From Burkholderiaceae bacterium (GTDB taxonomy: Bacteria > Pseudomonadota > Gammaproteobacteria > Burkholderiales > Burkholderiaceae_C), in the NCBI GenBank assembly GCA_013360485.1, contig JABWBN010000003.1, positions 1 to 57,859 of the forward strand: DNA of 57,859 nucleotides. Reading direction: 5' to 3'. Position numbers and translations under genes: made by a program. Below are positions 1 through 57,859 of this stretch, piece after piece. The number at the start of each line of letters is the position of its first letter. Within the stretch, counting starts at the first letter, position 1. Under the pieces are notes generated by a model that was not told the DNA's origin, ran no database searches, and saw only the letters and a program-made list of their open reading frames with translations.

Positions 1-876
1 CTGCGCATGGGCGCAACGGGCCGCGAACCGGCAGCCGGCAAACGCACCCGTGAGCGGCGGCACCGTGCCGGCGATGGCCGCCAGCGGCTGGCCCCGGTGT
101 TGCGCGTCCGGCAACGCACCGAGCAGCGCGCGGGCATAGGGATGCCGCGGCGCCGAGAAGAACTCCGCCGCTTCGGCAACCTCGATGATCTGGCCGGCGT
201 ACATCAGGGCCACGCGGTGGGCCATGCCGGACACCACGGCCAGGTCGTGGGTGATGAGCAGCAAACCCATGCCCTGCTCGCGCTGCAGGTCCTTGAGCAG
301 ATCGAGGATCTGCTTCTGGATCGTGACATCCAAGGCCGTGGTGGGTTCGTCGGCAATCAGGAAGTCGGGCTCCGCGGCCAGGGCCTGGGCGATCATGACC
401 CGCTGCTTCTGTCCGCCGCTCATGCGGAACGGGTAGTCGTCGATGCGCCGCTCGGGCTCGGGAATGCCCACCTTGCGCAACCAGTCGATGGCTTTCGCCC
501 TGGCGGCTTCGCCGCGCAGCGGGGTGTGCGCCTCGATGGCTTCGATGATCTGCTGCCCGACCTTCATCACCGGATTGAGGCTGGTGGCAGGCTCCTGGAA
601 GATCATCCCGATGCGCCCGCCGCGCACGGCGCGCATGCCCGACTCGGGCAGGCCCAGTACGTCGGTGTCATCCAACCGGATGTGGCCGTCGGCAACCTGC
701 CCGTTCTCCGGCAGCAGCCGCATCAACGCCAGTGCCGTCATGCTCTTGCCGCACCCGGATTCGCCCACCAGGGCAAAGGTCTCGCCGCGGCGAATGGACA
801 GTGCCAGGCCGTCGATGGCGCGGACGATGCCCGCATCGGCGTCGAGTGCCACCTTGAGGTTGTCGATGGTCAGCAT
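1..876 (-). CDS. Peptide ABC transporter ATP-binding protein, partial (YejF/OppD type)
   Basis: This is the ATPase of the importer encoded just upstream; it powers peptide uptake at the inner membrane. The gene runs off the left window edge, so only 292 codons are visible, and the track omits it because it has no stop. Walker A GESGCGKS lies near residue 38, followed by a Q-loop (IFQEP), the signature MSGGQKQR, Walker B FLIADEPT and the switch histidine in THDL. The last visible residues, GCRFAARC, are the cysteine motif that closes OppD/DppD-type ATPase domains. YejF has two fused ATPase domains; whether this gene does cannot be seen. It starts 11 bp after the YejE-like stop, consistent with one operon. 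The family is certain; naming it YejF is inference from the neighbours. Confidence 0.93.
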
Positions 877-887
877 GGCAGCAGGCG

Positions 888-2330
888 TCAGGCAGGTTTG
901 CGCAGGGCCAGGCGCGGTCGCATCGACCGCGCGCGTGGATCGAAGGCGTCGCGTACACCGTCTGCGAACAGGTTGGCCGCCAGTACCAGCGTCACCATGA
1001 AGACGAAGGCCGCGACGAACGACCACCACACCACCGGATCGCGGCTCATTTCGCTGCGGGCCATGTTGATCATGCCCCCGAAGCTGCTGGTGGATGGATC
1101 GACACCGACGCCCACGTATGTGAGCACCGCTTCGTAGAGGATCAGGTCGCTGAAGCCCAGCACGGTGGTGATGAGCACCAGGTGCACCACATTGGGCAGG
1201 ATATGGCGCGCCATGATCCTTGCGGGGCTCACGCCGAATGCGGTGGCCGCCTGCACGAAGTCGAGCTCGCGCAGCTTCATGGTCTCGGCGCGCACCAGTC
1301 GGCACAGTCCGGCCCACCCGGTCAGGCCGAGGATCGCGCACAGCATGAACACCTTCAGGTCGGAGCGCTCGACACCGGTATCGAACCACTCGGGGTGCTT
1401 GTCCAGCGCCACCTGAACCATGAGCACGCACGCCGCGATCAACAGCACGCTCGGCACCGAAGACAGCACGGTGTAGAGGTACTGCACCAGTTCGTCGACC
1501 CAGCCGCGGAAGTACCCGGCCAGGATGCCCAGGGTCACCGCCACCGGCAGCATGGCGAGCGTGGACAACGTACCGATGACGAAGGCAGTGCGCACGCTCT
1601 TGAGCGTTTGCACCAGCACGTCGTTGCCGGTGCGATCGGTTCCGAACACGTGATAGTGCCCAGCCAGCGCGGCCACCGCCCCGGCCAGCATGCAGATCGC
1701 GCCCAGGGTCAGAACCACGGCCCGGATCGGCAAGTGCGTGCGATCGGCGGCGATGTCACGCAGCGCCGGATTCAGCCCGCCGTGGCTGCGCCGCAGCAGC
1801 ACGGCAGCGAGCAGGTACAGACCCAACGCGACCAGCAGGCCTGCACCCGCGCCCGTGGCCGCACGTGCGGTGATGTCGGCAGCCCATTGCGAAGCCGGGT
1901 CCTGTAGATGCGCGCCTCCGTGGTTCAGGCGCGGGAACTCGCGCACCGTTTGCCCGTTGCGCTCGATCGACTGCTTGGTCAGCGACACGTAGGCCAGCGG
2001 GCGGGAGTAGGTGGTCTCGCGCATCTCCAGCTGACGCTCGAGCAACAGGTCGAGCACCGACAGCGTGCGCGTGTCATGGAAGACCTGACCCGCCGCCTGG
2101 CCGGGCCTGAACGCCAGCTCCCGCCGGATGTGCACGCTGTCGAGCGCGGTCACGCCGATGAACAGCATCAGCACCACCGCCGAGCACAGCGCCGCCGGGT
2201 CGCGCAGCACCTTCTCCCAGGTGGCGCGCAGGTGCTCGTGGCGGCTCACACGCCAGGCGTAGCCCGCAAGCGTGGCGAACAGCAGCCACAGCGCGACATC
2301 GGTCCACAAGAGGACGAACTTGAATCCCAT
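888..2330 (-). CDS. ABC transporter permease, YejE/DppC type
   Basis: Inner-membrane permease of a peptide importer, 480 residues and so longer than E. coli YejE (about 340). An N-terminal membrane segment is followed by a periplasmic stretch, a second hydrophobic segment (GAGLLVALGLYLLAAVLL), and then the transport domain with FGTDRTGNDVLVQTLKSVR, a typical DppC/YejE entry signature. The EAA-loop region (ELDFVQAATAFGVSPARIMARHILPN), which contacts the ATPase, is intact. It starts 10 bp after the partner permease and ends 11 bp before the ATPase gene. Substrate cannot be read from the sequence; YejABEF in E. coli imports peptide-type compounds such as microcin C. Confidence 0.92.
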   Translation of the reverse strand: MGFKFVLLWTDVALWLLFATLAGYAWRVSRHEHLRATWEKVLRDPAALCSAVVLMLFIGVTALDSVHIRRELAFRPGQAAGQVFHDTRTLSVLDLLLERQLEMRETTYSRPLAYVSLTKQSIERNGQTVREFPRLNHGGAHLQDPASQWAADITARAATGAGAGLLVALGLYLLAAVLLRRSHGGLNPALRDIAADRTHLPIRAVVLTLGAICMLAGAVAALAGHYHVFGTDRTGNDVLVQTLKSVRTAFVIGTLSTLAMLPVAVTLGILAGYFRGWVDELVQYLYTVLSSVPSVLLIAACVLMVQVALDKHPEWFDTGVERSDLKVFMLCAILGLTGWAGLCRLVRAETMKLRELDFVQAATAFGVSPARIMARHILPNVVHLVLITTVLGFSDLILYEAVLTYVGVGVDPSTSSFGGMINMARSEMSRDPVVWWSFVAAFVFMVTLVLAANLFADGVRDAFDPRARSMRPRLALRKPA

Positions 2331-2340
2331 GATCGCCCTC

Positions 2341-3324
2341 TCAGGACAGCCGCACGCGGGGATCGACCCACGTATAGGCGATGTCGATCAGCACGTTGGT
2401 GGCGATGTACAGCGCCGAGCCGAGGAACACCATCGTGCGCACGATGGCGAAGTCCTGCCCGCCGATGGCCTCGATGACGAACGACCCCAGCCCCGGAATG
2501 CCGAAGAAGCTCTCGAACACCAGGCTGCCGAGGAAGACATAGGGCAGGTAGGCGCCGGCGCTGGTGATGATGGGCATGAGTGCGTTGCGCAGCACATGGC
2601 GGAACAGCACCACCTGCTCGGACAGACCCTTGGCTCGCGCGGTGCGCACGTAGTCCTTGCCGATCTCCTCGAGGAACATGGCCCGGTACAGCCGCGCTTC
2701 GCCGCCCAGCCGGGCCAGCAGCGACAAGACGATGGGCAGCGCCAGGAAGCGCACCGCATCGAGCCCCGGGGCGTAGCCCGAGATCGGCACGAGCCGCAGC
2801 AGCCGCGAGAAGAAGTACTGGCCGACGATGATGTAGAACAGGCTCGAGATCGAGAGCATCACCACGCACAGCACGACGCCCCAGAAGTCGATGCGCGAGT
2901 GGCGGAAGAACACCAGCAGCAGCGAGAAAGTCACGCTCACGATGAGCTGCAACACGAACAGCGGCACCGCCAATCGAAGGCTCACCCCCATGCGCGTGGC
3001 CACCTCGTGGCCGATGTCCACCGAGCGCGCCGAGTCGCTGCGGCCGAAGTCCAGTGCCATCAGCGAGACCGAGCGCTCCCAGAGCACCGTGCGCGTGACC
3101 TGCGCCGCGCCCTGCTCGCTCGCATTCCAGTACAGCGGGCGGTCGTAGCCGCGCTCGGCCTTCCACTTGTCGATCTGTTCCTGCGTCACCCGCTTGCCCC
3201 CGATGTTCAGGCGCGCCATGTCGTCCGGCGTGTTGACGGTGAAGAACAGGAAGAACGTCAGCAGATTGACGCCAATGAGGATGAGGAAGCCGTAACCCAG
3301 ACGGCGCAGGATGAAGCCACCCAT
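2341..3324 (-). CDS. ABC transporter permease, YejB/DppB type
   Basis: Second permease of the importer, 327 residues. The start is placed at MGGFILRRLGYGF, 4 bp after the solute-binding gene stop, rather than the track start at 3390, because DppB/YejB proteins begin with a short basic stretch running straight into the first membrane helix. A large periplasmic loop (GGKRVTQEQIDKWKAERGYD) is followed by about five hydrophobic helices. The EAA-type loop (IGKDYVRTARAKGLSEQVVLFRHVLRNAL) is well preserved. The order binding protein, YejB-like, YejE-like, ATPase matches yejABEF. Family call is firm; substrate unknown. Confidence 0.93.
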   Translation of the reverse strand: MGGFILRRLGYGFLILIGVNLLTFFLFFTVNTPDDMARLNIGGKRVTQEQIDKWKAERGYDRPLYWNASEQGAAQVTRTVLWERSVSLMALDFGRSDSARSVDIGHEVATRMGVSLRLAVPLFVLQLIVSVTFSLLLVFFRHSRIDFWGVVLCVVMLSISSLFYIIVGQYFFSRLLRLVPISGYAPGLDAVRFLALPIVLSLLARLGGEARLYRAMFLEEIGKDYVRTARAKGLSEQVVLFRHVLRNALMPIITSAGAYLPYVFLGSLVFESFFGIPGLGSFVIEAIGGQDFAIVRTMVFLGSALYIATNVLIDIAYTWVDPRVRLS

Positions 3325-3328
3325 GGTC

Positions 3329-5575
3329 TCAGGCCCCCTTGGCTGCGGTGACCACGGGTGCCGCCTTGGCGGTGGCCGTCTCGCGGGCACGGAAGCTGCG
3401 CCTCGCCACCCACACCAGCCACGCAGCCAGGGCGAAGAGCAAGCCCAGTGGCCAGTACACCGGCTGGTTCCACTCGGCCTGCTTGCGCGTGCGCAACGCG
3501 GTATCGATCCGGTAGTACTTGGCCATGTCGCGGATCATGATGCTGGGCTTGCCGTTGTGCACCCACTGCTGGAACGCAAGGCCGCCCCAGGGGAAGTAGC
3601 CGAAGCACCAGGGGCTGTCCTCCTGCAGCATGCGCACCATGCGGTCGATCAACTCCTGCTTGCGCGGGCCCTCTTCCAGGGCCTGGAGCTGGCGGTACAA
3701 CGCGTCGTACTCGGGGTTGTCGTAGTTGGCGTAGTTGTCGCCCTGGCTCTTGGATCGCGCCAAAGGCCCATACGTCAGGAACAGGAAGTTCTCGGCATCG
3801 GGATAGTCGGCCAGCCAGCCGCCCCAGAAGATCTGGTGCCGGCCTTTGAGGGTCTTGTCCTGGTACTGGTTGAAGTCGGTGGCGCGGATTTCGAGTTGGA
3901 TACCCAATTTGGCGAACTGCTTGACCATCCAGTCGTTCTCGCTCTTGAACTCGGGGGTGATGGCCCGCTGGAAGTCGTAGTTGAGCACCAGGGGCTTGCC
4001 GGTCTTGGCGTCACGCCCCTCGGGGTAGCCCGCCTGGGCAAGCAGCTTGCGCGCATCCTCGATGGGGCGACGCACGGCCTTGCCGTCTCGCCACACATGG
4101 GTGACGGGGTTGTGGAAGCCGGGCTGCCCTTCGCGTGAGCCGAACAGCCCCGGCGGGATGGGCCCATGGGCGGCCACGCCACCCTTGTGCTTGAAGATGC
4201 GGCCGTATCCCTCTTCCCAATCGACGGCGATGGCGATGGCCTGGCGCAGCTTGCGGTTGCGTACCTGCTGCTCGGGGGTGTCGCCCTTGCCGACCACCGG
4301 ATCGAGCATGTTGAATCCCAGGTACCAGTTGCTGATATCGGTCATCAGCGGGAACTGGAAGCCTCGCTCCTCATAAAGGCGCCGGATGTCATCGGAGTCG
4401 TCGGCGTCGGCACGAAAACTCACCCCGTACTCGGGGCGCTCGATCTCCGGCACATCGAGGAAGCCCTGCTTGAACTTGTCGCGCCGAGGCACCGCTTCCT
4501 TCTCGATGGTCACGTACAGCGTATCGATGAAGGGCATGGGCTTGCCGCAGTCGTCGAGCAGCCCGGCGGGCTTGTCCTCAGGCATGCCCTCGCATGGATA
4601 GGGCTCACCGCGGTAGTTCGGGTTGCGCACCATCACATGGCGCCGGTCCCGCACGAACTCCTTCATCATGTAGGGCCCGGTGCCCACCGGCCACTGGTTG
4701 AGCGAAAGGCCGTTTTCGCTCATGCCCTCTTGGGCATAGAAGGCATCGGCCTCCCAGGGGATGGGCGCGAGAAACGGCATGGCCATCCAGTAGCTCCACT
4801 GCGGGTACTTGCCCTTGAGCCGGATGCGCCAGGTGTACTTGTCGGGTGCCGAACTGCCCTCGAGCGGGAATTTCCGGAAGTCCAGGAAGGGTTTGTCGCG
4901 CGCATCCTCCGGCAAGCCCGCCAACAGCTTGACGTCTTCGGCCTTGATGCGATCGGCGTATTCGCGCATGCCGATGACGTAGTCGGCGAAGATGGCGAAC
5001 ACAGGTGCCTCGATGCGTGTGGTGGCATGGCGCTTGAGCGCGTAGACGAAGTCCTCGGCGACGAGTTCACGCGTGCCCTGGTGTTCGAACTCGAACGGCG
5101 AGCGGCGATCGCCGAGCTGCTCACGGCTGAGTTGCAGATAGCGGCTGCGTCCCTGGTCGTCCTTGGCGAAGGCCGGATGGGGCTGGTAGAGGACGCCCGG
5201 GCGTATGCGCACGTCGTAGACGCTCTGCGCGATCAGTTCGGGCGGCGCATCGGCGGGCAGCACCTTGCCGTCCTTGTCGAGGTAGGTGGGCTTGGCCACC
5301 TCGGCCGCTGACTTCGGAACCAGCGTGTAGGGCCGCTTGAGGTAGTGGTACCCGTAGGGCGGCTCGTAGATCTGGAAGGTGTAGGCCGACTCGGGGTTGG
5401 CGTAGGACGCTGTGGGGTCGAGGTAGCGAGGCGAGCGCTCATCGAACGTGTAATACAGCGTGTTGCGCTGCGCAGCGTCGGCCGGATAGGGGCTGTTGTT
5501 GCACCCACCCGCCGCGACGGCGACGAGCAGCGCCAATGCCAGGTGCCAGGCCCTGGACAAGTGAAAACCGCGCAT
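3329..5575 (-). CDS. Extracellular solute-binding protein family 5 (YejA-like lipoprotein)
   Basis: Periplasmic receptor that captures peptide-like ligands for the importer downstream. At 748 residues it is longer than E. coli YejA (about 600). The N-terminus is a lipoprotein signal (hydrophobic stretch then AAGGC, cysteine near residue 25), so it should be anchored in a membrane by lipid. SBP_bac_5 hallmarks are present, such as AEDFVYALKR and the mid-region IAIAVDWEEGYGRIF. Unusually, the C-terminus carries a second hydrophobic segment (WPLGLLFALAAWLVWVARR) followed by a basic tail. The ribosome binding site AGGAG lies 9 bp before the ATG. It is first in a four-gene operon with gaps of 4 to 11 bp. 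Confidence 0.93.
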   Translation of the reverse strand: MRGFHLSRAWHLALALLVAVAAGGCNNSPYPADAAQRNTLYYTFDERSPRYLDPTASYANPESAYTFQIYEPPYGYHYLKRPYTLVPKSAAEVAKPTYLDKDGKVLPADAPPELIAQSVYDVRIRPGVLYQPHPAFAKDDQGRSRYLQLSREQLGDRRSPFEFEHQGTRELVAEDFVYALKRHATTRIEAPVFAIFADYVIGMREYADRIKAEDVKLLAGLPEDARDKPFLDFRKFPLEGSSAPDKYTWRIRLKGKYPQWSYWMAMPFLAPIPWEADAFYAQEGMSENGLSLNQWPVGTGPYMMKEFVRDRRHVMVRNPNYRGEPYPCEGMPEDKPAGLLDDCGKPMPFIDTLYVTIEKEAVPRRDKFKQGFLDVPEIERPEYGVSFRADADDSDDIRRLYEERGFQFPLMTDISNWYLGFNMLDPVVGKGDTPEQQVRNRKLRQAIAIAVDWEEGYGRIFKHKGGVAAHGPIPPGLFGSREGQPGFHNPVTHVWRDGKAVRRPIEDARKLLAQAGYPEGRDAKTGKPLVLNYDFQRAITPEFKSENDWMVKQFAKLGIQLEIRATDFNQYQDKTLKGRHQIFWGGWLADYPDAENFLFLTYGPLARSKSQGDNYANYDNPEYDALYRQLQALEEGPRKQELIDRMVRMLQEDSPWCFGYFPWGGLAFQQWVHNGKPSIMIRDMAKYYRIDTALRTRKQAEWNQPVYWPLGLLFALAAWLVWVARRSFRARETATAKAAPVVTAAKGA

Positions 5576-5787
5576 GCGGGAGCACTCCTGGTGCGGGCAG
5601 TCGGCCGCGCGGGGTGGCGCTGCCAGTTGCCGGAAAACGAGCGCCCCGACCGGCCTGCGCTCATGACGCCAGCCCTTCGAGGCGAAGCGTGGATTCTATG
5701 CCGCCCGCCGCCCGGGCGACCTCGGGGTTGGCCCGGGGCCACCCACCCCTTCACTTGCGGGGTGGTGCGACCGCCTGGCCCGAGACA

Positions 5788-6699
5788 TCAGTGCCCACCC
5801 CAGCCCACCAGTACGTCGCGGCCTTGCACCACCAGCTCGACTCGGGCGCCGACCGGCAGACACACCTTGGTGCGCACATGCCCGAAGGGCAACCCAGTGA
5901 GAACGGGCACCGGGCACACCTGCCGCACATGGGCTACCGCTCGTTTCAGTGTATAGCCGCGGTCCAGCGGCGACATACGGTAGTCGGTGAACGCGCCCAG
6001 CAAGACCGCCTTCTGGCGCTCCAGCACGCCGGCCTGGTGCAGCTGAAGCAGTGCGCGCTCGATGCGGTAAGGGTGTTCGTTGACGTCTTCGAGAAAGAGG
6101 ATGCCGTTGCGCAGCTTGGGCCAATACGGCGTGCCCAGCAGTGACTGCACAACGGCGAGGTTGCCACCCCATAGCACACCGCGCGCCTGCAGGCCGTCAT
6201 AACCCGGCTCGGTACGGAAACCTACCGCCTCGAGCTCGCCCGCCATCGCCTCGCGCAGACAGTCGCGCGTCACGTCGTTGACGCCGCCCTCGTCGTCGGC
6301 GGGCCCGAAGTCTTCAGCCGCCATCGGACCGTGCCAGCTGCGCGCACCGGTGCGCGCCAGCAGGCCCAATTGCAGTGCGGTGAGGTCGCTGTATCCGACC
6401 CAACGCGTGCCCTGCTCCACTGACCGCGCGAGGCGCCCCCAGTCGATCCGGTCGAGCAGCCGCGTCAGGCCATAGCCGCCGCGGCTGGCCATGGCCACCG
6501 AGGGTGCGGCGTCGGCGACGCGATGCAACGTGGCCAGTCGCGCGTCGTCATCGCCGGCAAACCGCTGATGGCGCGCACGCACGCTCGAGTCGATGCTCAC
6601 GTCGAAGCCCAGCGCGCCCAGGCGCCGCCGCGCGCGGGCCACGGCACCCAGTCGCAGCTCGACGCCTGCGGCCGCGTAGATGATGAGGCTGTCCGTCAT
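5788..6699 (-). CDS. ldcA: Muramoyltetrapeptide carboxypeptidase (LD-carboxypeptidase), S66 family
   Basis: Cleaves the terminal D-alanine from cytoplasmic murein tetrapeptides during peptidoglycan recycling. The nucleophile serine sits in GYSDLTAL; the other conserved blocks are WHGPM, GGNLAVVQSLLGTPYWP, LEDVNEHPYRIERAL and LPFGHV, which carries the catalytic histidine. There is no signal peptide, as expected for the cytoplasmic enzyme. The start used is MTDSLIIYAAAG, 303 residues, whose ATG overlaps the tadA stop by 4 bases (ATGA), so translation is probably coupled to tadA. The track start at 6735 would add 12 residues inside tadA. Confidence 0.93.
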   Translation of the reverse strand: MTDSLIIYAAAGVELRLGAVARARRRLGALGFDVSIDSSVRARHQRFAGDDDARLATLHRVADAAPSVAMASRGGYGLTRLLDRIDWGRLARSVEQGTRWVGYSDLTALQLGLLARTGARSWHGPMAAEDFGPADDEGGVNDVTRDCLREAMAGELEAVGFRTEPGYDGLQARGVLWGGNLAVVQSLLGTPYWPKLRNGILFLEDVNEHPYRIERALLQLHQAGVLERQKAVLLGAFTDYRMSPLDRGYTLKRAVAHVRQVCPVPVLTGLPFGHVRTKVCLPVGARVELVVQGRDVLVGWGGH

Positions 6700-7268
6700 G
6701 AAGATCCCGGTTCGTCGTGCATCGGCAACTCGCATGCGTCGCCCGTCGGTATGGGCTCATCACCGGGGTCATCCGGCACGGGCAACTGGGCATCGCGCTC
6801 GGCTCGCTGCAGGGCGCGACGCTGGGCGAAGAACTCGCGCAGCATCTGTGCACTGGCATCTGCCAGCACCCCCCCCTGCACCACGGTGTGGTGGTTGAGC
6901 TGCGGCTGGGCGAACAGATCGACTACCGAACCTGCGGCACCCGTCTTGGGGTCGAATGCGCCGAACACCACCCGCTTGAATCGCGCGTGCATGATGGCCA
7001 TGGCACACATGGCACATGGCTCCAGCGTCACGTAGAGCTCGCAATCGGGCAGGCGGTAGTTCTCGAGCAGGTGCGCCGCGTGCCGCATGGCCACGATTTC
7101 GGCGTGCGCCGTGGGGTCGTGCGTGGTGATGGGGCGGTTGTAGCCGGTGGCCAGCACCTGCCCCTCGCGCATGATGACCGCACCTACCGGCACCTCGCCG
7201 GCCAGCTGCGCATTGAGCGCCTGGTCGAGCGCAATGCGCATGGCGCGTTCATCTTGGGGGTTGATCAC
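6696..7268 (-). CDS. tadA: tRNA-specific adenosine deaminase
   Basis: Converts the wobble adenosine of tRNA-Arg(ACG) to inosine, allowing CGU/CGC/CGA decoding. The zinc and catalytic motifs HAE and PCAMC are present in the expected order (TAHAEIVAMRHAA, VTLEPCAMCAMAIMHARF). The FGAFDPKTGAAGS block is typical of TadA and separates it from cytidine deaminases. It is 190 residues; the acidic, proline-rich tail after about residue 155 extends past E. coli TadA. The start is GTG, with GGAG six bases upstream. Both lie inside a perfect inverted repeat listed separately. The gene overlaps ldcA by 4 bases. Confidence 0.95.
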   Translation of the reverse strand: MINPQDERAMRIALDQALNAQLAGEVPVGAVIMREGQVLATGYNRPITTHDPTAHAEIVAMRHAAHLLENYRLPDCELYVTLEPCAMCAMAIMHARFKRVVFGAFDPKTGAAGSVVDLFAQPQLNHHTVVQGGVLADASAQMLREFFAQRRALQRAERDAQLPVPDDPGDEPIPTGDACELPMHDEPGSS

Positions 7269-7294
7269 GGTGAACTCCGCGGCATCACCGTGAT
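7264..7294 (-). promoter_or_regulatory. Perfect 10-bp inverted repeat enclosing the tadA RBS and start codon
   Basis: Arms ATCACGGTGA (7264-7273) and TCACCGTGAT (7285-7294) are exact reverse complements, separated by 11 bases. In the tadA mRNA the 3' arm holds the GUG start codon and the loop holds the GGAG ribosome binding site. It could be a translation-control hairpin or a DNA operator; the sequence alone does not decide. Confidence 0.6.
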
Positions 7295-7332
7295 TGTGAC
7301 CTACACCGCGCCCTCGCCCCCCCCCGCTTAGC

Positions 7333-7347
7333 CTGCGGCGACCGCAG
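7333..7347 (-). terminator. Short GC-rich hairpin between glpQ-like gene and tadA
   Basis: CTGCGG and CCGCAG flank a 3-base loop downstream of the phosphodiesterase gene. No clear T-tract follows on either strand, so this is at best a weak terminator. Confidence 0.25.
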
Positions 7348-7377
7348 CGGACGCCGAAAACTATCGCGTGGCTCGCC

Positions 7378-8616
<1,239 letters not shown>

Positions 8617-8729
8617 CGAGGCTCCTCCATGGAAGGGTGGACTGGAAGTCCAGCACCTTAGGCACGCCCGATGACCGCGCCGTGACCTCGCGTTGACAGC
8701 TCGGCATTTGCACCGAGCATGGGCACCCG

Positions 8730-9368
8730 CTAGACGGTCATCGACGGCCTTTGTGACAGCGCTTCGCGCCAACGCATCAAGTGCGCGTGCTCAGATGCGT
8801 CAGGCCGGAACTTGACGATCCGTGCGAAGTCCACTGCCACGGCTGCCGTGATGTCGGCAATGCTGAAGCGATCGCCCGCGACGAATGCCCGGTTCGACAG
8901 GCACCCGTCGAGCACCGCCATGAACTGCCGCAGCCGCAGCAGCCCGCGTTCAGCCAGCGCCGGAATCTGCTCGTAACCCATGGGGCCCGGCAACGCGCGC
9001 CCGGCCATGGCAGGCGAGCTGTTGCGCAGCGCCTCGGCCACGGCCAGCAGGCCCTCGAACTCGGCGCGCCAGTGCCAGCTGGCCACCTCCGCCTTCTCCA
9101 GCGGCGTGGTACCCAGCAGAGGGGGATCGGGGCGCACCGCCTCGGCCCAGGCGATGATGGCGGCGTTGTCGGTCAAAACCACACCCTCTTCGGTGCGCAA
9201 GGCAGGCACCGTGCACAGCGGGTTGATGGCGCGGTAGGCGTCGCCCAACTGCTCGCCGCCGCGAAGGTCGATCTGCACTGTTTCATGCGCAATCGCCTTT
9301 TCCGCCAGCAGGATGCGTGCGCGCCGCGGGCTCGGGGCGGTGGCGCAGTCGTAGAGCGTGATCGTCAT
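8730..9368 (-). CDS. Glutathione S-transferase family protein
   Basis: A 212-residue cytosolic GST-fold protein. The N-terminal thioredoxin-like domain ([21 protein letters not shown]) keeps the glutathione-binding cis-proline region ([20 protein letters not shown]); the helical C-terminal domain contains [21 protein letters not shown], the usual N-capping box. The residue at the catalytic position near 8-13 is a Cys or Ser rather than a clear Tyr, so the chemistry could be conjugation or thiol transfer; the substrate cannot be named. It lies 27 bp after the YghU-type gene on the same strand, so the two may be cotranscribed. Confidence 0.85.
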
Positions 9369-9395
9369 GGCAGCACTCCTGCAGTGACACCGGGC

Positions 9396-10262
9396 TCAGG
9401 TGAGCTTGTCCTGGGTTCGGGTCTCGAAGTCGACGGCGTCGTGGCGTTCGTGCAATTGGGTTTCAGGCGGTCCCCACAGCCGGTTGACCATGCGACCGCG
9501 CCGCGCGGCCGGTCGTTGCGCAATGCGGTCTGCCCACTCCACGACATGCCGGTACTCCTGCACCTGCAGAAACTCGCCCGCCTCGTACAGCTGCCCCTTG
9601 GCCAACGCGCCGTACCACGGCCAGATCGCGATGTCGGCGATGGTGTAGTCGGCGCCCGCCACATAAGGCACCTCGGCCAGCCGGCGGTCGAGCACATCGA
9701 GCTGACGCTTGACCTCCATGGCGAAGCGGTCGATCGGATAGCGCCATTTGGCCGGCGCATACGCATAGAAGTGGCCAAAGCCGCCGCCCAGGTACGGCGC
9801 ACTGCCCATCTGCCAGAACAACCACGACAGGCACTCGGCGCGCGCCGCAGCCTCGTTGGGCAGCAGCGCCCCGAACTTCTCGGCGAGGTACACCAGGATC
9901 GACCCGGATTCGAACACGCGCACCGGCTGCGGTCCGCTGCGGTCCACCAGGGCGGGGATCTTGCTGTTCGGATTGACGGCGACGAAGCCACTGCCGAATT
10001 GGTCGCCCTGCTGGATGCGGATGGGCCACGCGTCGTACTCGGCGCCCGCGTGACCCAGGACCAGCAATTCCTCCAGCATCACCGTGACCTTGACCCCGTT
10101 GGGAGTGGCCATCGAATACAACTGCAGCGGGTGGCGGCCGACCGGCAGTTCGGCTTCGTGGGTGGCTCCGGCCGTAGGACGGTTGATCGACGCGAAGCTT
10201 CCGCCGGCATCGACAGGCGGGGACCAGACTCGGGGTGGGGTGTAGTCGGCAGGGTTATCCAT
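9396..10262 (-). CDS. yghU: YghU-type glutathione-dependent disulfide-bond oxidoreductase
   Basis: A GST-superfamily protein closely resembling E. coli YghU across its whole length. YghU has disulfide-bond oxidoreductase activity and binds two glutathiones. Diagnostic stretches include FASINRP, LPVGRHPLQLYSMATPNGVK, NPNSKIPAL, VFESGSILVYLAEKFG, WLFWQMGSAPYLGGGFGHFY and the C-terminal LHERHDAVDFET. The start was set at MDNPADYTPPRVW (288 residues, the same as E. coli) instead of the track's 10436, which would add 58 unsupported residues and overlap the neighbouring gene. Confidence 0.94.
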   Translation of the reverse strand: MDNPADYTPPRVWSPPVDAGGSFASINRPTAGATHEAELPVGRHPLQLYSMATPNGVKVTVMLEELLVLGHAGAEYDAWPIRIQQGDQFGSGFVAVNPNSKIPALVDRSGPQPVRVFESGSILVYLAEKFGALLPNEAAARAECLSWLFWQMGSAPYLGGGFGHFYAYAPAKWRYPIDRFAMEVKRQLDVLDRRLAEVPYVAGADYTIADIAIWPWYGALAKGQLYEAGEFLQVQEYRHVVEWADRIAQRPAARRGRMVNRLWGPPETQLHERHDAVDFETRTQDKLT

Positions 10263-10384
10263 GCCGCCATTCTGCGGGCAGTGGTGACGCTGGGCGAGCC
10301 ATGCTTCGCATGGCCACACAGGCGGCTGGCCCGCGCGCACGACCGTAGGTGGAACCTGAGCCGAGTCCGCCGCTCGAACACACG

Positions 10385-11320
10385 TTATCGCGGTCTTGGT
10401 ACCAGCACTTCGCGCCCCTGGGCATCGTGCTCCCACCGGTAGTGACGCGCGACGAACGCCGCGTCGATGGGCACGCCTTGCCCCGGGCCCACCAGGCTCG
10501 CGTCGATGCGCACGCCGTCGGGCTTGCCCGTGGCCAGATCGACCACCAGCAGGGCCTGGAAGCGTTCGTCGCTCGCCCAGTCCCGACCATCGCCGGCCAG
10601 CACGAAGCGGGTACGTCCGGGAGACAGGGCGATCGCCGGCGAGTTGCTGGCGTTCATCTCGACATCACCCTTGACCTTGCCCTGGTGCCACCAGGGCTCG
10701 ACGGGCCGGGTGGCCAGCGTGCCGACATCGAGAACGACACGGTGGCGCAAGTACAAGAGCCGGCCACCTGCCAGCCGAAGGTTCGGCGGCGAGTCGATGC
10801 GGTCGAGCCCGTAGCCGGTGCTCTGGGGTCCAGGCTGCCCGTTGGCGGAATCGAGCCATTGCAGCGCGCTGTCGCTCGCCTGCGGCGCCAGTTCACGAAC
10901 CTCGGCGTGATCACCTTCATCGACCACCAGGTGATAGCGCATGCCGCTGGCCAGCAGGAGCGCCGGCCTGGGCGCGTCCGGCAACTCGAGCACTTGAAAG
11001 TGCCGCTCGCCCAGGCCAGGCACGGCCACGTTTCGTCCCCGATGGCTGATCGAGTACTCCCGCATGCGCTGGGTACCGAAGGGGTTGCCGGTTCGCATGA
11101 AGAGCCCGCCGTCACCGATGCGCTTCGCGTGCTGGGTGATGACAAACGAACCGACTCTGCGCTCGGCTGCGTCGTCAGCCGAACCGGCGGCGTGCGCGTG
11201 ATCGGTCGCGGCTGCGAACAGAAGGAGCCAGAGGGATGGCGCGCCAGCAAGGCGCCACAACGTGCCGCGGGGCTCGGCGAAGCACCCACGCGCAGACGGC
11301 GACCGGCCCGAATTGCTCAT
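10385..11320 (-). CDS. Exported protein of unknown function
   Basis: I do not recognise this 311-residue protein. The start is placed at MSNSGRSPSARG, where GGAG lies 8 bases upstream; the track start at 11404 lacks support. After a basic stretch comes a hydrophobic segment (LWLLLFAAATDHAHA) that looks like a signal peptide with a longer than usual n-region. The rest is soluble with many short beta-type stretches, and repeated phrases such as LLYLRHRVVLDVGTL and FQALLVVDLATGKPDGVRID suggest a beta-rich, possibly propeller-like fold; that is inference. It is divergent from the small lipoprotein gene at 11563. Confidence 0.6.
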   Translation of the reverse strand: MSNSGRSPSARGCFAEPRGTLWRLAGAPSLWLLLFAAATDHAHAAGSADDAAERRVGSFVITQHAKRIGDGGLFMRTGNPFGTQRMREYSISHRGRNVAVPGLGERHFQVLELPDAPRPALLLASGMRYHLVVDEGDHAEVRELAPQASDSALQWLDSANGQPGPQSTGYGLDRIDSPPNLRLAGGRLLYLRHRVVLDVGTLATRPVEPWWHQGKVKGDVEMNASNSPAIALSPGRTRFVLAGDGRDWASDERFQALLVVDLATGKPDGVRIDASLVGPGQGVPIDAAFVARHYRWEHDAQGREVLVPRPR

Positions 11321-11562
11321 TGCATCGTCTCCAGAAGACTCGTTGCGGCCCACAACGGCCGTGGACGGCGCGCCGCGTCGCTGTAGCGCACCCGGCCTTC
11401 GCATGGGCCCATCCCTGCGGCGAGCGGCCCCGGGACGGCCCGCACATCATCCCCCGACCCGAACTCGGCGTGCTGCATTGAAACAATGGTGTCGCAATGC
11501 CTGAGCAGAATCGTGCGAGGCCGCGCGCCCGCCGGTCGATCTGAACCCAGGAGTCCCTCACG

Positions 11563-11814
11563 ATGATCAAGCCCTTTGCCGTCATCGGCATCGCCGCACT
11601 GGCTGCCGGATGCGCCAGCCAGACCCCCAGCAGCACGCCGGCCCCGGCGGCAGCCAAGACCGCCGCCGCCAAGGTTCCGCAGTGCTACTCCGGCGATGCC
11701 GGACGCTTCTACAACGTCGGCGAAAAGACCACACTGGCAGGGCTGGAGGTCGCATGCACGGCCACCTCCGACGGCAAGAACGGTCAGTGGATGTCGGCCA
11801 AGCACGCCAAGTAG
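11563..11814 (+). CDS. Small lipoprotein, possibly DUF1496-like
   Basis: An 83-residue precursor with a clean lipoprotein signal (MIKPFAVIGIAALAAGCAS; lipobox LAAGC, cysteine at 17). A low-complexity Ala/Pro/Thr linker follows, then a compact C-terminal part with two cysteines (QCYSGDAGRFYNVGEKTTLAGLEVACTATSDGKNGQW) that could form a disulfide. That C-terminal pattern loosely resembles DUF1496 proteins, which is a tentative comparison from memory. AGGAG lies about 10 bp upstream of the ATG. Function unknown; it should be a periplasmic membrane-anchored protein. Confidence 0.7.
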   Translation: MIKPFAVIGIAALAAGCASQTPSSTPAPAAAKTAAAKVPQCYSGDAGRFYNVGEKTTLAGLEVACTATSDGKNGQWMSAKHAK

Positions 11815-11839
11815 CCTTCAACAGCGTGTGGCGCACGTA

Positions 11840-11855
11840 GCCCGGCGAGCCGGGC
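11840..11855. terminator. GC hairpin between lipoprotein gene and broken methyltransferase
   Basis: GCCCGG-CGAG-CCGGGC is a perfect 6-bp stem with a tetraloop located 25 bp past the lipoprotein stop and between convergent genes. A T-tract is lacking, so factor-independent termination is uncertain. Confidence 0.3.
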
Positions 11856-11882
11856 CTCGGTCGACGCCCGGGCATCGCGCCT

Positions 11883-12676
11883 TCATGCCCCTAATGCGTA
11901 GAACGCCATGGCCGGGCTGCGGATATCGAGCCGCTCGAAGCGACCGAACCCCGCCTGCTCGGCCAGCGCCCTCGCCCGACGCTCGCCCCAGCACGCACCC
12001 AGACCCGGTCCACCCATGGCCAGGCTCTGCGGCACGCAGTGCAGGCACGAGATGCCATAGAGCATGCGCGCGAACGGGTTGCCAAAGTTTTCCTGAAGCG
12101 GTCAGGCTCCAGTCCGGCTACGGTCGCGCCCGGGAACGCCTGTGCCAGCGCGATAGGCACCACCCCCACGCCGCAGCCGATGTCGATCGCGCGCCCTCCG
12201 GCCATTAGTCGCTCGGCCACGCCTGGCACCGAGGGCAACCAACTGCGCACCAGCCGGTTGTTGTACACGGCGCGATTCATCGCCGCCAGCGCCTCGGGCA
12301 ACTCCGTGCCGTACTCTGCAAAGCCCACGCCTGCCCCGCTGCGAAACGCAGGCTCGAGTTGCGCAATGGCGCCGGCGATCGAAGGCAGGCCCCCGAAAAG
12401 CCCAGCCAGCCAGCACTCCGACGTGCGATCGGTCAGAAACTGGGCATGTTCATCCGGCAGCTCGAAGGCGCCCGTCGCAGGATCGTAGTCCACGTAACCG
12501 GCGCCAGCCATGCCGGCGAGCCACTCCTCGGCGTAGCGCGGGGCGATTTGGGCGCGCTGTGCCAAAGCCTCGAACAGCTGCAGGCGACTGCCCAGCAGCA
12601 CCAGCGATGCGGCCATCGTGGTGGCCACATCCCCGACCATCTTCAACGTGAAGGAATTGGCGCGCTGCTTGTCCAT
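11883..12676 (-). pseudogene. SAM-dependent methyltransferase, broken by internal deletion and frameshift
   Basis: The first part is a recognisable methyltransferase: a helical N-terminal domain (VATTMAASLVLLGSRLQLFEAL) and the SAM-binding motif AIDIGCGVGVVPIALAQAFPGATVAGLEPD. Directly after it the reading frame runs into sequence with no family resemblance. In another frame the family's C-terminus appears: ARMLYGISCLHCVPQSLAMG and GLGACWGERRARALAEQAGF, ending at 11883. Roughly 90 to 100 residues that normally lie between these two parts, including the post-II and post-III motifs, are missing. A single sequencing indel cannot explain that. The start at MDKQRANSF has GGAG 7 bp upstream. The gene is divergent from the bicupin, with 248 bp between them. 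Confidence 0.85.
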
Positions 12677-12924
12677 CTGGGCACTCCATTCTGGATCCGC
12701 GACCGTTAGGCTCGGCCGCAAGCCGAATCGCGAACGTACCGGGTTGACCACGGTTCGGCATGGAGTCCAAGCGATCGTGGCACCTCAACGGCCGAGGTTC
12801 CGCCGCGGCAGCGCAATGCCAGATTTCGAACGCGCTCGTAGAAATCGGCATCATTCAGCGATCGGTGCAGCCGGTATGGTGCGTGCTCATGGGCCTGCAT
12901 CCGCGGGCCTGGACACACCGAATC

Positions 12925-13785
12925 ATGGCCACGATCAACGACATCACATTCATCGACACCCTGGCGGCCGCGCCTGTCTCCGTTGCCTCAGGAATCGAAC
13001 GGACGATTTGCAGCCCGGACCTGTGCGGCTCGAAGAACCTCATCGCCTACCGCCGCACGATTTCCGCGGGGCGCAGCCTGAGCGTAGAGGCCGGCGACAA
13101 CTACCATCTGCTGTACGTCATCGAGGGCGCGGCAGACGGGCAGATCCGCTTCGGCGGCGACTCGCACGCAGCCGACGAAGGTGCCGGCGTGTTGCTGGTG
13201 CCAGGCGAGTCGGCCTCCATCCACGCGCAGGGCTCAAACCTCGACGTGCTGCACCTGGTGACGCCCAAGCCCCCTGCAGCGGTCGAGAACGGTCTGCCTG
13301 GCGGACCGGGCTACTTCTTCAACCGCGGCACGTTGCGGGCGCTGGCTGACTCCAGCGGCGGCCGGGTGCGCCGCTTCTGCGTGGAGTCCAGCGTGCGCTA
13401 TCCGGACGGGCGTCGGCTGACGCAGACCAACGCGATACAGGCGGGCGAGATGCACTACAACGCCGGCGGCGCGTCGCCCTATCACCTGCACAAGCCGACC
13501 GAGGCCAATCCCGACGGCGCCGCCCACTGCTACATCACGTTCAAGGGACGCGGCAAGGTCGACGTCGGCGAGACCTCCCAAGTCATCGAGCCGGGCACGC
13601 TGGTCTATTTCCCCTCTGGCATCCCTCACCAGCTCAACGCCTGGGAGGGCGCGCTGGACTACTTCGAGATCCAGGCATGGCGCAGCTTCAAGACCGACAT
13701 CCTGAGCAACGATCCGCTTGGCCTGAAGTGGTTCTACGTTGGCGAAGGCGCTGACGAGCCCAAGGTCGAGTGGAACCAGAGCTGA
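12925..13785 (+). CDS. Two-domain cupin protein
   Basis: A 286-residue cytosolic protein with two cupin barrels. In the second, the metal ligands are visible (SPYHLHKPTEANPD and later FPSGIPHQLNAWEG). The first (YHLLYVIEGAADGQIRFG then GVLLVPGESASIHA) has lost most metal ligands, as is common in bicupins. The start MATINDITFIDTL is preferred over the track's 12760 because the upstream 55 residues look non-coding; MGLHPRAW at 12889 is an alternative, and neither has a strong ribosome binding site. Substrate unknown; cupins of this kind are often dioxygenases or isomerases. Confidence 0.8.
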   Translation: MATINDITFIDTLAAAPVSVASGIERTICSPDLCGSKNLIAYRRTISAGRSLSVEAGDNYHLLYVIEGAADGQIRFGGDSHAADEGAGVLLVPGESASIHAQGSNLDVLHLVTPKPPAAVENGLPGGPGYFFNRGTLRALADSSGGRVRRFCVESSVRYPDGRRLTQTNAIQAGEMHYNAGGASPYHLHKPTEANPDGAAHCYITFKGRGKVDVGETSQVIEPGTLVYFPSGIPHQLNAWEGALDYFEIQAWRSFKTDILSNDPLGLKWFYVGEGADEPKVEWNQS

Positions 13786-13788
13786 AGG

Positions 13789-13809
13789 CCGGCCGCGGAA
13801 AGCGGCTGG
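13789..13809 (+). terminator. Hairpin downstream of bicupin gene
   Basis: A stem built on GCCGC-GGAAA-GCGGC, extended by three pairs including one G-T, lies a few bases after the bicupin stop. No T-tract follows. Confidence 0.3.
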
Positions 13810-13841
13810 GCTGAGGCGCGCCTGCGCGCGACGAAGTGGTT

Positions 13842-14105
13842 GTCACTCCCACTCTTTTTGTCTGTCAACAGGCGGGTGCTGTTCATAGGCAAGACTCGCG
13901 ATTTGGCCGCGTGGCAGAGGGTCGATACCGACATCTCTGCCGTCGCGATCTTGGCCTCGCGCGGGGCAAAGATCTGCCGATTCCAGGCATGAATGGCGGG
14001 AATCGGCGTCGGAGGATCTGTGGCCGACCCGTTAAGCAGCAGTATGTCGGTGTCGAATGGCCACTTTGCCGCGCGATGACGGTAGTTCCGCGCGGGCTGA
14101 CGGTA
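13842..14105. repeat. Element end, copy A: guaA-3'-end-like core plus paired TGACGGTA boxes
   Basis: The left edge (13842-13854) repeats 13 bases found at the guaA stop codon. The following 250 bases are homologous to copy B at 16225: shared blocks include TGTCAACAG, CATAGG, GGTCGATACCGACA and a final pair of TGACGGTA boxes at 14077 and 14098, 21 bp apart. No gene is supported here, although a minus-strand frame with the phrase RDG..VGID is conserved between the two copies. Confidence 0.6.
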
Positions 14106-14137
14106 TTGCGGTCTGAATCACCTTCGTCACTCGCGTT

Positions 14138-14166
14138 CGCCTTACAATATTGATATTTGTAAGGCG
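14138..14166 (+). promoter_or_regulatory. Probable vapBC operator (10-bp inverted repeat)
   Basis: CGCCTTACAA and TTGTAAGGCG are exact reverse complements separated by 9 bases, ending 6 bp before the vapB ATG. AbrB-type antitoxins bind such palindromes to repress their own operon. A -10-like TACAAT lies inside the left arm. Confidence 0.65.
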
Positions 14167-14172
14167 CATGCC

Positions 14173-14394
14173 ATGAGTGAATCCACCATTACCGCGAAAG
14201 GCCAGACCACCGTGCCCGCGGACATCCGGACACTTGTCAATGCCAAGCCCGGCACGCGGCTGGTCTGGTCGGCGATGCCCGACGGCACCATCATCGTCCG
14301 GGCCAAGACCAAGTCCATACTCGACATGGCCGGCATGCTCAAGGCACCCAAGGGCAAGCATGTCAGCGTCGACGACATGAACCCCTGGCGCTGA
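14173..14394 (+). CDS. vapB: AbrB/MazE-fold antitoxin of a VapBC module
   Basis: A 73-residue swapped-hairpin AbrB protein (STITAKGQTTVPADIRTLV, the canonical DNA-binding hairpin), followed by a C-terminal tail (SILDMAGMLKAPKGKHVSVDDM) expected to wrap around the toxin. It would repress its own operon through the palindrome upstream and neutralise the PIN toxin encoded 10 bp downstream. AAGG lies 8 bases before the ATG. It sits in the accessory region between the two guaA-like repeat copies. Confidence 0.92.
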   Translation: MSESTITAKGQTTVPADIRTLVNAKPGTRLVWSAMPDGTIIVRAKTKSILDMAGMLKAPKGKHVSVDDMNPWR

Positions 14395-14404
14395 CTTCGG
14401 CACG

Positions 14405-14809
14405 ATGCCAGCTCTCGACACCAACGTCCTGGTGCGCTATGTCGTCCAGGACGATTCCTCGCAACTGGCCGCCGCCAAGCGCCTCATCGGCCGCTGTGTC
14501 GCAGAAGGCTCGACGCTGTTCGTCCCCGATACGGTCGTGCTCGAGTTGGAATGGGTGCTGCGATCCAGCTTCGCATTCCGCAAAGAAGAGGTGCTGATGA
14601 CCCTGTCCAGCCTTTTTTCGGCGGCCGAGTTGACGTTCGAGTCCGAGCGCCCGCTCGAGATCGCGCTGCAGTTGTTCCGTGAGGGATCCGCCGACTTTGC
14701 GGACTGCCTCCACGTCGCGTTGGCCACGCAGGCTGGCGAGCAGCCGCTGTGGACTTTCGACAAGGGGGCAGCCAAGGTCAGCGGAGCGCAACTGTTGGCC
14801 AAGGCTTGA
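14405..14809 (+). CDS. vapC: PIN-domain ribonuclease toxin VapC
   Basis: A 134-residue PIN-domain toxin that cuts RNA (often initiator tRNA or rRNA) when its antitoxin is degraded. All four acidic active-site positions are visible: Asp in LDTNVLVRYV, Glu in LELEWVL, Asp in DFADCLH and Asp in TFDKGAA. The ATG is 10 bp after vapB, so the two form one operon. No truncation or frameshift is seen and the module looks functional. The exact RNA target cannot be deduced. Confidence 0.93.
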   Translation: MPALDTNVLVRYVVQDDSSQLAAAKRLIGRCVAEGSTLFVPDTVVLELEWVLRSSFAFRKEEVLMTLSSLFSAAELTFESERPLEIALQLFREGSADFADCLHVALATQAGEQPLWTFDKGAAKVSGAQLLAKA

Positions 14810-14920
14810 ATCGCGAAGTGACCAAGGAAACGTCGGCACCGAACGCCTTAAGTGGTTGTCGCATCGAGACTTTGTGACGAACTTTTTACCGTCACGACAC
14901 TCCCGCTCGGACGCGCCGCG

Positions 14921-15241
14921 TCAGTGCGCATCCACCGTCTGCTCTTCGGCTTCCTTCCACGGCCTGATCTTTGCGAGCGTCTTCGCGAGGCTCGCCTTCG
15001 CGACCTCGGTGTCGTAGTCCGCCTGCAGGCGCAGCCACCAGCCGTCGGTGAGTCCGAAGAAGCGGCACAGCCGCAGATCGGTGTCCGCGGTGATGGCACG
15101 CTTGCCGGCGACGATCTCGCCGATGCGCTGCGCGGGCACATCGATCTCCTTCGCCAGCCGGTAGTTGCTCATGCCCAAGGGCTTGAGGAACTCCTCGGCG
15201 AGCATCTCGCCGGGCGACACCGGTTTGAGTTTCCTGCTCAT
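14921..15241 (-). CDS. higA: HigA antitoxin (XRE-family HTH)
   Basis: A 106-residue antitoxin of the HigBA type. The helix-turn-helix is clear (MSNYRLAKEIDVPAQRIGEIVAGKRAITADTDLRLCRFF), preceded by PVSPGEMLAEEFLKPLG, the standard HigA/VapI opening. The ATG at 15241 lies 11 bp after the higB stop; the longer track ORF (to 15766) only reads through higB in another frame. It should bind the direct repeats upstream of higB and repress the pair. Toxin-first gene order is typical of higBA. Confidence 0.93.
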   Translation of the reverse strand: MSRKLKPVSPGEMLAEEFLKPLGMSNYRLAKEIDVPAQRIGEIVAGKRAITADTDLRLCRFFGLTDGWWLRLQADYDTEVAKASLAKTLAKIRPWKEAEEQTVDAH

Positions 15242-15252
15242 CTCTCTTTGCC

Positions 15253-15534
15253 TCAGTGATAGTCCACGATCTCGACGTCTTCGGCATCGCTGCCCGTCCA
15301 GCGGAAGCAGATGCGGAACTGATCGTTCACCCGCAAGCTCCACTGGCCCGCGCGATCGCCCTTCAGCTGCTCGAGCCGGTTGGCCGGCGGCGCGCGCAGG
15401 TCTTCGATGTGTCGCGCCAGGTCGAGCTGCTTCAGCTTGCGCAGCGCCGGGCGCTCGATGTTGGCGAAGCGTGCCACCCGGCGCAAGTGAAAGAGCGCTT
15501 CGGTGTCGGCACACTTGAACGTCCTGATCGCCAC
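15253..15534 (-). CDS. higB: HigB toxin (RelE superfamily mRNA interferase)
   Basis: A 93-residue ribosome-dependent mRNA nuclease of the RelE superfamily. GDRAGQWSLRVNDQFRICFRW is the conserved C-terminal beta-sheet with catalytic Arg residues. The start is taken as GTG at 15534 (reading MAIRTFKCADTEALF), which matches family N-termini. The track start at 15570 is a TTG that lies inside the -35 region of a strong promoter and cannot be right. With the -10 box ending 8 bases upstream of the GTG, the transcript would begin at or next to the start codon. Confidence 0.9.
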   Translation of the reverse strand: MAIRTFKCADTEALFHLRRVARFANIERPALRKLKQLDLARHIEDLRAPPANRLEQLKGDRAGQWSLRVNDQFRICFRWTGSDAEDVEIVDYH

Positions 15535-15541
15535 AGGCAAA

Positions 15542-15579
15542 ATAGTATTGCGAGGCGTGATTAACGTCAAGCGTGATTA
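15542..15579 (-). promoter_or_regulatory. higBA promoter with direct-repeat operator
   Basis: On the minus strand TTGACG, a 17-bp spacer and TACTAT form a near-consensus housekeeping promoter. Two copies of TAATCACGC, 16 bp apart, flank the -35 hexamer and are a likely HigA binding site. A predicted transcription start about 7 bases after the -10 falls next to the higB GTG. Confidence 0.65.
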
Positions 15580-15582
15580 TCG

Positions 15583-16059
15583 ATGAGCCCAGTCGCCGCG
15601 CACAAGTGGGCGTTCGCGCCGCGTTTTCGCCGGCATGCCTTCGGCTGGCGCTCGCAGCCTGCCGTGCAGCGCGTTCGGCAAGCCGTGGCCGAGGTCCAGA
15701 TACTCGCGAAGAAGGACCCGGCGCTCGCCGCCGGCGGTGCGGTCCTGTTCCTCGAGAAGGTGTCACCGGCGCTCGTGCGGGTCAATAGTTCCTCCGGCGC
15801 CATCGGCACCGCGGTCAATCACGCGATCGACCGCCAAGAAGCCGATCGCCGCGTCGCTGGGAACACGAACGATCCCGAAAGCTTCATGCGACGGCCGCTG
15901 TACGGCGCGTGTCCGCCGCAGCCACACATCTCACCAGAAACGCGCTGCTCGCACGAAAACTCCGCCACAGTTAGCGTGCCGAAGCAATGTTCCTCGCCCA
16001 CGCCCAAGGCGAAGCGGAATCTGATAATCGACGCGATGGCGATATTTGCTGGTCAGTGA
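15583..16059 (+). pseudogene. Truncated gene, N-terminus of a DUF6880-like protein
   Basis: The first 85 or so residues (HKWAFAPRFRRHAFGWRSQP, then KKDPALAAGGAVLFLEKVSPAL and SSSGAIGTAVNHAID) resemble the start of a family of larger uncharacterised proteins that I recall as DUF6880; this is from memory. After NHAID the resemblance stops and the remaining 70 residues are Pro/Ser/Cys-rich, with no sign of coding pressure. I read it as a 5' gene fragment joined to unrelated DNA. It is divergent from higB and shares its promoter region. Confidence 0.55.
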
Positions 16060-16062
16060 AGA

Positions 16063-16227
16063 TCAGGGTTTCTTCCCGACCGGGCCGAAGCCGTGGTGCT
16101 CGTTCTCGTAGTCCTCGATCCGCGTGACGAGCACGTCGCGCTCCCTCGCCTGTGCGCTGCCCTCCTCGGCCTGGAAGACACCCCGTAGGTGGCGGAAGGC
16201 GCGCTGCAGATCCTCGTCGTTGGGGAC
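16063..16227 (-). pseudogene. C-terminal gene fragment, antitoxin-like
   Basis: A short minus-strand frame, too short for the track, reads DLQRAFRHLRGVFQAEEGSA then ARERDVLVTRIEDYENEHHG and ends KKP-stop. The second phrase resembles the N-terminal segment of some HigA-type antitoxins (DVLVTLIEDYE..HHP), but no helix-turn-helix follows. The frame stays open across the guaA-like core to its right, with a possible GTG there. It could be a fragment or a small gene fused to the repeat. Confidence 0.4.
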
Positions 16228-16488
16228 CTTTACTCCCACTCTATTGTCAACAGCCGGGCACCTCTCATAGGTAGATCTCGGTCTTCGAGGCCGTTCCGGA
16301 AGGTCGATACCGACAAAACTACCGTCGCGGTTCCCACCGGAACTGGCGCCCCGTTTCGCCGATCTTGTCCCGTCGAGCCACCCTCGCCTCTCGCCACGGA
16401 GCTCTTGGGCTCAAGCGGGACCAACTTGACGGTATCCGGTGGCAAGTCGCTCGGGTCAATGACGGTATTCCTGGAGTCGGTGACGGTA
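16225..16488. repeat. Element end, copy B: guaA-3'-end-like core plus TGACGGTA boxes
   Basis: Bases 16225-16248 match 20 of 24 positions spanning the guaA stop codon (25336-25359), in the same orientation. The following 240 bases are homologous to copy A. A TGACGGTA pair 21 bp apart (16460 and 16481) lies 219 bp from the core, against 223 bp in copy A. A third box lies at 16427, and single boxes follow at 16566 and 16619. The track ORF 16230-16544 ends in LLTIEWE, echoing the GuaA C-terminus TIEWE. Confidence 0.6.
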
Positions 16489-16661
16489 TTGCATCCTCTG
16501 GCCGCCCCGCCCGGCCTTCGACCTCGTCCGGGAGTATGACTCACCTCTCAAACGGGGCGGACCATTGACGGTACCAACAGCCGCCGCCGGCCGGTCCCGT
16601 CGGTATCAGCGGGCCGTGTGACGGTATGCGGGGCGGCCGTTCTCGGAGGGCCCTGCGCAAC

Positions 16662-17972
16662 TCAAGACCTTAGCGAACGGCGGAGATCGCCCCTCTCTGC
16701 TGCCGTTCGCGGTTCCGCGAACAGGCCTGGCAGTCCAGACTTGGCCGCGAGCAGCGCAGGATGCTCGCCTGTGGCCTTCCACGTCAGGCCGCAGGCAGCC
16801 ACCAGCAGCGAGCGCACCGGGGCGATGGCGGCGATCAGCTGCCGACGGATGCCCGAGGCCCGGCTCGGTGAGCGTTGAGCACGCTTGGCCGCAATGAGTT
16901 CGAGCAGCCGCGTGCGCAGTTCGGCTGCCCGGTCTTCGTCCTGGGCCAGCTCAGCCAACTCTTGCAGCAGCGGCTGGTACTGCCGCGACCAGTCGATGGC
17001 CAACACTGCGTCGTCGGCGCATTGGCGCCAGAGATCGGCGGCGCGGCGCTGGAACATGAGGATGAACTGGTCGGTGGCCGTCAGCAGGCAGTAGCGCAGG
17101 AAGCAGGCCATTTCGACGGTCCGTGCCCGCTCCTTGATGCGCTCGCTGATCGACGGTGGCCGTGTGGCCATGCGCCGGGCGTAGCGGCGCACGAGCGCAT
17201 CGTTGAGCTCGCCCAGGTATCGATCCAGGCCCAGGCCGTTGAGGAAGGTGATGCGCTCGAGCACTTCGGCGATCTGGCGCGTGGAGTGCTTGGCCGGCGC
17301 GCTCCACAGCCAGCTCTGGCAGTGCTGGCCGTCCGGCCGGGTGGCAGCCACAGCAGCGGCCCACTGCTTCAAGGCAGTGGCCGACACCGTGGCCCGGATG
17401 AACGCGGCCGTGGCGGCCTCGAGGTCGGCCGGTGCGGCCGCCACCAGCGCCCGGATGGCGCGCTCGTGCACGATGATCAGCCTGTGCTCGTACAACCAGT
17501 GCCGGGCCCGCAGCAGCAGCCGCTCGCGGTCGGCGGTGTGGGCCACCTCGTCGCGCAAAATGCGCACCAGTGCGCGGCGCTGGTGTTCGCTCATCCAGGC
17601 AAAGCCCAGGACCTCGCAGGCCTGCTGCTGGTGATCGAACAAGGTCCGGCCGCGCGAATACAACGCCCGCAGCGATGCCAGATCGGGCGTGGCGATGTCC
17701 AGCGTCTGGCCCAGGTGCCGCAGCAAAGCAACCGGCACGGCGCGAACGCTGTTCAAAGGCCGCCCGCTCATGCGCACGAAACCGATGTGCAGCGCCAGGC
17801 CCAGCTTGTGGTGGTCGCCCCTGCGCCGTTCGATCAGCTCCCGCTCGGCGAGGCTGAAGGTGAAGAAGGCCTGCAGCTCGAACGGGCTGAACTCACGCGG
17901 CAGCTCACGCAGGCCCAGGTACGGTGGGTGCCAGCCCTGCATCGCCGCCGCTCCCCACGAGTCGAAAGGCAA
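16662..17972 (-). pseudogene. Tn3-family transposase, N-terminal remnant (DUF4158 type)
   Basis: About 430 residues of a transposase that is normally close to 1,000. LRELPREFSPFELQAFFTFS and ERELIERRRGDHHKLGLALH are the DUF4158 opening of IS1071/Tn4651-type Tn3 transposases, and the middle (RITFLNGLGLDRYLGELN) continues the family pattern. The catalytic DDE part is absent: after about 16700 the frame enters unrelated sequence and stops. The gene reads away from the terminal inverted repeat at 18060-18095, about 90 bp upstream of its start, as in intact elements. The element cannot transpose by itself. Confidence 0.88.
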
Positions 17973-18059
17973 CCAAAGATACGCCCAGCTGAACCGAACA
18001 GCAAACGCCGCGAAATCAATGACTTACCGCTGAGCACCCGCGCAGTTGCTGGCGATCCG

Positions 18060-18095
18060 AACCGTCACCTTTTGCACCGAAGTCAAGGGGACCCC
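18060..18095 (-). mobile_element. Tn3-family terminal inverted repeat (IS1071-like)
   Basis: On the minus strand the sequence begins GGGGTCCCC and ends GGTGCAAAAGGTGACGGTT. A GGGG start with a TGCAA...GTGACGGT inner end is the layout of IS1071-group inverted repeats, recalled from memory. It marks the right end of the truncated transposon; no matching left-end repeat was found. Confidence 0.7.
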
Positions 18096-18097
18096 GC

Positions 18098-18242
18098 ATC
18101 GGTCGGCCGGGCTCGATCAGGATGTGCCGGATGCCGTGGCCCTGCGCTCAGCCGATGAACGCTCGGCTGGTGAACTCCGGGCCGTTGTCGGGGCGCACGG
18201 ATCGGCCACGGTCAGGCACTTCAAGCGCCGGCCGCTGCCGGC
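18098..18242 (-). mobile_element. IS3-family transposase (OrfB) scrap
   Basis: Minus-strand reading gives SGRRLKCLTVAD, then in another frame RPDNGPEFTSRAF, a stop, and HGIRHILIEPGRP. All are signatures of the IS3-family integrase core, including the second catalytic Asp in DNGPEF. About 35 residues between the first two blocks are deleted and an in-frame stop interrupts the third. It directly abuts the Tn3 inverted repeat, so the Tn3 element may have inserted into this IS. Confidence 0.8.
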
Positions 18243-18353
18243 CCATTGATTGCGGAGCCCCGCATGAGATTCTCAAAGTCTACCCGATTGAGATGCCATG
18301 TCGTCTACGTCATAACTCGGTCGCGATTCAGCCCGTCATTCCTGGCGTCGTTC

Positions 18354-19697
18354 TCAGTAGACACCCTGGGCGCGCATCGCGTCGGCCACCTTCACGAATC
18401 CAGCGATGTTGGCGCCATCGACGTAGTTGATCGAACCGTCAGAGCGCTTGCCGTGGCGAACGCAGTTGTTGTGGATGTCCTTCATGATGGCGTGCAACCG
18501 CTCGTCGACCTCGCCGGCGGACCATGACAGACGCAGTGCGTTCTGCGACATCTCCAGCCCCGAAGTGGCCACGCCGCCTGCGTTGCTGGCCTTGCCAGGT
18601 GCGTACAACGTGCGGGCCTTCAGGAAGACATCCACGGCTTGCAGCGTGCAGGGCATGTTGGCGCCTTCGGCCACACAGAACGCGCCGTTGGCCACCAGGG
18701 TGGCCGCGTCGAGTTCGTCGAGCTCGTTCTGCGTTGCGCAGGGCAGCGCGATGTCGGTGGGCACGTGCCAGGGCCGCTTGCCGGCCTCGAAGTGCAGGCC
18801 GAACTGAGCCGCAAACGCCGACAGGCGTCCGCGCTTGACGTTCTTCAGCTGCATCAGCGCCTGGAGCTTCTCGGTGTCGATGCCATCACGGTCGACGACG
18901 GTGCCATCGGAATCGGAGAAGGTAATCACGCGCGCGCCCAGCTCGATGGCCTTCTCGGCAGCGTACTGCGCCACGTTGCCCGACCCCGAGATCGAGACCC
19001 GCAGGCCGTCGAAGTTGCGATGGGCGCGGCGCAGCATCTCCTGCGCGAAATACACCGTGCCATAGCCGGTAGCCTCGGGTCGCATCAGGCTGCCCCCGAA
19101 CGCGATGCCCTTGCCGGTGAACACGCCGCCGGTGTCGTTCGACAGCTTTTTCATCGCACCGGCCATGAAGCCCACCTCGCGTGCACCGACGCCGATGTCG
19201 CCCGCGGGCACATCGGTGTTGGGGCCCAGGTGGCGGTAAAGCTCGCTCATCAACGCCTGGCAGAAGCGCATCACTTCGGCGTCGCTCTTGCCCTTGGGGT
19301 CAAAGTCGGAACCACCCTTGGCGCCACCCATCGGCAGCGTGGTCAGCGAGTTCTTCAGCGTCTGCTCGAACGCGAGGAACTTCAGGATCGACAGTGTCAC
19401 CGATGGATGAAACCGCATGCCGCCCTTGTAGGGGCCGATGGCCGAGCTGTGCTGGATGCGGAAGGCGCGGTTCACCTGGGTCTGGCCCCGGTCGTCGAGC
19501 CAGGCCACGCGGAACTGGATCACCCGTTCGGGCTCGACGAGACGCTCGAGCAGGGCGTACTCGCCGTACTGCGGGTGGGTTTCGATGAATGGCCACAAGC
19601 TGACCATCACTTCCCGGACGGCTTGCAAAAACTCGGGCTGGTGAGGGTCCCGCCGCGCCACTGCGGCCAGGAAGTCGTCGAGATGGGCGAATTTCAA
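18354..19697 (-). CDS. gdhA: NADP-specific glutamate dehydrogenase
   Basis: Catalyses reductive amination of 2-oxoglutarate to glutamate, the low-affinity ammonium assimilation route. It matches E. coli GdhA over its full length: RDPHQPEFLQAVREVM, SSAIGPYKGGMRFHPSV, TTLPMGGAKGGSDFDPKGK (catalytic lysines), PAGDIGVGAREVGFMAGAMK, the dinucleotide site VSISGSGNVAQYAAEKA and the end GANIAGFVKVADAMRAQGVY. I place the start at a TTG (19697) with GGAGA 7 bases upstream, giving 447 residues as in E. coli. The track start at 19793 adds 32 residues with no family counterpart. IS remnants lie just past the 3' end. Confidence 0.95.
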   Translation of the reverse strand: MKFAHLDDFLAAVARRDPHQPEFLQAVREVMVSLWPFIETHPQYGEYALLERLVEPERVIQFRVAWLDDRGQTQVNRAFRIQHSSAIGPYKGGMRFHPSVTLSILKFLAFEQTLKNSLTTLPMGGAKGGSDFDPKGKSDAEVMRFCQALMSELYRHLGPNTDVPAGDIGVGAREVGFMAGAMKKLSNDTGGVFTGKGIAFGGSLMRPEATGYGTVYFAQEMLRRAHRNFDGLRVSISGSGNVAQYAAEKAIELGARVITFSDSDGTVVDRDGIDTEKLQALMQLKNVKRGRLSAFAAQFGLHFEAGKRPWHVPTDIALPCATQNELDELDAATLVANGAFCVAEGANMPCTLQAVDVFLKARTLYAPGKASNAGGVATSGLEMSQNALRLSWSAGEVDERLHAIMKDIHNNCVRHGKRSDGSINYVDGANIAGFVKVADAMRAQGVY

Positions 19698-20413
19698 AGC
19701 GGTCTTCTCCGGTCGAAAGGAATGGGCGCGCGCCCATTTGTCGGGCGCTGCACACCAACCGCGTGCCCTCTGAGATTTTAGGGGACCCGGCATGCACCAT
19801 CCTGCCCTGACCTTGTGGCACTGCGCAGGTGCAGTGAAGCGATTTGCCGTCGGTGCATGCCAATGCCCTAGCTAGCCCCGGAGCTTGCGGAAACACCCAT
19901 GACAAAGTGCTGGTTGGATGACCCAGCCACGAGGGAGATCTCGTCTTGAGCGGGCCTCTGATGAAACGGGCTGCAGGTCCCGCTGAGTTCGCCAAGCCGG
20001 TGCTTCACCTGTGCCCGCCCATGGTGGCGTTCGCGACCGGGCTGCCATGGGTCAGTCCATTTGGAGTGCTCATTCATTCTTCTGCAATACGCCTACGCCC
20101 CAGTGCGACATGCACTCCAAGATTTGCGTGAAGCACCCTGCGGCAATAAACTTTAGCCATGAGTTTTACCCTGTCCCTAGCCGCGTTCGGCGGTGCATTC
20201 AGCGAGGCGGCATTCTTTGCTGCCGTGTCGCTGTGCACGCCGCAGTTGCGTGCCGGGATGGGGACTCACACCCGTCAGCCGGCCGCACATCCTTAGGCCC
20301 GGCGATCACCTCCACACCAGTTGCGCAAACCTCAGATCGCCGGGCTCCCAGCCCGCGCGTAGATGCGTGTCTCCGACCCGGAGGCACTCAGCTTGACACT
20401 GAAGGAACGCCCC
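19698..20413. other. Intergenic region between divergent gdhA and rnk
   Basis: About 716 bases without a supported gene; it must hold the gdhA and rnk promoters. A 45-codon frame (20159-20296, beginning MSFTLSLAAFGGAFSEA) is hydrophobic but has no ribosome binding site and no known relative. A small inverted repeat CACTGC-GCAGGT-GCAGTG lies near 19820. No tRNA or riboswitch was recognised. Confidence 0.5.
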
Positions 20414-20836
20414 GTGGAAGTGACCACCCTCGAGCGCACGCTCACTGAACTGGACCATGTCCGCCTCCTGAACCTGCTCCGCCGCGATGCACGCGGTGAC
20501 GGTTCACCGCATCAAGTCCGTGCCATCGAAGACGTCTTGGAGGCCTCCGCGCTCGTGCCTTCGCGCGAGGTGGCACCCGACGTCGTGACGATGTATTCGA
20601 AGGTCCTGCTGCAGGACACCCAGACCGGCCAGCGAAACACGCTGACCCTGTGTTACCCCGCGGATGCCGAGCCGGCGGTTGGATTCGTGTCTGTGCTGTC
20701 CCCGGTCGGCAGCGCTTTGCTCGGCCTGCGGGTCGGCAGCATGGCCCGCTGGTCTACCCCTGCTGGCGATGAAAGGGCGGCCGAGATTCTGGCCATCCTC
20801 TTCCAGCCCGAGTCGAGCGGCGACTACGCGATGTAG
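20414..20836 (+). CDS. rnk: Nucleoside diphosphate kinase regulator, Rnk
   Basis: A 140-residue protein with a short helical N-terminus and a GreA/GreB C-terminal-type domain, thought to bind RNA polymerase near the secondary channel. Family motifs are PDVVTMYSKVLLQD, VLSPVGSALLGLRVGS and ILFQPESSGDYAM. The start used is GTG at 20414, with AAGGA 7 bases upstream, which gives the usual Rnk length; the track ATG at 20363 has no ribosome binding site. A second Rnk domain occurs at the end of the operon downstream, fused to an acetyltransferase. Confidence 0.9.
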   Translation: MEVTTLERTLTELDHVRLLNLLRRDARGDGSPHQVRAIEDVLEASALVPSREVAPDVVTMYSKVLLQDTQTGQRNTLTLCYPADAEPAVGFVSVLSPVGSALLGLRVGSMARWSTPAGDERAAEILAILFQPESSGDYAM

Positions 20837-20859
20837 CCGCCGCGTGCAGTCTGGCGGCT
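20835..20859 (+). terminator. Hairpin overlapping the rnk stop
   Basis: AGCCGCC and GGCGGCT are perfect complements around an 11-base loop, starting in the rnk stop codon. No T-tract follows; it could be a weak terminator or an RNA processing site ahead of the usp operon. Confidence 0.4.
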
Positions 20860-20979
20860 GCACACCACGATCGTGGCGACGGCGGGCCTGAACTCCACCT
20901 CCGGGGCGATGCACATCGCTCCGTAGGCACACGCTCGTCTGCCGCCTGTCGGAACACGACTGTTCTCGAGGAGACACAG

Positions 20980-22026
20980 ATGACGTCATTCAAATCCATT
21001 CTGGCGGCAACCGATTTTTCGGTTGACGGAAACAATGCAGTGCGCCGCGCGGCGCTGTTGGCGCATGAGCACGGAGCCCGCCTTCACATCCTGCACGTTC
21101 TGAATGCGGCAGGCTGCAAGCCGCTGCGCGACTGGTTCTCACCGACCTTGGACTTCGACCTCAAGGCCGCACAGGCGCGCGACGCGCTCCGGCGCCTGTC
21201 CGTCGAGATATCGGGTGCCTACGACTTGACCGCCAGTGTCGAGGTCATCGTCGGCGACACGTTCGAGACGCTGATGCAGGCGTCGGAGCATGTCGACCTG
21301 GTGGTGCTCGGACGACGGGGTCACGGCCGCTTCAAGGGATTGCTCGTCGGCAGAACCGTCGATCGCATGCTCCGAATCGGCGGGCGTCCTGTCCTCGTCG
21401 TCAAGACATCGGTGCATGGGACCTATCGGCGTGTCCTGGTACCCATCGACTTCACGGCCTCGTCGGATGCGGCGATTCGCGTCGCTGGCCGGATGCGCCG
21501 CGAGGAAGGCATGCATGTGTTCCACGCCATCAACTCCAAGCGAGAGGCCGTGCTGCGCGATGCCGATGTTCCCGAGCACGTCATCAGGGAGTCGCGCCTG
21601 ATGGAAGAAGGCGCGGTCAACGCTCGCATGCGTCGCAAGGTCTCCAGACTCGGCCTGGACGGCGCGTCCATGAACTATGCGCTGGCGTACGGCCACCCGG
21701 TGCGATCGACCCTGCGTCACGCCCACAGGCTCGGTGCCGACCTCATCGTCACCGGGAAACAGGGTCGTTCAACCTTGGGCAACTTCCTTCTCGGCAGCGT
21801 CAGCAGCCGCGTCCTGTCCGAGGCGTCTTGCGACATGTTGATCGTGCCGCGGCCGCTGGACAGTTCTCCGCCGGAGGCTGCGAAAGCGGTTGCGGCTCGA
21901 CGGAACTCGGAGCGCTACATCGACAACGCGGCCCTTGCCCAGAGCGCGGCAGCGCATGCCGGGGCCTTGACTCATGACCATTGGATCCACAACAAGGCTC
22001 GATTCGTGTCGCGGAGATCGTCATGA
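20980..22026 (+). CDS. Tandem universal stress protein (two UspA domains)
   Basis: A 348-residue cytosolic protein with two UspA folds. Domain 1 (about 1-145) starts FKSILAATDFSVDGNNAVRRAALLA and contains VVLGRRGHG...VGRTVDRML. Domain 2 (about 146-290) starts YRRVLVPIDFTASSDAAIR and has the complete ATP-binding signature G-x2-G-x9-G-S in TGKQGRSTLGNFLLGSVS. About 55 extra residues follow without a recognisable domain. GAGGAG precedes the ATG. The stop overlaps the next start by 4 bases (ATGA), making this the first gene of a coupled operon. Confidence 0.93.
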   Translation: MTSFKSILAATDFSVDGNNAVRRAALLAHEHGARLHILHVLNAAGCKPLRDWFSPTLDFDLKAAQARDALRRLSVEISGAYDLTASVEVIVGDTFETLMQASEHVDLVVLGRRGHGRFKGLLVGRTVDRMLRIGGRPVLVVKTSVHGTYRRVLVPIDFTASSDAAIRVAGRMRREEGMHVFHAINSKREAVLRDADVPEHVIRESRLMEEGAVNARMRRKVSRLGLDGASMNYALAYGHPVRSTLRHAHRLGADLIVTGKQGRSTLGNFLLGSVSSRVLSEASCDMLIVPRPLDSSPPEAAKAVAARRNSERYIDNAALAQSAAAHAGALTHDHWIHNKARFVSRRSS

Positions 22027-22316
22027 GGCTGATGCAAATGCCGTGGACCGCGCTGTTGGACATGCAGCCGCAGAGGAGTCACCAGATCGCATGGTTCGTC
22101 TACGGATGGGTCGAGCGCGAACACGTCCTGAACGTGACCGCCTGTGCGGATTGGTGGATGCGAGCGCTTGGGCTATCGACGGCTCAGGTTAAGGCCTCTC
22201 CGCAGGGTACTCGGAACACTGGTGCGCAGGCCGAGCCCCAGGTGATGGTCCACGACAGTGGCCGAGCCGAAACCCATCGCCGCGGATCTCGGCGTCGACT
22301 GGAGTCGCTCCCATGA
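22023..22316 (+). CDS. Small protein of unknown function in the usp operon
   Basis: A 97-residue frame whose ATG overlaps the usp stop (ATGA) with GGAG 6 bases upstream, and whose own stop overlaps the next gene's ATG (again ATGA). That double coupling is the main reason to accept it; the track lists the frame from 21981. The first two thirds look protein-like (MRLMQMPWTALLDMQPQRSH, QIAWFVYGWVEREHVLN), with aromatic-rich amphipathic segments. The tail is basic and less convincing. No domain recognised. A shorter or non-coding spacer remains possible. Confidence 0.5.
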   Translation: MRLMQMPWTALLDMQPQRSHQIAWFVYGWVEREHVLNVTACADWWMRALGLSTAQVKASPQGTRNTGAQAEPQVMVHDSGRAETHRRGSRRRLESLP

Positions 22317-23194
22317 AAATCTCTTCAACCGCACTCAAGGCAAAGCGCTCCTGTGCAAGCGGCTACCGCTGGTTCGCCCGGCGATTCAAGAGTCCGGCCG
22401 AGTACCAGAGCGTGATCGACGCACTCGTCGCCGACGGACGCGTCGACGACGCCTGCTGGCTGCTTGAGCAGTTCGGCCCCATCAAGTCCGTTCTCGTGGT
22501 CGATGCCATTTCTGCGCATGCCTTCGTCTATGCGGGATCGGTCCAGGTGCGTGGCGAGGTGGATGTCGACGCCATGCTTCGCACGGGGGGCTCGTTGAAA
22601 GCAGGCGGCAGCATTCGCGCCGGCAATGCGATCTGGATCGGCAACGATCTGCACGCCGGTGCTGGCCTGCGCACACTCGGATCGTTGCGCACCGGCGGCG
22701 ACCTGGTCTCGTCCTGGAGCGTCGAGGTGCACGGCGCCCTGACGTGCGGCGGCGACCTGCGGGTCCGCGGAGCCTTGGCCTGTGGGGCGGCGATGCGTGG
22801 CGAGGGTTCGACCGTGGTGGCCGAGGACCTCGAGGTCAACGGCATGATCCATTGCGAAAAGAGCCTGCAGGTCGGCGGCGATCTGGTTTGCACGGAAGGT
22901 CTGCGCGCCGGGCACGGGATCCAGGTCGGCCAGTCGATTCGCACCGGCATGCACATCGACGCCGGCTGGGGCATCGTTGCCGGATCGGACATCACGGGCG
23001 AGGGTGCCATCCGGGCCGGCGAGTGCATCGTGAGCGGCGGCAGCGTCCGGGCGGGCGCCGGCTTCAGCCTCTACGCCGGGCTGAGTGTCCGCCGCGATGC
23101 ATGGCCCTCGTGTGGGCGTGTGGTGTCGCGGACGCGCCCCGAGAATCTGCTCAGCGGCTTCTGGGACCGCGTTCCTTGCGGAGCATCTGCATGA
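22313..23194 (+). CDS. Hexapeptide-repeat beta-solenoid protein in the usp operon
   Basis: A 293-residue protein with an N-terminal domain (KSPAEYQSVIDALVADGRVD) and then about 30 consecutive six-residue repeats covering some 180 residues. The repeat pattern is an aliphatic residue, three variable residues, usually Gly, and one variable residue, for example LKAGGS IRAGNA IWIGND. This predicts a left-handed parallel beta-helix or bactofilin-like solenoid of about ten turns. There is no signal peptide or membrane segment, so it should be cytosolic. Acyltransferase hexapeptide proteins have fewer repeats and extra catalytic loops, which are not seen here, so a structural or scaffold role is more likely. 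It is coupled by 4-base overlaps to both neighbours. Confidence 0.8.
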   Translation: MKISSTALKAKRSCASGYRWFARRFKSPAEYQSVIDALVADGRVDDACWLLEQFGPIKSVLVVDAISAHAFVYAGSVQVRGEVDVDAMLRTGGSLKAGGSIRAGNAIWIGNDLHAGAGLRTLGSLRTGGDLVSSWSVEVHGALTCGGDLRVRGALACGAAMRGEGSTVVAEDLEVNGMIHCEKSLQVGGDLVCTEGLRAGHGIQVGQSIRTGMHIDAGWGIVAGSDITGEGAIRAGECIVSGGSVRAGAGFSLYAGLSVRRDAWPSCGRVVSRTRPENLLSGFWDRVPCGASA

Positions 23195-24108
23195 TCGCCC
23201 CGTTCGGACCCATCCTCGTGGCGACCGATTTCTCCGGGCATGCCCGCCATGCCGCCGCGAGGGCGGCGCGCCTGGCACACGACACCCATTCGGCGCTGAC
23301 ACTGATGCACGTTCTGCCTGCGCAGCCGGTGACGAAGGTCCGCAAATGGCTGGGTGCCTCGAGTGCGCGTGAGCGGAAGGTGTGCGACGAAGCGCGCCGG
23401 CAACTGTGCCAGCTCGCCTCGGAACTTACCAGCGTGCGGCGCGTCGAGTTCGACATCGAGGCTGCTGCCGGCTCCGCCCCGGACGAGATCGTGCGGGCGG
23501 CCGATCGCGTGGATGCGCGGCTGTTGGTCTTGGGTGCACGCGGCGCCGGATTCCTGCGTCGCCTGGTGCTGGGCACCACCTCGCAGCGCCTGGTGCGCCG
23601 CACGGACCGACCCCTGCTGGTCGTGCGGCAGACGGCGGCTCGGTCGTACCGGCGCGTGCTGGTGGCGGTCGACTTCTCACCTCGGTCGCGCCATGCCTTG
23701 AACCTCGCGCAGCGCGTTGCGCCAAACGCGAAGCTCGTGATCCTGACGGTGTTCGAGGTGCCGTTCGAGGGGAAGATTCGCTTTGCCGGCGTCGATGACG
23801 CGACGTTCGAGATCTATCGCAAGCGAGCGCGCGCGGAAGCGCTGCGACAGCTGCACGCACTGGCCCACGAGGCCGGTCTCTCGCCCTCGCAGTGGGAGCC
23901 CTCTGTGGTGGAGGGGGACGCTTCACGACGCATCGTCGAGCAGGAACAGTCACGCAACTGCGACTTGGTCGTGCTGACCCCGCACGGTCAATCGGCCGCC
24001 GCGGACCTGCTGCTCGGCAGCGTGACCAGGCACGTGCTCGTCGAGGGCCATGTCGACGTGCTCTTGTCCACACGAATGCCTGGTCAGCCCATCCGCCCAT
24101 GGGAGTGA
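23191..24108 (+). CDS. Second tandem universal stress protein
   Basis: A 305-residue two-domain Usp. The ATG overlaps the solenoid gene's stop (ATGA); the track ORF starts 149 codons too early. Domain 1 begins FGPILVATDFSGHARHAAARAARLA, with the ATP signature LGARGAGFLRRLVLGTTSQRLV. Domain 2 begins YRRVLVAVDFSPRSRHALNLAQ and ends LTPHGQSAAADLLLGSVTRHVL. Both domains keep the G-x9-G-[ST] part, so nucleotide binding is likely. It is only modestly similar to the first Usp in the operon, so the pair is not a recent duplication. Confidence 0.92.
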   Translation: MIAPFGPILVATDFSGHARHAAARAARLAHDTHSALTLMHVLPAQPVTKVRKWLGASSARERKVCDEARRQLCQLASELTSVRRVEFDIEAAAGSAPDEIVRAADRVDARLLVLGARGAGFLRRLVLGTTSQRLVRRTDRPLLVVRQTAARSYRRVLVAVDFSPRSRHALNLAQRVAPNAKLVILTVFEVPFEGKIRFAGVDDATFEIYRKRARAEALRQLHALAHEAGLSPSQWEPSVVEGDASRRIVEQEQSRNCDLVVLTPHGQSAAADLLLGSVTRHVLVEGHVDVLLSTRMPGQPIRPWE

Positions 24109-24110
24109 AG

Positions 24111-25031
24111 ATGAACCGGCCCTTCGTTTCGCTGTGTCCCGAGATCACCCGGTCTGACGCGCTCAAGCTGATGGGCTGGCTTGAAGACGAGTGCGTGACC
24201 CGCCACCTCAGCGATTCGCGCCATGTCTCCCGGTTCATCGAGCAGGTCATTGATCGGGTTCAGTTGCCCATCCTGACCCATCTGTTCAACCAGGGCGGCC
24301 GCTTCTTCATGGTCTGCGACGAGCATGACCGGCCAGTGGGGTTCGTGCGCCTCGTCATGGCGGGACGGGTCTGCGAGATGGTCCTGGTGATCGGCGACCG
24401 CGACAACTGGGGCCGTCGGCTCGGAGCCAGCGCCATCCGGGAAGCCATGAAACGCGCCTTCTTCGAGATGCGCGCGGAGCGGCTCGTCGCCAAGGTTCAC
24501 CGGGACAACGTGCGTTCGCTGAAGGTGTTCCAGCGATCCGGATTCCTGCTCGAAAGCCAGTCCCCTGCCCTGGTGAGCTTTGCAATGACGTCGGAGCGCT
24601 ATCTCCGGCGCTTGCGCGAAAGCCCCGCAGGTCACACCGACCACATCCACATCGCCGAGACCGATCAGGCAAGGCTCAGGAATCTGATCGCGTTGGACCC
24701 GGCGTCGGCCAGCTTCGAGCTGGAGCACGAGATCGAACGCGCCATCGTCGTCGATTCCCGGCAGATGCCTCGGGATGTCGTGACGATGAACTCGCGCGCC
24801 TTGCTGCACCTGGACGACGATGCGGTGGAAGTAGCGCTGGTCTACCCGGACGACGCGGACGACGCGGACGACAGCGCCCGCAGGCTGTCGGTCTGTGCTG
24901 GGATCGGCACCGCGATCCTGGGTTACCGGGAGGGCGATGCTTTCGACTGGCGACTCCCGGACAGGACCTGCCGCATTCGGATCGGGCGGGTGCTTTACCA
25001 GCCGGAGGCTGCGGGGGACCTTCACCTGTAA
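24111..25031 (+). CDS. GNAT acetyltransferase fused to a Rnk domain
   Basis: A 306-residue fusion. Residues about 1-170 form a GNAT fold: VGFVRLVMAGRVCEMVLVIGDRDNWGRRLGASAI holds the acetyl-CoA site, and NVRSLKVFQRSGFLLE the conserved last strand and helix. Residues about 180-306 form a Rnk/GreA-C-type domain (PRDVVTMNSRALLH, VCAGIGTAILGYREGD, VLYQPEAAGDLHL). A small in-frame DNA repeat encodes DDADDADDS within the Rnk part. The ATG has GGGAG 5 bases upstream and lies 2 bp after the usp stop, so it is the last gene of the operon. The fusion hints at acetylation of something near RNA polymerase; that is inference. Confidence 0.88.
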   Translation: MNRPFVSLCPEITRSDALKLMGWLEDECVTRHLSDSRHVSRFIEQVIDRVQLPILTHLFNQGGRFFMVCDEHDRPVGFVRLVMAGRVCEMVLVIGDRDNWGRRLGASAIREAMKRAFFEMRAERLVAKVHRDNVRSLKVFQRSGFLLESQSPALVSFAMTSERYLRRLRESPAGHTDHIHIAETDQARLRNLIALDPASASFELEHEIERAIVVDSRQMPRDVVTMNSRALLHLDDDAVEVALVYPDDADDADDSARRLSVCAGIGTAILGYREGDAFDWRLPDRTCRIRIGRVLYQPEAAGDLHL

Positions 25032-25335
25032 GCGGATAGGCAGAGCATCCTCTTGCCCGCACCCGTCGCCTTGCCGAGACGCCTGACAGCTGCCCTTCGA
25101 GAATGGCGGCTTGGTTGGATGCGGCCGCTCGGCAATCGACATTTGCACCCCGACCGGCATCGCGCCCAGGGTTCAACTCTCGTCCTCGGCCAGCCTTCGT
25201 ACCGTCAAATCGACTTCTCGATGGACCTCGCGAGCGTCCCAAACGGTCCCGCAGCTACTCTGGTCGAGATGTCAACAATGCGGCCACATCATCAACGAGA
25301 ACTTGCAACCCTCTGATTTATAAAGACTTTTTTCT
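25032..25335. other. Intergenic region between GNAT-rnk and guaA
   Basis: About 300 bases between convergent genes with no supported gene, tRNA or clear terminator. One TGTCAACA, a word also found next to the cores of repeat copies A and B, occurs near 25272, and an AT-rich patch (ATTTATAAAGAC) precedes the guaA stop. If the island model is right, this is the guaA-proximal island end. Confidence 0.4.
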
Positions 25336-25359
25336 GACCGTCACTCCCACTCGATCGTC
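25336..25359. other. Candidate attachment site at the 3' end of guaA
   Basis: This stretch spans the guaA stop codon. Its 13-base core GTCACTCCCACTC recurs exactly at 13842, and the whole 24 bases recur with 4 mismatches at 16225, all in one orientation. The guaA 3' end is a known integration hotspot for genomic islands. Confidence 0.5.
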
Positions 25360-26927
25360 GCCGGCGGCTTGCTGCTCACGTCGTAGGTGACCCGGTTGAT
25401 GCCGCGGACCTCGTTGATGATGCGGCCCGACACGCGCTTGAGCAGTTCGTAGGGCAGCTCGGCCCAGTCGGCCGTCATGAAGTCGCTGGTCTGCACGGCG
25501 CGCAGCGCCACCACGTAGTCGTAGGTGCGGCCGTCGCCCATCACGCCGACGCTCTTGACGGGCAGGAACACGGCGAAGGCCTGGCTGGTGAGGTCGTACC
25601 AGGTCTTGCCCGTGCGTTCGTCGACGGTTCGGCGCAGTTCTTCGATGAAGATGTGGTCGGCACGGCGCAGCAGGTCGGCATATTCGCGCTTGACCTCGCC
25701 CAGGATGCGCACGCCCAGCCCCGGGCCGGGGAACGGGTGTCGATAGACCATGTCGTGCGGAAGCCCCAGTGCCACGCCCAGCTCGCGCACCTCGTCCTTG
25801 AACAGGTCGCGCAGGGGTTCGAGCAGCTTCAGGCCGAGCGTCTCGGGCAGGCCACCGACGTTGTGGTGGCTCTTGATCGTGGTGGCCTTCTTGGTCTTGG
25901 CGCCGCCGGACTCGATCACGTCCGGGTAGATCGTGCCCTGGGCAAGCCATTTCGCACTCTGAAGTTTGCAGGCCTCGGCCTGGAACACCTCGACGAACTC
26001 TCGGCCGATGATCTTGCGCTTGGCCTCGGGGTCGGCCACGCCGGCCAGCGCCGCCATGAACTGGGTGCTGGCGTCCACATGAACCACCTTGGCATGCAGG
26101 CGTCCGGCGAACATTTCCATCACCATGGCGCCTTCGTTCAGCCGCAACAGGCCATGGTCGACGAAAACGCAGGTGAGTTGCTCGCCGATGGCACGGTGGA
26201 TGAGCGCTGCGGCCACGCTGGAGTCGACACCGCCGGACAGCCCCAGGATCACCTCGTCGCTTCCCACCTGCTCGCGGATCTTCTCGACGGCCTCGGCGAT
26301 GTGGTCGCGCATCACCCAGTCGGGACTGGCGGCGCAGATGTCGAGCACGAAACGCTCGAGCAGCGCCCTGCCCTGCAAGGTGTGCGTCACCTCGGGATGA
26401 AACTGCACGGCGTAGTAGCGGCGTGTTTCATCGGCCATGCCGGCAATCGGGCAGCTCGGTGTGCTGGCCATCAGCTTGAAGCCCGGCGGCATGGCCGTGA
26501 CCTTGTCGCCGTGGCTCATCCATACCTTCAGCATGCCGTGGCTTTCGGACGTGCGGTAGTCTTCGATGCCATCGAGCAGCCGGGTGTGGCCGTGTGCACG
26601 CACCTCGGCGTAGCCGAACTCGCGATGCGTGCTGGCCTCGACCTGCCCGCCCAGCTGCACGGTCATCGTGAACATGCCGTAGCAGATGCCCAACACGGGC
26701 ACGCCCAGCTGCCACACCACCTCGGGCGCGCGCAGCTCGTGCTCTTCGTAGGTGCTGGCATGGCTGCCTGACAGGATGACGCCCTTCGGAGCGAACTCCC
26801 GGATGAAGTCGGCGGACACGTCGTTGGGGTGGATCTCGCAGTAGACGTGCGCCTCGCGGATGCGCCGCGCGATCAGCTGCGTGACCTGCGAGCCGAAGTC
26901 CAGGATGAGGATCTTGTCGTGATTCAT
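25341..26927 (-). CDS. guaA: GMP synthase (glutamine-hydrolysing)
   Basis: Converts XMP to GMP with ATP and glutamine, the last step of guanine nucleotide synthesis. At 528 residues it is full length: a class I glutamine amidotransferase domain with the nucleophile in LGICYGM and the His/Glu pair in [11 protein letters not shown], the ATP pyrophosphatase domain with the PP-loop [16 protein letters not shown], and the dimerisation domain ending KPPATIEWE. The ATG overlaps the upstream MFS gene's stop (ATGA). The 3' end is the candidate attachment site discussed separately, and the coding sequence is intact there. Confidence 0.98.
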
Positions 26928-28203
26928 GGTGTCACCGATGCAGCGCCCGTAGCGGCGTGGCGCCGGAAGTAGCGGATGGCCAGCGCGGCGCCACAGGCCT
27001 GCAGCGCTGCGCAGAAGTAAAAGGGCAAGCCCATGCGCCAGTCACCGGGCGGCAGGTGGGATACCAGGCCGAGCAAAGGCGTGGCCACCATGGGCGCGAC
27101 GACCGCCATCATGCTGTTGATGGACGCCAGCGAGCCCATCGTCGAGCCCTGGGCGCGGGCGTCGGCGGCGTTGGCGATCAGGCTCTGGATGGCTGCAGCG
27201 GCACCCCCGCCGATGATGCCGCCCACGACGATCACCACGTACATCATCCAACCCTCGGTCGCTAGGCCGAACCCGAGGTAGCTCAGCGATCCGGACACCA
27301 GGCCTACCGCGGCAAGCGCCTGGGTGCTGAAGCGCGCCAGCATATGCCGCAGCAGCACGCCTTGCACCAATGCCGAGATGGCACCCACGGCAAAGAGCGA
27401 CCAGCCCACCTCGGCCGGCCCCCATCCGAACTTGAACTTCGTGTACAGCACCCAGCTCGTATGCAGCGTGAACTGCGACAACGCGGCGAGCGCCACCACC
27501 ACCACCAGCGGCCCCACCCCCTGCAGGCGCGCCAACGTCCCCAAAGCCGCGAACGGATGGACCCGGCTCCAGCGGAAGGGTTGCCGGCGCTCACGGGGCA
27601 GCGACTCGGGCAGCACGAAGAAGCCATAAAGCCAATTCACCACTGCAAGCGACCCGGCCACAAAGAACGGCAGGCGGATGTCGATGGCACCCAGCAGCCC
27701 GCCAAGCACCGGGCCCAGGATGAACCCGATGCCGAACATCGCGCCCAACATGCCGAATCGCCGCGCGCGCTCCTCCGGTGGGGTGATGTCGGAAACGTAG
27801 GCATTGGCCACGGCCGCGTTGGCCTGCATGGCCCCGGAGAACAGGCGTACCGTGATGAGCATCCACAAGGCCGTGGCCAGTGCGGTGACGAAGAAGCTCA
27901 GCGCCAACCCGCAGAAGCCAACGAGCAGCACAGGCCGCCGGCCGTAGCGATCCGACAGCGCGCCCAGCACCGGCGAGCCGAAGAAGTTGGCCACGCCGAA
28001 TGTGATGGTCACGGCGCCATACCACCACGCGTGCTCGGTGGGCGAGGCCGTGAAGGTGCCCACCAGATGCGGCAGCACGGGAATGATCAGGCCGATCGAC
28101 ACCATGTCGATCAGCACCGTGATCATGATGAAGACCATCGCGGGGCTGCGCCCGCCGGCCGGCGCCTGCTCAGGCGCGTCGTGGGCATGCCGCATCGGCG
28201 CGC

Positions 28204-28207
<4 letters not shown>
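26924..28207 (-). CDS. MFS transporter, TetA-like (TCR/Tet family)
   Basis: A 12-helix inner-membrane exporter of 427 residues. [14 protein letters not shown] in helix 1 and [16 protein letters not shown] between helices 2 and 3 are the hallmark motifs of the TCR/Tet group of proton-driven drug efflux proteins, and [21 protein letters not shown] is motif C of antiporters. It sits between guaB and guaA with 4-base overlaps on both sides, so it is translated with the GMP pathway. That position makes purine or nucleoside export as plausible as drug export. TetA identity should not be taken to mean tetracycline resistance. Confidence 0.92.
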
Positions 28208-29673
<1,466 letters not shown>

Positions 29674-29864
29674 GGGAATGGCTCCAGACGCAAAAGCGGA
29701 TTATAGGGAAGGCACCATGCCAAAGCCCGCGCAGTGCCGCGCGGGACGTCCACTCGAGCGGCCGACCGGAGGGCTGCGGTATCCGAGGCGTTCACGATTT
29801 GTGGCCGACGGCCACGCGCGCACCGCTACACTGTCGCGGTGCTGCAATGCTGAGGACGAGTGAA

Positions 29865-30365
29865 ATGCACGCGAAGCTGGCCATCGGATTGCTGTGCGCG
29901 GCCCTGGTTGCCGCGCTGCCGGCGCATGCCCAGTGGAAGTGGAAGGACTCCAGCGGCCAGGTGCACATCAGTGACCGCCCGCCGCCGGCCGACGTGCCCG
30001 ACGCCAGCATCCTCCAGCGTCCGGCAGCGCCCACGGTTCGCAGGGCGGCGCCGGCGGCAGCCGCTGCCTCGGTGGCGGCCAGCGGGCCTTCTGCCGCAAG
30101 CAGGCCCCGGGTTGACAGCGAGCTCGAAGCCCGCATGAAGAAGGCCGAGCAGGAACAGAAGGCCAAGGCCAAGGCCGAGGAGGAGCGCGTCGCCGCTTCA
30201 CGGGCCGAGAATTGCCGCCGGGCCCGGCAGCAGCTGGCTGCATTGGAGAGCGGCATGCGCGTGGTGCGCATGAACGACAAGGGCGAGCGCGAGTATCTTG
30301 ACGACGCCCAGCGTGCCGCGGAGGTTCAGCGCGCCCGGCAACTCATCGCGTCAGAATGCCAGTGA
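29865..30365 (+). CDS. DUF4124 domain protein, exported
   Basis: A 166-residue protein with a Sec signal peptide (MHAKLAIGLLCAALVAALPAHA) followed at once by the short DUF4124 motif (QWKWKDSSGQVHISDRPPPADVP). An Ala/Pro linker and a charged coiled-coil-like segment (ELEARMKKAEQEQKAKAKAEEE) complete it. The start was moved from the track's 29799 to the signal-peptide Met. Function is unknown for the family; it is probably periplasmic. It is divergent from guaB and convergent with rnfH. Confidence 0.85.
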   Translation: MHAKLAIGLLCAALVAALPAHAQWKWKDSSGQVHISDRPPPADVPDASILQRPAAPTVRRAAPAAAAASVAASGPSAASRPRVDSELEARMKKAEQEQKAKAKAEEERVAASRAENCRRARQQLAALESGMRVVRMNDKGEREYLDDAQRAAEVQRARQLIASECQ

Positions 30366-30372
30366 CCGCACG

Positions 30373-30708
30373 CTAGCCAGCGCCAGCCGACCGCGGCGCA
30401 CGGCGCAGGCCGTCACGCCGATAGCGCTGGCGCCGGGCTTCCTTCGGGTCGACCCGCAGCGGCCGATACAGCTCCACGCGGTCGCCGTCGCGCAGCAGCG
30501 CGTCATGTTCACACGCGCGGCTCCAAACACCAGCCTGCAAAGCCTGTCGGTGCTCGCTCGGCATAGCCAGCCACCAGTCACACATCGCCAGGGCCTGGCC
30601 CAGCGTTGCCGGTGCCGGCAACTGCACAACGGTGTGGTGCAACTCATGCGGTGCCGGCGCGTACATCACCTCGATGCGCATCAGGTTCACCGCGTCATCG
30701 TTCGCCAT
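30373..30708 (-). CDS. rnfH: RnfH family protein
   Basis: A 111-residue ubiquitin-like beta-grasp protein: [20 protein letters not shown], a helix with LGQALAMC, then [25 protein letters not shown], which is the family signature end. The start [14 protein letters not shown] is used. It overlaps the 3' end of ratA by 14 bases and the order ratA-rnfH is a conserved pair. Its biochemical role is not established; RnfH is named after the rnf electron transport cluster but no rnf genes are here. Confidence 0.9.
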
Positions 30709-31144
30709 GGATCTGCTCCGCACGCTTGACAAAAGAGTCGACGAACGTGTTCGCGACCCGATCGAACACGGGGCTCAAGACCCGCTCGAGCGGGGAGCTC
30801 GCAAACGCGTAGCGCAGGTCGAAGTCGATGCGGCAAGCCGACGCGCCGGCCTGCTTGCCGATCGGCACGAAGCGCCAGGTGCCGTCCAGCGCCGAAAACG
30901 GACCGTCCACCAGGCGCATGACGACCTGCTCATGTGGCGTGTGCTCGTTGCGCGTGGTGAACGCATGACGCAAGCCCGCGTAAGCCAGGTGCAGGCGCGC
31001 GGTCATGCCACCGCCATCTCGTGCCAGGACCTCGGCGCGATCACACCACGGCAGGAAGCCGGGATAGTCCTCGACACCTGTGACGAGCTCGTACATCTCG
31101 CGGGCCGAGTACCACAGCAGGACCGACTTCTTCACATGCTTCAT
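30695..31144 (-). CDS. ratA: RatA/PasT family START-domain protein
   Basis: A 149-residue SRPBCC (START-like) protein: [37 protein letters not shown] and the end [11 protein letters not shown] are typical. In E. coli the homologue was described as the RatA toxin blocking 70S assembly, while eukaryotic relatives (Coq10) bind ubiquinone, so a quinone-lipid role is at least as likely. The track start at 31618 runs backward through smpB and is rejected; the ATG at 31144 gives family length. It is divergent from smpB across 93 bp. Confidence 0.92.
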
Positions 31145-31237
31145 ACAATGCCGCGATTCTAGAAGGCGACCCGACCGCGCGCTGTCGATGGCCCGGGGGA
31201 CCGTGCCCGCGTGCAGGCCGCCGTCATCGCCACGCTC

Positions 31238-31708
31238 ATGTCCGCACCCATTGCTGAAAACCGCCGCGCCCGTTTCGACTACCACCTCGAGGAGTTCTAT
31301 GAGGCTGGTGTCGTGCTGGAAGGCTGGGAGATCAAGGCGATCCGCGCCGGCCAGGTGCAGCTCACCGACGGTTATGTGGTGATCCGCGACGGCGAGCTCT
31401 ATCTCATCGGTTGCCGCATCAATGCGCTGCGATCGGCCAGCACCCACGTGCACCCCGAAGCCGACCGCACCAAGAAGCTCCTGATGCACAAGGACGAAAT
31501 CCGACGCCTGATCGGCAAAGTGGAGCAGCGCGGCTACACCCTGGTGCCGGTCAACCTTCACTACCGCGGCGGTCGGGTGAAGGCGGAGATCGCACTGGCA
31601 AAGGGCAAGGCCCAGCACGACAAGCGCGAGACCGAGAAGAAGCGCGACTGGGAGCGCGAGCGCGGCCGCCTGATGCGCACCAAGGTGTCGTCAGCCGGAC
31701 GCGAGTAG
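31238..31708 (+). CDS. smpB: SsrA-binding protein
   Basis: Binds tmRNA and delivers it to stalled ribosomes in trans-translation. The 156-residue protein carries the conserved oligonucleotide-binding barrel ([55 protein letters not shown]) and the basic C-terminal tail ([20 protein letters not shown]), which reaches the decoding centre. The start [10 protein letters not shown] is used instead of the track's 31211. No tmRNA gene was seen in the window. Confidence 0.96.
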
Positions 31709-31725
31709 CCGCGCCCTGGCGGGCC

Positions 31726-32511
31726 TCAGCTCCACTTGGGTGGCCGCTTGTCGATGAAGGCCTGCACGCCCTCGAGTGCGGCGTCGTCCATCATGTTGCA
31801 AGCCATCGTCTCGCAGGCGTCGGCATAGGCCGCCTCGATCCCTTCTTCGATCTGGCGGTAAAAGAGCTGCTTGCCCATGGCCAGCGCCACGCGCGGCTTG
31901 GCCACGATGGCCGCCACCAGCTTTTCGAGCGCCTCGTCCAGTTCCGTGGGATCGGCGACCCGGTTGACCAGTCCCAGGCGCCGCGCCTCCTCTGCGCCGA
32001 CAAACTCGCCCGTGACCAGCATTTCGAAGGCTGCCTTGCGCGACAAGTTGCGCGACAGGGCCACACTGGGCGTGGAACAGAACAGGCCGAGGTTGACGCC
32101 GCTGACGGCAAAGCGTGCGTCACTGGCCGCCACGGCCAGGTCGCACATCGCCACCAATTGGCAGCCCGCTGCCGTGGCAATGCCATGCACGCGCGCGATC
32201 ACGGGCACGTCCAGGCGCTGGATCGCGAGCATCATGCGCCCGCACTGGTTAAACAGGCGCTCGTAGTAGCTTTGCGACGGATCGGTGCGCATTTCCTTGA
32301 GGTCGTGGCCAGCGCAGAACGCCCGACCCGCCCCCGCCAGCACCACCACACGCACGCTGTCGTCGCTCGCAATCTGGTCCAGCTCGGTTTGCAGCGCGGC
32401 GATCATCGCCTCGGACAGCGAATTGAAGGCCTGCGGACGGTTGAGCGTCAGTCGCAGCACACCGCGGGCATCCAGGGTGCGCAGGATCAGCGGGTCATCG
32501 GTGCCAAGCAT
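31726..32511 (-). CDS. Enoyl-CoA hydratase/isomerase family protein
   Basis: A 261-residue crotonase-fold enzyme that hydrates enoyl-CoA. The oxyanion-hole segments AGAGRAFCAGHDLKEM and ARVHGIATAAGCQLVAMCDL are present. At the usual second catalytic Glu position the sequence has NLGLFCSTP, without the acidic residue of classical hydratases, so a hydrolase, isomerase or other crotonase activity is possible. The start is set at MLGTDDPLILRTLDARGV. It is convergent with smpB and divergent from the gcv riboswitch operon. Confidence 0.85.
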   Translation of the reverse strand: MLGTDDPLILRTLDARGVLRLTLNRPQAFNSLSEAMIAALQTELDQIASDDSVRVVVLAGAGRAFCAGHDLKEMRTDPSQSYYERLFNQCGRMMLAIQRLDVPVIARVHGIATAAGCQLVAMCDLAVAASDARFAVSGVNLGLFCSTPSVALSRNLSRKAAFEMLVTGEFVGAEEARRLGLVNRVADPTELDEALEKLVAAIVAKPRVALAMGKQLFYRQIEEGIEAAYADACETMACNMMDDAALEGVQAFIDKRPPKWS

Positions 32512-32720
32512 GGGGTGGGTCCTTCGGGGATCGGTCGGGCGCCAGAACGTGGAGCCGCGGCGCCGCACGAGCGTTGGCGCGACGGCGCGAACGTGCTGGA
32601 CGATGTACGGGCGTCTGCTCGCGCGAGGCGACAGTCGGGCATCATCGCGCGAGCCCGCAGGCCGTGCCGCGGTGATTGTCCTAACCTGCACCGGCGCGCC
32701 ATGGGCTACACTGCGCGCCG

Positions 32721-32935
32721 TCAGGAGAGAGCTTCACCCGAAGCCGCCGAAGGCGCAGAGGCATCCCCTCGAACGCTCAGGCAAAAGGACTGGCAAGCGC
32801 CACGCCTCGTGCGCGGCGTTCCTCACTGGAGAGAGGCGGGTTATTCCATTCGTGGATGCAGCCCGCCCACCGAAGGGGCAAGCGGAGCCGGCATCACCGG
32901 CGCCGCCAATCTCTCAGGTAAAGCGGACAGCGAGG
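32721..32935 (+). ncRNA. Tandem glycine riboswitch
   Basis: Two glycine aptamers lie in tandem ahead of gcvT. Aptamer 1 (about 32721-32791) runs from AGGAGAGAGC through GCCGCCGAAGGCGCA to CTCAGGCAAAAGGACT. Aptamer 2 (about 32826-32935) runs from TGGAGAGAGGCGGG through CACCGAAGGGGCAA to CTCTCAGGTAAAGCGGACAG. The GGAGAG, CCGAAGG and CTCAGGNAAA...GGAC core elements are conserved in both. Binding glycine is known to turn on gcv operons. A TACACT sequence at 32706 may be the -10. Confidence 0.95.
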
Positions 32936-32972
32936 GCAGCCCCCACCTCCGGGTGGGTGCCCGATGCCCTCG
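32931..32972 (+). promoter_or_regulatory. Expression-platform hairpin of the glycine riboswitch
   Basis: CGAGGGCA (32931-32938) pairs perfectly with TGCCCTCG (32965-32972); an inner stem of CCCACC with GGTGGG strengthens it. Its first bases overlap the end of aptamer 2, and the gcvT ribosome binding site lies 12 bases past it. With no T-tract, control of translation initiation or Rho access fits better than intrinsic termination. Confidence 0.5.
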
Positions 32973-32996
32973 ATCAGCGTCTCGAAGGAGGCCCGT

Positions 32997-34109
32997 ATGA
33001 CCGCCCACCTGCTGCGCACCCCGCTGCACGCTCTCCATGTCGAACTCGGCGCCAAGATGGTGCCCTTCGCCGGCTATGACATGCCGGTCAACTATCCCGG
33101 TGGCATCCTCGCCGAGCATCGCCATTGCCGCGACTTCGCTGCACTGTTCGATGTGTCGCACATGGGCCAGCTGCAGCTGCGGGGCGGCGACGCTGCAGCC
33201 GCCCTGGAAACGCTGGTCCCGGTGGACGTCATCGACCTGCCGGTCGGAAAGCAGCGTTATGCCTTCTTCACCAACGCGGCCGGCGGCCTGCTCGACGACC
33301 TGATGATCACCCGCCGCGCCGACCACCTGTTTCTCGTGGTCAATGCGGCGTGCAAGGAAGCCGACCAGCGACACCTGATCACCCACATCGGGCACCGCTG
33401 CACGATGGTGCCGCTGCCCGAGCGGGCCCTGCTGGCGCTGCAAGGACCCGCAGCCGTGACGGCGCTGGCGCAACTCGACCCGGGTGTGGCCGATCTCACC
33501 TTCATGACCGGTGGCGATTTCACCCTGGCCGGTGCGTCGTGCTTCGTCACGCGATCGGGCTATACCGGCGAAGACGGATTCGAGATCTCGGTGCCGGCCG
33601 ACGCCGCCGAACGCCTGGCTCGCGCCATGCTGGCGCTGCCGGACGTCAAGCCCGCTGGGCTCGGTGCGCGCGACACGCTGCGGCTGGAGGCAGGCCTTTG
33701 CCTTTACGGCCACGACATCAACGAGACCACCACCCCGGTCGAAGCCGGGCTCACCTGGGCGATCCAGAAAGTGCGCCGTCCGGGTGGCGCGCGTGCCGGA
33801 GGCTACCCTGGTGCCGCGGTGATCGAGTCGCAACTGGCCCTGGGCCCCAAGATCAAGCGCGTGGGCCTGAGCGGCCTCGAGAAGGTGCCAGTGCGCGAGG
33901 GCGCTCCCATCGTCGATGCGCAGGGCCACAAGCTCGGGCATGTCACCAGCGGCACGCTGGGCCCCACCGTCTTCGAGCCGGTGGCCATGGCCTACCTGGC
34001 CGCCAACCACGCCATCGCGCACCACGAGGTCTATGCCGAGGTGCGTGGCAAGCGCCTGCCGATGCGCGTGGCGCCGATGCCGTTCACGCCCCATCGCTAC
34101 CACCGCTGA
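32997..34109 (+). CDS. gcvT: Glycine cleavage system T protein (aminomethyltransferase)
   Basis: Transfers the methylene group from lipoyl-bound aminomethyl to tetrahydrofolate, releasing ammonia. The 370-residue protein has the expected folate-binding signatures (KMVPFAGYDMPVNYPGG, SHMGQLQLRG, SGYTGEDGFEISVP, GLGARDTLRLEAGLCLYGHD). The ATG at 32997 follows AAGGAGG, so the track start at 32964 is rejected. First gene of the riboswitch-controlled operon. Confidence 0.97.
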   Translation: MTAHLLRTPLHALHVELGAKMVPFAGYDMPVNYPGGILAEHRHCRDFAALFDVSHMGQLQLRGGDAAAALETLVPVDVIDLPVGKQRYAFFTNAAGGLLDDLMITRRADHLFLVVNAACKEADQRHLITHIGHRCTMVPLPERALLALQGPAAVTALAQLDPGVADLTFMTGGDFTLAGASCFVTRSGYTGEDGFEISVPADAAERLARAMLALPDVKPAGLGARDTLRLEAGLCLYGHDINETTTPVEAGLTWAIQKVRRPGGARAGGYPGAAVIESQLALGPKIKRVGLSGLEKVPVREGAPIVDAQGHKLGHVTSGTLGPTVFEPVAMAYLAANHAIAHHEVYAEVRGKRLPMRVAPMPFTPHRYHR

Positions 34110-34155
34110 CCTTCCCCCCAGTCGTCACATCCCCATCGCACTCGGAGCCCTTCCC

Positions 34156-34530
34156 ATGACCACCATGTTCACCCCCGACCACGAATGGATCAACATCGAG
34201 GACCACGAGGCGGCGGTCGTCGGCATCACGCTGCACGCGCAGGACGCGCTGGGCGACGTGGTGTTCGTCGACTTGCCGGAAGCGGGCCGCACCTACAAAA
34301 AGGGTGAAGTTGCAGGCGTGGTGGAGTCGGTGAAAGCGGCGGCCGACATCTACATGCCGGTGGACGGCGAAATCGTGGAGGTCAACGAGGCGCTGCGGGC
34401 CGACCCTGCACTGGCCAACCGCGACCCGATGGGCGAAGGCTGGTTCTTCAAGGTGCATGTCACCGACATGGGCCAGTTCGACCAACTGATGGATCCACCG
34501 GCGTACGACGCCCTGCTCAAGACGCTCTGA
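34156..34530 (+). CDS. gcvH: Glycine cleavage system H protein
   Basis: The 124-residue lipoyl carrier that shuttles the aminomethyl group between P, T and L proteins. The lipoylation lysine is in VESVKAAADIYMPV, and HEWINIEDHEAAVVGIT and DPMGEGWFFKVHV are classical. The start at 34156 gives MTTMFTPDHEW. It sits 46 bp after gcvT and 177 bp before gcvP. No L protein (lpd) gene is in the window; it is usually supplied from elsewhere. Confidence 0.97.
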   Translation: MTTMFTPDHEWINIEDHEAAVVGITLHAQDALGDVVFVDLPEAGRTYKKGEVAGVVESVKAAADIYMPVDGEIVEVNEALRADPALANRDPMGEGWFFKVHVTDMGQFDQLMDPPAYDALLKTL

Positions 34531-34707
34531 CCCCGGAGCCGCCGGGCAGTTCCGCACCGGCCGTATGTTTGGGGAGTGCACGGGTCGCAGGCGCCTGGGC
34601 GCCAGCACTACCCCCCATCGAACCTCCCATCACGCGCGGCGAACGACCTGGCGCCTGGCGACCAGCCAGCGCCCGCGCCCTGCGCCCTCCCCCTGCCTGA
34701 CCTTGCC

Positions 34708-37641
<2,934 letters not shown>

Positions 37642-37658
37642 ACCGCCTGGAGGTGCCC

Positions 37659-39050
37659 ATGGCCGTCTCCGTCTTCGACCTGTTCAAGATCGGCATCGGG
37701 CCGAGCAGTTCCCACACCGTGGGCCCGATGCGAGCCGCGCGCATGTTCGTCACGCGGCTGGCGAGCGATGGGCAGCTTGCCGACGTGGCCCGGTTGCGCT
37801 GCGAGTTGTACGGCTCGCTCGGCGCCACCGGCAAGGGCCACGGCAGCGACAAGGCGGTGCTGCTGGGTCTGATGGGGCACGAGCCGGACGCCATCGACCC
37901 GGATGCCATTCCGGCGTTGCTGGAGGACACGCGGCGCAAGCAGCAGCTGCAGTTGCCCGGCGGTCTCTGCCTGGCCTTCAACGAGGGAGAGGACCTCACC
38001 TTCCACCGCCGCGAGTCCCTGCCCTTCCATGCCAACGGCATGCGGTTCACGGCGTTCGACGGTGCCGGTGCCGAGCTCGCCAACCGCGTGTACTACTCGG
38101 TGGGTGGCGGCTTCGTCGTCAGCGATGTCGTCGCCACCGACGGCAGCCGCCACAAGGCGGTCGCCCCCGACACCACCACCCTGCCGCACCCCTTCCACAG
38201 TGCCGCGCAGCTGTTGACACGCACCCAGGAACTGAGCTGCAGCATCGCGCAGGTCATGCGGCGCAACGAGCGGCATTGGCGGGGCGACGACGAAATCGAC
38301 CAGGGCCTGCTGCGCATCTGGCAAACCATGCAGGAGTGCGTGGCACGCGGTTGCCGCACCGAAGGCCTGCTGCCCGGGGGGTTCAAGGTCAAGCGCCGGG
38401 CGGCGGCCCTGCACCGTTCGTTGACCGGCAACCCGGAGGCCGCACTGCGCGACCCGCTGCAGGTGCTCGATTGGGTGAACCTCTACGCCTTGGCAGTGAA
38501 CGAAGAGAACGCCGCCGGCGGCCGCGTGGTCACGGCGCCGACCAACGGTGCCGCGGGCATCGTGCCGGCTGTGCTGCACTACTACCACCGGTTCGTGCAT
38601 GGCAGCAGCGACCGCGGTGTGATCGACTTCCTGCTCACCGCGGCGGCGATCGGCATTCTTTACAAGGAGAACGCCAGCATCAGCGGCGCCGAAGTGGGCT
38701 GCCAGGGCGAGGTCGGCGTGGCCTGCTCCATGGCGGCGGGCGCGCTGTGTGCGGTGCTCGGCGGCACACCCGAGCAGGTGGAAAACGCAGCCGAGATCGG
38801 CATGGAGCATCACCTGGGGCTGACCTGCGACCCGGTGGGCGGATTGGTGCAGATTCCGTGCATCGAACGCAACGCCATCGCCTCGGTGAAGGCGATCAAC
38901 GCCGCACGCATGGCCCTTCGCGGCGACGGCACCCACTTCGTGAGCCTGGACCAGGTCATCAAGACCATGCGCGAAACCGGCGCCGACATGATGACCAAGT
39001 ACAAGGAAACGGCCCGTGGCGGGCTGGCGGTGAACATCGTCGAGTGCTGA
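37659..39050 (+). CDS. sdaA: L-serine ammonia-lyase, single-chain iron-sulfur type
   Basis: Deaminates serine to pyruvate and ammonia. The 463-residue protein has the beta-domain opening [20 protein letters not shown] and, in the alpha-domain, three cysteines for the iron-sulfur cluster ([17 protein letters not shown] and later [16 protein letters not shown]). The ATG at 37659 has GGAGG 5 bases upstream; the track's GTG at 37653 overlaps that site. It starts 17 bp after gcvP, so the operon probably channels glycine via GlyA-made serine to pyruvate under glycine control. Confidence 0.96.
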
Positions 39051-39209
39051 GCGACGCGCCGCTTCGTTGAACGACGAATCGCGAATAGGCCGGTTTCCGC
39101 TGGGCTTATTCCGGCTTTGTCGTTGTGGTTGATGCCGGAACATGGCACCCGTCGAGAAATCCGTACAGGGTCCTCGCTGTCGTACCGTTGTCCAGTCTGG
39201 GAGTTCGCC

Positions 39210-40754
39210 ATGTCCAGCTTCGGCCTGTCCCCCGTTGCGCCCGCCGTGAAATTGATGTGCCGCCTGCGGCTGACCGGCAAGATGCTGTGCGTCGCCGTGC
39301 CGCTGCTGGGCGCCTTGCTCGGGGCGTACCTCGCTGCACTCGGCGTGGGCGATGCCGGCATCACGCAAGTCCTGCTGGGCACCAGCCTGACGTTGCTGGC
39401 CCTGGCCGGCTATCTGGCGCTGGGCTTCCATGCGAGCTTCGGCAAACGGCTGGCCGAGCTGCACGACGGCGTGAAGATCGTGTCGGCCGGTGATCTGTCT
39501 CACAAGATCGAGATCGCCGGAACCGACGAATTGGCGTTGATCGGCGCACTCGTCGAGGCCATGAATGGCCGGCTGTCCACCATGGTGGCCGAAATTCGCA
39601 GCAGCGCCGCACGAGTGGGCATGTCGGGCGAGCAGGTCGCCCACAGCAGCCAGGAGCTGTCGCAGCGCACCGACCAGCAGGCCGGCAGCGTGCGCCAGGC
39701 GGTGGACACCGTTCAAAACCTCGCCCAGGCCGTGGCCGCCAATGCCAACGCGGCGGGCGAACTCGATGCGCTCACTGAGCGCTTGAAGGCCCGGGCCGAA
39801 TCGGGCGGTGCCGCCATGCGCCACTCGGTCGAAGCCATGTCCGGGCTCGAAGACAGCTCCAAGCGCGTGGGCGAGATCATCGGTGTCATCGACGGCATCG
39901 CATTCCAGACGAACATCCTCGCGCTCAATGCAGCGGTCGAAGCCGCCCGAGCCGGCGAGGCCGGCCGTGGCTTTGCCGTGGTGGCCGCGGAGGTGCGCCA
40001 GCTTGCTCAACGCTCGGCTTCGGCCGCGGCGGAGATTCGTCAGCTCATCGCACGATCGAGCGAACAGGTCGACGGTTCGGTCAGGCAGACACGCGAGGTC
40101 GGACGCTCGCTCGACGAACTGGTCGACGGCGTGCGCACCGTCTCCCAGGCGCTGCGCAGCATCGCCCAGGCCAGTGCCCGTCAGCGCGACGACCTGCAGC
40201 AGGTTTCGACCAGCGTGGCCAGCCTCGACGAAATCACGCGCCGCAACGCCGAGATGGTCGACGTATCCCAGGGTGCCTCGCATGACCTCGTCGCTCGGGC
40301 CAAGACGCTTACATCCGCAGTGGCCAACATCCGCCTGCGCCAGGGCAGCGCCGATGAAGCGCGCGCGCTGGTGGTGCGCGCCGTCGAGCTGGTGAAGCAG
40401 CGCGGGGTGCACGGCGCGTCCGAGCAATTGCACTCGCGCCAGGCCGGGTTCGTCGACCGCGATCTCTACATCTTCATCGTCGACCGCCAGGGCTACTACC
40501 GGTTGCACGGCTCCAAGCCGGCCACCGAGGGCAAGCGGGTGCACGAGATCTCAGGCATCGACGGCGACAAGTTCGTGCGCGACGCCTGGGCCGCAGCGCC
40601 CGGAGAGGGTGGCTGGGTCGAGTACGACATCGTCAACCTCGAAACCGGCGCTGTACAGCCCAAGGCGTCGTTCGTGGTGCAAATCAACGACCAGCAACTG
40701 CTGGGTTGCGGCATCTACCGACAGACGGACAAGACACCGACTGCGGCTGCCTGA
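39210..40754 (+). CDS. Methyl-accepting chemotaxis protein with C-terminal Cache-like domain
   Basis: A 514-residue transducer. Two membrane helices near the N-terminus ([20 protein letters not shown] and [16 protein letters not shown]) are separated by only a few residues, so there is almost no periplasmic sensor. HAMP-like and coiled-coil signalling regions follow, with the hairpin tip [20 protein letters not shown] that contacts CheA/CheW. After the signalling domain there is an extra C-terminal domain ([33 protein letters not shown]) resembling a Cache fold, placed in the cytoplasm. The start [11 protein letters not shown] was chosen over 39117. A similar tail occurs in the MCP at 46612. 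Confidence 0.9.
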
Positions 40755-40785
40755 GCGAGCCCAGGCGCCGAAAGGACGGCGGTCG

Positions 40786-41286
40786 TCAGCGGCGCCCGCG
40801 CAGAATCCTGCGGCTCAGTTTGTATTGACCTGCGTCGGTGAGCCGCAGCGCGATCAGGTGCCGGCGATCGTCCTCATCGTGCTCAAAAGTCGCAACCACC
40901 TGGACCAGAGTGGATCGCCCCTCGCGACGGCACTCCACCGAATGGAAGTCATACTGAGCATGGTCGTCATTGAGCTCGGAAATCGACACCGTGCCGACCA
41001 CCACCGAACCCTGTTGCTGCGTCGCATGCGCAACGCGCTGCACGTAGAGTTCGCTTCCAGCCCCGTCGTACACGTCACCGACGATCACCCGGAAGTACCC
41101 TTCGCGCCCTTCGGCTTTCCACGCCCCACAGCGCTGGACGGAGCGCCACACCACCGATAGCCCCGCGACCTGGTCGACCAGAATAGATTGCGCCGCCTGC
41201 GCAGAAACACTCAGGAGGGCCACAACCGCGGCCGGAACGAGCCACCTCACCACTTCGCGCTTGACGCTTCGCTGGGCTGCTTCCAT
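40786..41286 (-). CDS. Small exported protein, candidate immunity protein
   Basis: A 166-residue protein with a Sec signal peptide (WLVPAAVVALLSVSAQA), predicted periplasmic, with two cysteines in the mature part (QRCGAWKAE and SVECRREG) that could form a disulfide. No domain recognised. Its 5' end overlaps the 3' end of the amidase gene by 40 bases, so it is translated with it. An exported partner coupled to a signal-less amidase is the arrangement of type VI effector-immunity pairs; function is inferred only from that. Confidence 0.65.
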   Translation of the reverse strand: MEAAQRSVKREVVRWLVPAAVVALLSVSAQAAQSILVDQVAGLSVVWRSVQRCGAWKAEGREGYFRVIVGDVYDGAGSELYVQRVAHATQQQGSVVVGTVSISELNDDHAQYDFHSVECRREGRSTLVQVVATFEHDEDDRRHLIALRLTDAGQYKLSRRILRGRR

Positions 41287-41828
41287 GAGATCTCCGAGTG
41301 GCGATATACGTCAGTGCGTGCCAGCCGCAACGTATGAAGCAGTTCAGTAAGTAGCCACTGCAGCGATGTCTGCTGCGCATCTGTCAGCGGCTCAAAGACG
41401 TTATTGGGAGCCTGAGACACCACCTCGATACCGATCGAGTCGCTGTTTGCTGGATACCGGCGCGGGTACTCCTTCCGAGACTCGACGCGCCCGATTCCAG
41501 AGCCGACCCGCTTGCCCCGCAGCGCCTGAAGCTCTGCCGGCGCGCACGATCTTTCCGCAAGACAACGCGACTTGATCTGCCCAACATGATGCGTCTTCCT
41601 GTAGAGCGAAGCCGTTTGAAAAATCGTTCCGTCCTTGTCAATCAAGAAGTGCGCACCACTCGATCCAGGTCGGTCATAGCTGCTCAGTGTGGATGCTGCA
41701 GTAGAACTGCCTGTTTGGTGCACGACGACAGCATGAACCACTGGCAAGTCACCGCGCTCAATGCCGCTTCGTAGCGCCAGCCGCACCCTGGAACTGACAA
41801 CTTGTCCTCGATCGTCGATTGAAAGCAT
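41247..41828 (-). CDS. N-acetylmuramoyl-L-alanine amidase (Amidase_2/PGRP), likely effector-type
   Basis: A 193-residue zinc amidase domain that cuts the bond between muramic acid and the peptide stem. Zinc-ligand histidines are in AVVVHQTGSSTAAST and DVYRHSEISWK; SSGAHFLIDKDGTIFQTASL and PANSDSIGIEVVSQAP complete the PGRP core. No signal peptide is present, and the HQTGSS/AHFLIDKDG/NSDSIGIE pattern is one I associate with type VI secretion amidase effectors. The start at 41828 has GGGAGGG upstream; the track start at 41873 lacks support. Base composition appears lower in GC than the neighbours. No vgrG, PAAR or other secretion genes are in the window. Confidence 0.85.
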   Translation of the reverse strand: MLSIDDRGQVVSSRVRLALRSGIERGDLPVVHAVVVHQTGSSTAASTLSSYDRPGSSGAHFLIDKDGTIFQTASLYRKTHHVGQIKSRCLAERSCAPAELQALRGKRVGSGIGRVESRKEYPRRYPANSDSIGIEVVSQAPNNVFEPLTDAQQTSLQWLLTELLHTLRLARTDVYRHSEISWKQPSEASSAKW

Positions 41829-41967
41829 GATCCCTCCCATCAAAGCAAACGGCCGGCAGATGCGAGCTTGCATCGTCGTTGCTGGGCAGAGTCTAGCTGC
41901 GTTGCCGTGGCCGATCTGACCACAAACTAGGGGGCCGCCAACGGCCTCACGCCCCCTTCCGCCGTCG

Positions 41968-44900
41968 TCAATCCCGATCGGCCGCAGCCGGCTGAGGAAG
42001 AACGCCGCTGGCCGGTTGTGGCGTGGGTGCCACGACGGGCTTCTTCTCCCGGACCAGGTAGCTGTACAGCACCGGTACGACGATCAGTGTCAGCAGCGTC
42101 GAGGTGATGACCCCGCCGATGATGGCGCGGCCCATCGGGGCCTGGAGTTCACCGCCGTCGTTGAAGGCCAATGCCAGCGGCAGCATGCCGAACACCATGG
42201 CTGCGGTGGTCATGATGATCGGGCGCATGCGGATGAGGCCAGCCTGCAGCAGTGCATCGGCCATCGTCGCACCGGCCTTGCGGGCATGATTGGCAAAGTC
42301 GACCAGCAGGATCGCGTTCTTCGTCACCAGACCCATCAGCATCACCAGGCCGATCATCGAGAACACGTTCAGGGTCGAGCGCCAGAACAGCAGCGCCAGC
42401 ATCACGCCGATCAACGACAGCGGCAGCGAGGCCATGATCGCAACCGGTTGCAGGAAGCTGCCGAACTGGCTGGCCAGAACGATGTAGATGAAGATCACCG
42501 CCAGCGCCATCGCCGACAGCAGCCCGCCGAAGGCTTCGGCCTGCTGCTGCATCTGGCCGCCCACGTCGAAGCTGTAGCCCGGTGGCAGCGTGGTCTCCTT
42601 GATGAGCTTCTGCACGTCGGCGCCCACCTCGCCGGATGAGCGGCCCTGCACCCCGGCAAACACGGCTTCACGCCGCTGCAGGTTCTGGCGGCGGATGATC
42701 TCGGGGTTGAACACCGACTCGACGGTGGCCACGCTGTCCAGCGTGATCGGGGTGCCATCCTTCGCAAAGGCCACCGGCAGGCCGCGCAGTTGCTCCACTC
42801 GTTCGCGCTGGCTTTCGTTGAGTCGCAGCACCACGTCGACCTGGTCGCCGTCGGGCGTGGTCCAGTAGGTTGCGGTTTCGCCATTGACGTAGGCGCGCAG
42901 CGAAGATGCCAGTTGCGGCGCCGTCAGCCCCAATTCGCGCACGGCGCCCGGCTTGAGCTTCACGGCATAGGCCGGCAGCCCCGGCTTCACCGACAGTTCC
43001 ACGTCGACGACGCCCGGAATCTTCTTGACCTTCTCCGCAAAGTCGGTGGCCACCTGGGCCAGACCTTCGGCATCGTTGCCCAGTATGGCGATGTAGATGG
43101 GGCGGTCGAAGCCCACGGCCGCATCGGTGCCCGGAATGCGCGCGATCTCGGCGCGTATGGCCTCCTCCACCTCCTTCTGGCTGCGTTGGCGTTCCTTGCG
43201 CGGCTTGAGCGCGATGTTCAGCCATGCCTGGTTGCGCTGGCCTTCGCCGCCCACCCATGTGGAAACGGTATCCACTTCGGGCATGGCGCCGACGATGGAT
43301 TCGATCTGGCGCACCTTCGCATCGCTGCGCTCCAGGCTGGAGCCCACCGGCATGCGCAGCGTCAGCTGGGTGAAGCCCTGGTCCGTCTGCGGCACGAACT
43401 CGCTGCCCACCAGAGGTGCCAGCCCGATCGCGGCCACGAAGCTGAAGACTCCGGTGGCCAGAACGACGCCACGCGGGGTCAGCGTGGCGCGCCGCAGGCG
43501 CCGGGGGGTGGCGGGGTCGCGCCGGCCAGCCGCGTCGAAACCGCGACCGAACGCGGGCAGCCACAGCCGGTAGCGTCGCCCGGAGAACGCCCAGCGGATC
43601 ACCCGCTCGTACACGCGGTGCAGCACGTCCATCGCGCGGTCAGTGGCTCGGACGAGGTGGCCGAGCACAGGCAGGCGCTTCAGGTGCTCGCTGGGTGGGT
43701 CTTTCCAGATGCTGGAGAGCATCGGGTCGAGCGTGAAGCTGACGAACAGGCTCACCAGCACCGCCACCACCACCGTGATCCCGAAGGGATAGAAGAACTT
43801 GCCGATGATGCCGCCCATGAACGCCACCGGCACGAACACGGCACAGATGGCGAAGGTGGTGGCCATGACGGCCAGCCCGATTTCCTCGGTGCCCTCGCGC
43901 GCAGCACGCAGGTGGTCCTTGCCCAGGTGCACGTGGCGCACGATGTTCTCGCGCACCACGATGGCATCGTCGATCAGCAGCCCGATGCACAGGGACAGCG
44001 CCATCATCGTCATGAAGTTCAGCGTGAAACCGAACGCATAGACGGCGATGAAGCTGGAGATCACCGCGATGGGCAGCGTCAGCCCCGTGATGATGGTCGA
44101 GCGCCAGGAGTGCAGGAACAGGAAGACGATGGCCACCGTGAGCAGCGCACCCTCGATCAGCGTGTGGCGCAGGCCGTCGAGCGAATCCTTGACCCAGTCG
44201 CTGCTGGCGTACACAAGCTTGAGCTCGACGTCGGGCGGGAGCGACTTGCGCACCTCGTCCATGGCCTTCTTCACGGCGTCACCGGCGGCCACGATGTTGG
44301 CGTCCTGCTGCTTGTACACGTTGAAGTTGATGGCGCGCTGGCCGTTGATGCGCGCCGTCGAGTCGGCCTCCTTCTCGCGTTCGACCAGCGCGCCCAGGTC
44401 CCCGAGCGTGAGAACCAGACTCCCACGACGAGCCACAACGACCGATTGCAGCGCCTTCGGGTCCCGCACCTTGCCCTCGACGCGCAGCAAGGTGTCTTGG
44501 ATGCCGTCGCTGAGCAGCCCCACCGGTTGATCGGCGTTGGCCTCGCGCAATGCGGTCGCGATCTCGGCCGGCGTCACGCCGTACGAACGCAGGCGCACCG
44601 GGTCGAGGTCGATGCGCACCTCGCGCACCGTCAGACCGCTGATTTCGACGCGTGCCACGCCCTCCACGCGCTGCAGCCGCTTGCCCACCACCTGCTCGCC
44701 GAGCAGCGAGAGCTCGCGTGCGCCGCGGGTCTTGGACACGAGCGCCAGGTTCACCACCGGCTGGGCGTTGTCGTTGTTCCAGCGTGCGATCGTGGGTGCC
44801 TTGGCCTCCCGCGGGAAGCCCGCCTGCACTGCAGCGATGCGGTCGCGCACCTCCTGCATGCCGCGGCCCATGTCGGCATCGAGCGAGAACTCGACACTCA

Positions 44901-45171
44901 TCTGCCCCCTGCCCTCCAGGCTGCGCGAGGTGATGCGCTTGACCCCGGCGATGCTGTTGACGGCCTCTTCAACCGGCTTCATCAACTCGCGCTCCACCGC
45001 TTCGGGCGAAGCCCCCGGATAGCCGATCTCGACCCATGCCCCGGGAAACGTGATGTCGGGCATCTGCTCGACGCCCAGTTTGGAATACGAGAACAGACCC
45101 AGCACACACAGGGCCACCATCACCATGGCGGCAAACACCGGGTTCTGGATCGAGACGCGGGTCATCCACAT
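41968..45171 (-). CDS. RND-family efflux pump inner-membrane transporter (HAE1/MdtB-type)
   Basis: A 1,067-residue proton-driven pump that exports drugs or other amphiphiles through a tripartite complex. The AcrB-type signatures are there: VSIQNPVFAAMVMVALCVLG at the N-terminus, PDITFPGAWVEIGYPGASPE, and membrane helix 4 with ALSLCIGLLIDDAIVVREN (the Asp pair of the proton relay). The second half repeats the fold (VTKNAILLVDFANHARK). A roughly 60-residue insertion (GFDAAGRRDPATPRRLRRAT) lies before the second-half helix. The start MWMTRVSIQNP has AGGAG 6 bases upstream. The adaptor gene ends 31 bp upstream. No outer-membrane channel gene is nearby. Confidence 0.95.
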   Translation of the reverse strand: MWMTRVSIQNPVFAAMVMVALCVLGLFSYSKLGVEQMPDITFPGAWVEIGYPGASPEAVERELMKPVEEAVNSIAGVKRITSRSLEGRGQMSVEFSLDADMGRGMQEVRDRIAAVQAGFPREAKAPTIARWNNDNAQPVVNLALVSKTRGARELSLLGEQVVGKRLQRVEGVARVEISGLTVREVRIDLDPVRLRSYGVTPAEIATALREANADQPVGLLSDGIQDTLLRVEGKVRDPKALQSVVVARRGSLVLTLGDLGALVEREKEADSTARINGQRAINFNVYKQQDANIVAAGDAVKKAMDEVRKSLPPDVELKLVYASSDWVKDSLDGLRHTLIEGALLTVAIVFLFLHSWRSTIITGLTLPIAVISSFIAVYAFGFTLNFMTMMALSLCIGLLIDDAIVVRENIVRHVHLGKDHLRAAREGTEEIGLAVMATTFAICAVFVPVAFMGGIIGKFFYPFGITVVVAVLVSLFVSFTLDPMLSSIWKDPPSEHLKRLPVLGHLVRATDRAMDVLHRVYERVIRWAFSGRRYRLWLPAFGRGFDAAGRRDPATPRRLRRATLTPRGVVLATGVFSFVAAIGLAPLVGSEFVPQTDQGFTQLTLRMPVGSSLERSDAKVRQIESIVGAMPEVDTVSTWVGGEGQRNQAWLNIALKPRKERQRSQKEVEEAIRAEIARIPGTDAAVGFDRPIYIAILGNDAEGLAQVATDFAEKVKKIPGVVDVELSVKPGLPAYAVKLKPGAVRELGLTAPQLASSLRAYVNGETATYWTTPDGDQVDVVLRLNESQRERVEQLRGLPVAFAKDGTPITLDSVATVESVFNPEIIRRQNLQRREAVFAGVQGRSSGEVGADVQKLIKETTLPPGYSFDVGGQMQQQAEAFGGLLSAMALAVIFIYIVLASQFGSFLQPVAIMASLPLSLIGVMLALLFWRSTLNVFSMIGLVMLMGLVTKNAILLVDFANHARKAGATMADALLQAGLIRMRPIIMTTAAMVFGMLPLALAFNDGGELQAPMGRAIIGGVITSTLLTLIVVPVLYSYLVREKKPVVAPTPQPASGVLPQPAAADRD

Positions 45172-45202
45172 GGGCTGCTCCTGGTCGGGTGCGCAATCGC
45201 GT

Positions 45203-46387
45203 TCAACGCGTCGCGAGATTGGCCGAAGCGCTGGCCGATGCCACGGCTGCAGCCTTGCCAGCCACCACGTTGGCCTTCGCGCCCTCGCGCAGGTTGTCAA
45301 AGCGGGCGGCCAACACCTGGCTGGCAGGACCTACGCCGCTGACGACCTCGACCCGGCCGGCGGCATCGTCGCGGCGGCCCAGCGTCACCGCTCGGCGCGC
45401 AAGCGTGCCGTTCTCGATCACCCAGACGTGATCCTGCCCGGATGTATTGCCCACGGCCGGCAGCGGGACCGTCAGGCGCTGCTGCACGTCAGCCAACTCC
45501 ACCCGCGCCAGAGCGTATTGCCCGGCCCGCAGCAACTCTCGCGGGTTGTCCAGCGCGATCGTCACGCCGATCGAGCGTGTGCCCGGCTCTGCCGCCGGTG
45601 CGATGCGCGCGATGCGCCCGGGCACCGGCTGTTCGAGGCCCTCGACCCGCACCTGCACGGACATCCCGGCGGCCAACGCAGCCACTTCGTGCGTGCCGAC
45701 GCTGCCCGCCAACTCGAGATGGCGCAGGTCCACCAGGGTGTACACCGGTTGCTCCATCGTGACCTTCTCGCCAGGCACCACATGGCGCTTGGCCACGATG
45801 CCGGCGATAGGCGCCATCAGCGCGCCTTCGCGCAAACCCACACGCGTGGTATCGAGCGAGGCCTGGGCGGCGCTGTGCGCGGCCCGCGCGGTATCGAGTT
45901 GTGCGCGCGAGTTCTCCAACGCAATGGGTGAAATGAACGACTGCGACGCCAGCCGCTCATTGGAAGCATGCGTGCGTTCGGCCTGCACCAGCGAGGCGCG
46001 CGCCGATTCGAGGTTGGCCTGCCGTTCGGCCACGCGGTTGCCCAGTTCGGCCAGGTCGATGCGGCCGAGCACCTGGCCGGCGGTCACACGCTGGCCCTCG
46101 GTGACCTGCAGCGACAGCAACGCCCCGGCGGCCTTGGCGCGCACCACGGCGGTCTGCGGTGCCACCAGCGGCCCCGAGAACTCGATCTGCCGCGGCATGG
46201 CGGCCAGCCTTGGCTGCACCACTTCGGAGGGCTGGAACTCCAGCATGGGTGCGGATGCCGCTGCCGCCGGCCGCGCTGCATCCGCCGTCTTGGCTCCGGC
46301 GTTGCGCTGCGACGACATCAGCACCACGCTGACGCCGATCACCGCCACGACGGCCACGCCACCGCCTATCCATCGACCCTTGTGCAT
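45203..46387 (-). CDS. RND efflux periplasmic adaptor subunit (membrane fusion protein)
   Basis: A 394-residue adaptor anchored by one N-terminal membrane helix (GGGVAVVAVIGVSVVLM). It bridges the RND pump and an outer-membrane channel. The split lipoyl domain (AVVRAKAAGALLSLQVTEGQ and MAPIAGIVAKRHVVPGEKV), a helical hairpin with LASQSFISPIALENSRAQL and the beta-barrel region are in the expected order. The start MHKGRWIGGG has GAGGGGA just upstream; the track's 46453 is rejected. It is the first gene of a two-gene operon; the 224-bp gap upstream should contain the promoter. Confidence 0.95.
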   Translation of the reverse strand: MHKGRWIGGGVAVVAVIGVSVVLMSSQRNAGAKTADAARPAAAASAPMLEFQPSEVVQPRLAAMPRQIEFSGPLVAPQTAVVRAKAAGALLSLQVTEGQRVTAGQVLGRIDLAELGNRVAERQANLESARASLVQAERTHASNERLASQSFISPIALENSRAQLDTARAAHSAAQASLDTTRVGLREGALMAPIAGIVAKRHVVPGEKVTMEQPVYTLVDLRHLELAGSVGTHEVAALAAGMSVQVRVEGLEQPVPGRIARIAPAAEPGTRSIGVTIALDNPRELLRAGQYALARVELADVQQRLTVPLPAVGNTSGQDHVWVIENGTLARRAVTLGRRDDAAGRVEVVSGVGPASQVLAARFDNLREGAKANVVAGKAAAVASASASANLATR

Positions 46388-46611
46388 GTCTTCCCCTCGC
46401 TGTGCTGCGTCCGGTTGCCACGTGGTGCGCCCGGCGTGTGTGACCGGATGCATCGAGGCGTGCGCAGTCTAGGAGGGCGGTCGAATCGCGCGCAGTCCCA
46501 TGCGACGAACTGCAGGCTGCGGGCGATGAACTGCAGCGCCGGCCGGGAACCCGCCAGCGGCCCGCCGGTCACGCCGGAGGGTGCGCGTGGTGTCGTTGCC
46601 GCTCGAGCGGG

Positions 46612-48960
46612 TCAGGTGCCGGCTTCCGCCAGCGCACCCAGAAGGCTGTCGGCACCCTCGTCGGCAGTCGCGGCGCCGTTGGGCGCGGCGGTACTGACCC
46701 CGAGCGTGGGCTCGGCATTGCGGTGGATCGCCGCCCCAAGGAACAGCTCCGCATTCAAGCCCACGATGTATCCGCTCTTGGCGACCGGCTCGCCGCTGCT
46801 GGGGTCGCAGCCGGTGTAGTCGATCCAGCCCTGGCCACGGGCCGCTGCGGCCTGGGCTGCCTTCATGAAATGCTCCGCCATCGCGAACGTCCAGCCCGGC
46901 CGGTCGTAGACACTCTGGCCGAGCAGCGCTTCCTGTCCGGCTGCCGCGTGGCACACCCCGGAGCGATCCAGCACGTAGACAAAGGCGTCGCGGTCGACGT
47001 AGCTCACGCCGTCGTTGAATTCCTGCAAGGCCGCGTCCACACCCACGGCCTCGACCCGGGCCATCGCCCGTTCCACCAGTTCGCGGGCCTCATCGGCCGT
47101 CACCTGCCTAAGCTTCATTGACGCCACAGCCTTGCGCAGCGCCGCCGCCTGCTCCACCAGCGCCTGCGAGGCGAACCCCGACTTGCCCACCGACTCGGCG
47201 TTCTCCTGGGTGATCCGGTCCAGGCCCTGCACATGCTGGCGCACTTCGTCGAGATGGGTGTCCTGCTGCACGCTGGTATCGGCCAGGCTGCGCAGGCGCA
47301 GCGACACCTCGTTGACGATGCCGGTCACCGACGCCAGCGCACCGTGCGTGGTCTGGATGCGGTTCGATGACTCGGCCACCTGCCGGTTGCTCTGGTCGAT
47401 CAGCGTGCGCACTTCGGCTGCCGCGTCCGAGCAGCGCTGGGCCAGTTGGCGTACCTCCGAGGCCACCACGGCGAAGCCCTTGCCCGCCTCGCCCGCCCTC
47501 GCGGCCTCGACCGATGCGTTCAACGCCAGCAGATTGGTCTGGAATGCGATGTCGTCGATCACGCCGTTGACCTCCGCCACCCGGCGCGCACTGAGCTCGA
47601 GTGCCTGCACCGATTCCACGGCATCGCTCATCGCCGTGCTGCCCGCCTCGATGCGCTCGCGCAAGGTGGTGGTCAGGTCGTCCAGCGCCTCGGCGGTGCG
47701 GGCCGTGCTGCGCGAAGCCTCGCCAAGCCTGTCGACTGTGGCCAGCGACAACCTCAGCTCGGCCGCCTGCTGTTCGGTGCGGTTGGCAAGCGCCTGGCCG
47801 TCCTCGCCCATCGACTGGCCCGCCTGGCCCACGCGCACGGCGCTGCTGCGCACCTCGGCCACCATGGCCGACAACTGCGCGCTCATGCGCTCGAGGCTGC
47901 ACCCGATGCGGCCGATCTCGTCGTGGCGCATCGAGGTGATGTAACGGGAGAGATCGCCGCCGGCGAGCGCCTCGATGTCGTTGCCGAGCAGTCGCAGCGC
48001 CCTGAGATACCCGCTCACCATCGAGTGCACGGCCACGGCCAGGCCCAACCCCACGGCCAGGCAAGCCAGCACCACGGCGGCGACGACAACCGCCGCGCCG
48101 CGCGCGCGCTCGCTCAGGCGTTGCGCCAGCCGATCACCGGCCTCGGCGTGCAGTTGCACCAGACCCGCATGCGCTTGATCGGCCAGCGTCAGCATGCGCG
48201 ATCGGTCGGTATCGGCAGCGCCGGGCGCGCGTCGCGCCTGGTCGAGCCATTGCTGCATGCGCTCACGCGCACGCCCCCACGACGCCAGGCCTTCTTCGCC
48301 GGCGCGTTGCAGGGCATCATGCCGCGCCCTGAGCATGACCAGATGGTCTTCCAGCGCCTGCAAACGGGCCGGTTCAACGGTCCCGGCACCTGCGGCGGCG
48401 TCGACCTGCACGCTGACCAGGTCTTCGGCGAGCGAGGTGACCTGATCGACCTGCATCGACACCAACGACTGCGTGGACGGGCGCGGGTCGACCAGCAGGC
48501 CCGAGCCTTCGGCGACCAGTGCGGTCAACGCCTGCAGGCGACGCGACGACAAGCCCGCGACGTCGGCGCCGCTGCGCTGACGCTCGGCCTGCCACCACGC
48601 TGCCCAGCCCGATGAGCGAGACGCCTGCGCCAGGGCGTCGACCCGTGCCATGACCTCCGTCGCCCTGCGGCGGGCGACATCCGCAGCGGCGTTGGCATCG
48701 CCGGCCTGGGCACGTGCCTGCGCCAGCCGGGCCGCCTGCAACTCGAAGTCCAGCGTAGCCACGGTGCCCGTCACTTGAATGCCGGCCAGTTCGCCGCGTG
48801 CCTGAATGATGACTTGCCCGCGGTCGAGCACGACCAGCACCAACAGCACCACGAACGGCGCTGCGGCCAGAGCAGCCCCCAGCCACTGCTTTGCACGAAG
48901 CGGCCAGCGCGCCAGCACGCGCATGAAGGGCCGTGCCATCGTTTCCAACCTGTGGTTCAT
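46612..48960 (-). CDS. Methyl-accepting chemotaxis protein with C-terminal Cache-like domain
   Basis: A 782-residue transducer. The first membrane helix ([20 protein letters not shown]) is followed by about 270 periplasmic residues that look helical, the second helix ([24 protein letters not shown]), HAMP ([20 protein letters not shown]) and the signalling tip [20 protein letters not shown]. The C-terminal 130 residues ([36 protein letters not shown]) form a Cache-like domain homologous to that of the MCP at 39210. The start [11 protein letters not shown] has AAGGGA upstream; the track's 924-residue version reads through the neighbouring gene. It lies 10 bp after the upstream MCP, so they share an operon. 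Confidence 0.92.
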
Positions 48961-48970
48961 GGCGATCCCT

Positions 48971-51010
48971 TCAGCAGAACTCGAGATGGCGCACCGAGCG
49001 CTTGAGGCTGTCGCCCTGGTCGCGCAGACCGGCAGATGCCTCGGACAGCTGCTCGACGAGCCGCGCGTTGCCGGTGGCGGCTTGCTCGACGTCGCGGGTG
49101 ATGTCCAGCACCTCCCGCGAGCGACTCTGGCCATCGTGCACCAGGTCGACGATCTCGCCCATGATGCGGTTGACTGCCTCGATCTCCGCATCCGCCTGGC
49201 GCACCGCCGTGGCGGCCCGCTCGGCCACGAGGCCGCCTTCATCGATTTCGGCGACCGAGGCCTCGACAATGGCCTGGATCCGCCGCGACGCCGACTCGCT
49301 GCGAGCTGCCAGCGCACGCACCTCCTGCGCCACCACCGCGAAGCCCTTGCCGGCGACGCCGGCGCGCGCCGCCTCGACGGAGGCATTGATGGCCAGCAGC
49401 TTGGTCTGGTACGACACGTTCTCGACCAGCGTCACCACCTGCCCGATCTCATGGCTCTTGCCCTGCAGCTGGCGCATGCGCTCGTGCAGCCCGGTCATGG
49501 CCTTTCGGCTGCGGTTCGCCTCGTTGCGCATCACGCGCACATGCTCGGCCGCCCTGTCCACGGCCTGCCGGCACCGCTCCATCAATTCTGTCACCGACTC
49601 GGTGCGGCCGGCCACCGTGCCGATGGCCTCGCGAATGTGGCCGGTGTGGCGCGACAAGCCTGCGTTGCCGGTGGCCACCTCCCGCGAGGCATGCGACACC
49701 GCCGCCACGCCCTGCGTGACGGCCTCGAACAGGCCGGACATCTGCGCCGCCGATCGGCTGAGCGTGTTCAGCGCCTCGCCGATCTCGTCGCGCCCATAGC
49801 CTGTGGGCCTGATGGTCAGGTTGCCGCGCCCGAGTTCGGCCACTTGGCTGCACAAGTGCTCCAGGCCCCCGGCCAGCACCTTGTAGATGCACAGCAGCAC
49901 ATAGGCGCTCAGGCCCAGCACCACCAGTGCCAGTGCCGCTGCCCATGCCAGGCCACGCCACTGCTCGCTGGCGCGCGCGCGCAGGTGTTCCTGCAACGCG
50001 GCCCAGCCGATGTCCTCGATCGCGCGAGCGGCCTGGTCGGCACGGACGACCTTCGCGGCAACTTCGGCCGGCGCCCGCGTGCCGGACCCGCGCTCCATCC
50101 ATTGAACTCGGGCTTCGAGATCACGCACCGCTGCATCCAGCGCACCCGTGTGTTGTGGCACCTGCGCCAATGCGCGGTCGTAAGCCGGACGAAGCAGCGA
50201 CTGGACAGTGCGCACCTCATGTGCAGCAGACAAGAAGCCGGTGGCCGCCCCGACTTCCCGGTCGGCCCGGCTCGTCCGCACGGCCTGGCTCTCCATCTGC
50301 GACAGGCGCACGCCCAATTCGTGGCCGAGCCGCACGAGCCCGTCGCGCAACACGGTTGCCCGCGGATCCTGGTCGAGCCAGGGTGCCCAGGCCGCAAGAC
50401 CCTCGCCACCGGTGAGGGTCAAGGCATCGGCATAGGCCCGCACGGCAGCCGAGGTGGCCCCTGGGGCGCTGGTTCTCTTCGCAACGCCGCCGCCAGCGCG
50501 CTGGCGCTGAAGTTCCTGCCGCGCTGAGGTGGCCGTCGACCAGGCATGGGCAACGGCCACGTGGTCCCGCACAAAGTCGGAGACCGCCGGCTCCACTTGG
50601 CCGTACAACCGTGCCTCGTTCTCCAACGCCTGCACGACTTCGCGAGGGTCACCCTGCCCGGCCTCCACACGGACACTGACCTCCACCAGATCCATCGCGC
50701 CATGGCGCAGCCGAGCCAGGGCAGCAAGGGAGTGGCCCATCGAGCTGGCGCGCTGGGCGCTCGCCGCCGCCGCCATGCGATGCCGTGCCACGTCCTGCCC
50801 CAGCCCCAGCACGAGCAGCGCCACCGCAGCGGCGGCCACCCATGCCTTGCGCCTCAGCGGCACATTGCGCAATAGCCGCACACCCGGCCCCCAGACGCCG
50901 TGGTATTGCGCCAGCGCACCGACGCGGCCCAGCCAGCCGCGGGCGGGCGGCCGTTCGGCCAGCCGACCCAGTAGTCGTGCGATCCGTGCGTACATCGATT
51001 TGCTCTCCAT
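48971..51010 (-). CDS. Methyl-accepting chemotaxis protein
   Basis: A 679-residue transducer with two membrane helices ([16 protein letters not shown] near residue 60 and [24 protein letters not shown] near 350) around a large helical periplasmic domain. The signalling hairpin is [20 protein letters not shown] then [19 protein letters not shown]. The protein ends shortly after the signalling domain, with no Cache-like tail. [12 protein letters not shown], five codons in, is an alternative start. A weak flagellar-type -10 (ACCGATAA) lies at 51071-51078 without a good -35. It is the first gene of a two-MCP operon. Confidence 0.92.
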
Positions 51011-51323
51011 CGGAACCGTCGGGCTGCCGTCGGAACACGACTTCTCTCGCCGACAACCGACCCTCGCCGGTTATCGGTTCCGACGAACGCCGGCTGTAGG
51101 GATTTCGGTATGCCCCGAACCTGCGTCTGCGGCCACCGTGAAGTAGCCGGTCGGTCCCGCACTTTTTTTCATTTCAGTTTGGGTGCGCACCCTTAATCTC
51201 AGGGCGTAACGGCCGAAGTTGCCCATGCCGCCCTTGCACTCCCGGGCGCCACGAACACCCCTGGCCTGGCCGCGGGTGACCCGCAACCAGGTCGTTCGCG
51301 CCGAGAACAACGTGCCCATCCAC
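51011..51323. other. Divergent intergenic region between two chemotaxis operons
   Basis: About 310 bases between divergent MCP genes; the track extends the plus-strand gene into it (51219) without support. It should contain both promoters. No gene or RNA recognised. Confidence 0.45.
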
Positions 51324-52487
51324 ATGTCAGCAGCGGAACTCGACTCATCGGCCACCGTGGAGCCAGTCGCCGCGGCGCGGCCGCCCAGGCGCTTGGCGAA
51401 GGTACTGCGGCGCCTCGCCGTTCCTCTGGCCTGCGCCGCCAGCGCTGCAGGCGCTGCGTTGGCGCTATCGGTCCTGGGTTGGGTGGGCGCGCTGGGCGCT
51501 GCAGTCGCAAGTGGCGTCGGCGGATGGGCTCTGGTGCGCATCGGCAGGCGCAGCCACCCGCGAGCTGCCCAGGAGCTTTCGGAGGCCCGATTGGGCGCAC
51601 AAATCGTGCCCGTCTGGCAACGCACGGTCGAGGCGGCAAAGACCCACTCGGAGCGCGACGCCGACACCCTGCTGGAGAGCTTTGCCAACGTTGCGGGTCA
51701 CCTGGATCAAGCGCTGGCCGGCGGCACCAGCCTCACCTTGGACAACGCCAGCATCGATCAGTTGCTCGACCGCCACAAGCCCGAACTGGACCGCCTGCTT
51801 CAGGCCACCCTGAACGAGGTGCGGCAGAAGGAGCAGATGTTGGCCATCGTCAATCAGTTGCGCGAGGAAATCGGCGGCATGCTGAACCTGGCCCGCGATG
51901 TGCAAAGCATCAGCCGCGCCACCCACCTGCTGGCGATGAACGCCTCGGTCGAGGCCACCCGTGCCGGCGCGGCTGGCAGCGGCATGGCCGTCGTGGCACA
52001 GGAAGTGCGCGGCCTGGCCGGGCAGTCGCGGCAGGCCGGCAACCAGTTGGCCAAGTTCCTGTCGGACGCGCAGGAACGGCTGGCAGCGGCCAACCGAACC
52101 GCGCGGCGGCACGCGACCGACGATGACGAAATCCACATGCAGGCCGACGATGCCGCGCGCGATGTACTGCGTGCCTTGCTGGCCAGCGTGGCCGAGGCGG
52201 CACGTTCCTCGCAGACGCTGCGTCTGGCCGGGCGACAGGTCCAGACCGACCTGGAAAAGATCTTCATGGGTCTGCAGGGCCAGGATCGCCTCAGCCAGAT
52301 GCTGAGCTCGGTCACCGAAGACATGGACCGCTACAGCGCCTGGCTTCGGGGTCGGCCCGATCCGGCGGCCCAACGCCCCAGCGACTGGCTCACCCGCCTG
52401 GAACAAAGCTACACGATGGAAGACATGCGCTCAGCGCACCACGGCAACGTGGCCATCGAGCAGTCCCAGGGCGTCGAATTCTTCTGA
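51324..52487 (+). CDS. Membrane-bound chemotaxis transducer lacking a periplasmic sensor
   Basis: A 387-residue protein with a Pro/Ala/Arg-rich N-terminus, a double hydrophobic segment (LAVPLACAASAAGAALALSV and WVGALGAAVASGVGGWALV) and a long cytoplasmic helical region containing the MCP tip [28 protein letters not shown]. There is no room for a periplasmic domain and no HAMP is obvious. The C-terminus reads SQGVEFF, aromatic-acidic like a receptor tail peptide but not the NWETF type. The start MSAAELDSS replaces the track's 51219. It precedes cheY-STAS-cheA on the same strand. Confidence 0.82.
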   Translation: MSAAELDSSATVEPVAAARPPRRLAKVLRRLAVPLACAASAAGAALALSVLGWVGALGAAVASGVGGWALVRIGRRSHPRAAQELSEARLGAQIVPVWQRTVEAAKTHSERDADTLLESFANVAGHLDQALAGGTSLTLDNASIDQLLDRHKPELDRLLQATLNEVRQKEQMLAIVNQLREEIGGMLNLARDVQSISRATHLLAMNASVEATRAGAAGSGMAVVAQEVRGLAGQSRQAGNQLAKFLSDAQERLAAANRTARRHATDDDEIHMQADDAARDVLRALLASVAEAARSSQTLRLAGRQVQTDLEKIFMGLQGQDRLSQMLSSVTEDMDRYSAWLRGRPDPAAQRPSDWLTRLEQSYTMEDMRSAHHGNVAIEQSQGVEFF

Positions 52488-52616
52488 GAAACCGCGAACT
52501 GCCGCTGGCTCGCCCCGCTTATCCACCCATCCCTGCAACCCACCTTTGCGCACAGTGCCCACTGCATCCGCATCGCTACGGGGCGTCACCGCGCCCGTGA
52601 CTGGAAGGAATTCTCC

Positions 52617-52985
52617 ATGAGCAACAAGACCGTGATGATCGTCGACGATTCCGGCAGCTTCCGCACCGTCGTCAAGCTGGCGTTGCAGAAGGCCGGATAT
52701 GGTGTCGTCGAGGCCATCGATGGCCGCGATGCCGTCGGGAAGCTGGGCGCGCAGAAGGTCAACCTGATCGTCTGCGACGTCAACATGCCCAACATGGACG
52801 GGCTGAGCTTCCTGCGTCACGTCAAGGAGAACGCAGCCCACAAGTTCACTCCGGTGATCATGCTGACCACCGAGTCGCAGGAAGCCAAGAAGGCCGAGGG
52901 GCGTGCCGCCGGCGCCCGCGCCTGGATCACCAAACCGTTCCAGCCGTCACAGCTGGTGGATGCCGTCAACCGACTGTGCGTCTGA
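52617..52985 (+). CDS. CheY-like single-domain response regulator
   Basis: A 122-residue receiver domain with no output domain. The phosphorylation Asp is in LIVCDVNMPNMDGLSFL, the acidic pair in MIVDDSGSFR, the Thr in VIMLTTESQ and the Lys in AWITKPFQP. It is probably the phosphate target of the CheA encoded 315 bp downstream, possibly the motor-binding or a phosphate-sink regulator. AAGGAA lies about 8 bases upstream of the ATG. Confidence 0.94.
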   Translation: MSNKTVMIVDDSGSFRTVVKLALQKAGYGVVEAIDGRDAVGKLGAQKVNLIVCDVNMPNMDGLSFLRHVKENAAHKFTPVIMLTTESQEAKKAEGRAAGARAWITKPFQPSQLVDAVNRLCV

Positions 52986-52992
52986 GTCCGAC

Positions 52993-53295
52993 ATGGCCAC
53001 CACCTTGGCTCTGGCGGGCGAACTGACCATCGCGCAGGCGGCGACCCAGCGCGAGGCGTTGCTGGCCGCCCTGGCCGGATGCGATGCGGCGCTGACGCTG
53101 GAACTGTCGGGGGTTGAAGCCTTCGACAGCTCGGGCGTGCAACTGCTGCTGGCGGTCCGGCGCAGCATGGCCGAACGCGGCGGCACGTTGGGTCTGCAGG
53201 CATGCAGCCCCCCGGTGATGGAAGCCTTGCGCGTGTACGGACTCCTCGACCTGTTCGGCTTCGGTCCGGCACATGCGGCGCCCGGGGAAGGCTGA
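52993..53295 (+). CDS. STAS-domain protein (anti-sigma factor antagonist-like)
   Basis: A 100-residue STAS domain. The conserved phosphorylatable Ser motif is LSGVEAFDSSGVQLLLAVRR. It begins 7 bp after cheY and ends 4 bp before cheA, so it is in the same operon. STAS proteins within chemotaxis-type clusters are known, but their partner is rarely defined; here CheA, or a separate kinase, could phosphorylate it. The start MATTLALAGEL was chosen; the track frame begins inside cheY. Confidence 0.88.
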   Translation: MATTLALAGELTIAQAATQREALLAALAGCDAALTLELSGVEAFDSSGVQLLLAVRRSMAERGGTLGLQACSPPVMEALRVYGLLDLFGFGPAHAAPGEG

Positions 53296-53299
53296 TCCA

Positions 53300-55471
53300 A
53301 TGAACGCACAAGACGACGACGAGATCATTGCCGCTGCGCGCAGCGGCTTTCTCGACGAAGCACGGCAGATGCTCGCCCAGTTCGAGCAATCGCTGCTGGT
53401 TCTCGAGAACGACCCGACAGACACCGAGAGCCTGAACGCCGCGTTCCGGGCAGCCCATACGATCAAGGGCAGTGCCGGGCTGTTCGGCTTCGACGCGGTG
53501 GTGGCGTTCACGCACGAGGCGGAGACGCTGCTCGAAGCCCTGCGAGCGGGTCAACTCGCCCTCGACGACGCGGCGGCTGCACTGCTGCTGCAAAGCCGCG
53601 ACCAGATCGAGGCATTGCTCCAGGAGGTGAACTCCGGCACCCAGGATCCGGACGTGGCGCAGCACAGCCACGAGCTGGGGCAGGCACTGCGGGCGCTGTT
53701 GCCTGTGGCCACCGATCGGTCCGCCGCAGGGGTGACACCGCTGGCGGTGCCGGAACAGGCCACGGCGGGCGTCTGGCACATCTCGCTGCGCTTCGGCGAC
53801 GACGCCCTGCGCAATGGCCTCGATCCGTTGTCCTTCATACGCTATCTCGGCACGCTGGGCCGCGTGGAGCAGATCCGCACGCTGGTCGATCGAATCCCGG
53901 TGCTCGAGCTGCTCGACCCCGAGGGTTGCCGTCTGGGCTTCGAAATCCGATTCGAGTCCTCGGCCACGCAGCAGCAGATCGCCGATGTCTTCGAGTTCTG
54001 TGTCGATGACTGTGCCATCGGCATCCTGGCGTCGGATGCCGCGTCGGCGCAGTGGGACGCACTGTTGTCCGAGCGGGCCGGCGACGACGCCGAGCGGGCC
54101 GCGCTGCTGGAGCTGTGGCAGGCGATGGGCGTCTCGCTGCCCCTGCGCGACGCCGACGCTGGTACCGATCCGCTGACCGATACCTCTCCTCGAATCGAGC
54201 GGCGCGCCGCTGCCGGGGCCGACCGACGCCGCAACGAGCCCGAACGCCGAACCGGTGCCCGCGACCGCCGCGCGGGTGACGAGACCCGCTTCATCCGCGT
54301 ACGCGCCGACAAGCTCGACCGCCTGATCGACCTGATCGGGGAGTTGGTCATCGCCAGCTCCGGCGCGCAGCTCGTGGCCGAGACCGAACAGTCGCCGCGC
54401 TTTGGCGAGGCGGCGTTGCGCATCCACGACCTGGTGCAGGAAGCCCGCGACGGTGCGTTGGGCCTGCGCATGGTGCCGATCGGCGAAACCTTCACCCGCT
54501 TCCAGCGCGTGGTGCGCGATGTGTGCAAGCAGCTGGGCAAAGACGTCGAGCTGCAGATCACGGGCGGCGACACCGAGCTCGACAAGTCGATGGTCGAGAC
54601 CATCGCCGACCCGCTGATGCACCTGGTGCGCAACAGCCTGGACCACGGCATCGAGACTGCAGAGCAGCGGGTGGCAGCCGGCAAGGGTGCCCGCGGCCGT
54701 CTGGCGCTGCATGCATATCACGAATCGGGCTCGATCGTCATCGAGGTCAGCGACGACGGGCGCGGACTCGACCGCGAGCGCATCCTGTCCAAGGCGATCG
54801 AGCGCGGCCTGGTGGCCGACGATGCGCAGCTGTCCGACGAAGAGGTTCACCAGCTCATCTTCGCCCCCGGCTTTTCCACCGCCGAGGCCGTGACCAACCT
54901 GTCGGGCCGCGGCGTGGGCATGGATGTGGTCAAGCGCAACATCGAGGCCCTGCGCGGGCACATCCGCATCGCCAGCCAGCCGGGGCGCGGCACCACGATG
55001 CAGATCCGCTTGCCGCTCACATTGGCCATCATCGACGGCTTTCTGACCAGCGTCGGTGGCGTGAGCTATGTGCTGCCGCTGGAACTGGTGGCCGAGTGCC
55101 TCGAGGTGCCACCCGAGTGCACAACCGAACCCGAACGGGTGGCCGGCCACTTCGACCTGCGCGGCGAAGTGCTGCCCTACCTGGACATCAGCCGCTTCTA
55201 CCGCCACGCTGCGCCACCACCCGGCGCCGCGCGACGCAGCCTGGTCCTCGTGCACGACGGCGGCAGCCGTGTCGGTCTGGTGGTTGACCGCCTGCTGGGC
55301 GAGCACCAGACCGTGATCAAGCCACTGGGGCAGGTGTTCCAGCACATCCGCGGCCTGGCCGGCTCGACCATCCTGGGCAGCGGCGAGGTGGCACTGATCC
55401 TCGACGTGCCCGCCCTGCTGGACCTGGTGACCGGCGCTGGCCGCGCGACTGCACCGCATGCACCGCACTGA
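53300..55471 (+). CDS. cheA: Chemotaxis histidine kinase CheA
   Basis: A 723-residue kinase. The N-terminal Hpt domain has the phospho-His in FRAAHTIKGSAGLFGF. A less conserved middle region leads to a basic Arg-rich linker (RRAAAGADRRRNEPERRTGA), the dimerisation helices (DKLDRLIDLIGELVIASS), the kinase domain with N-box MHLVRNSLDHGIE and G-boxes SDDGRGLDRERIL and LSGRGVGMDVVKRN, and a C-terminal CheW-like domain (GEVLPYLDISRFYR). There is only one Hpt and no receiver domain, which argues against the large ChpA type. The start MNAQDDDEII was chosen over 53273. It follows the STAS gene by 4 bp. Confidence 0.96.
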   Translation: MNAQDDDEIIAAARSGFLDEARQMLAQFEQSLLVLENDPTDTESLNAAFRAAHTIKGSAGLFGFDAVVAFTHEAETLLEALRAGQLALDDAAAALLLQSRDQIEALLQEVNSGTQDPDVAQHSHELGQALRALLPVATDRSAAGVTPLAVPEQATAGVWHISLRFGDDALRNGLDPLSFIRYLGTLGRVEQIRTLVDRIPVLELLDPEGCRLGFEIRFESSATQQQIADVFEFCVDDCAIGILASDAASAQWDALLSERAGDDAERAALLELWQAMGVSLPLRDADAGTDPLTDTSPRIERRAAAGADRRRNEPERRTGARDRRAGDETRFIRVRADKLDRLIDLIGELVIASSGAQLVAETEQSPRFGEAALRIHDLVQEARDGALGLRMVPIGETFTRFQRVVRDVCKQLGKDVELQITGGDTELDKSMVETIADPLMHLVRNSLDHGIETAEQRVAAGKGARGRLALHAYHESGSIVIEVSDDGRGLDRERILSKAIERGLVADDAQLSDEEVHQLIFAPGFSTAEAVTNLSGRGVGMDVVKRNIEALRGHIRIASQPGRGTTMQIRLPLTLAIIDGFLTSVGGVSYVLPLELVAECLEVPPECTTEPERVAGHFDLRGEVLPYLDISRFYRHAAPPPGAARRSLVLVHDGGSRVGLVVDRLLGEHQTVIKPLGQVFQHIRGLAGSTILGSGEVALILDVPALLDLVTGAGRATAPHAPH

Positions 55472-55519
55472 CCCGGTGCCCCAGACGAAACCCTTAGTGA
55501 ACCCCGTAGGACCTGCACG

Positions 55520-57859
55520 ATGACCCCGAACCCGCTGCACCGCATGAACCTGTGGCAGAAATTCGCCGCGATCGGCGCGCTGGCCCTCACGCTCATCGCC
55601 ATACCCGGTGCGATCGTTCTGCGCGACCGCATCGACACGCAGCGCGTCGCCCACGACGAAGAGGCCGGCCTGGCGCCGGCCGCAGCGATGCTGCGCACGA
55701 TCCAGATCACGCAACAACATCGCGGCCTGGCGGCCAACGTGCTCAGCGGCAACATGGCGTTCGCCGATAAGCGCGCCAAGGCCAAAGACGATGTCGACGC
55801 CGCACTGGCCAAGGCCGCCACCACGGGGACCGAACTCGGGCAGCGCATGCACACCGGCACAATCGACGAGCGCATGAATGAAATGGCCGGGCAGTGGAAG
55901 ACCCTGGCTGGGGCCGTCGGCGCACGCAGCATCTCGCCGGCCGAGAGCGCGCAGCGCCACACCCGGCTCATCGAGAGCCAGTTCGCCCTGCTCGACGAGA
56001 TTGTGTCCACGTCCACCCTGGCACTGGACCCCGAGGCCGCGAGCTTCTACCTGATCATGGGCACGCTGGACTATGGCCCTCGCCTGACCGAGTACCTCGG
56101 CCAGTTGCGGGCGCTCGGCACCAATGCGTTGTCGAAGAAGGAGATCACCCCCGAGCAACGCGCCGCGATCGCGGGCCTGATCGGCAACAGCCGCCACTAC
56201 AGCCTGCGCGTGCAGCAAGCACTCGAACGCTCGAAGGCTGCCGATGCAACGCTCGCGGCTGCCCTGGCCAAATCGATCGGTACGGCAGTCGAGTCGGCGA
56301 AGACTGCCGCCGACCTGGCTGAAGCAGAGCTGGTCAGCGCCGCCAAGATCACGTTTACCGCCCCGGATTTCCACACCCGCATGACGCAGGCCATCGACAG
56401 CCAGTTCGACCTGGTCACCGCGGCGACCGGTGAGCTCACGCGCATCCTGGAAGCCCGCGCCGACGCAGCGCGCACGACGGTCGTCCAGGTGAGCCTGGCG
56501 CTCGCCGGCGGCCTGCTGGCGATGCTGGTGACCGTGTGGCTCATCCTGCGGGTGTCGAATCGAGCGCTGCGTGCGTCGATGGATGCCGCCCAGGCGCTGT
56601 CGCGTGGCGATCTGTCGGTGAAGGTGGCCACGGACGGGCGGAACGACTTCGGCCAACTCGCCGCGGCTGTCGAGATGGCGCGCGCCAACGTACAGGACCT
56701 GCTGGCCGAGGTGCGCGGCATGTATCAGCGCCACGAGCGCGGCGACATCGACGTGGTCATCGACGCCGGCCGCTTCCAGGGCGAATTCGGAACCATGGCC
56801 CAAGGCATCAACGAGATGGTCGGCGCGCACATCGATGTGAAGAAGCGCGCACTGGGGGTGGTGGCTGAATTCAGCCGCGGCAATCTCGATGCCGACATGG
56901 AGAAGCTGCCCGGCAAGAAGGCGTTCATCAACGATACGCTCGACACCGTGCGCCGCCTGCTGCGCGAGGCCAACAACGCCGCAGCCGAGAACCTGCGCAT
57001 TCGCCGTGCGCTGGAGGCGGTGCCCAGCGCCGTGATGGTGACCGACAGCGAAGGCGTGATCCGGTTCGCCAACAGCGCCGTGCTGGCGCTGCTGCGGCGC
57101 ATCGAGCCGGGCCTGCGCCAGCGTGTGCCCGACTTCTCGGCCGATCAGGTGTTGGGCCAGAACTTCGACCGCTTCCACCGCAATCCAGCGCATCAACGTG
57201 CCATCGTCGATCACCTGAAGGCACCGCACGCGGCGCAGTTCAAGTTCGGCGAACACACCATCCGCCTCACGGCCACGCCCATCTCGGGCGAGGACGGCCA
57301 GCGCGTGGGCACCATCCTCGACTGGACCGACCGGTCGGCTGAAGTCGCCGCGGAGGAAGACGTGACCGCACTGGTCGAGGCCGCATCGCGCGGCGACTTC
57401 TCGCGCCGGGTCGACGTGGCGCGCCGCGAAGGCTTCTTCCGCACGCTGGGCGAGCACATGAATCGCCTGGTCGACACCACCGACCGCTCGCTCCACGAGA
57501 TCAACGATGCCGTGAACCGGGTGGCGCAAGGCGACCTGACGCGAGAGTTCGTAGGCGAGTACCAGGGCGTCTTCGCACGACTGCAGGGCGACCTCAATGC
57601 CATGACGCGCCAGTTGGTGACGACGATCTCCGACGTCAATGCTGCAGCGCAGGCGCTCACCTCGGCGTCGGGCCAGGTGTCGAGCACGTCGCAGTCGCTG
57701 TCGCAGTCGGCCTCCGAACAGGCTGCCAGCGTTGAGCAGACCACCGCCAGCCTTCAGGAAATGGCCGCCTCGGTCAAGCAAAACGCCGACAACGCCAATG
57801 TCACCGACGGCATGGCCACCAAGGCCGCCCGCGAGGCCGACGAAGGTGGCCAGGCCGTG
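55520..57859 (+). CDS. Methyl-accepting chemotaxis protein, partial (PAS and multiple HAMP)
   Basis: Runs off the right window edge after 780 codons and is therefore absent from the track. First membrane helix FAAIGALALTLIAIPGAIVL, a helical periplasmic domain of about 280 residues, and second helix VSLALAGGLLAMLVTVWLIL. These are followed by a HAMP and further HAMP-like repeats (QRHERGDIDVVIDAGRFQGE, FSRGNLDADMEKLPGKK), a PAS-like domain (ALEAVPSAVMVTDSEGVIRF), another HAMP, and the beginning of the signalling domain (SASEQAASVEQTTASLQEMA). AGGA lies 8 bases upstream of the ATG. It starts 48 bp after cheA and is likely the operon's main receptor. Confidence 0.92.
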   Translation, partial: MTPNPLHRMNLWQKFAAIGALALTLIAIPGAIVLRDRIDTQRVAHDEEAGLAPAAAMLRTIQITQQHRGLAANVLSGNMAFADKRAKAKDDVDAALAKAATTGTELGQRMHTGTIDERMNEMAGQWKTLAGAVGARSISPAESAQRHTRLIESQFALLDEIVSTSTLALDPEAASFYLIMGTLDYGPRLTEYLGQLRALGTNALSKKEITPEQRAAIAGLIGNSRHYSLRVQQALERSKAADATLAAALAKSIGTAVESAKTAADLAEAELVSAAKITFTAPDFHTRMTQAIDSQFDLVTAATGELTRILEARADAARTTVVQVSLALAGGLLAMLVTVWLILRVSNRALRASMDAAQALSRGDLSVKVATDGRNDFGQLAAAVEMARANVQDLLAEVRGMYQRHERGDIDVVIDAGRFQGEFGTMAQGINEMVGAHIDVKKRALGVVAEFSRGNLDADMEKLPGKKAFINDTLDTVRRLLREANNAAAENLRIRRALEAVPSAVMVTDSEGVIRFANSAVLALLRRIEPGLRQRVPDFSADQVLGQNFDRFHRNPAHQRAIVDHLKAPHAAQFKFGEHTIRLTATPISGEDGQRVGTILDWTDRSAEVAAEEDVTALVEAASRGDFSRRVDVARREGFFRTLGEHMNRLVDTTDRSLHEINDAVNRVAQGDLTREFVGEYQGVFARLQGDLNAMTRQLVTTISDVNAAAQALTSASGQVSSTSQSLSQSASEQAASVEQTTASLQEMAASVKQNADNANVTDGMATKAAREADEGGQAV

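Follow-up and report, generated by a model that had tools for sequence, protein, structure and literature searches.

A capped hexapeptide beta-solenoid protein of Burkholderiales with phage relatives and recurrent Rnk-type gene neighbors

Left-handed hexapeptide acyltransferases are built from repeats with the register [LIV]-[GAED]-x2-[STAV]-x. Bactofilins form a right-handed, triangular beta-helix and polymerize end to end via a short core of ~110 aa that carries unstructured tails on either side (PMC12448750). In E. coli, ydhYVWXUT, an operon activated by FNR, ends with the gene for YdhT (PMC3688515). Here we compare with these systems a capped hexapeptide beta-solenoid gene (22313..23194, + strand; 293 aa) found in a 57,859-nucleotide stretch of a Burkholderiaceae bacterium (contig JABWBN010000003.1), referred to as the window. 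It is a real bacterial gene under constraint, because its orthologues are 39–96% identical and the whole-gene dN/dS is 0.11–0.22, indicating purifying selection. A minus-strand ORF at 22325-23302 is regarded as spurious, the conserved frame being the plus one.

A first-pass annotation had claimed a regular hexapeptide period at 22490-23100, and this period is present. When residues 65–238 are split into hexads, 28/30 begin with an aliphatic residue (I/L/V/M/F), and the period-6 spectral power of 4.28 is far beyond that of 5000 shuffles (at most 1.59). The coordinates also agree, with the repeat starting at residue 60/65 and ending at ~242 (~22490-23038 of the window). The description of the repeats as near-perfect applies to the aliphatic position and not to glycine, which is found in 16/31 hexads at its best position. 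Each hexad reads as an aliphatic residue (i), an outward residue (i+1), a small inward A, V, or C (i+2), and then G. The solenoid stretch (residues 60–242; 22490..23038, +) holds ~30 hexads, or ~10 coils of 18 residues. The hexads have diverged, and the DNA shows only a weak 18-bp array of 2.3 copies.

As the annotation had anticipated, AlphaFold2 (with 25 orthologues) predicts a continuous beta-solenoid without loop insertion at high confidence (mean pLDDT 91.4; ~98 over residues 60–241), with helices at 5–54, strands recurring at six-residue intervals between 60 and 241, and a C-terminal element that includes a helix at 261–267. The first 20 residues, at the start of the N-terminal cap, are modeled with low confidence (pLDDT 51–54). 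Independently of the model, column coevolution has its maximum at lag 18 (3.55 sd; top among lags 3–59), and similarity within the sequence is greatest at three and six hexads; three hexads therefore appear to form one coil, giving a triangular solenoid of ~ten coils. This predicted fold is well supported, and the solenoid measures 182–184 residues in 25/25 aligned chromosomal members. A Foldseek search gave no PDB match at E <= 0.001, and we found no solved structure for this family. The flat, open ends that had been envisaged for the beta-helix are not seen in the prediction, which instead closes the solenoid with conserved caps, a helical one at the N-terminal end and another at the C-terminal end.

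The N-terminal cap (residues 1–59; 22313..22489, +) carries the motif C-x2-G-x2-W-F ... Y-Q ... A-x-W-L-L-x2-F-G, and the C-terminal cap (residues 243–284; 23039..23164, +) carries G-[YF]-[GS]-[VIL]-[YF]-A-G-L ... W ... V ... P-x2-L-x-S-G-x-W. The N-domain is the most conserved part (3.26 bits), ahead of the C-cap (2.73) and the solenoid (2.20). The protein is likely cytosolic, because its N-terminus opens with a helical domain and shows no hydrophobic leader. When caps only are compared by hhalign, the N-cap matches phage N-caps (99.9%, E 4e-31) and the C-cap matches phage C-caps (99.3%, E 1.6e-20); a full-length pairwise match was also found, supporting a relation to the phage proteins. The two caps define one family, composed of a Burkholderiales chromosomal branch and a diverse phage branch, and the novelty lies in this family and its phage branch, not in the repeat itself. 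Matches to PPR and tail-fibre proteins were discarded as driven by repeats or helices.

The N-cap is also similar to YdhT-type N-domains (hhalign 99.4% over 53 columns), and the NCBIfam model NF007410 (YdhT) scores 19.7 bits against the window protein, over residues 5–47 only and with a cut-off of 300. The N-domain is modular, being joined to other repeats of nine residues (such as GSSGYNARI and TGDWANAAT) in L066, L075, L112, L113, L114, and E. coli ydhT (L035:4748-5560). Control of the window gene by an FNR-type site (TTGATN4ATCAA) was considered and rejected, as no good site lies ahead of the gene and the nearest (21982) is poor; across the window, there are 17 two-mismatch matches to this site vs 6.35 expected.

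The phage form combines caps like those of the window protein with a variable number of near-identical I-[E/K]-A-G-X-G repeats, which the window protein does not have. The number ranges from 13 to 39 hexads (65 arrays, including relatives with another N-cap), and in L116 the repeats are encoded by an array of 18-bp DNA units. A phage homologue is modeled with the same capped-solenoid architecture (pLDDT 94.8). One viral-contig scan yielded 170 related stretches, and the 79 viral loci L116–L194 include at least two N-cap and at least two C-cap types. Many of the 79 carry the same repeat with another N-cap ('ITK-DL ... DFDG-IEIE') and C-cap ('LRIFAGLC-WR-P'), and these are placed with the phage form by the solenoid repeat alone. 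Identity of E or K at a lag of three hexads is under chance (z -3.0), which is only suggestive given the 24 tests made. For the phage form (L044/L116), neither Pfam nor PHROGs gave a notable match and NCBIfam gave only a composition-type one far below cut-off, and our literature searches returned nothing on these I-[E/K]-A-G-X-G proteins. Its neighbors with recognizable function include anti-repressors, transcriptional regulators, helicases, exonucleases, and methyltransferases, while in annotated phages a YdhT-type relative follows an anti-repressor in one setting and lies between N and cIII in another. The phage protein therefore looks like an early, intracellular one.

In a tree of the caps, which is unrooted as to the order of phage and chromosome, all 24 chromosomal sequences lie on one side of a branch with support of 100/99. 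Phage-related ancestry is well supported; the chromosomal lineage was seemingly fixed once in Burkholderiales and would either descend from a widespread phage early protein of like architecture or share a common ancestor with it. Within the family of the window genome, 26/251 genomes were matched (about a tenth), 24 of these over most of the length, and full-length chromosomal members also occur in further Burkholderiales families. In a class-wide sample, full-length matches were confined to the window genome and a single further member of its family, and distant phylum-wide matches were set aside as mostly unrelated repetitive proteins. Some copies are altered: the one at L007:8001-8765 has lost its C-cap in frame, the L031/L034 gene is broken over two frames, and the L045 copy has an in-frame stop.

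In the window, the solenoid gene follows a Rnk-type gene encoding a GreA/GreB C-terminal domain (20363..20836, +), which is a recurrent neighbor, a universal stress protein (Usp) gene (20980..22026, +), and a small ORF of 97 aa (22023..22316, +). It is followed by a second Usp gene (23191..24108, +) and by a gene that joins a GNAT domain to a Rnk N-terminus/GreA C-domain (24105..25031, +; start approximate, longest ORF 23892-25031), an uncommon domain pairing. The small ORF has no Pfam match but is conserved in close relatives, with the motif QxAWFxYGxxEREHxLNxxACxxWW in L004, L005, L006, and L007. Its stop overlaps the start of the solenoid gene as ATGA, and the stop of the solenoid gene overlaps the second Usp start in the same way; these overlaps at both junctions suggest an operon with translational coupling. 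Near the cluster, a DUF4158 protein is encoded at 16665-17972 (-). This domain is the N-terminal part of Tn3-type transposases and suggests a mobile element or its remnant.

Among 32 chromosomal loci, 13 have a Rnk-type gene for a GreA/GreB C-domain adjoining the solenoid gene or within ~2.2 kb on the same strand, a link that reappears in several lineages. Only two to six Rnk/GreA-type genes are present per genome in the eleven genomes checked, and two of the four in the window genome flank the solenoid gene. A GNAT-like gene, called by motif and a weak profile match to diamine acetyltransferase (E 0.26), is immediately downstream in 9/32 loci, and at L092:7020-8561 (-) the solenoid and a GNAT-like protein share a single open frame of 504 aa. 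Usp genes are adjacent in 6/32 loci. Rnk, GNAT, and Usp neighbors are missing at many chromosomal loci, so there is no universal partner.

We considered whether the protein could belong to one of the described hexapeptide families. The annotation had noted the absence of acyltransferase loops, and the model has no loop insertion; nor is there a Pfam or NCBIfam match to an acyltransferase family even at E 10. A left-handed hexapeptide acyltransferase with a lost or hidden active site would explain the six-residue period and the appearance of LpxD and GlmU among the weak top Foldseek matches (E >= 0.06), but those matches have a TM of only ~0.15–0.23 and an rmsd of 11–15 Å, and the hexad register of the window protein (aliphatic, small residue two positions on, G) is the reverse of the acyltransferase one, which leaves this explanation very improbable. 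The same register and failed superposition argue against the left-handed helix first proposed; together with a profile match to the right-handed bactofilin 6ria, they make a right-handed solenoid likely. That match (Thermus, E 0.0073) is the nearest, though weak, between the family profile and a solved structure, and along with the repeat resemblance and a weak match to Pfam Bactofilin PF04519 (14.6 bits, E 0.04) it would be consistent with a cytoskeletal protein polymerizing end to end, as would L032, a relative whose C-cap is similar and which exceeds the Pfam Bactofilin cut-off (L032 also scores 15.9 bits against FapA PF03961, with a cut-off of 31). However, the window protein itself falls below the gathering score of 27.9 bits, the solenoid length is constant in chromosomal orthologues, and the window genome already carries a separate, clear bactofilin gene. 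Both ends of the solenoid also bear conserved caps, in place of the short core and unstructured tails of bactofilins (PMC12448750). Of the initial interpretation, the solenoid and the absence of an acyltransferase hold, and the suggested left-handedness and end-to-end polymerization are unsupported. The protein is probably not a bactofilin-type filament, and we regard that identity as quite unlikely; assembly side by side or through the caps would still be compatible with the model.

On balance, we lean toward a soluble, non-enzymatic, capped triangular (probably right-handed) solenoid that is phage-related and acts as a scaffold in transcription and stress control, its role and partners being suggested by gene linkage. 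The helical N-cap and small C-cap would close the ~ten-coil rod at both ends, and the protein would most likely act as a monomeric or small-oligomer scaffold in which the N-cap docks to a partner and a binding surface is offered along the solenoid's long side. The likeliest partners would be its operon neighbors, the GreA/Rnk-type RNA-polymerase-binding factor and the GNAT-like protein, in a stress response. It is also conceivable, but unlikely, that the protein has no specific partner, being a structural filler or resembling a stress chaperone, and that its neighbors are only co-regulated. This would fit the differences in neighbors among lineages and the Usp genes on both sides of the window gene. 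Invariant residues in the N-cap, a solenoid of constant length, and strong purifying selection instead suggest that a specific interaction takes place, and the association with Rnk-type genes returns in several lineages. A phage-type decoy or DNA mimic, blocking a defence protein or one that binds DNA and comparable to the pentapeptide-repeat gyrase-binding proteins, agrees with the phage early-gene position, the rod-like solenoid, and a slight net negative charge. That charge amounts to only -6 across 184 residues of the window protein, and the second position of the phage repeats balances E (50%) with K (45%), unlike a strongly acidic mimic, so we consider such a role distinctly improbable. 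If a scaffold is indeed encoded, the window protein becomes a candidate partner for Rnk-type factors, whose function was termed unknown in a 2015 review (PMC4598747).

A broader and more speculative possibility, which we hold to be rather unlikely as a whole, is that phages hold a large unrecognized family of beta-solenoids that work inside the cell, in which the I-A-G-G core is invariant and each hexad turns two variable positions outward (one near-binary E/K; the other W/E/S/L/T/D/C). Repeat number and pattern might be changed by recombination of the 18-bp units, giving a variable surface against host proteins, and one lineage could have been domesticated in Burkholderiales as a fixed adaptor for transcription control of the Rnk/GreA type. 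The phage form would offer a simple natural model for repeat proteins whose surface varies around an invariant core, and a domain definition is now available for a large number of proteins that lack annotation, tied by the N-domain to the E. coli YdhT type.

Compared with known systems, the window protein has the six-residue period and triangular coil of LpxA, LpxD, and GlmU, but with a reversed register, no superposition, and no catalytic family match. Like bactofilins (PF04519), it is predicted to form a triangular beta-helix with aliphatic-rich repeats and has weak profile similarity to them, but it is longer (~10 coils), capped at both ends, below the cut-off, and found in another gene context. 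The I-x-A-x-G-D register of FapA/DUF342 (PF03961), recognized by eye in distant, repeat-only, FapA-looking matches such as L051 and L052, is similar, whereas the caps are not shared and FapA gives no match to the window protein. YdhT (NF007410) and its phage relatives have a homologous N-terminal helical domain, but the repeat of YdhT spans nine residues (R-I-x3-G type) and its C-terminus differs. The phage I-[E/K]-A-G-X-G proteins (e.g., L116–L137) share the N-cap, hexad register, C-cap, and predicted fold, and differ in that their repeats are near identical and vary in number, whereas those of the window protein are diverged and fixed in number.
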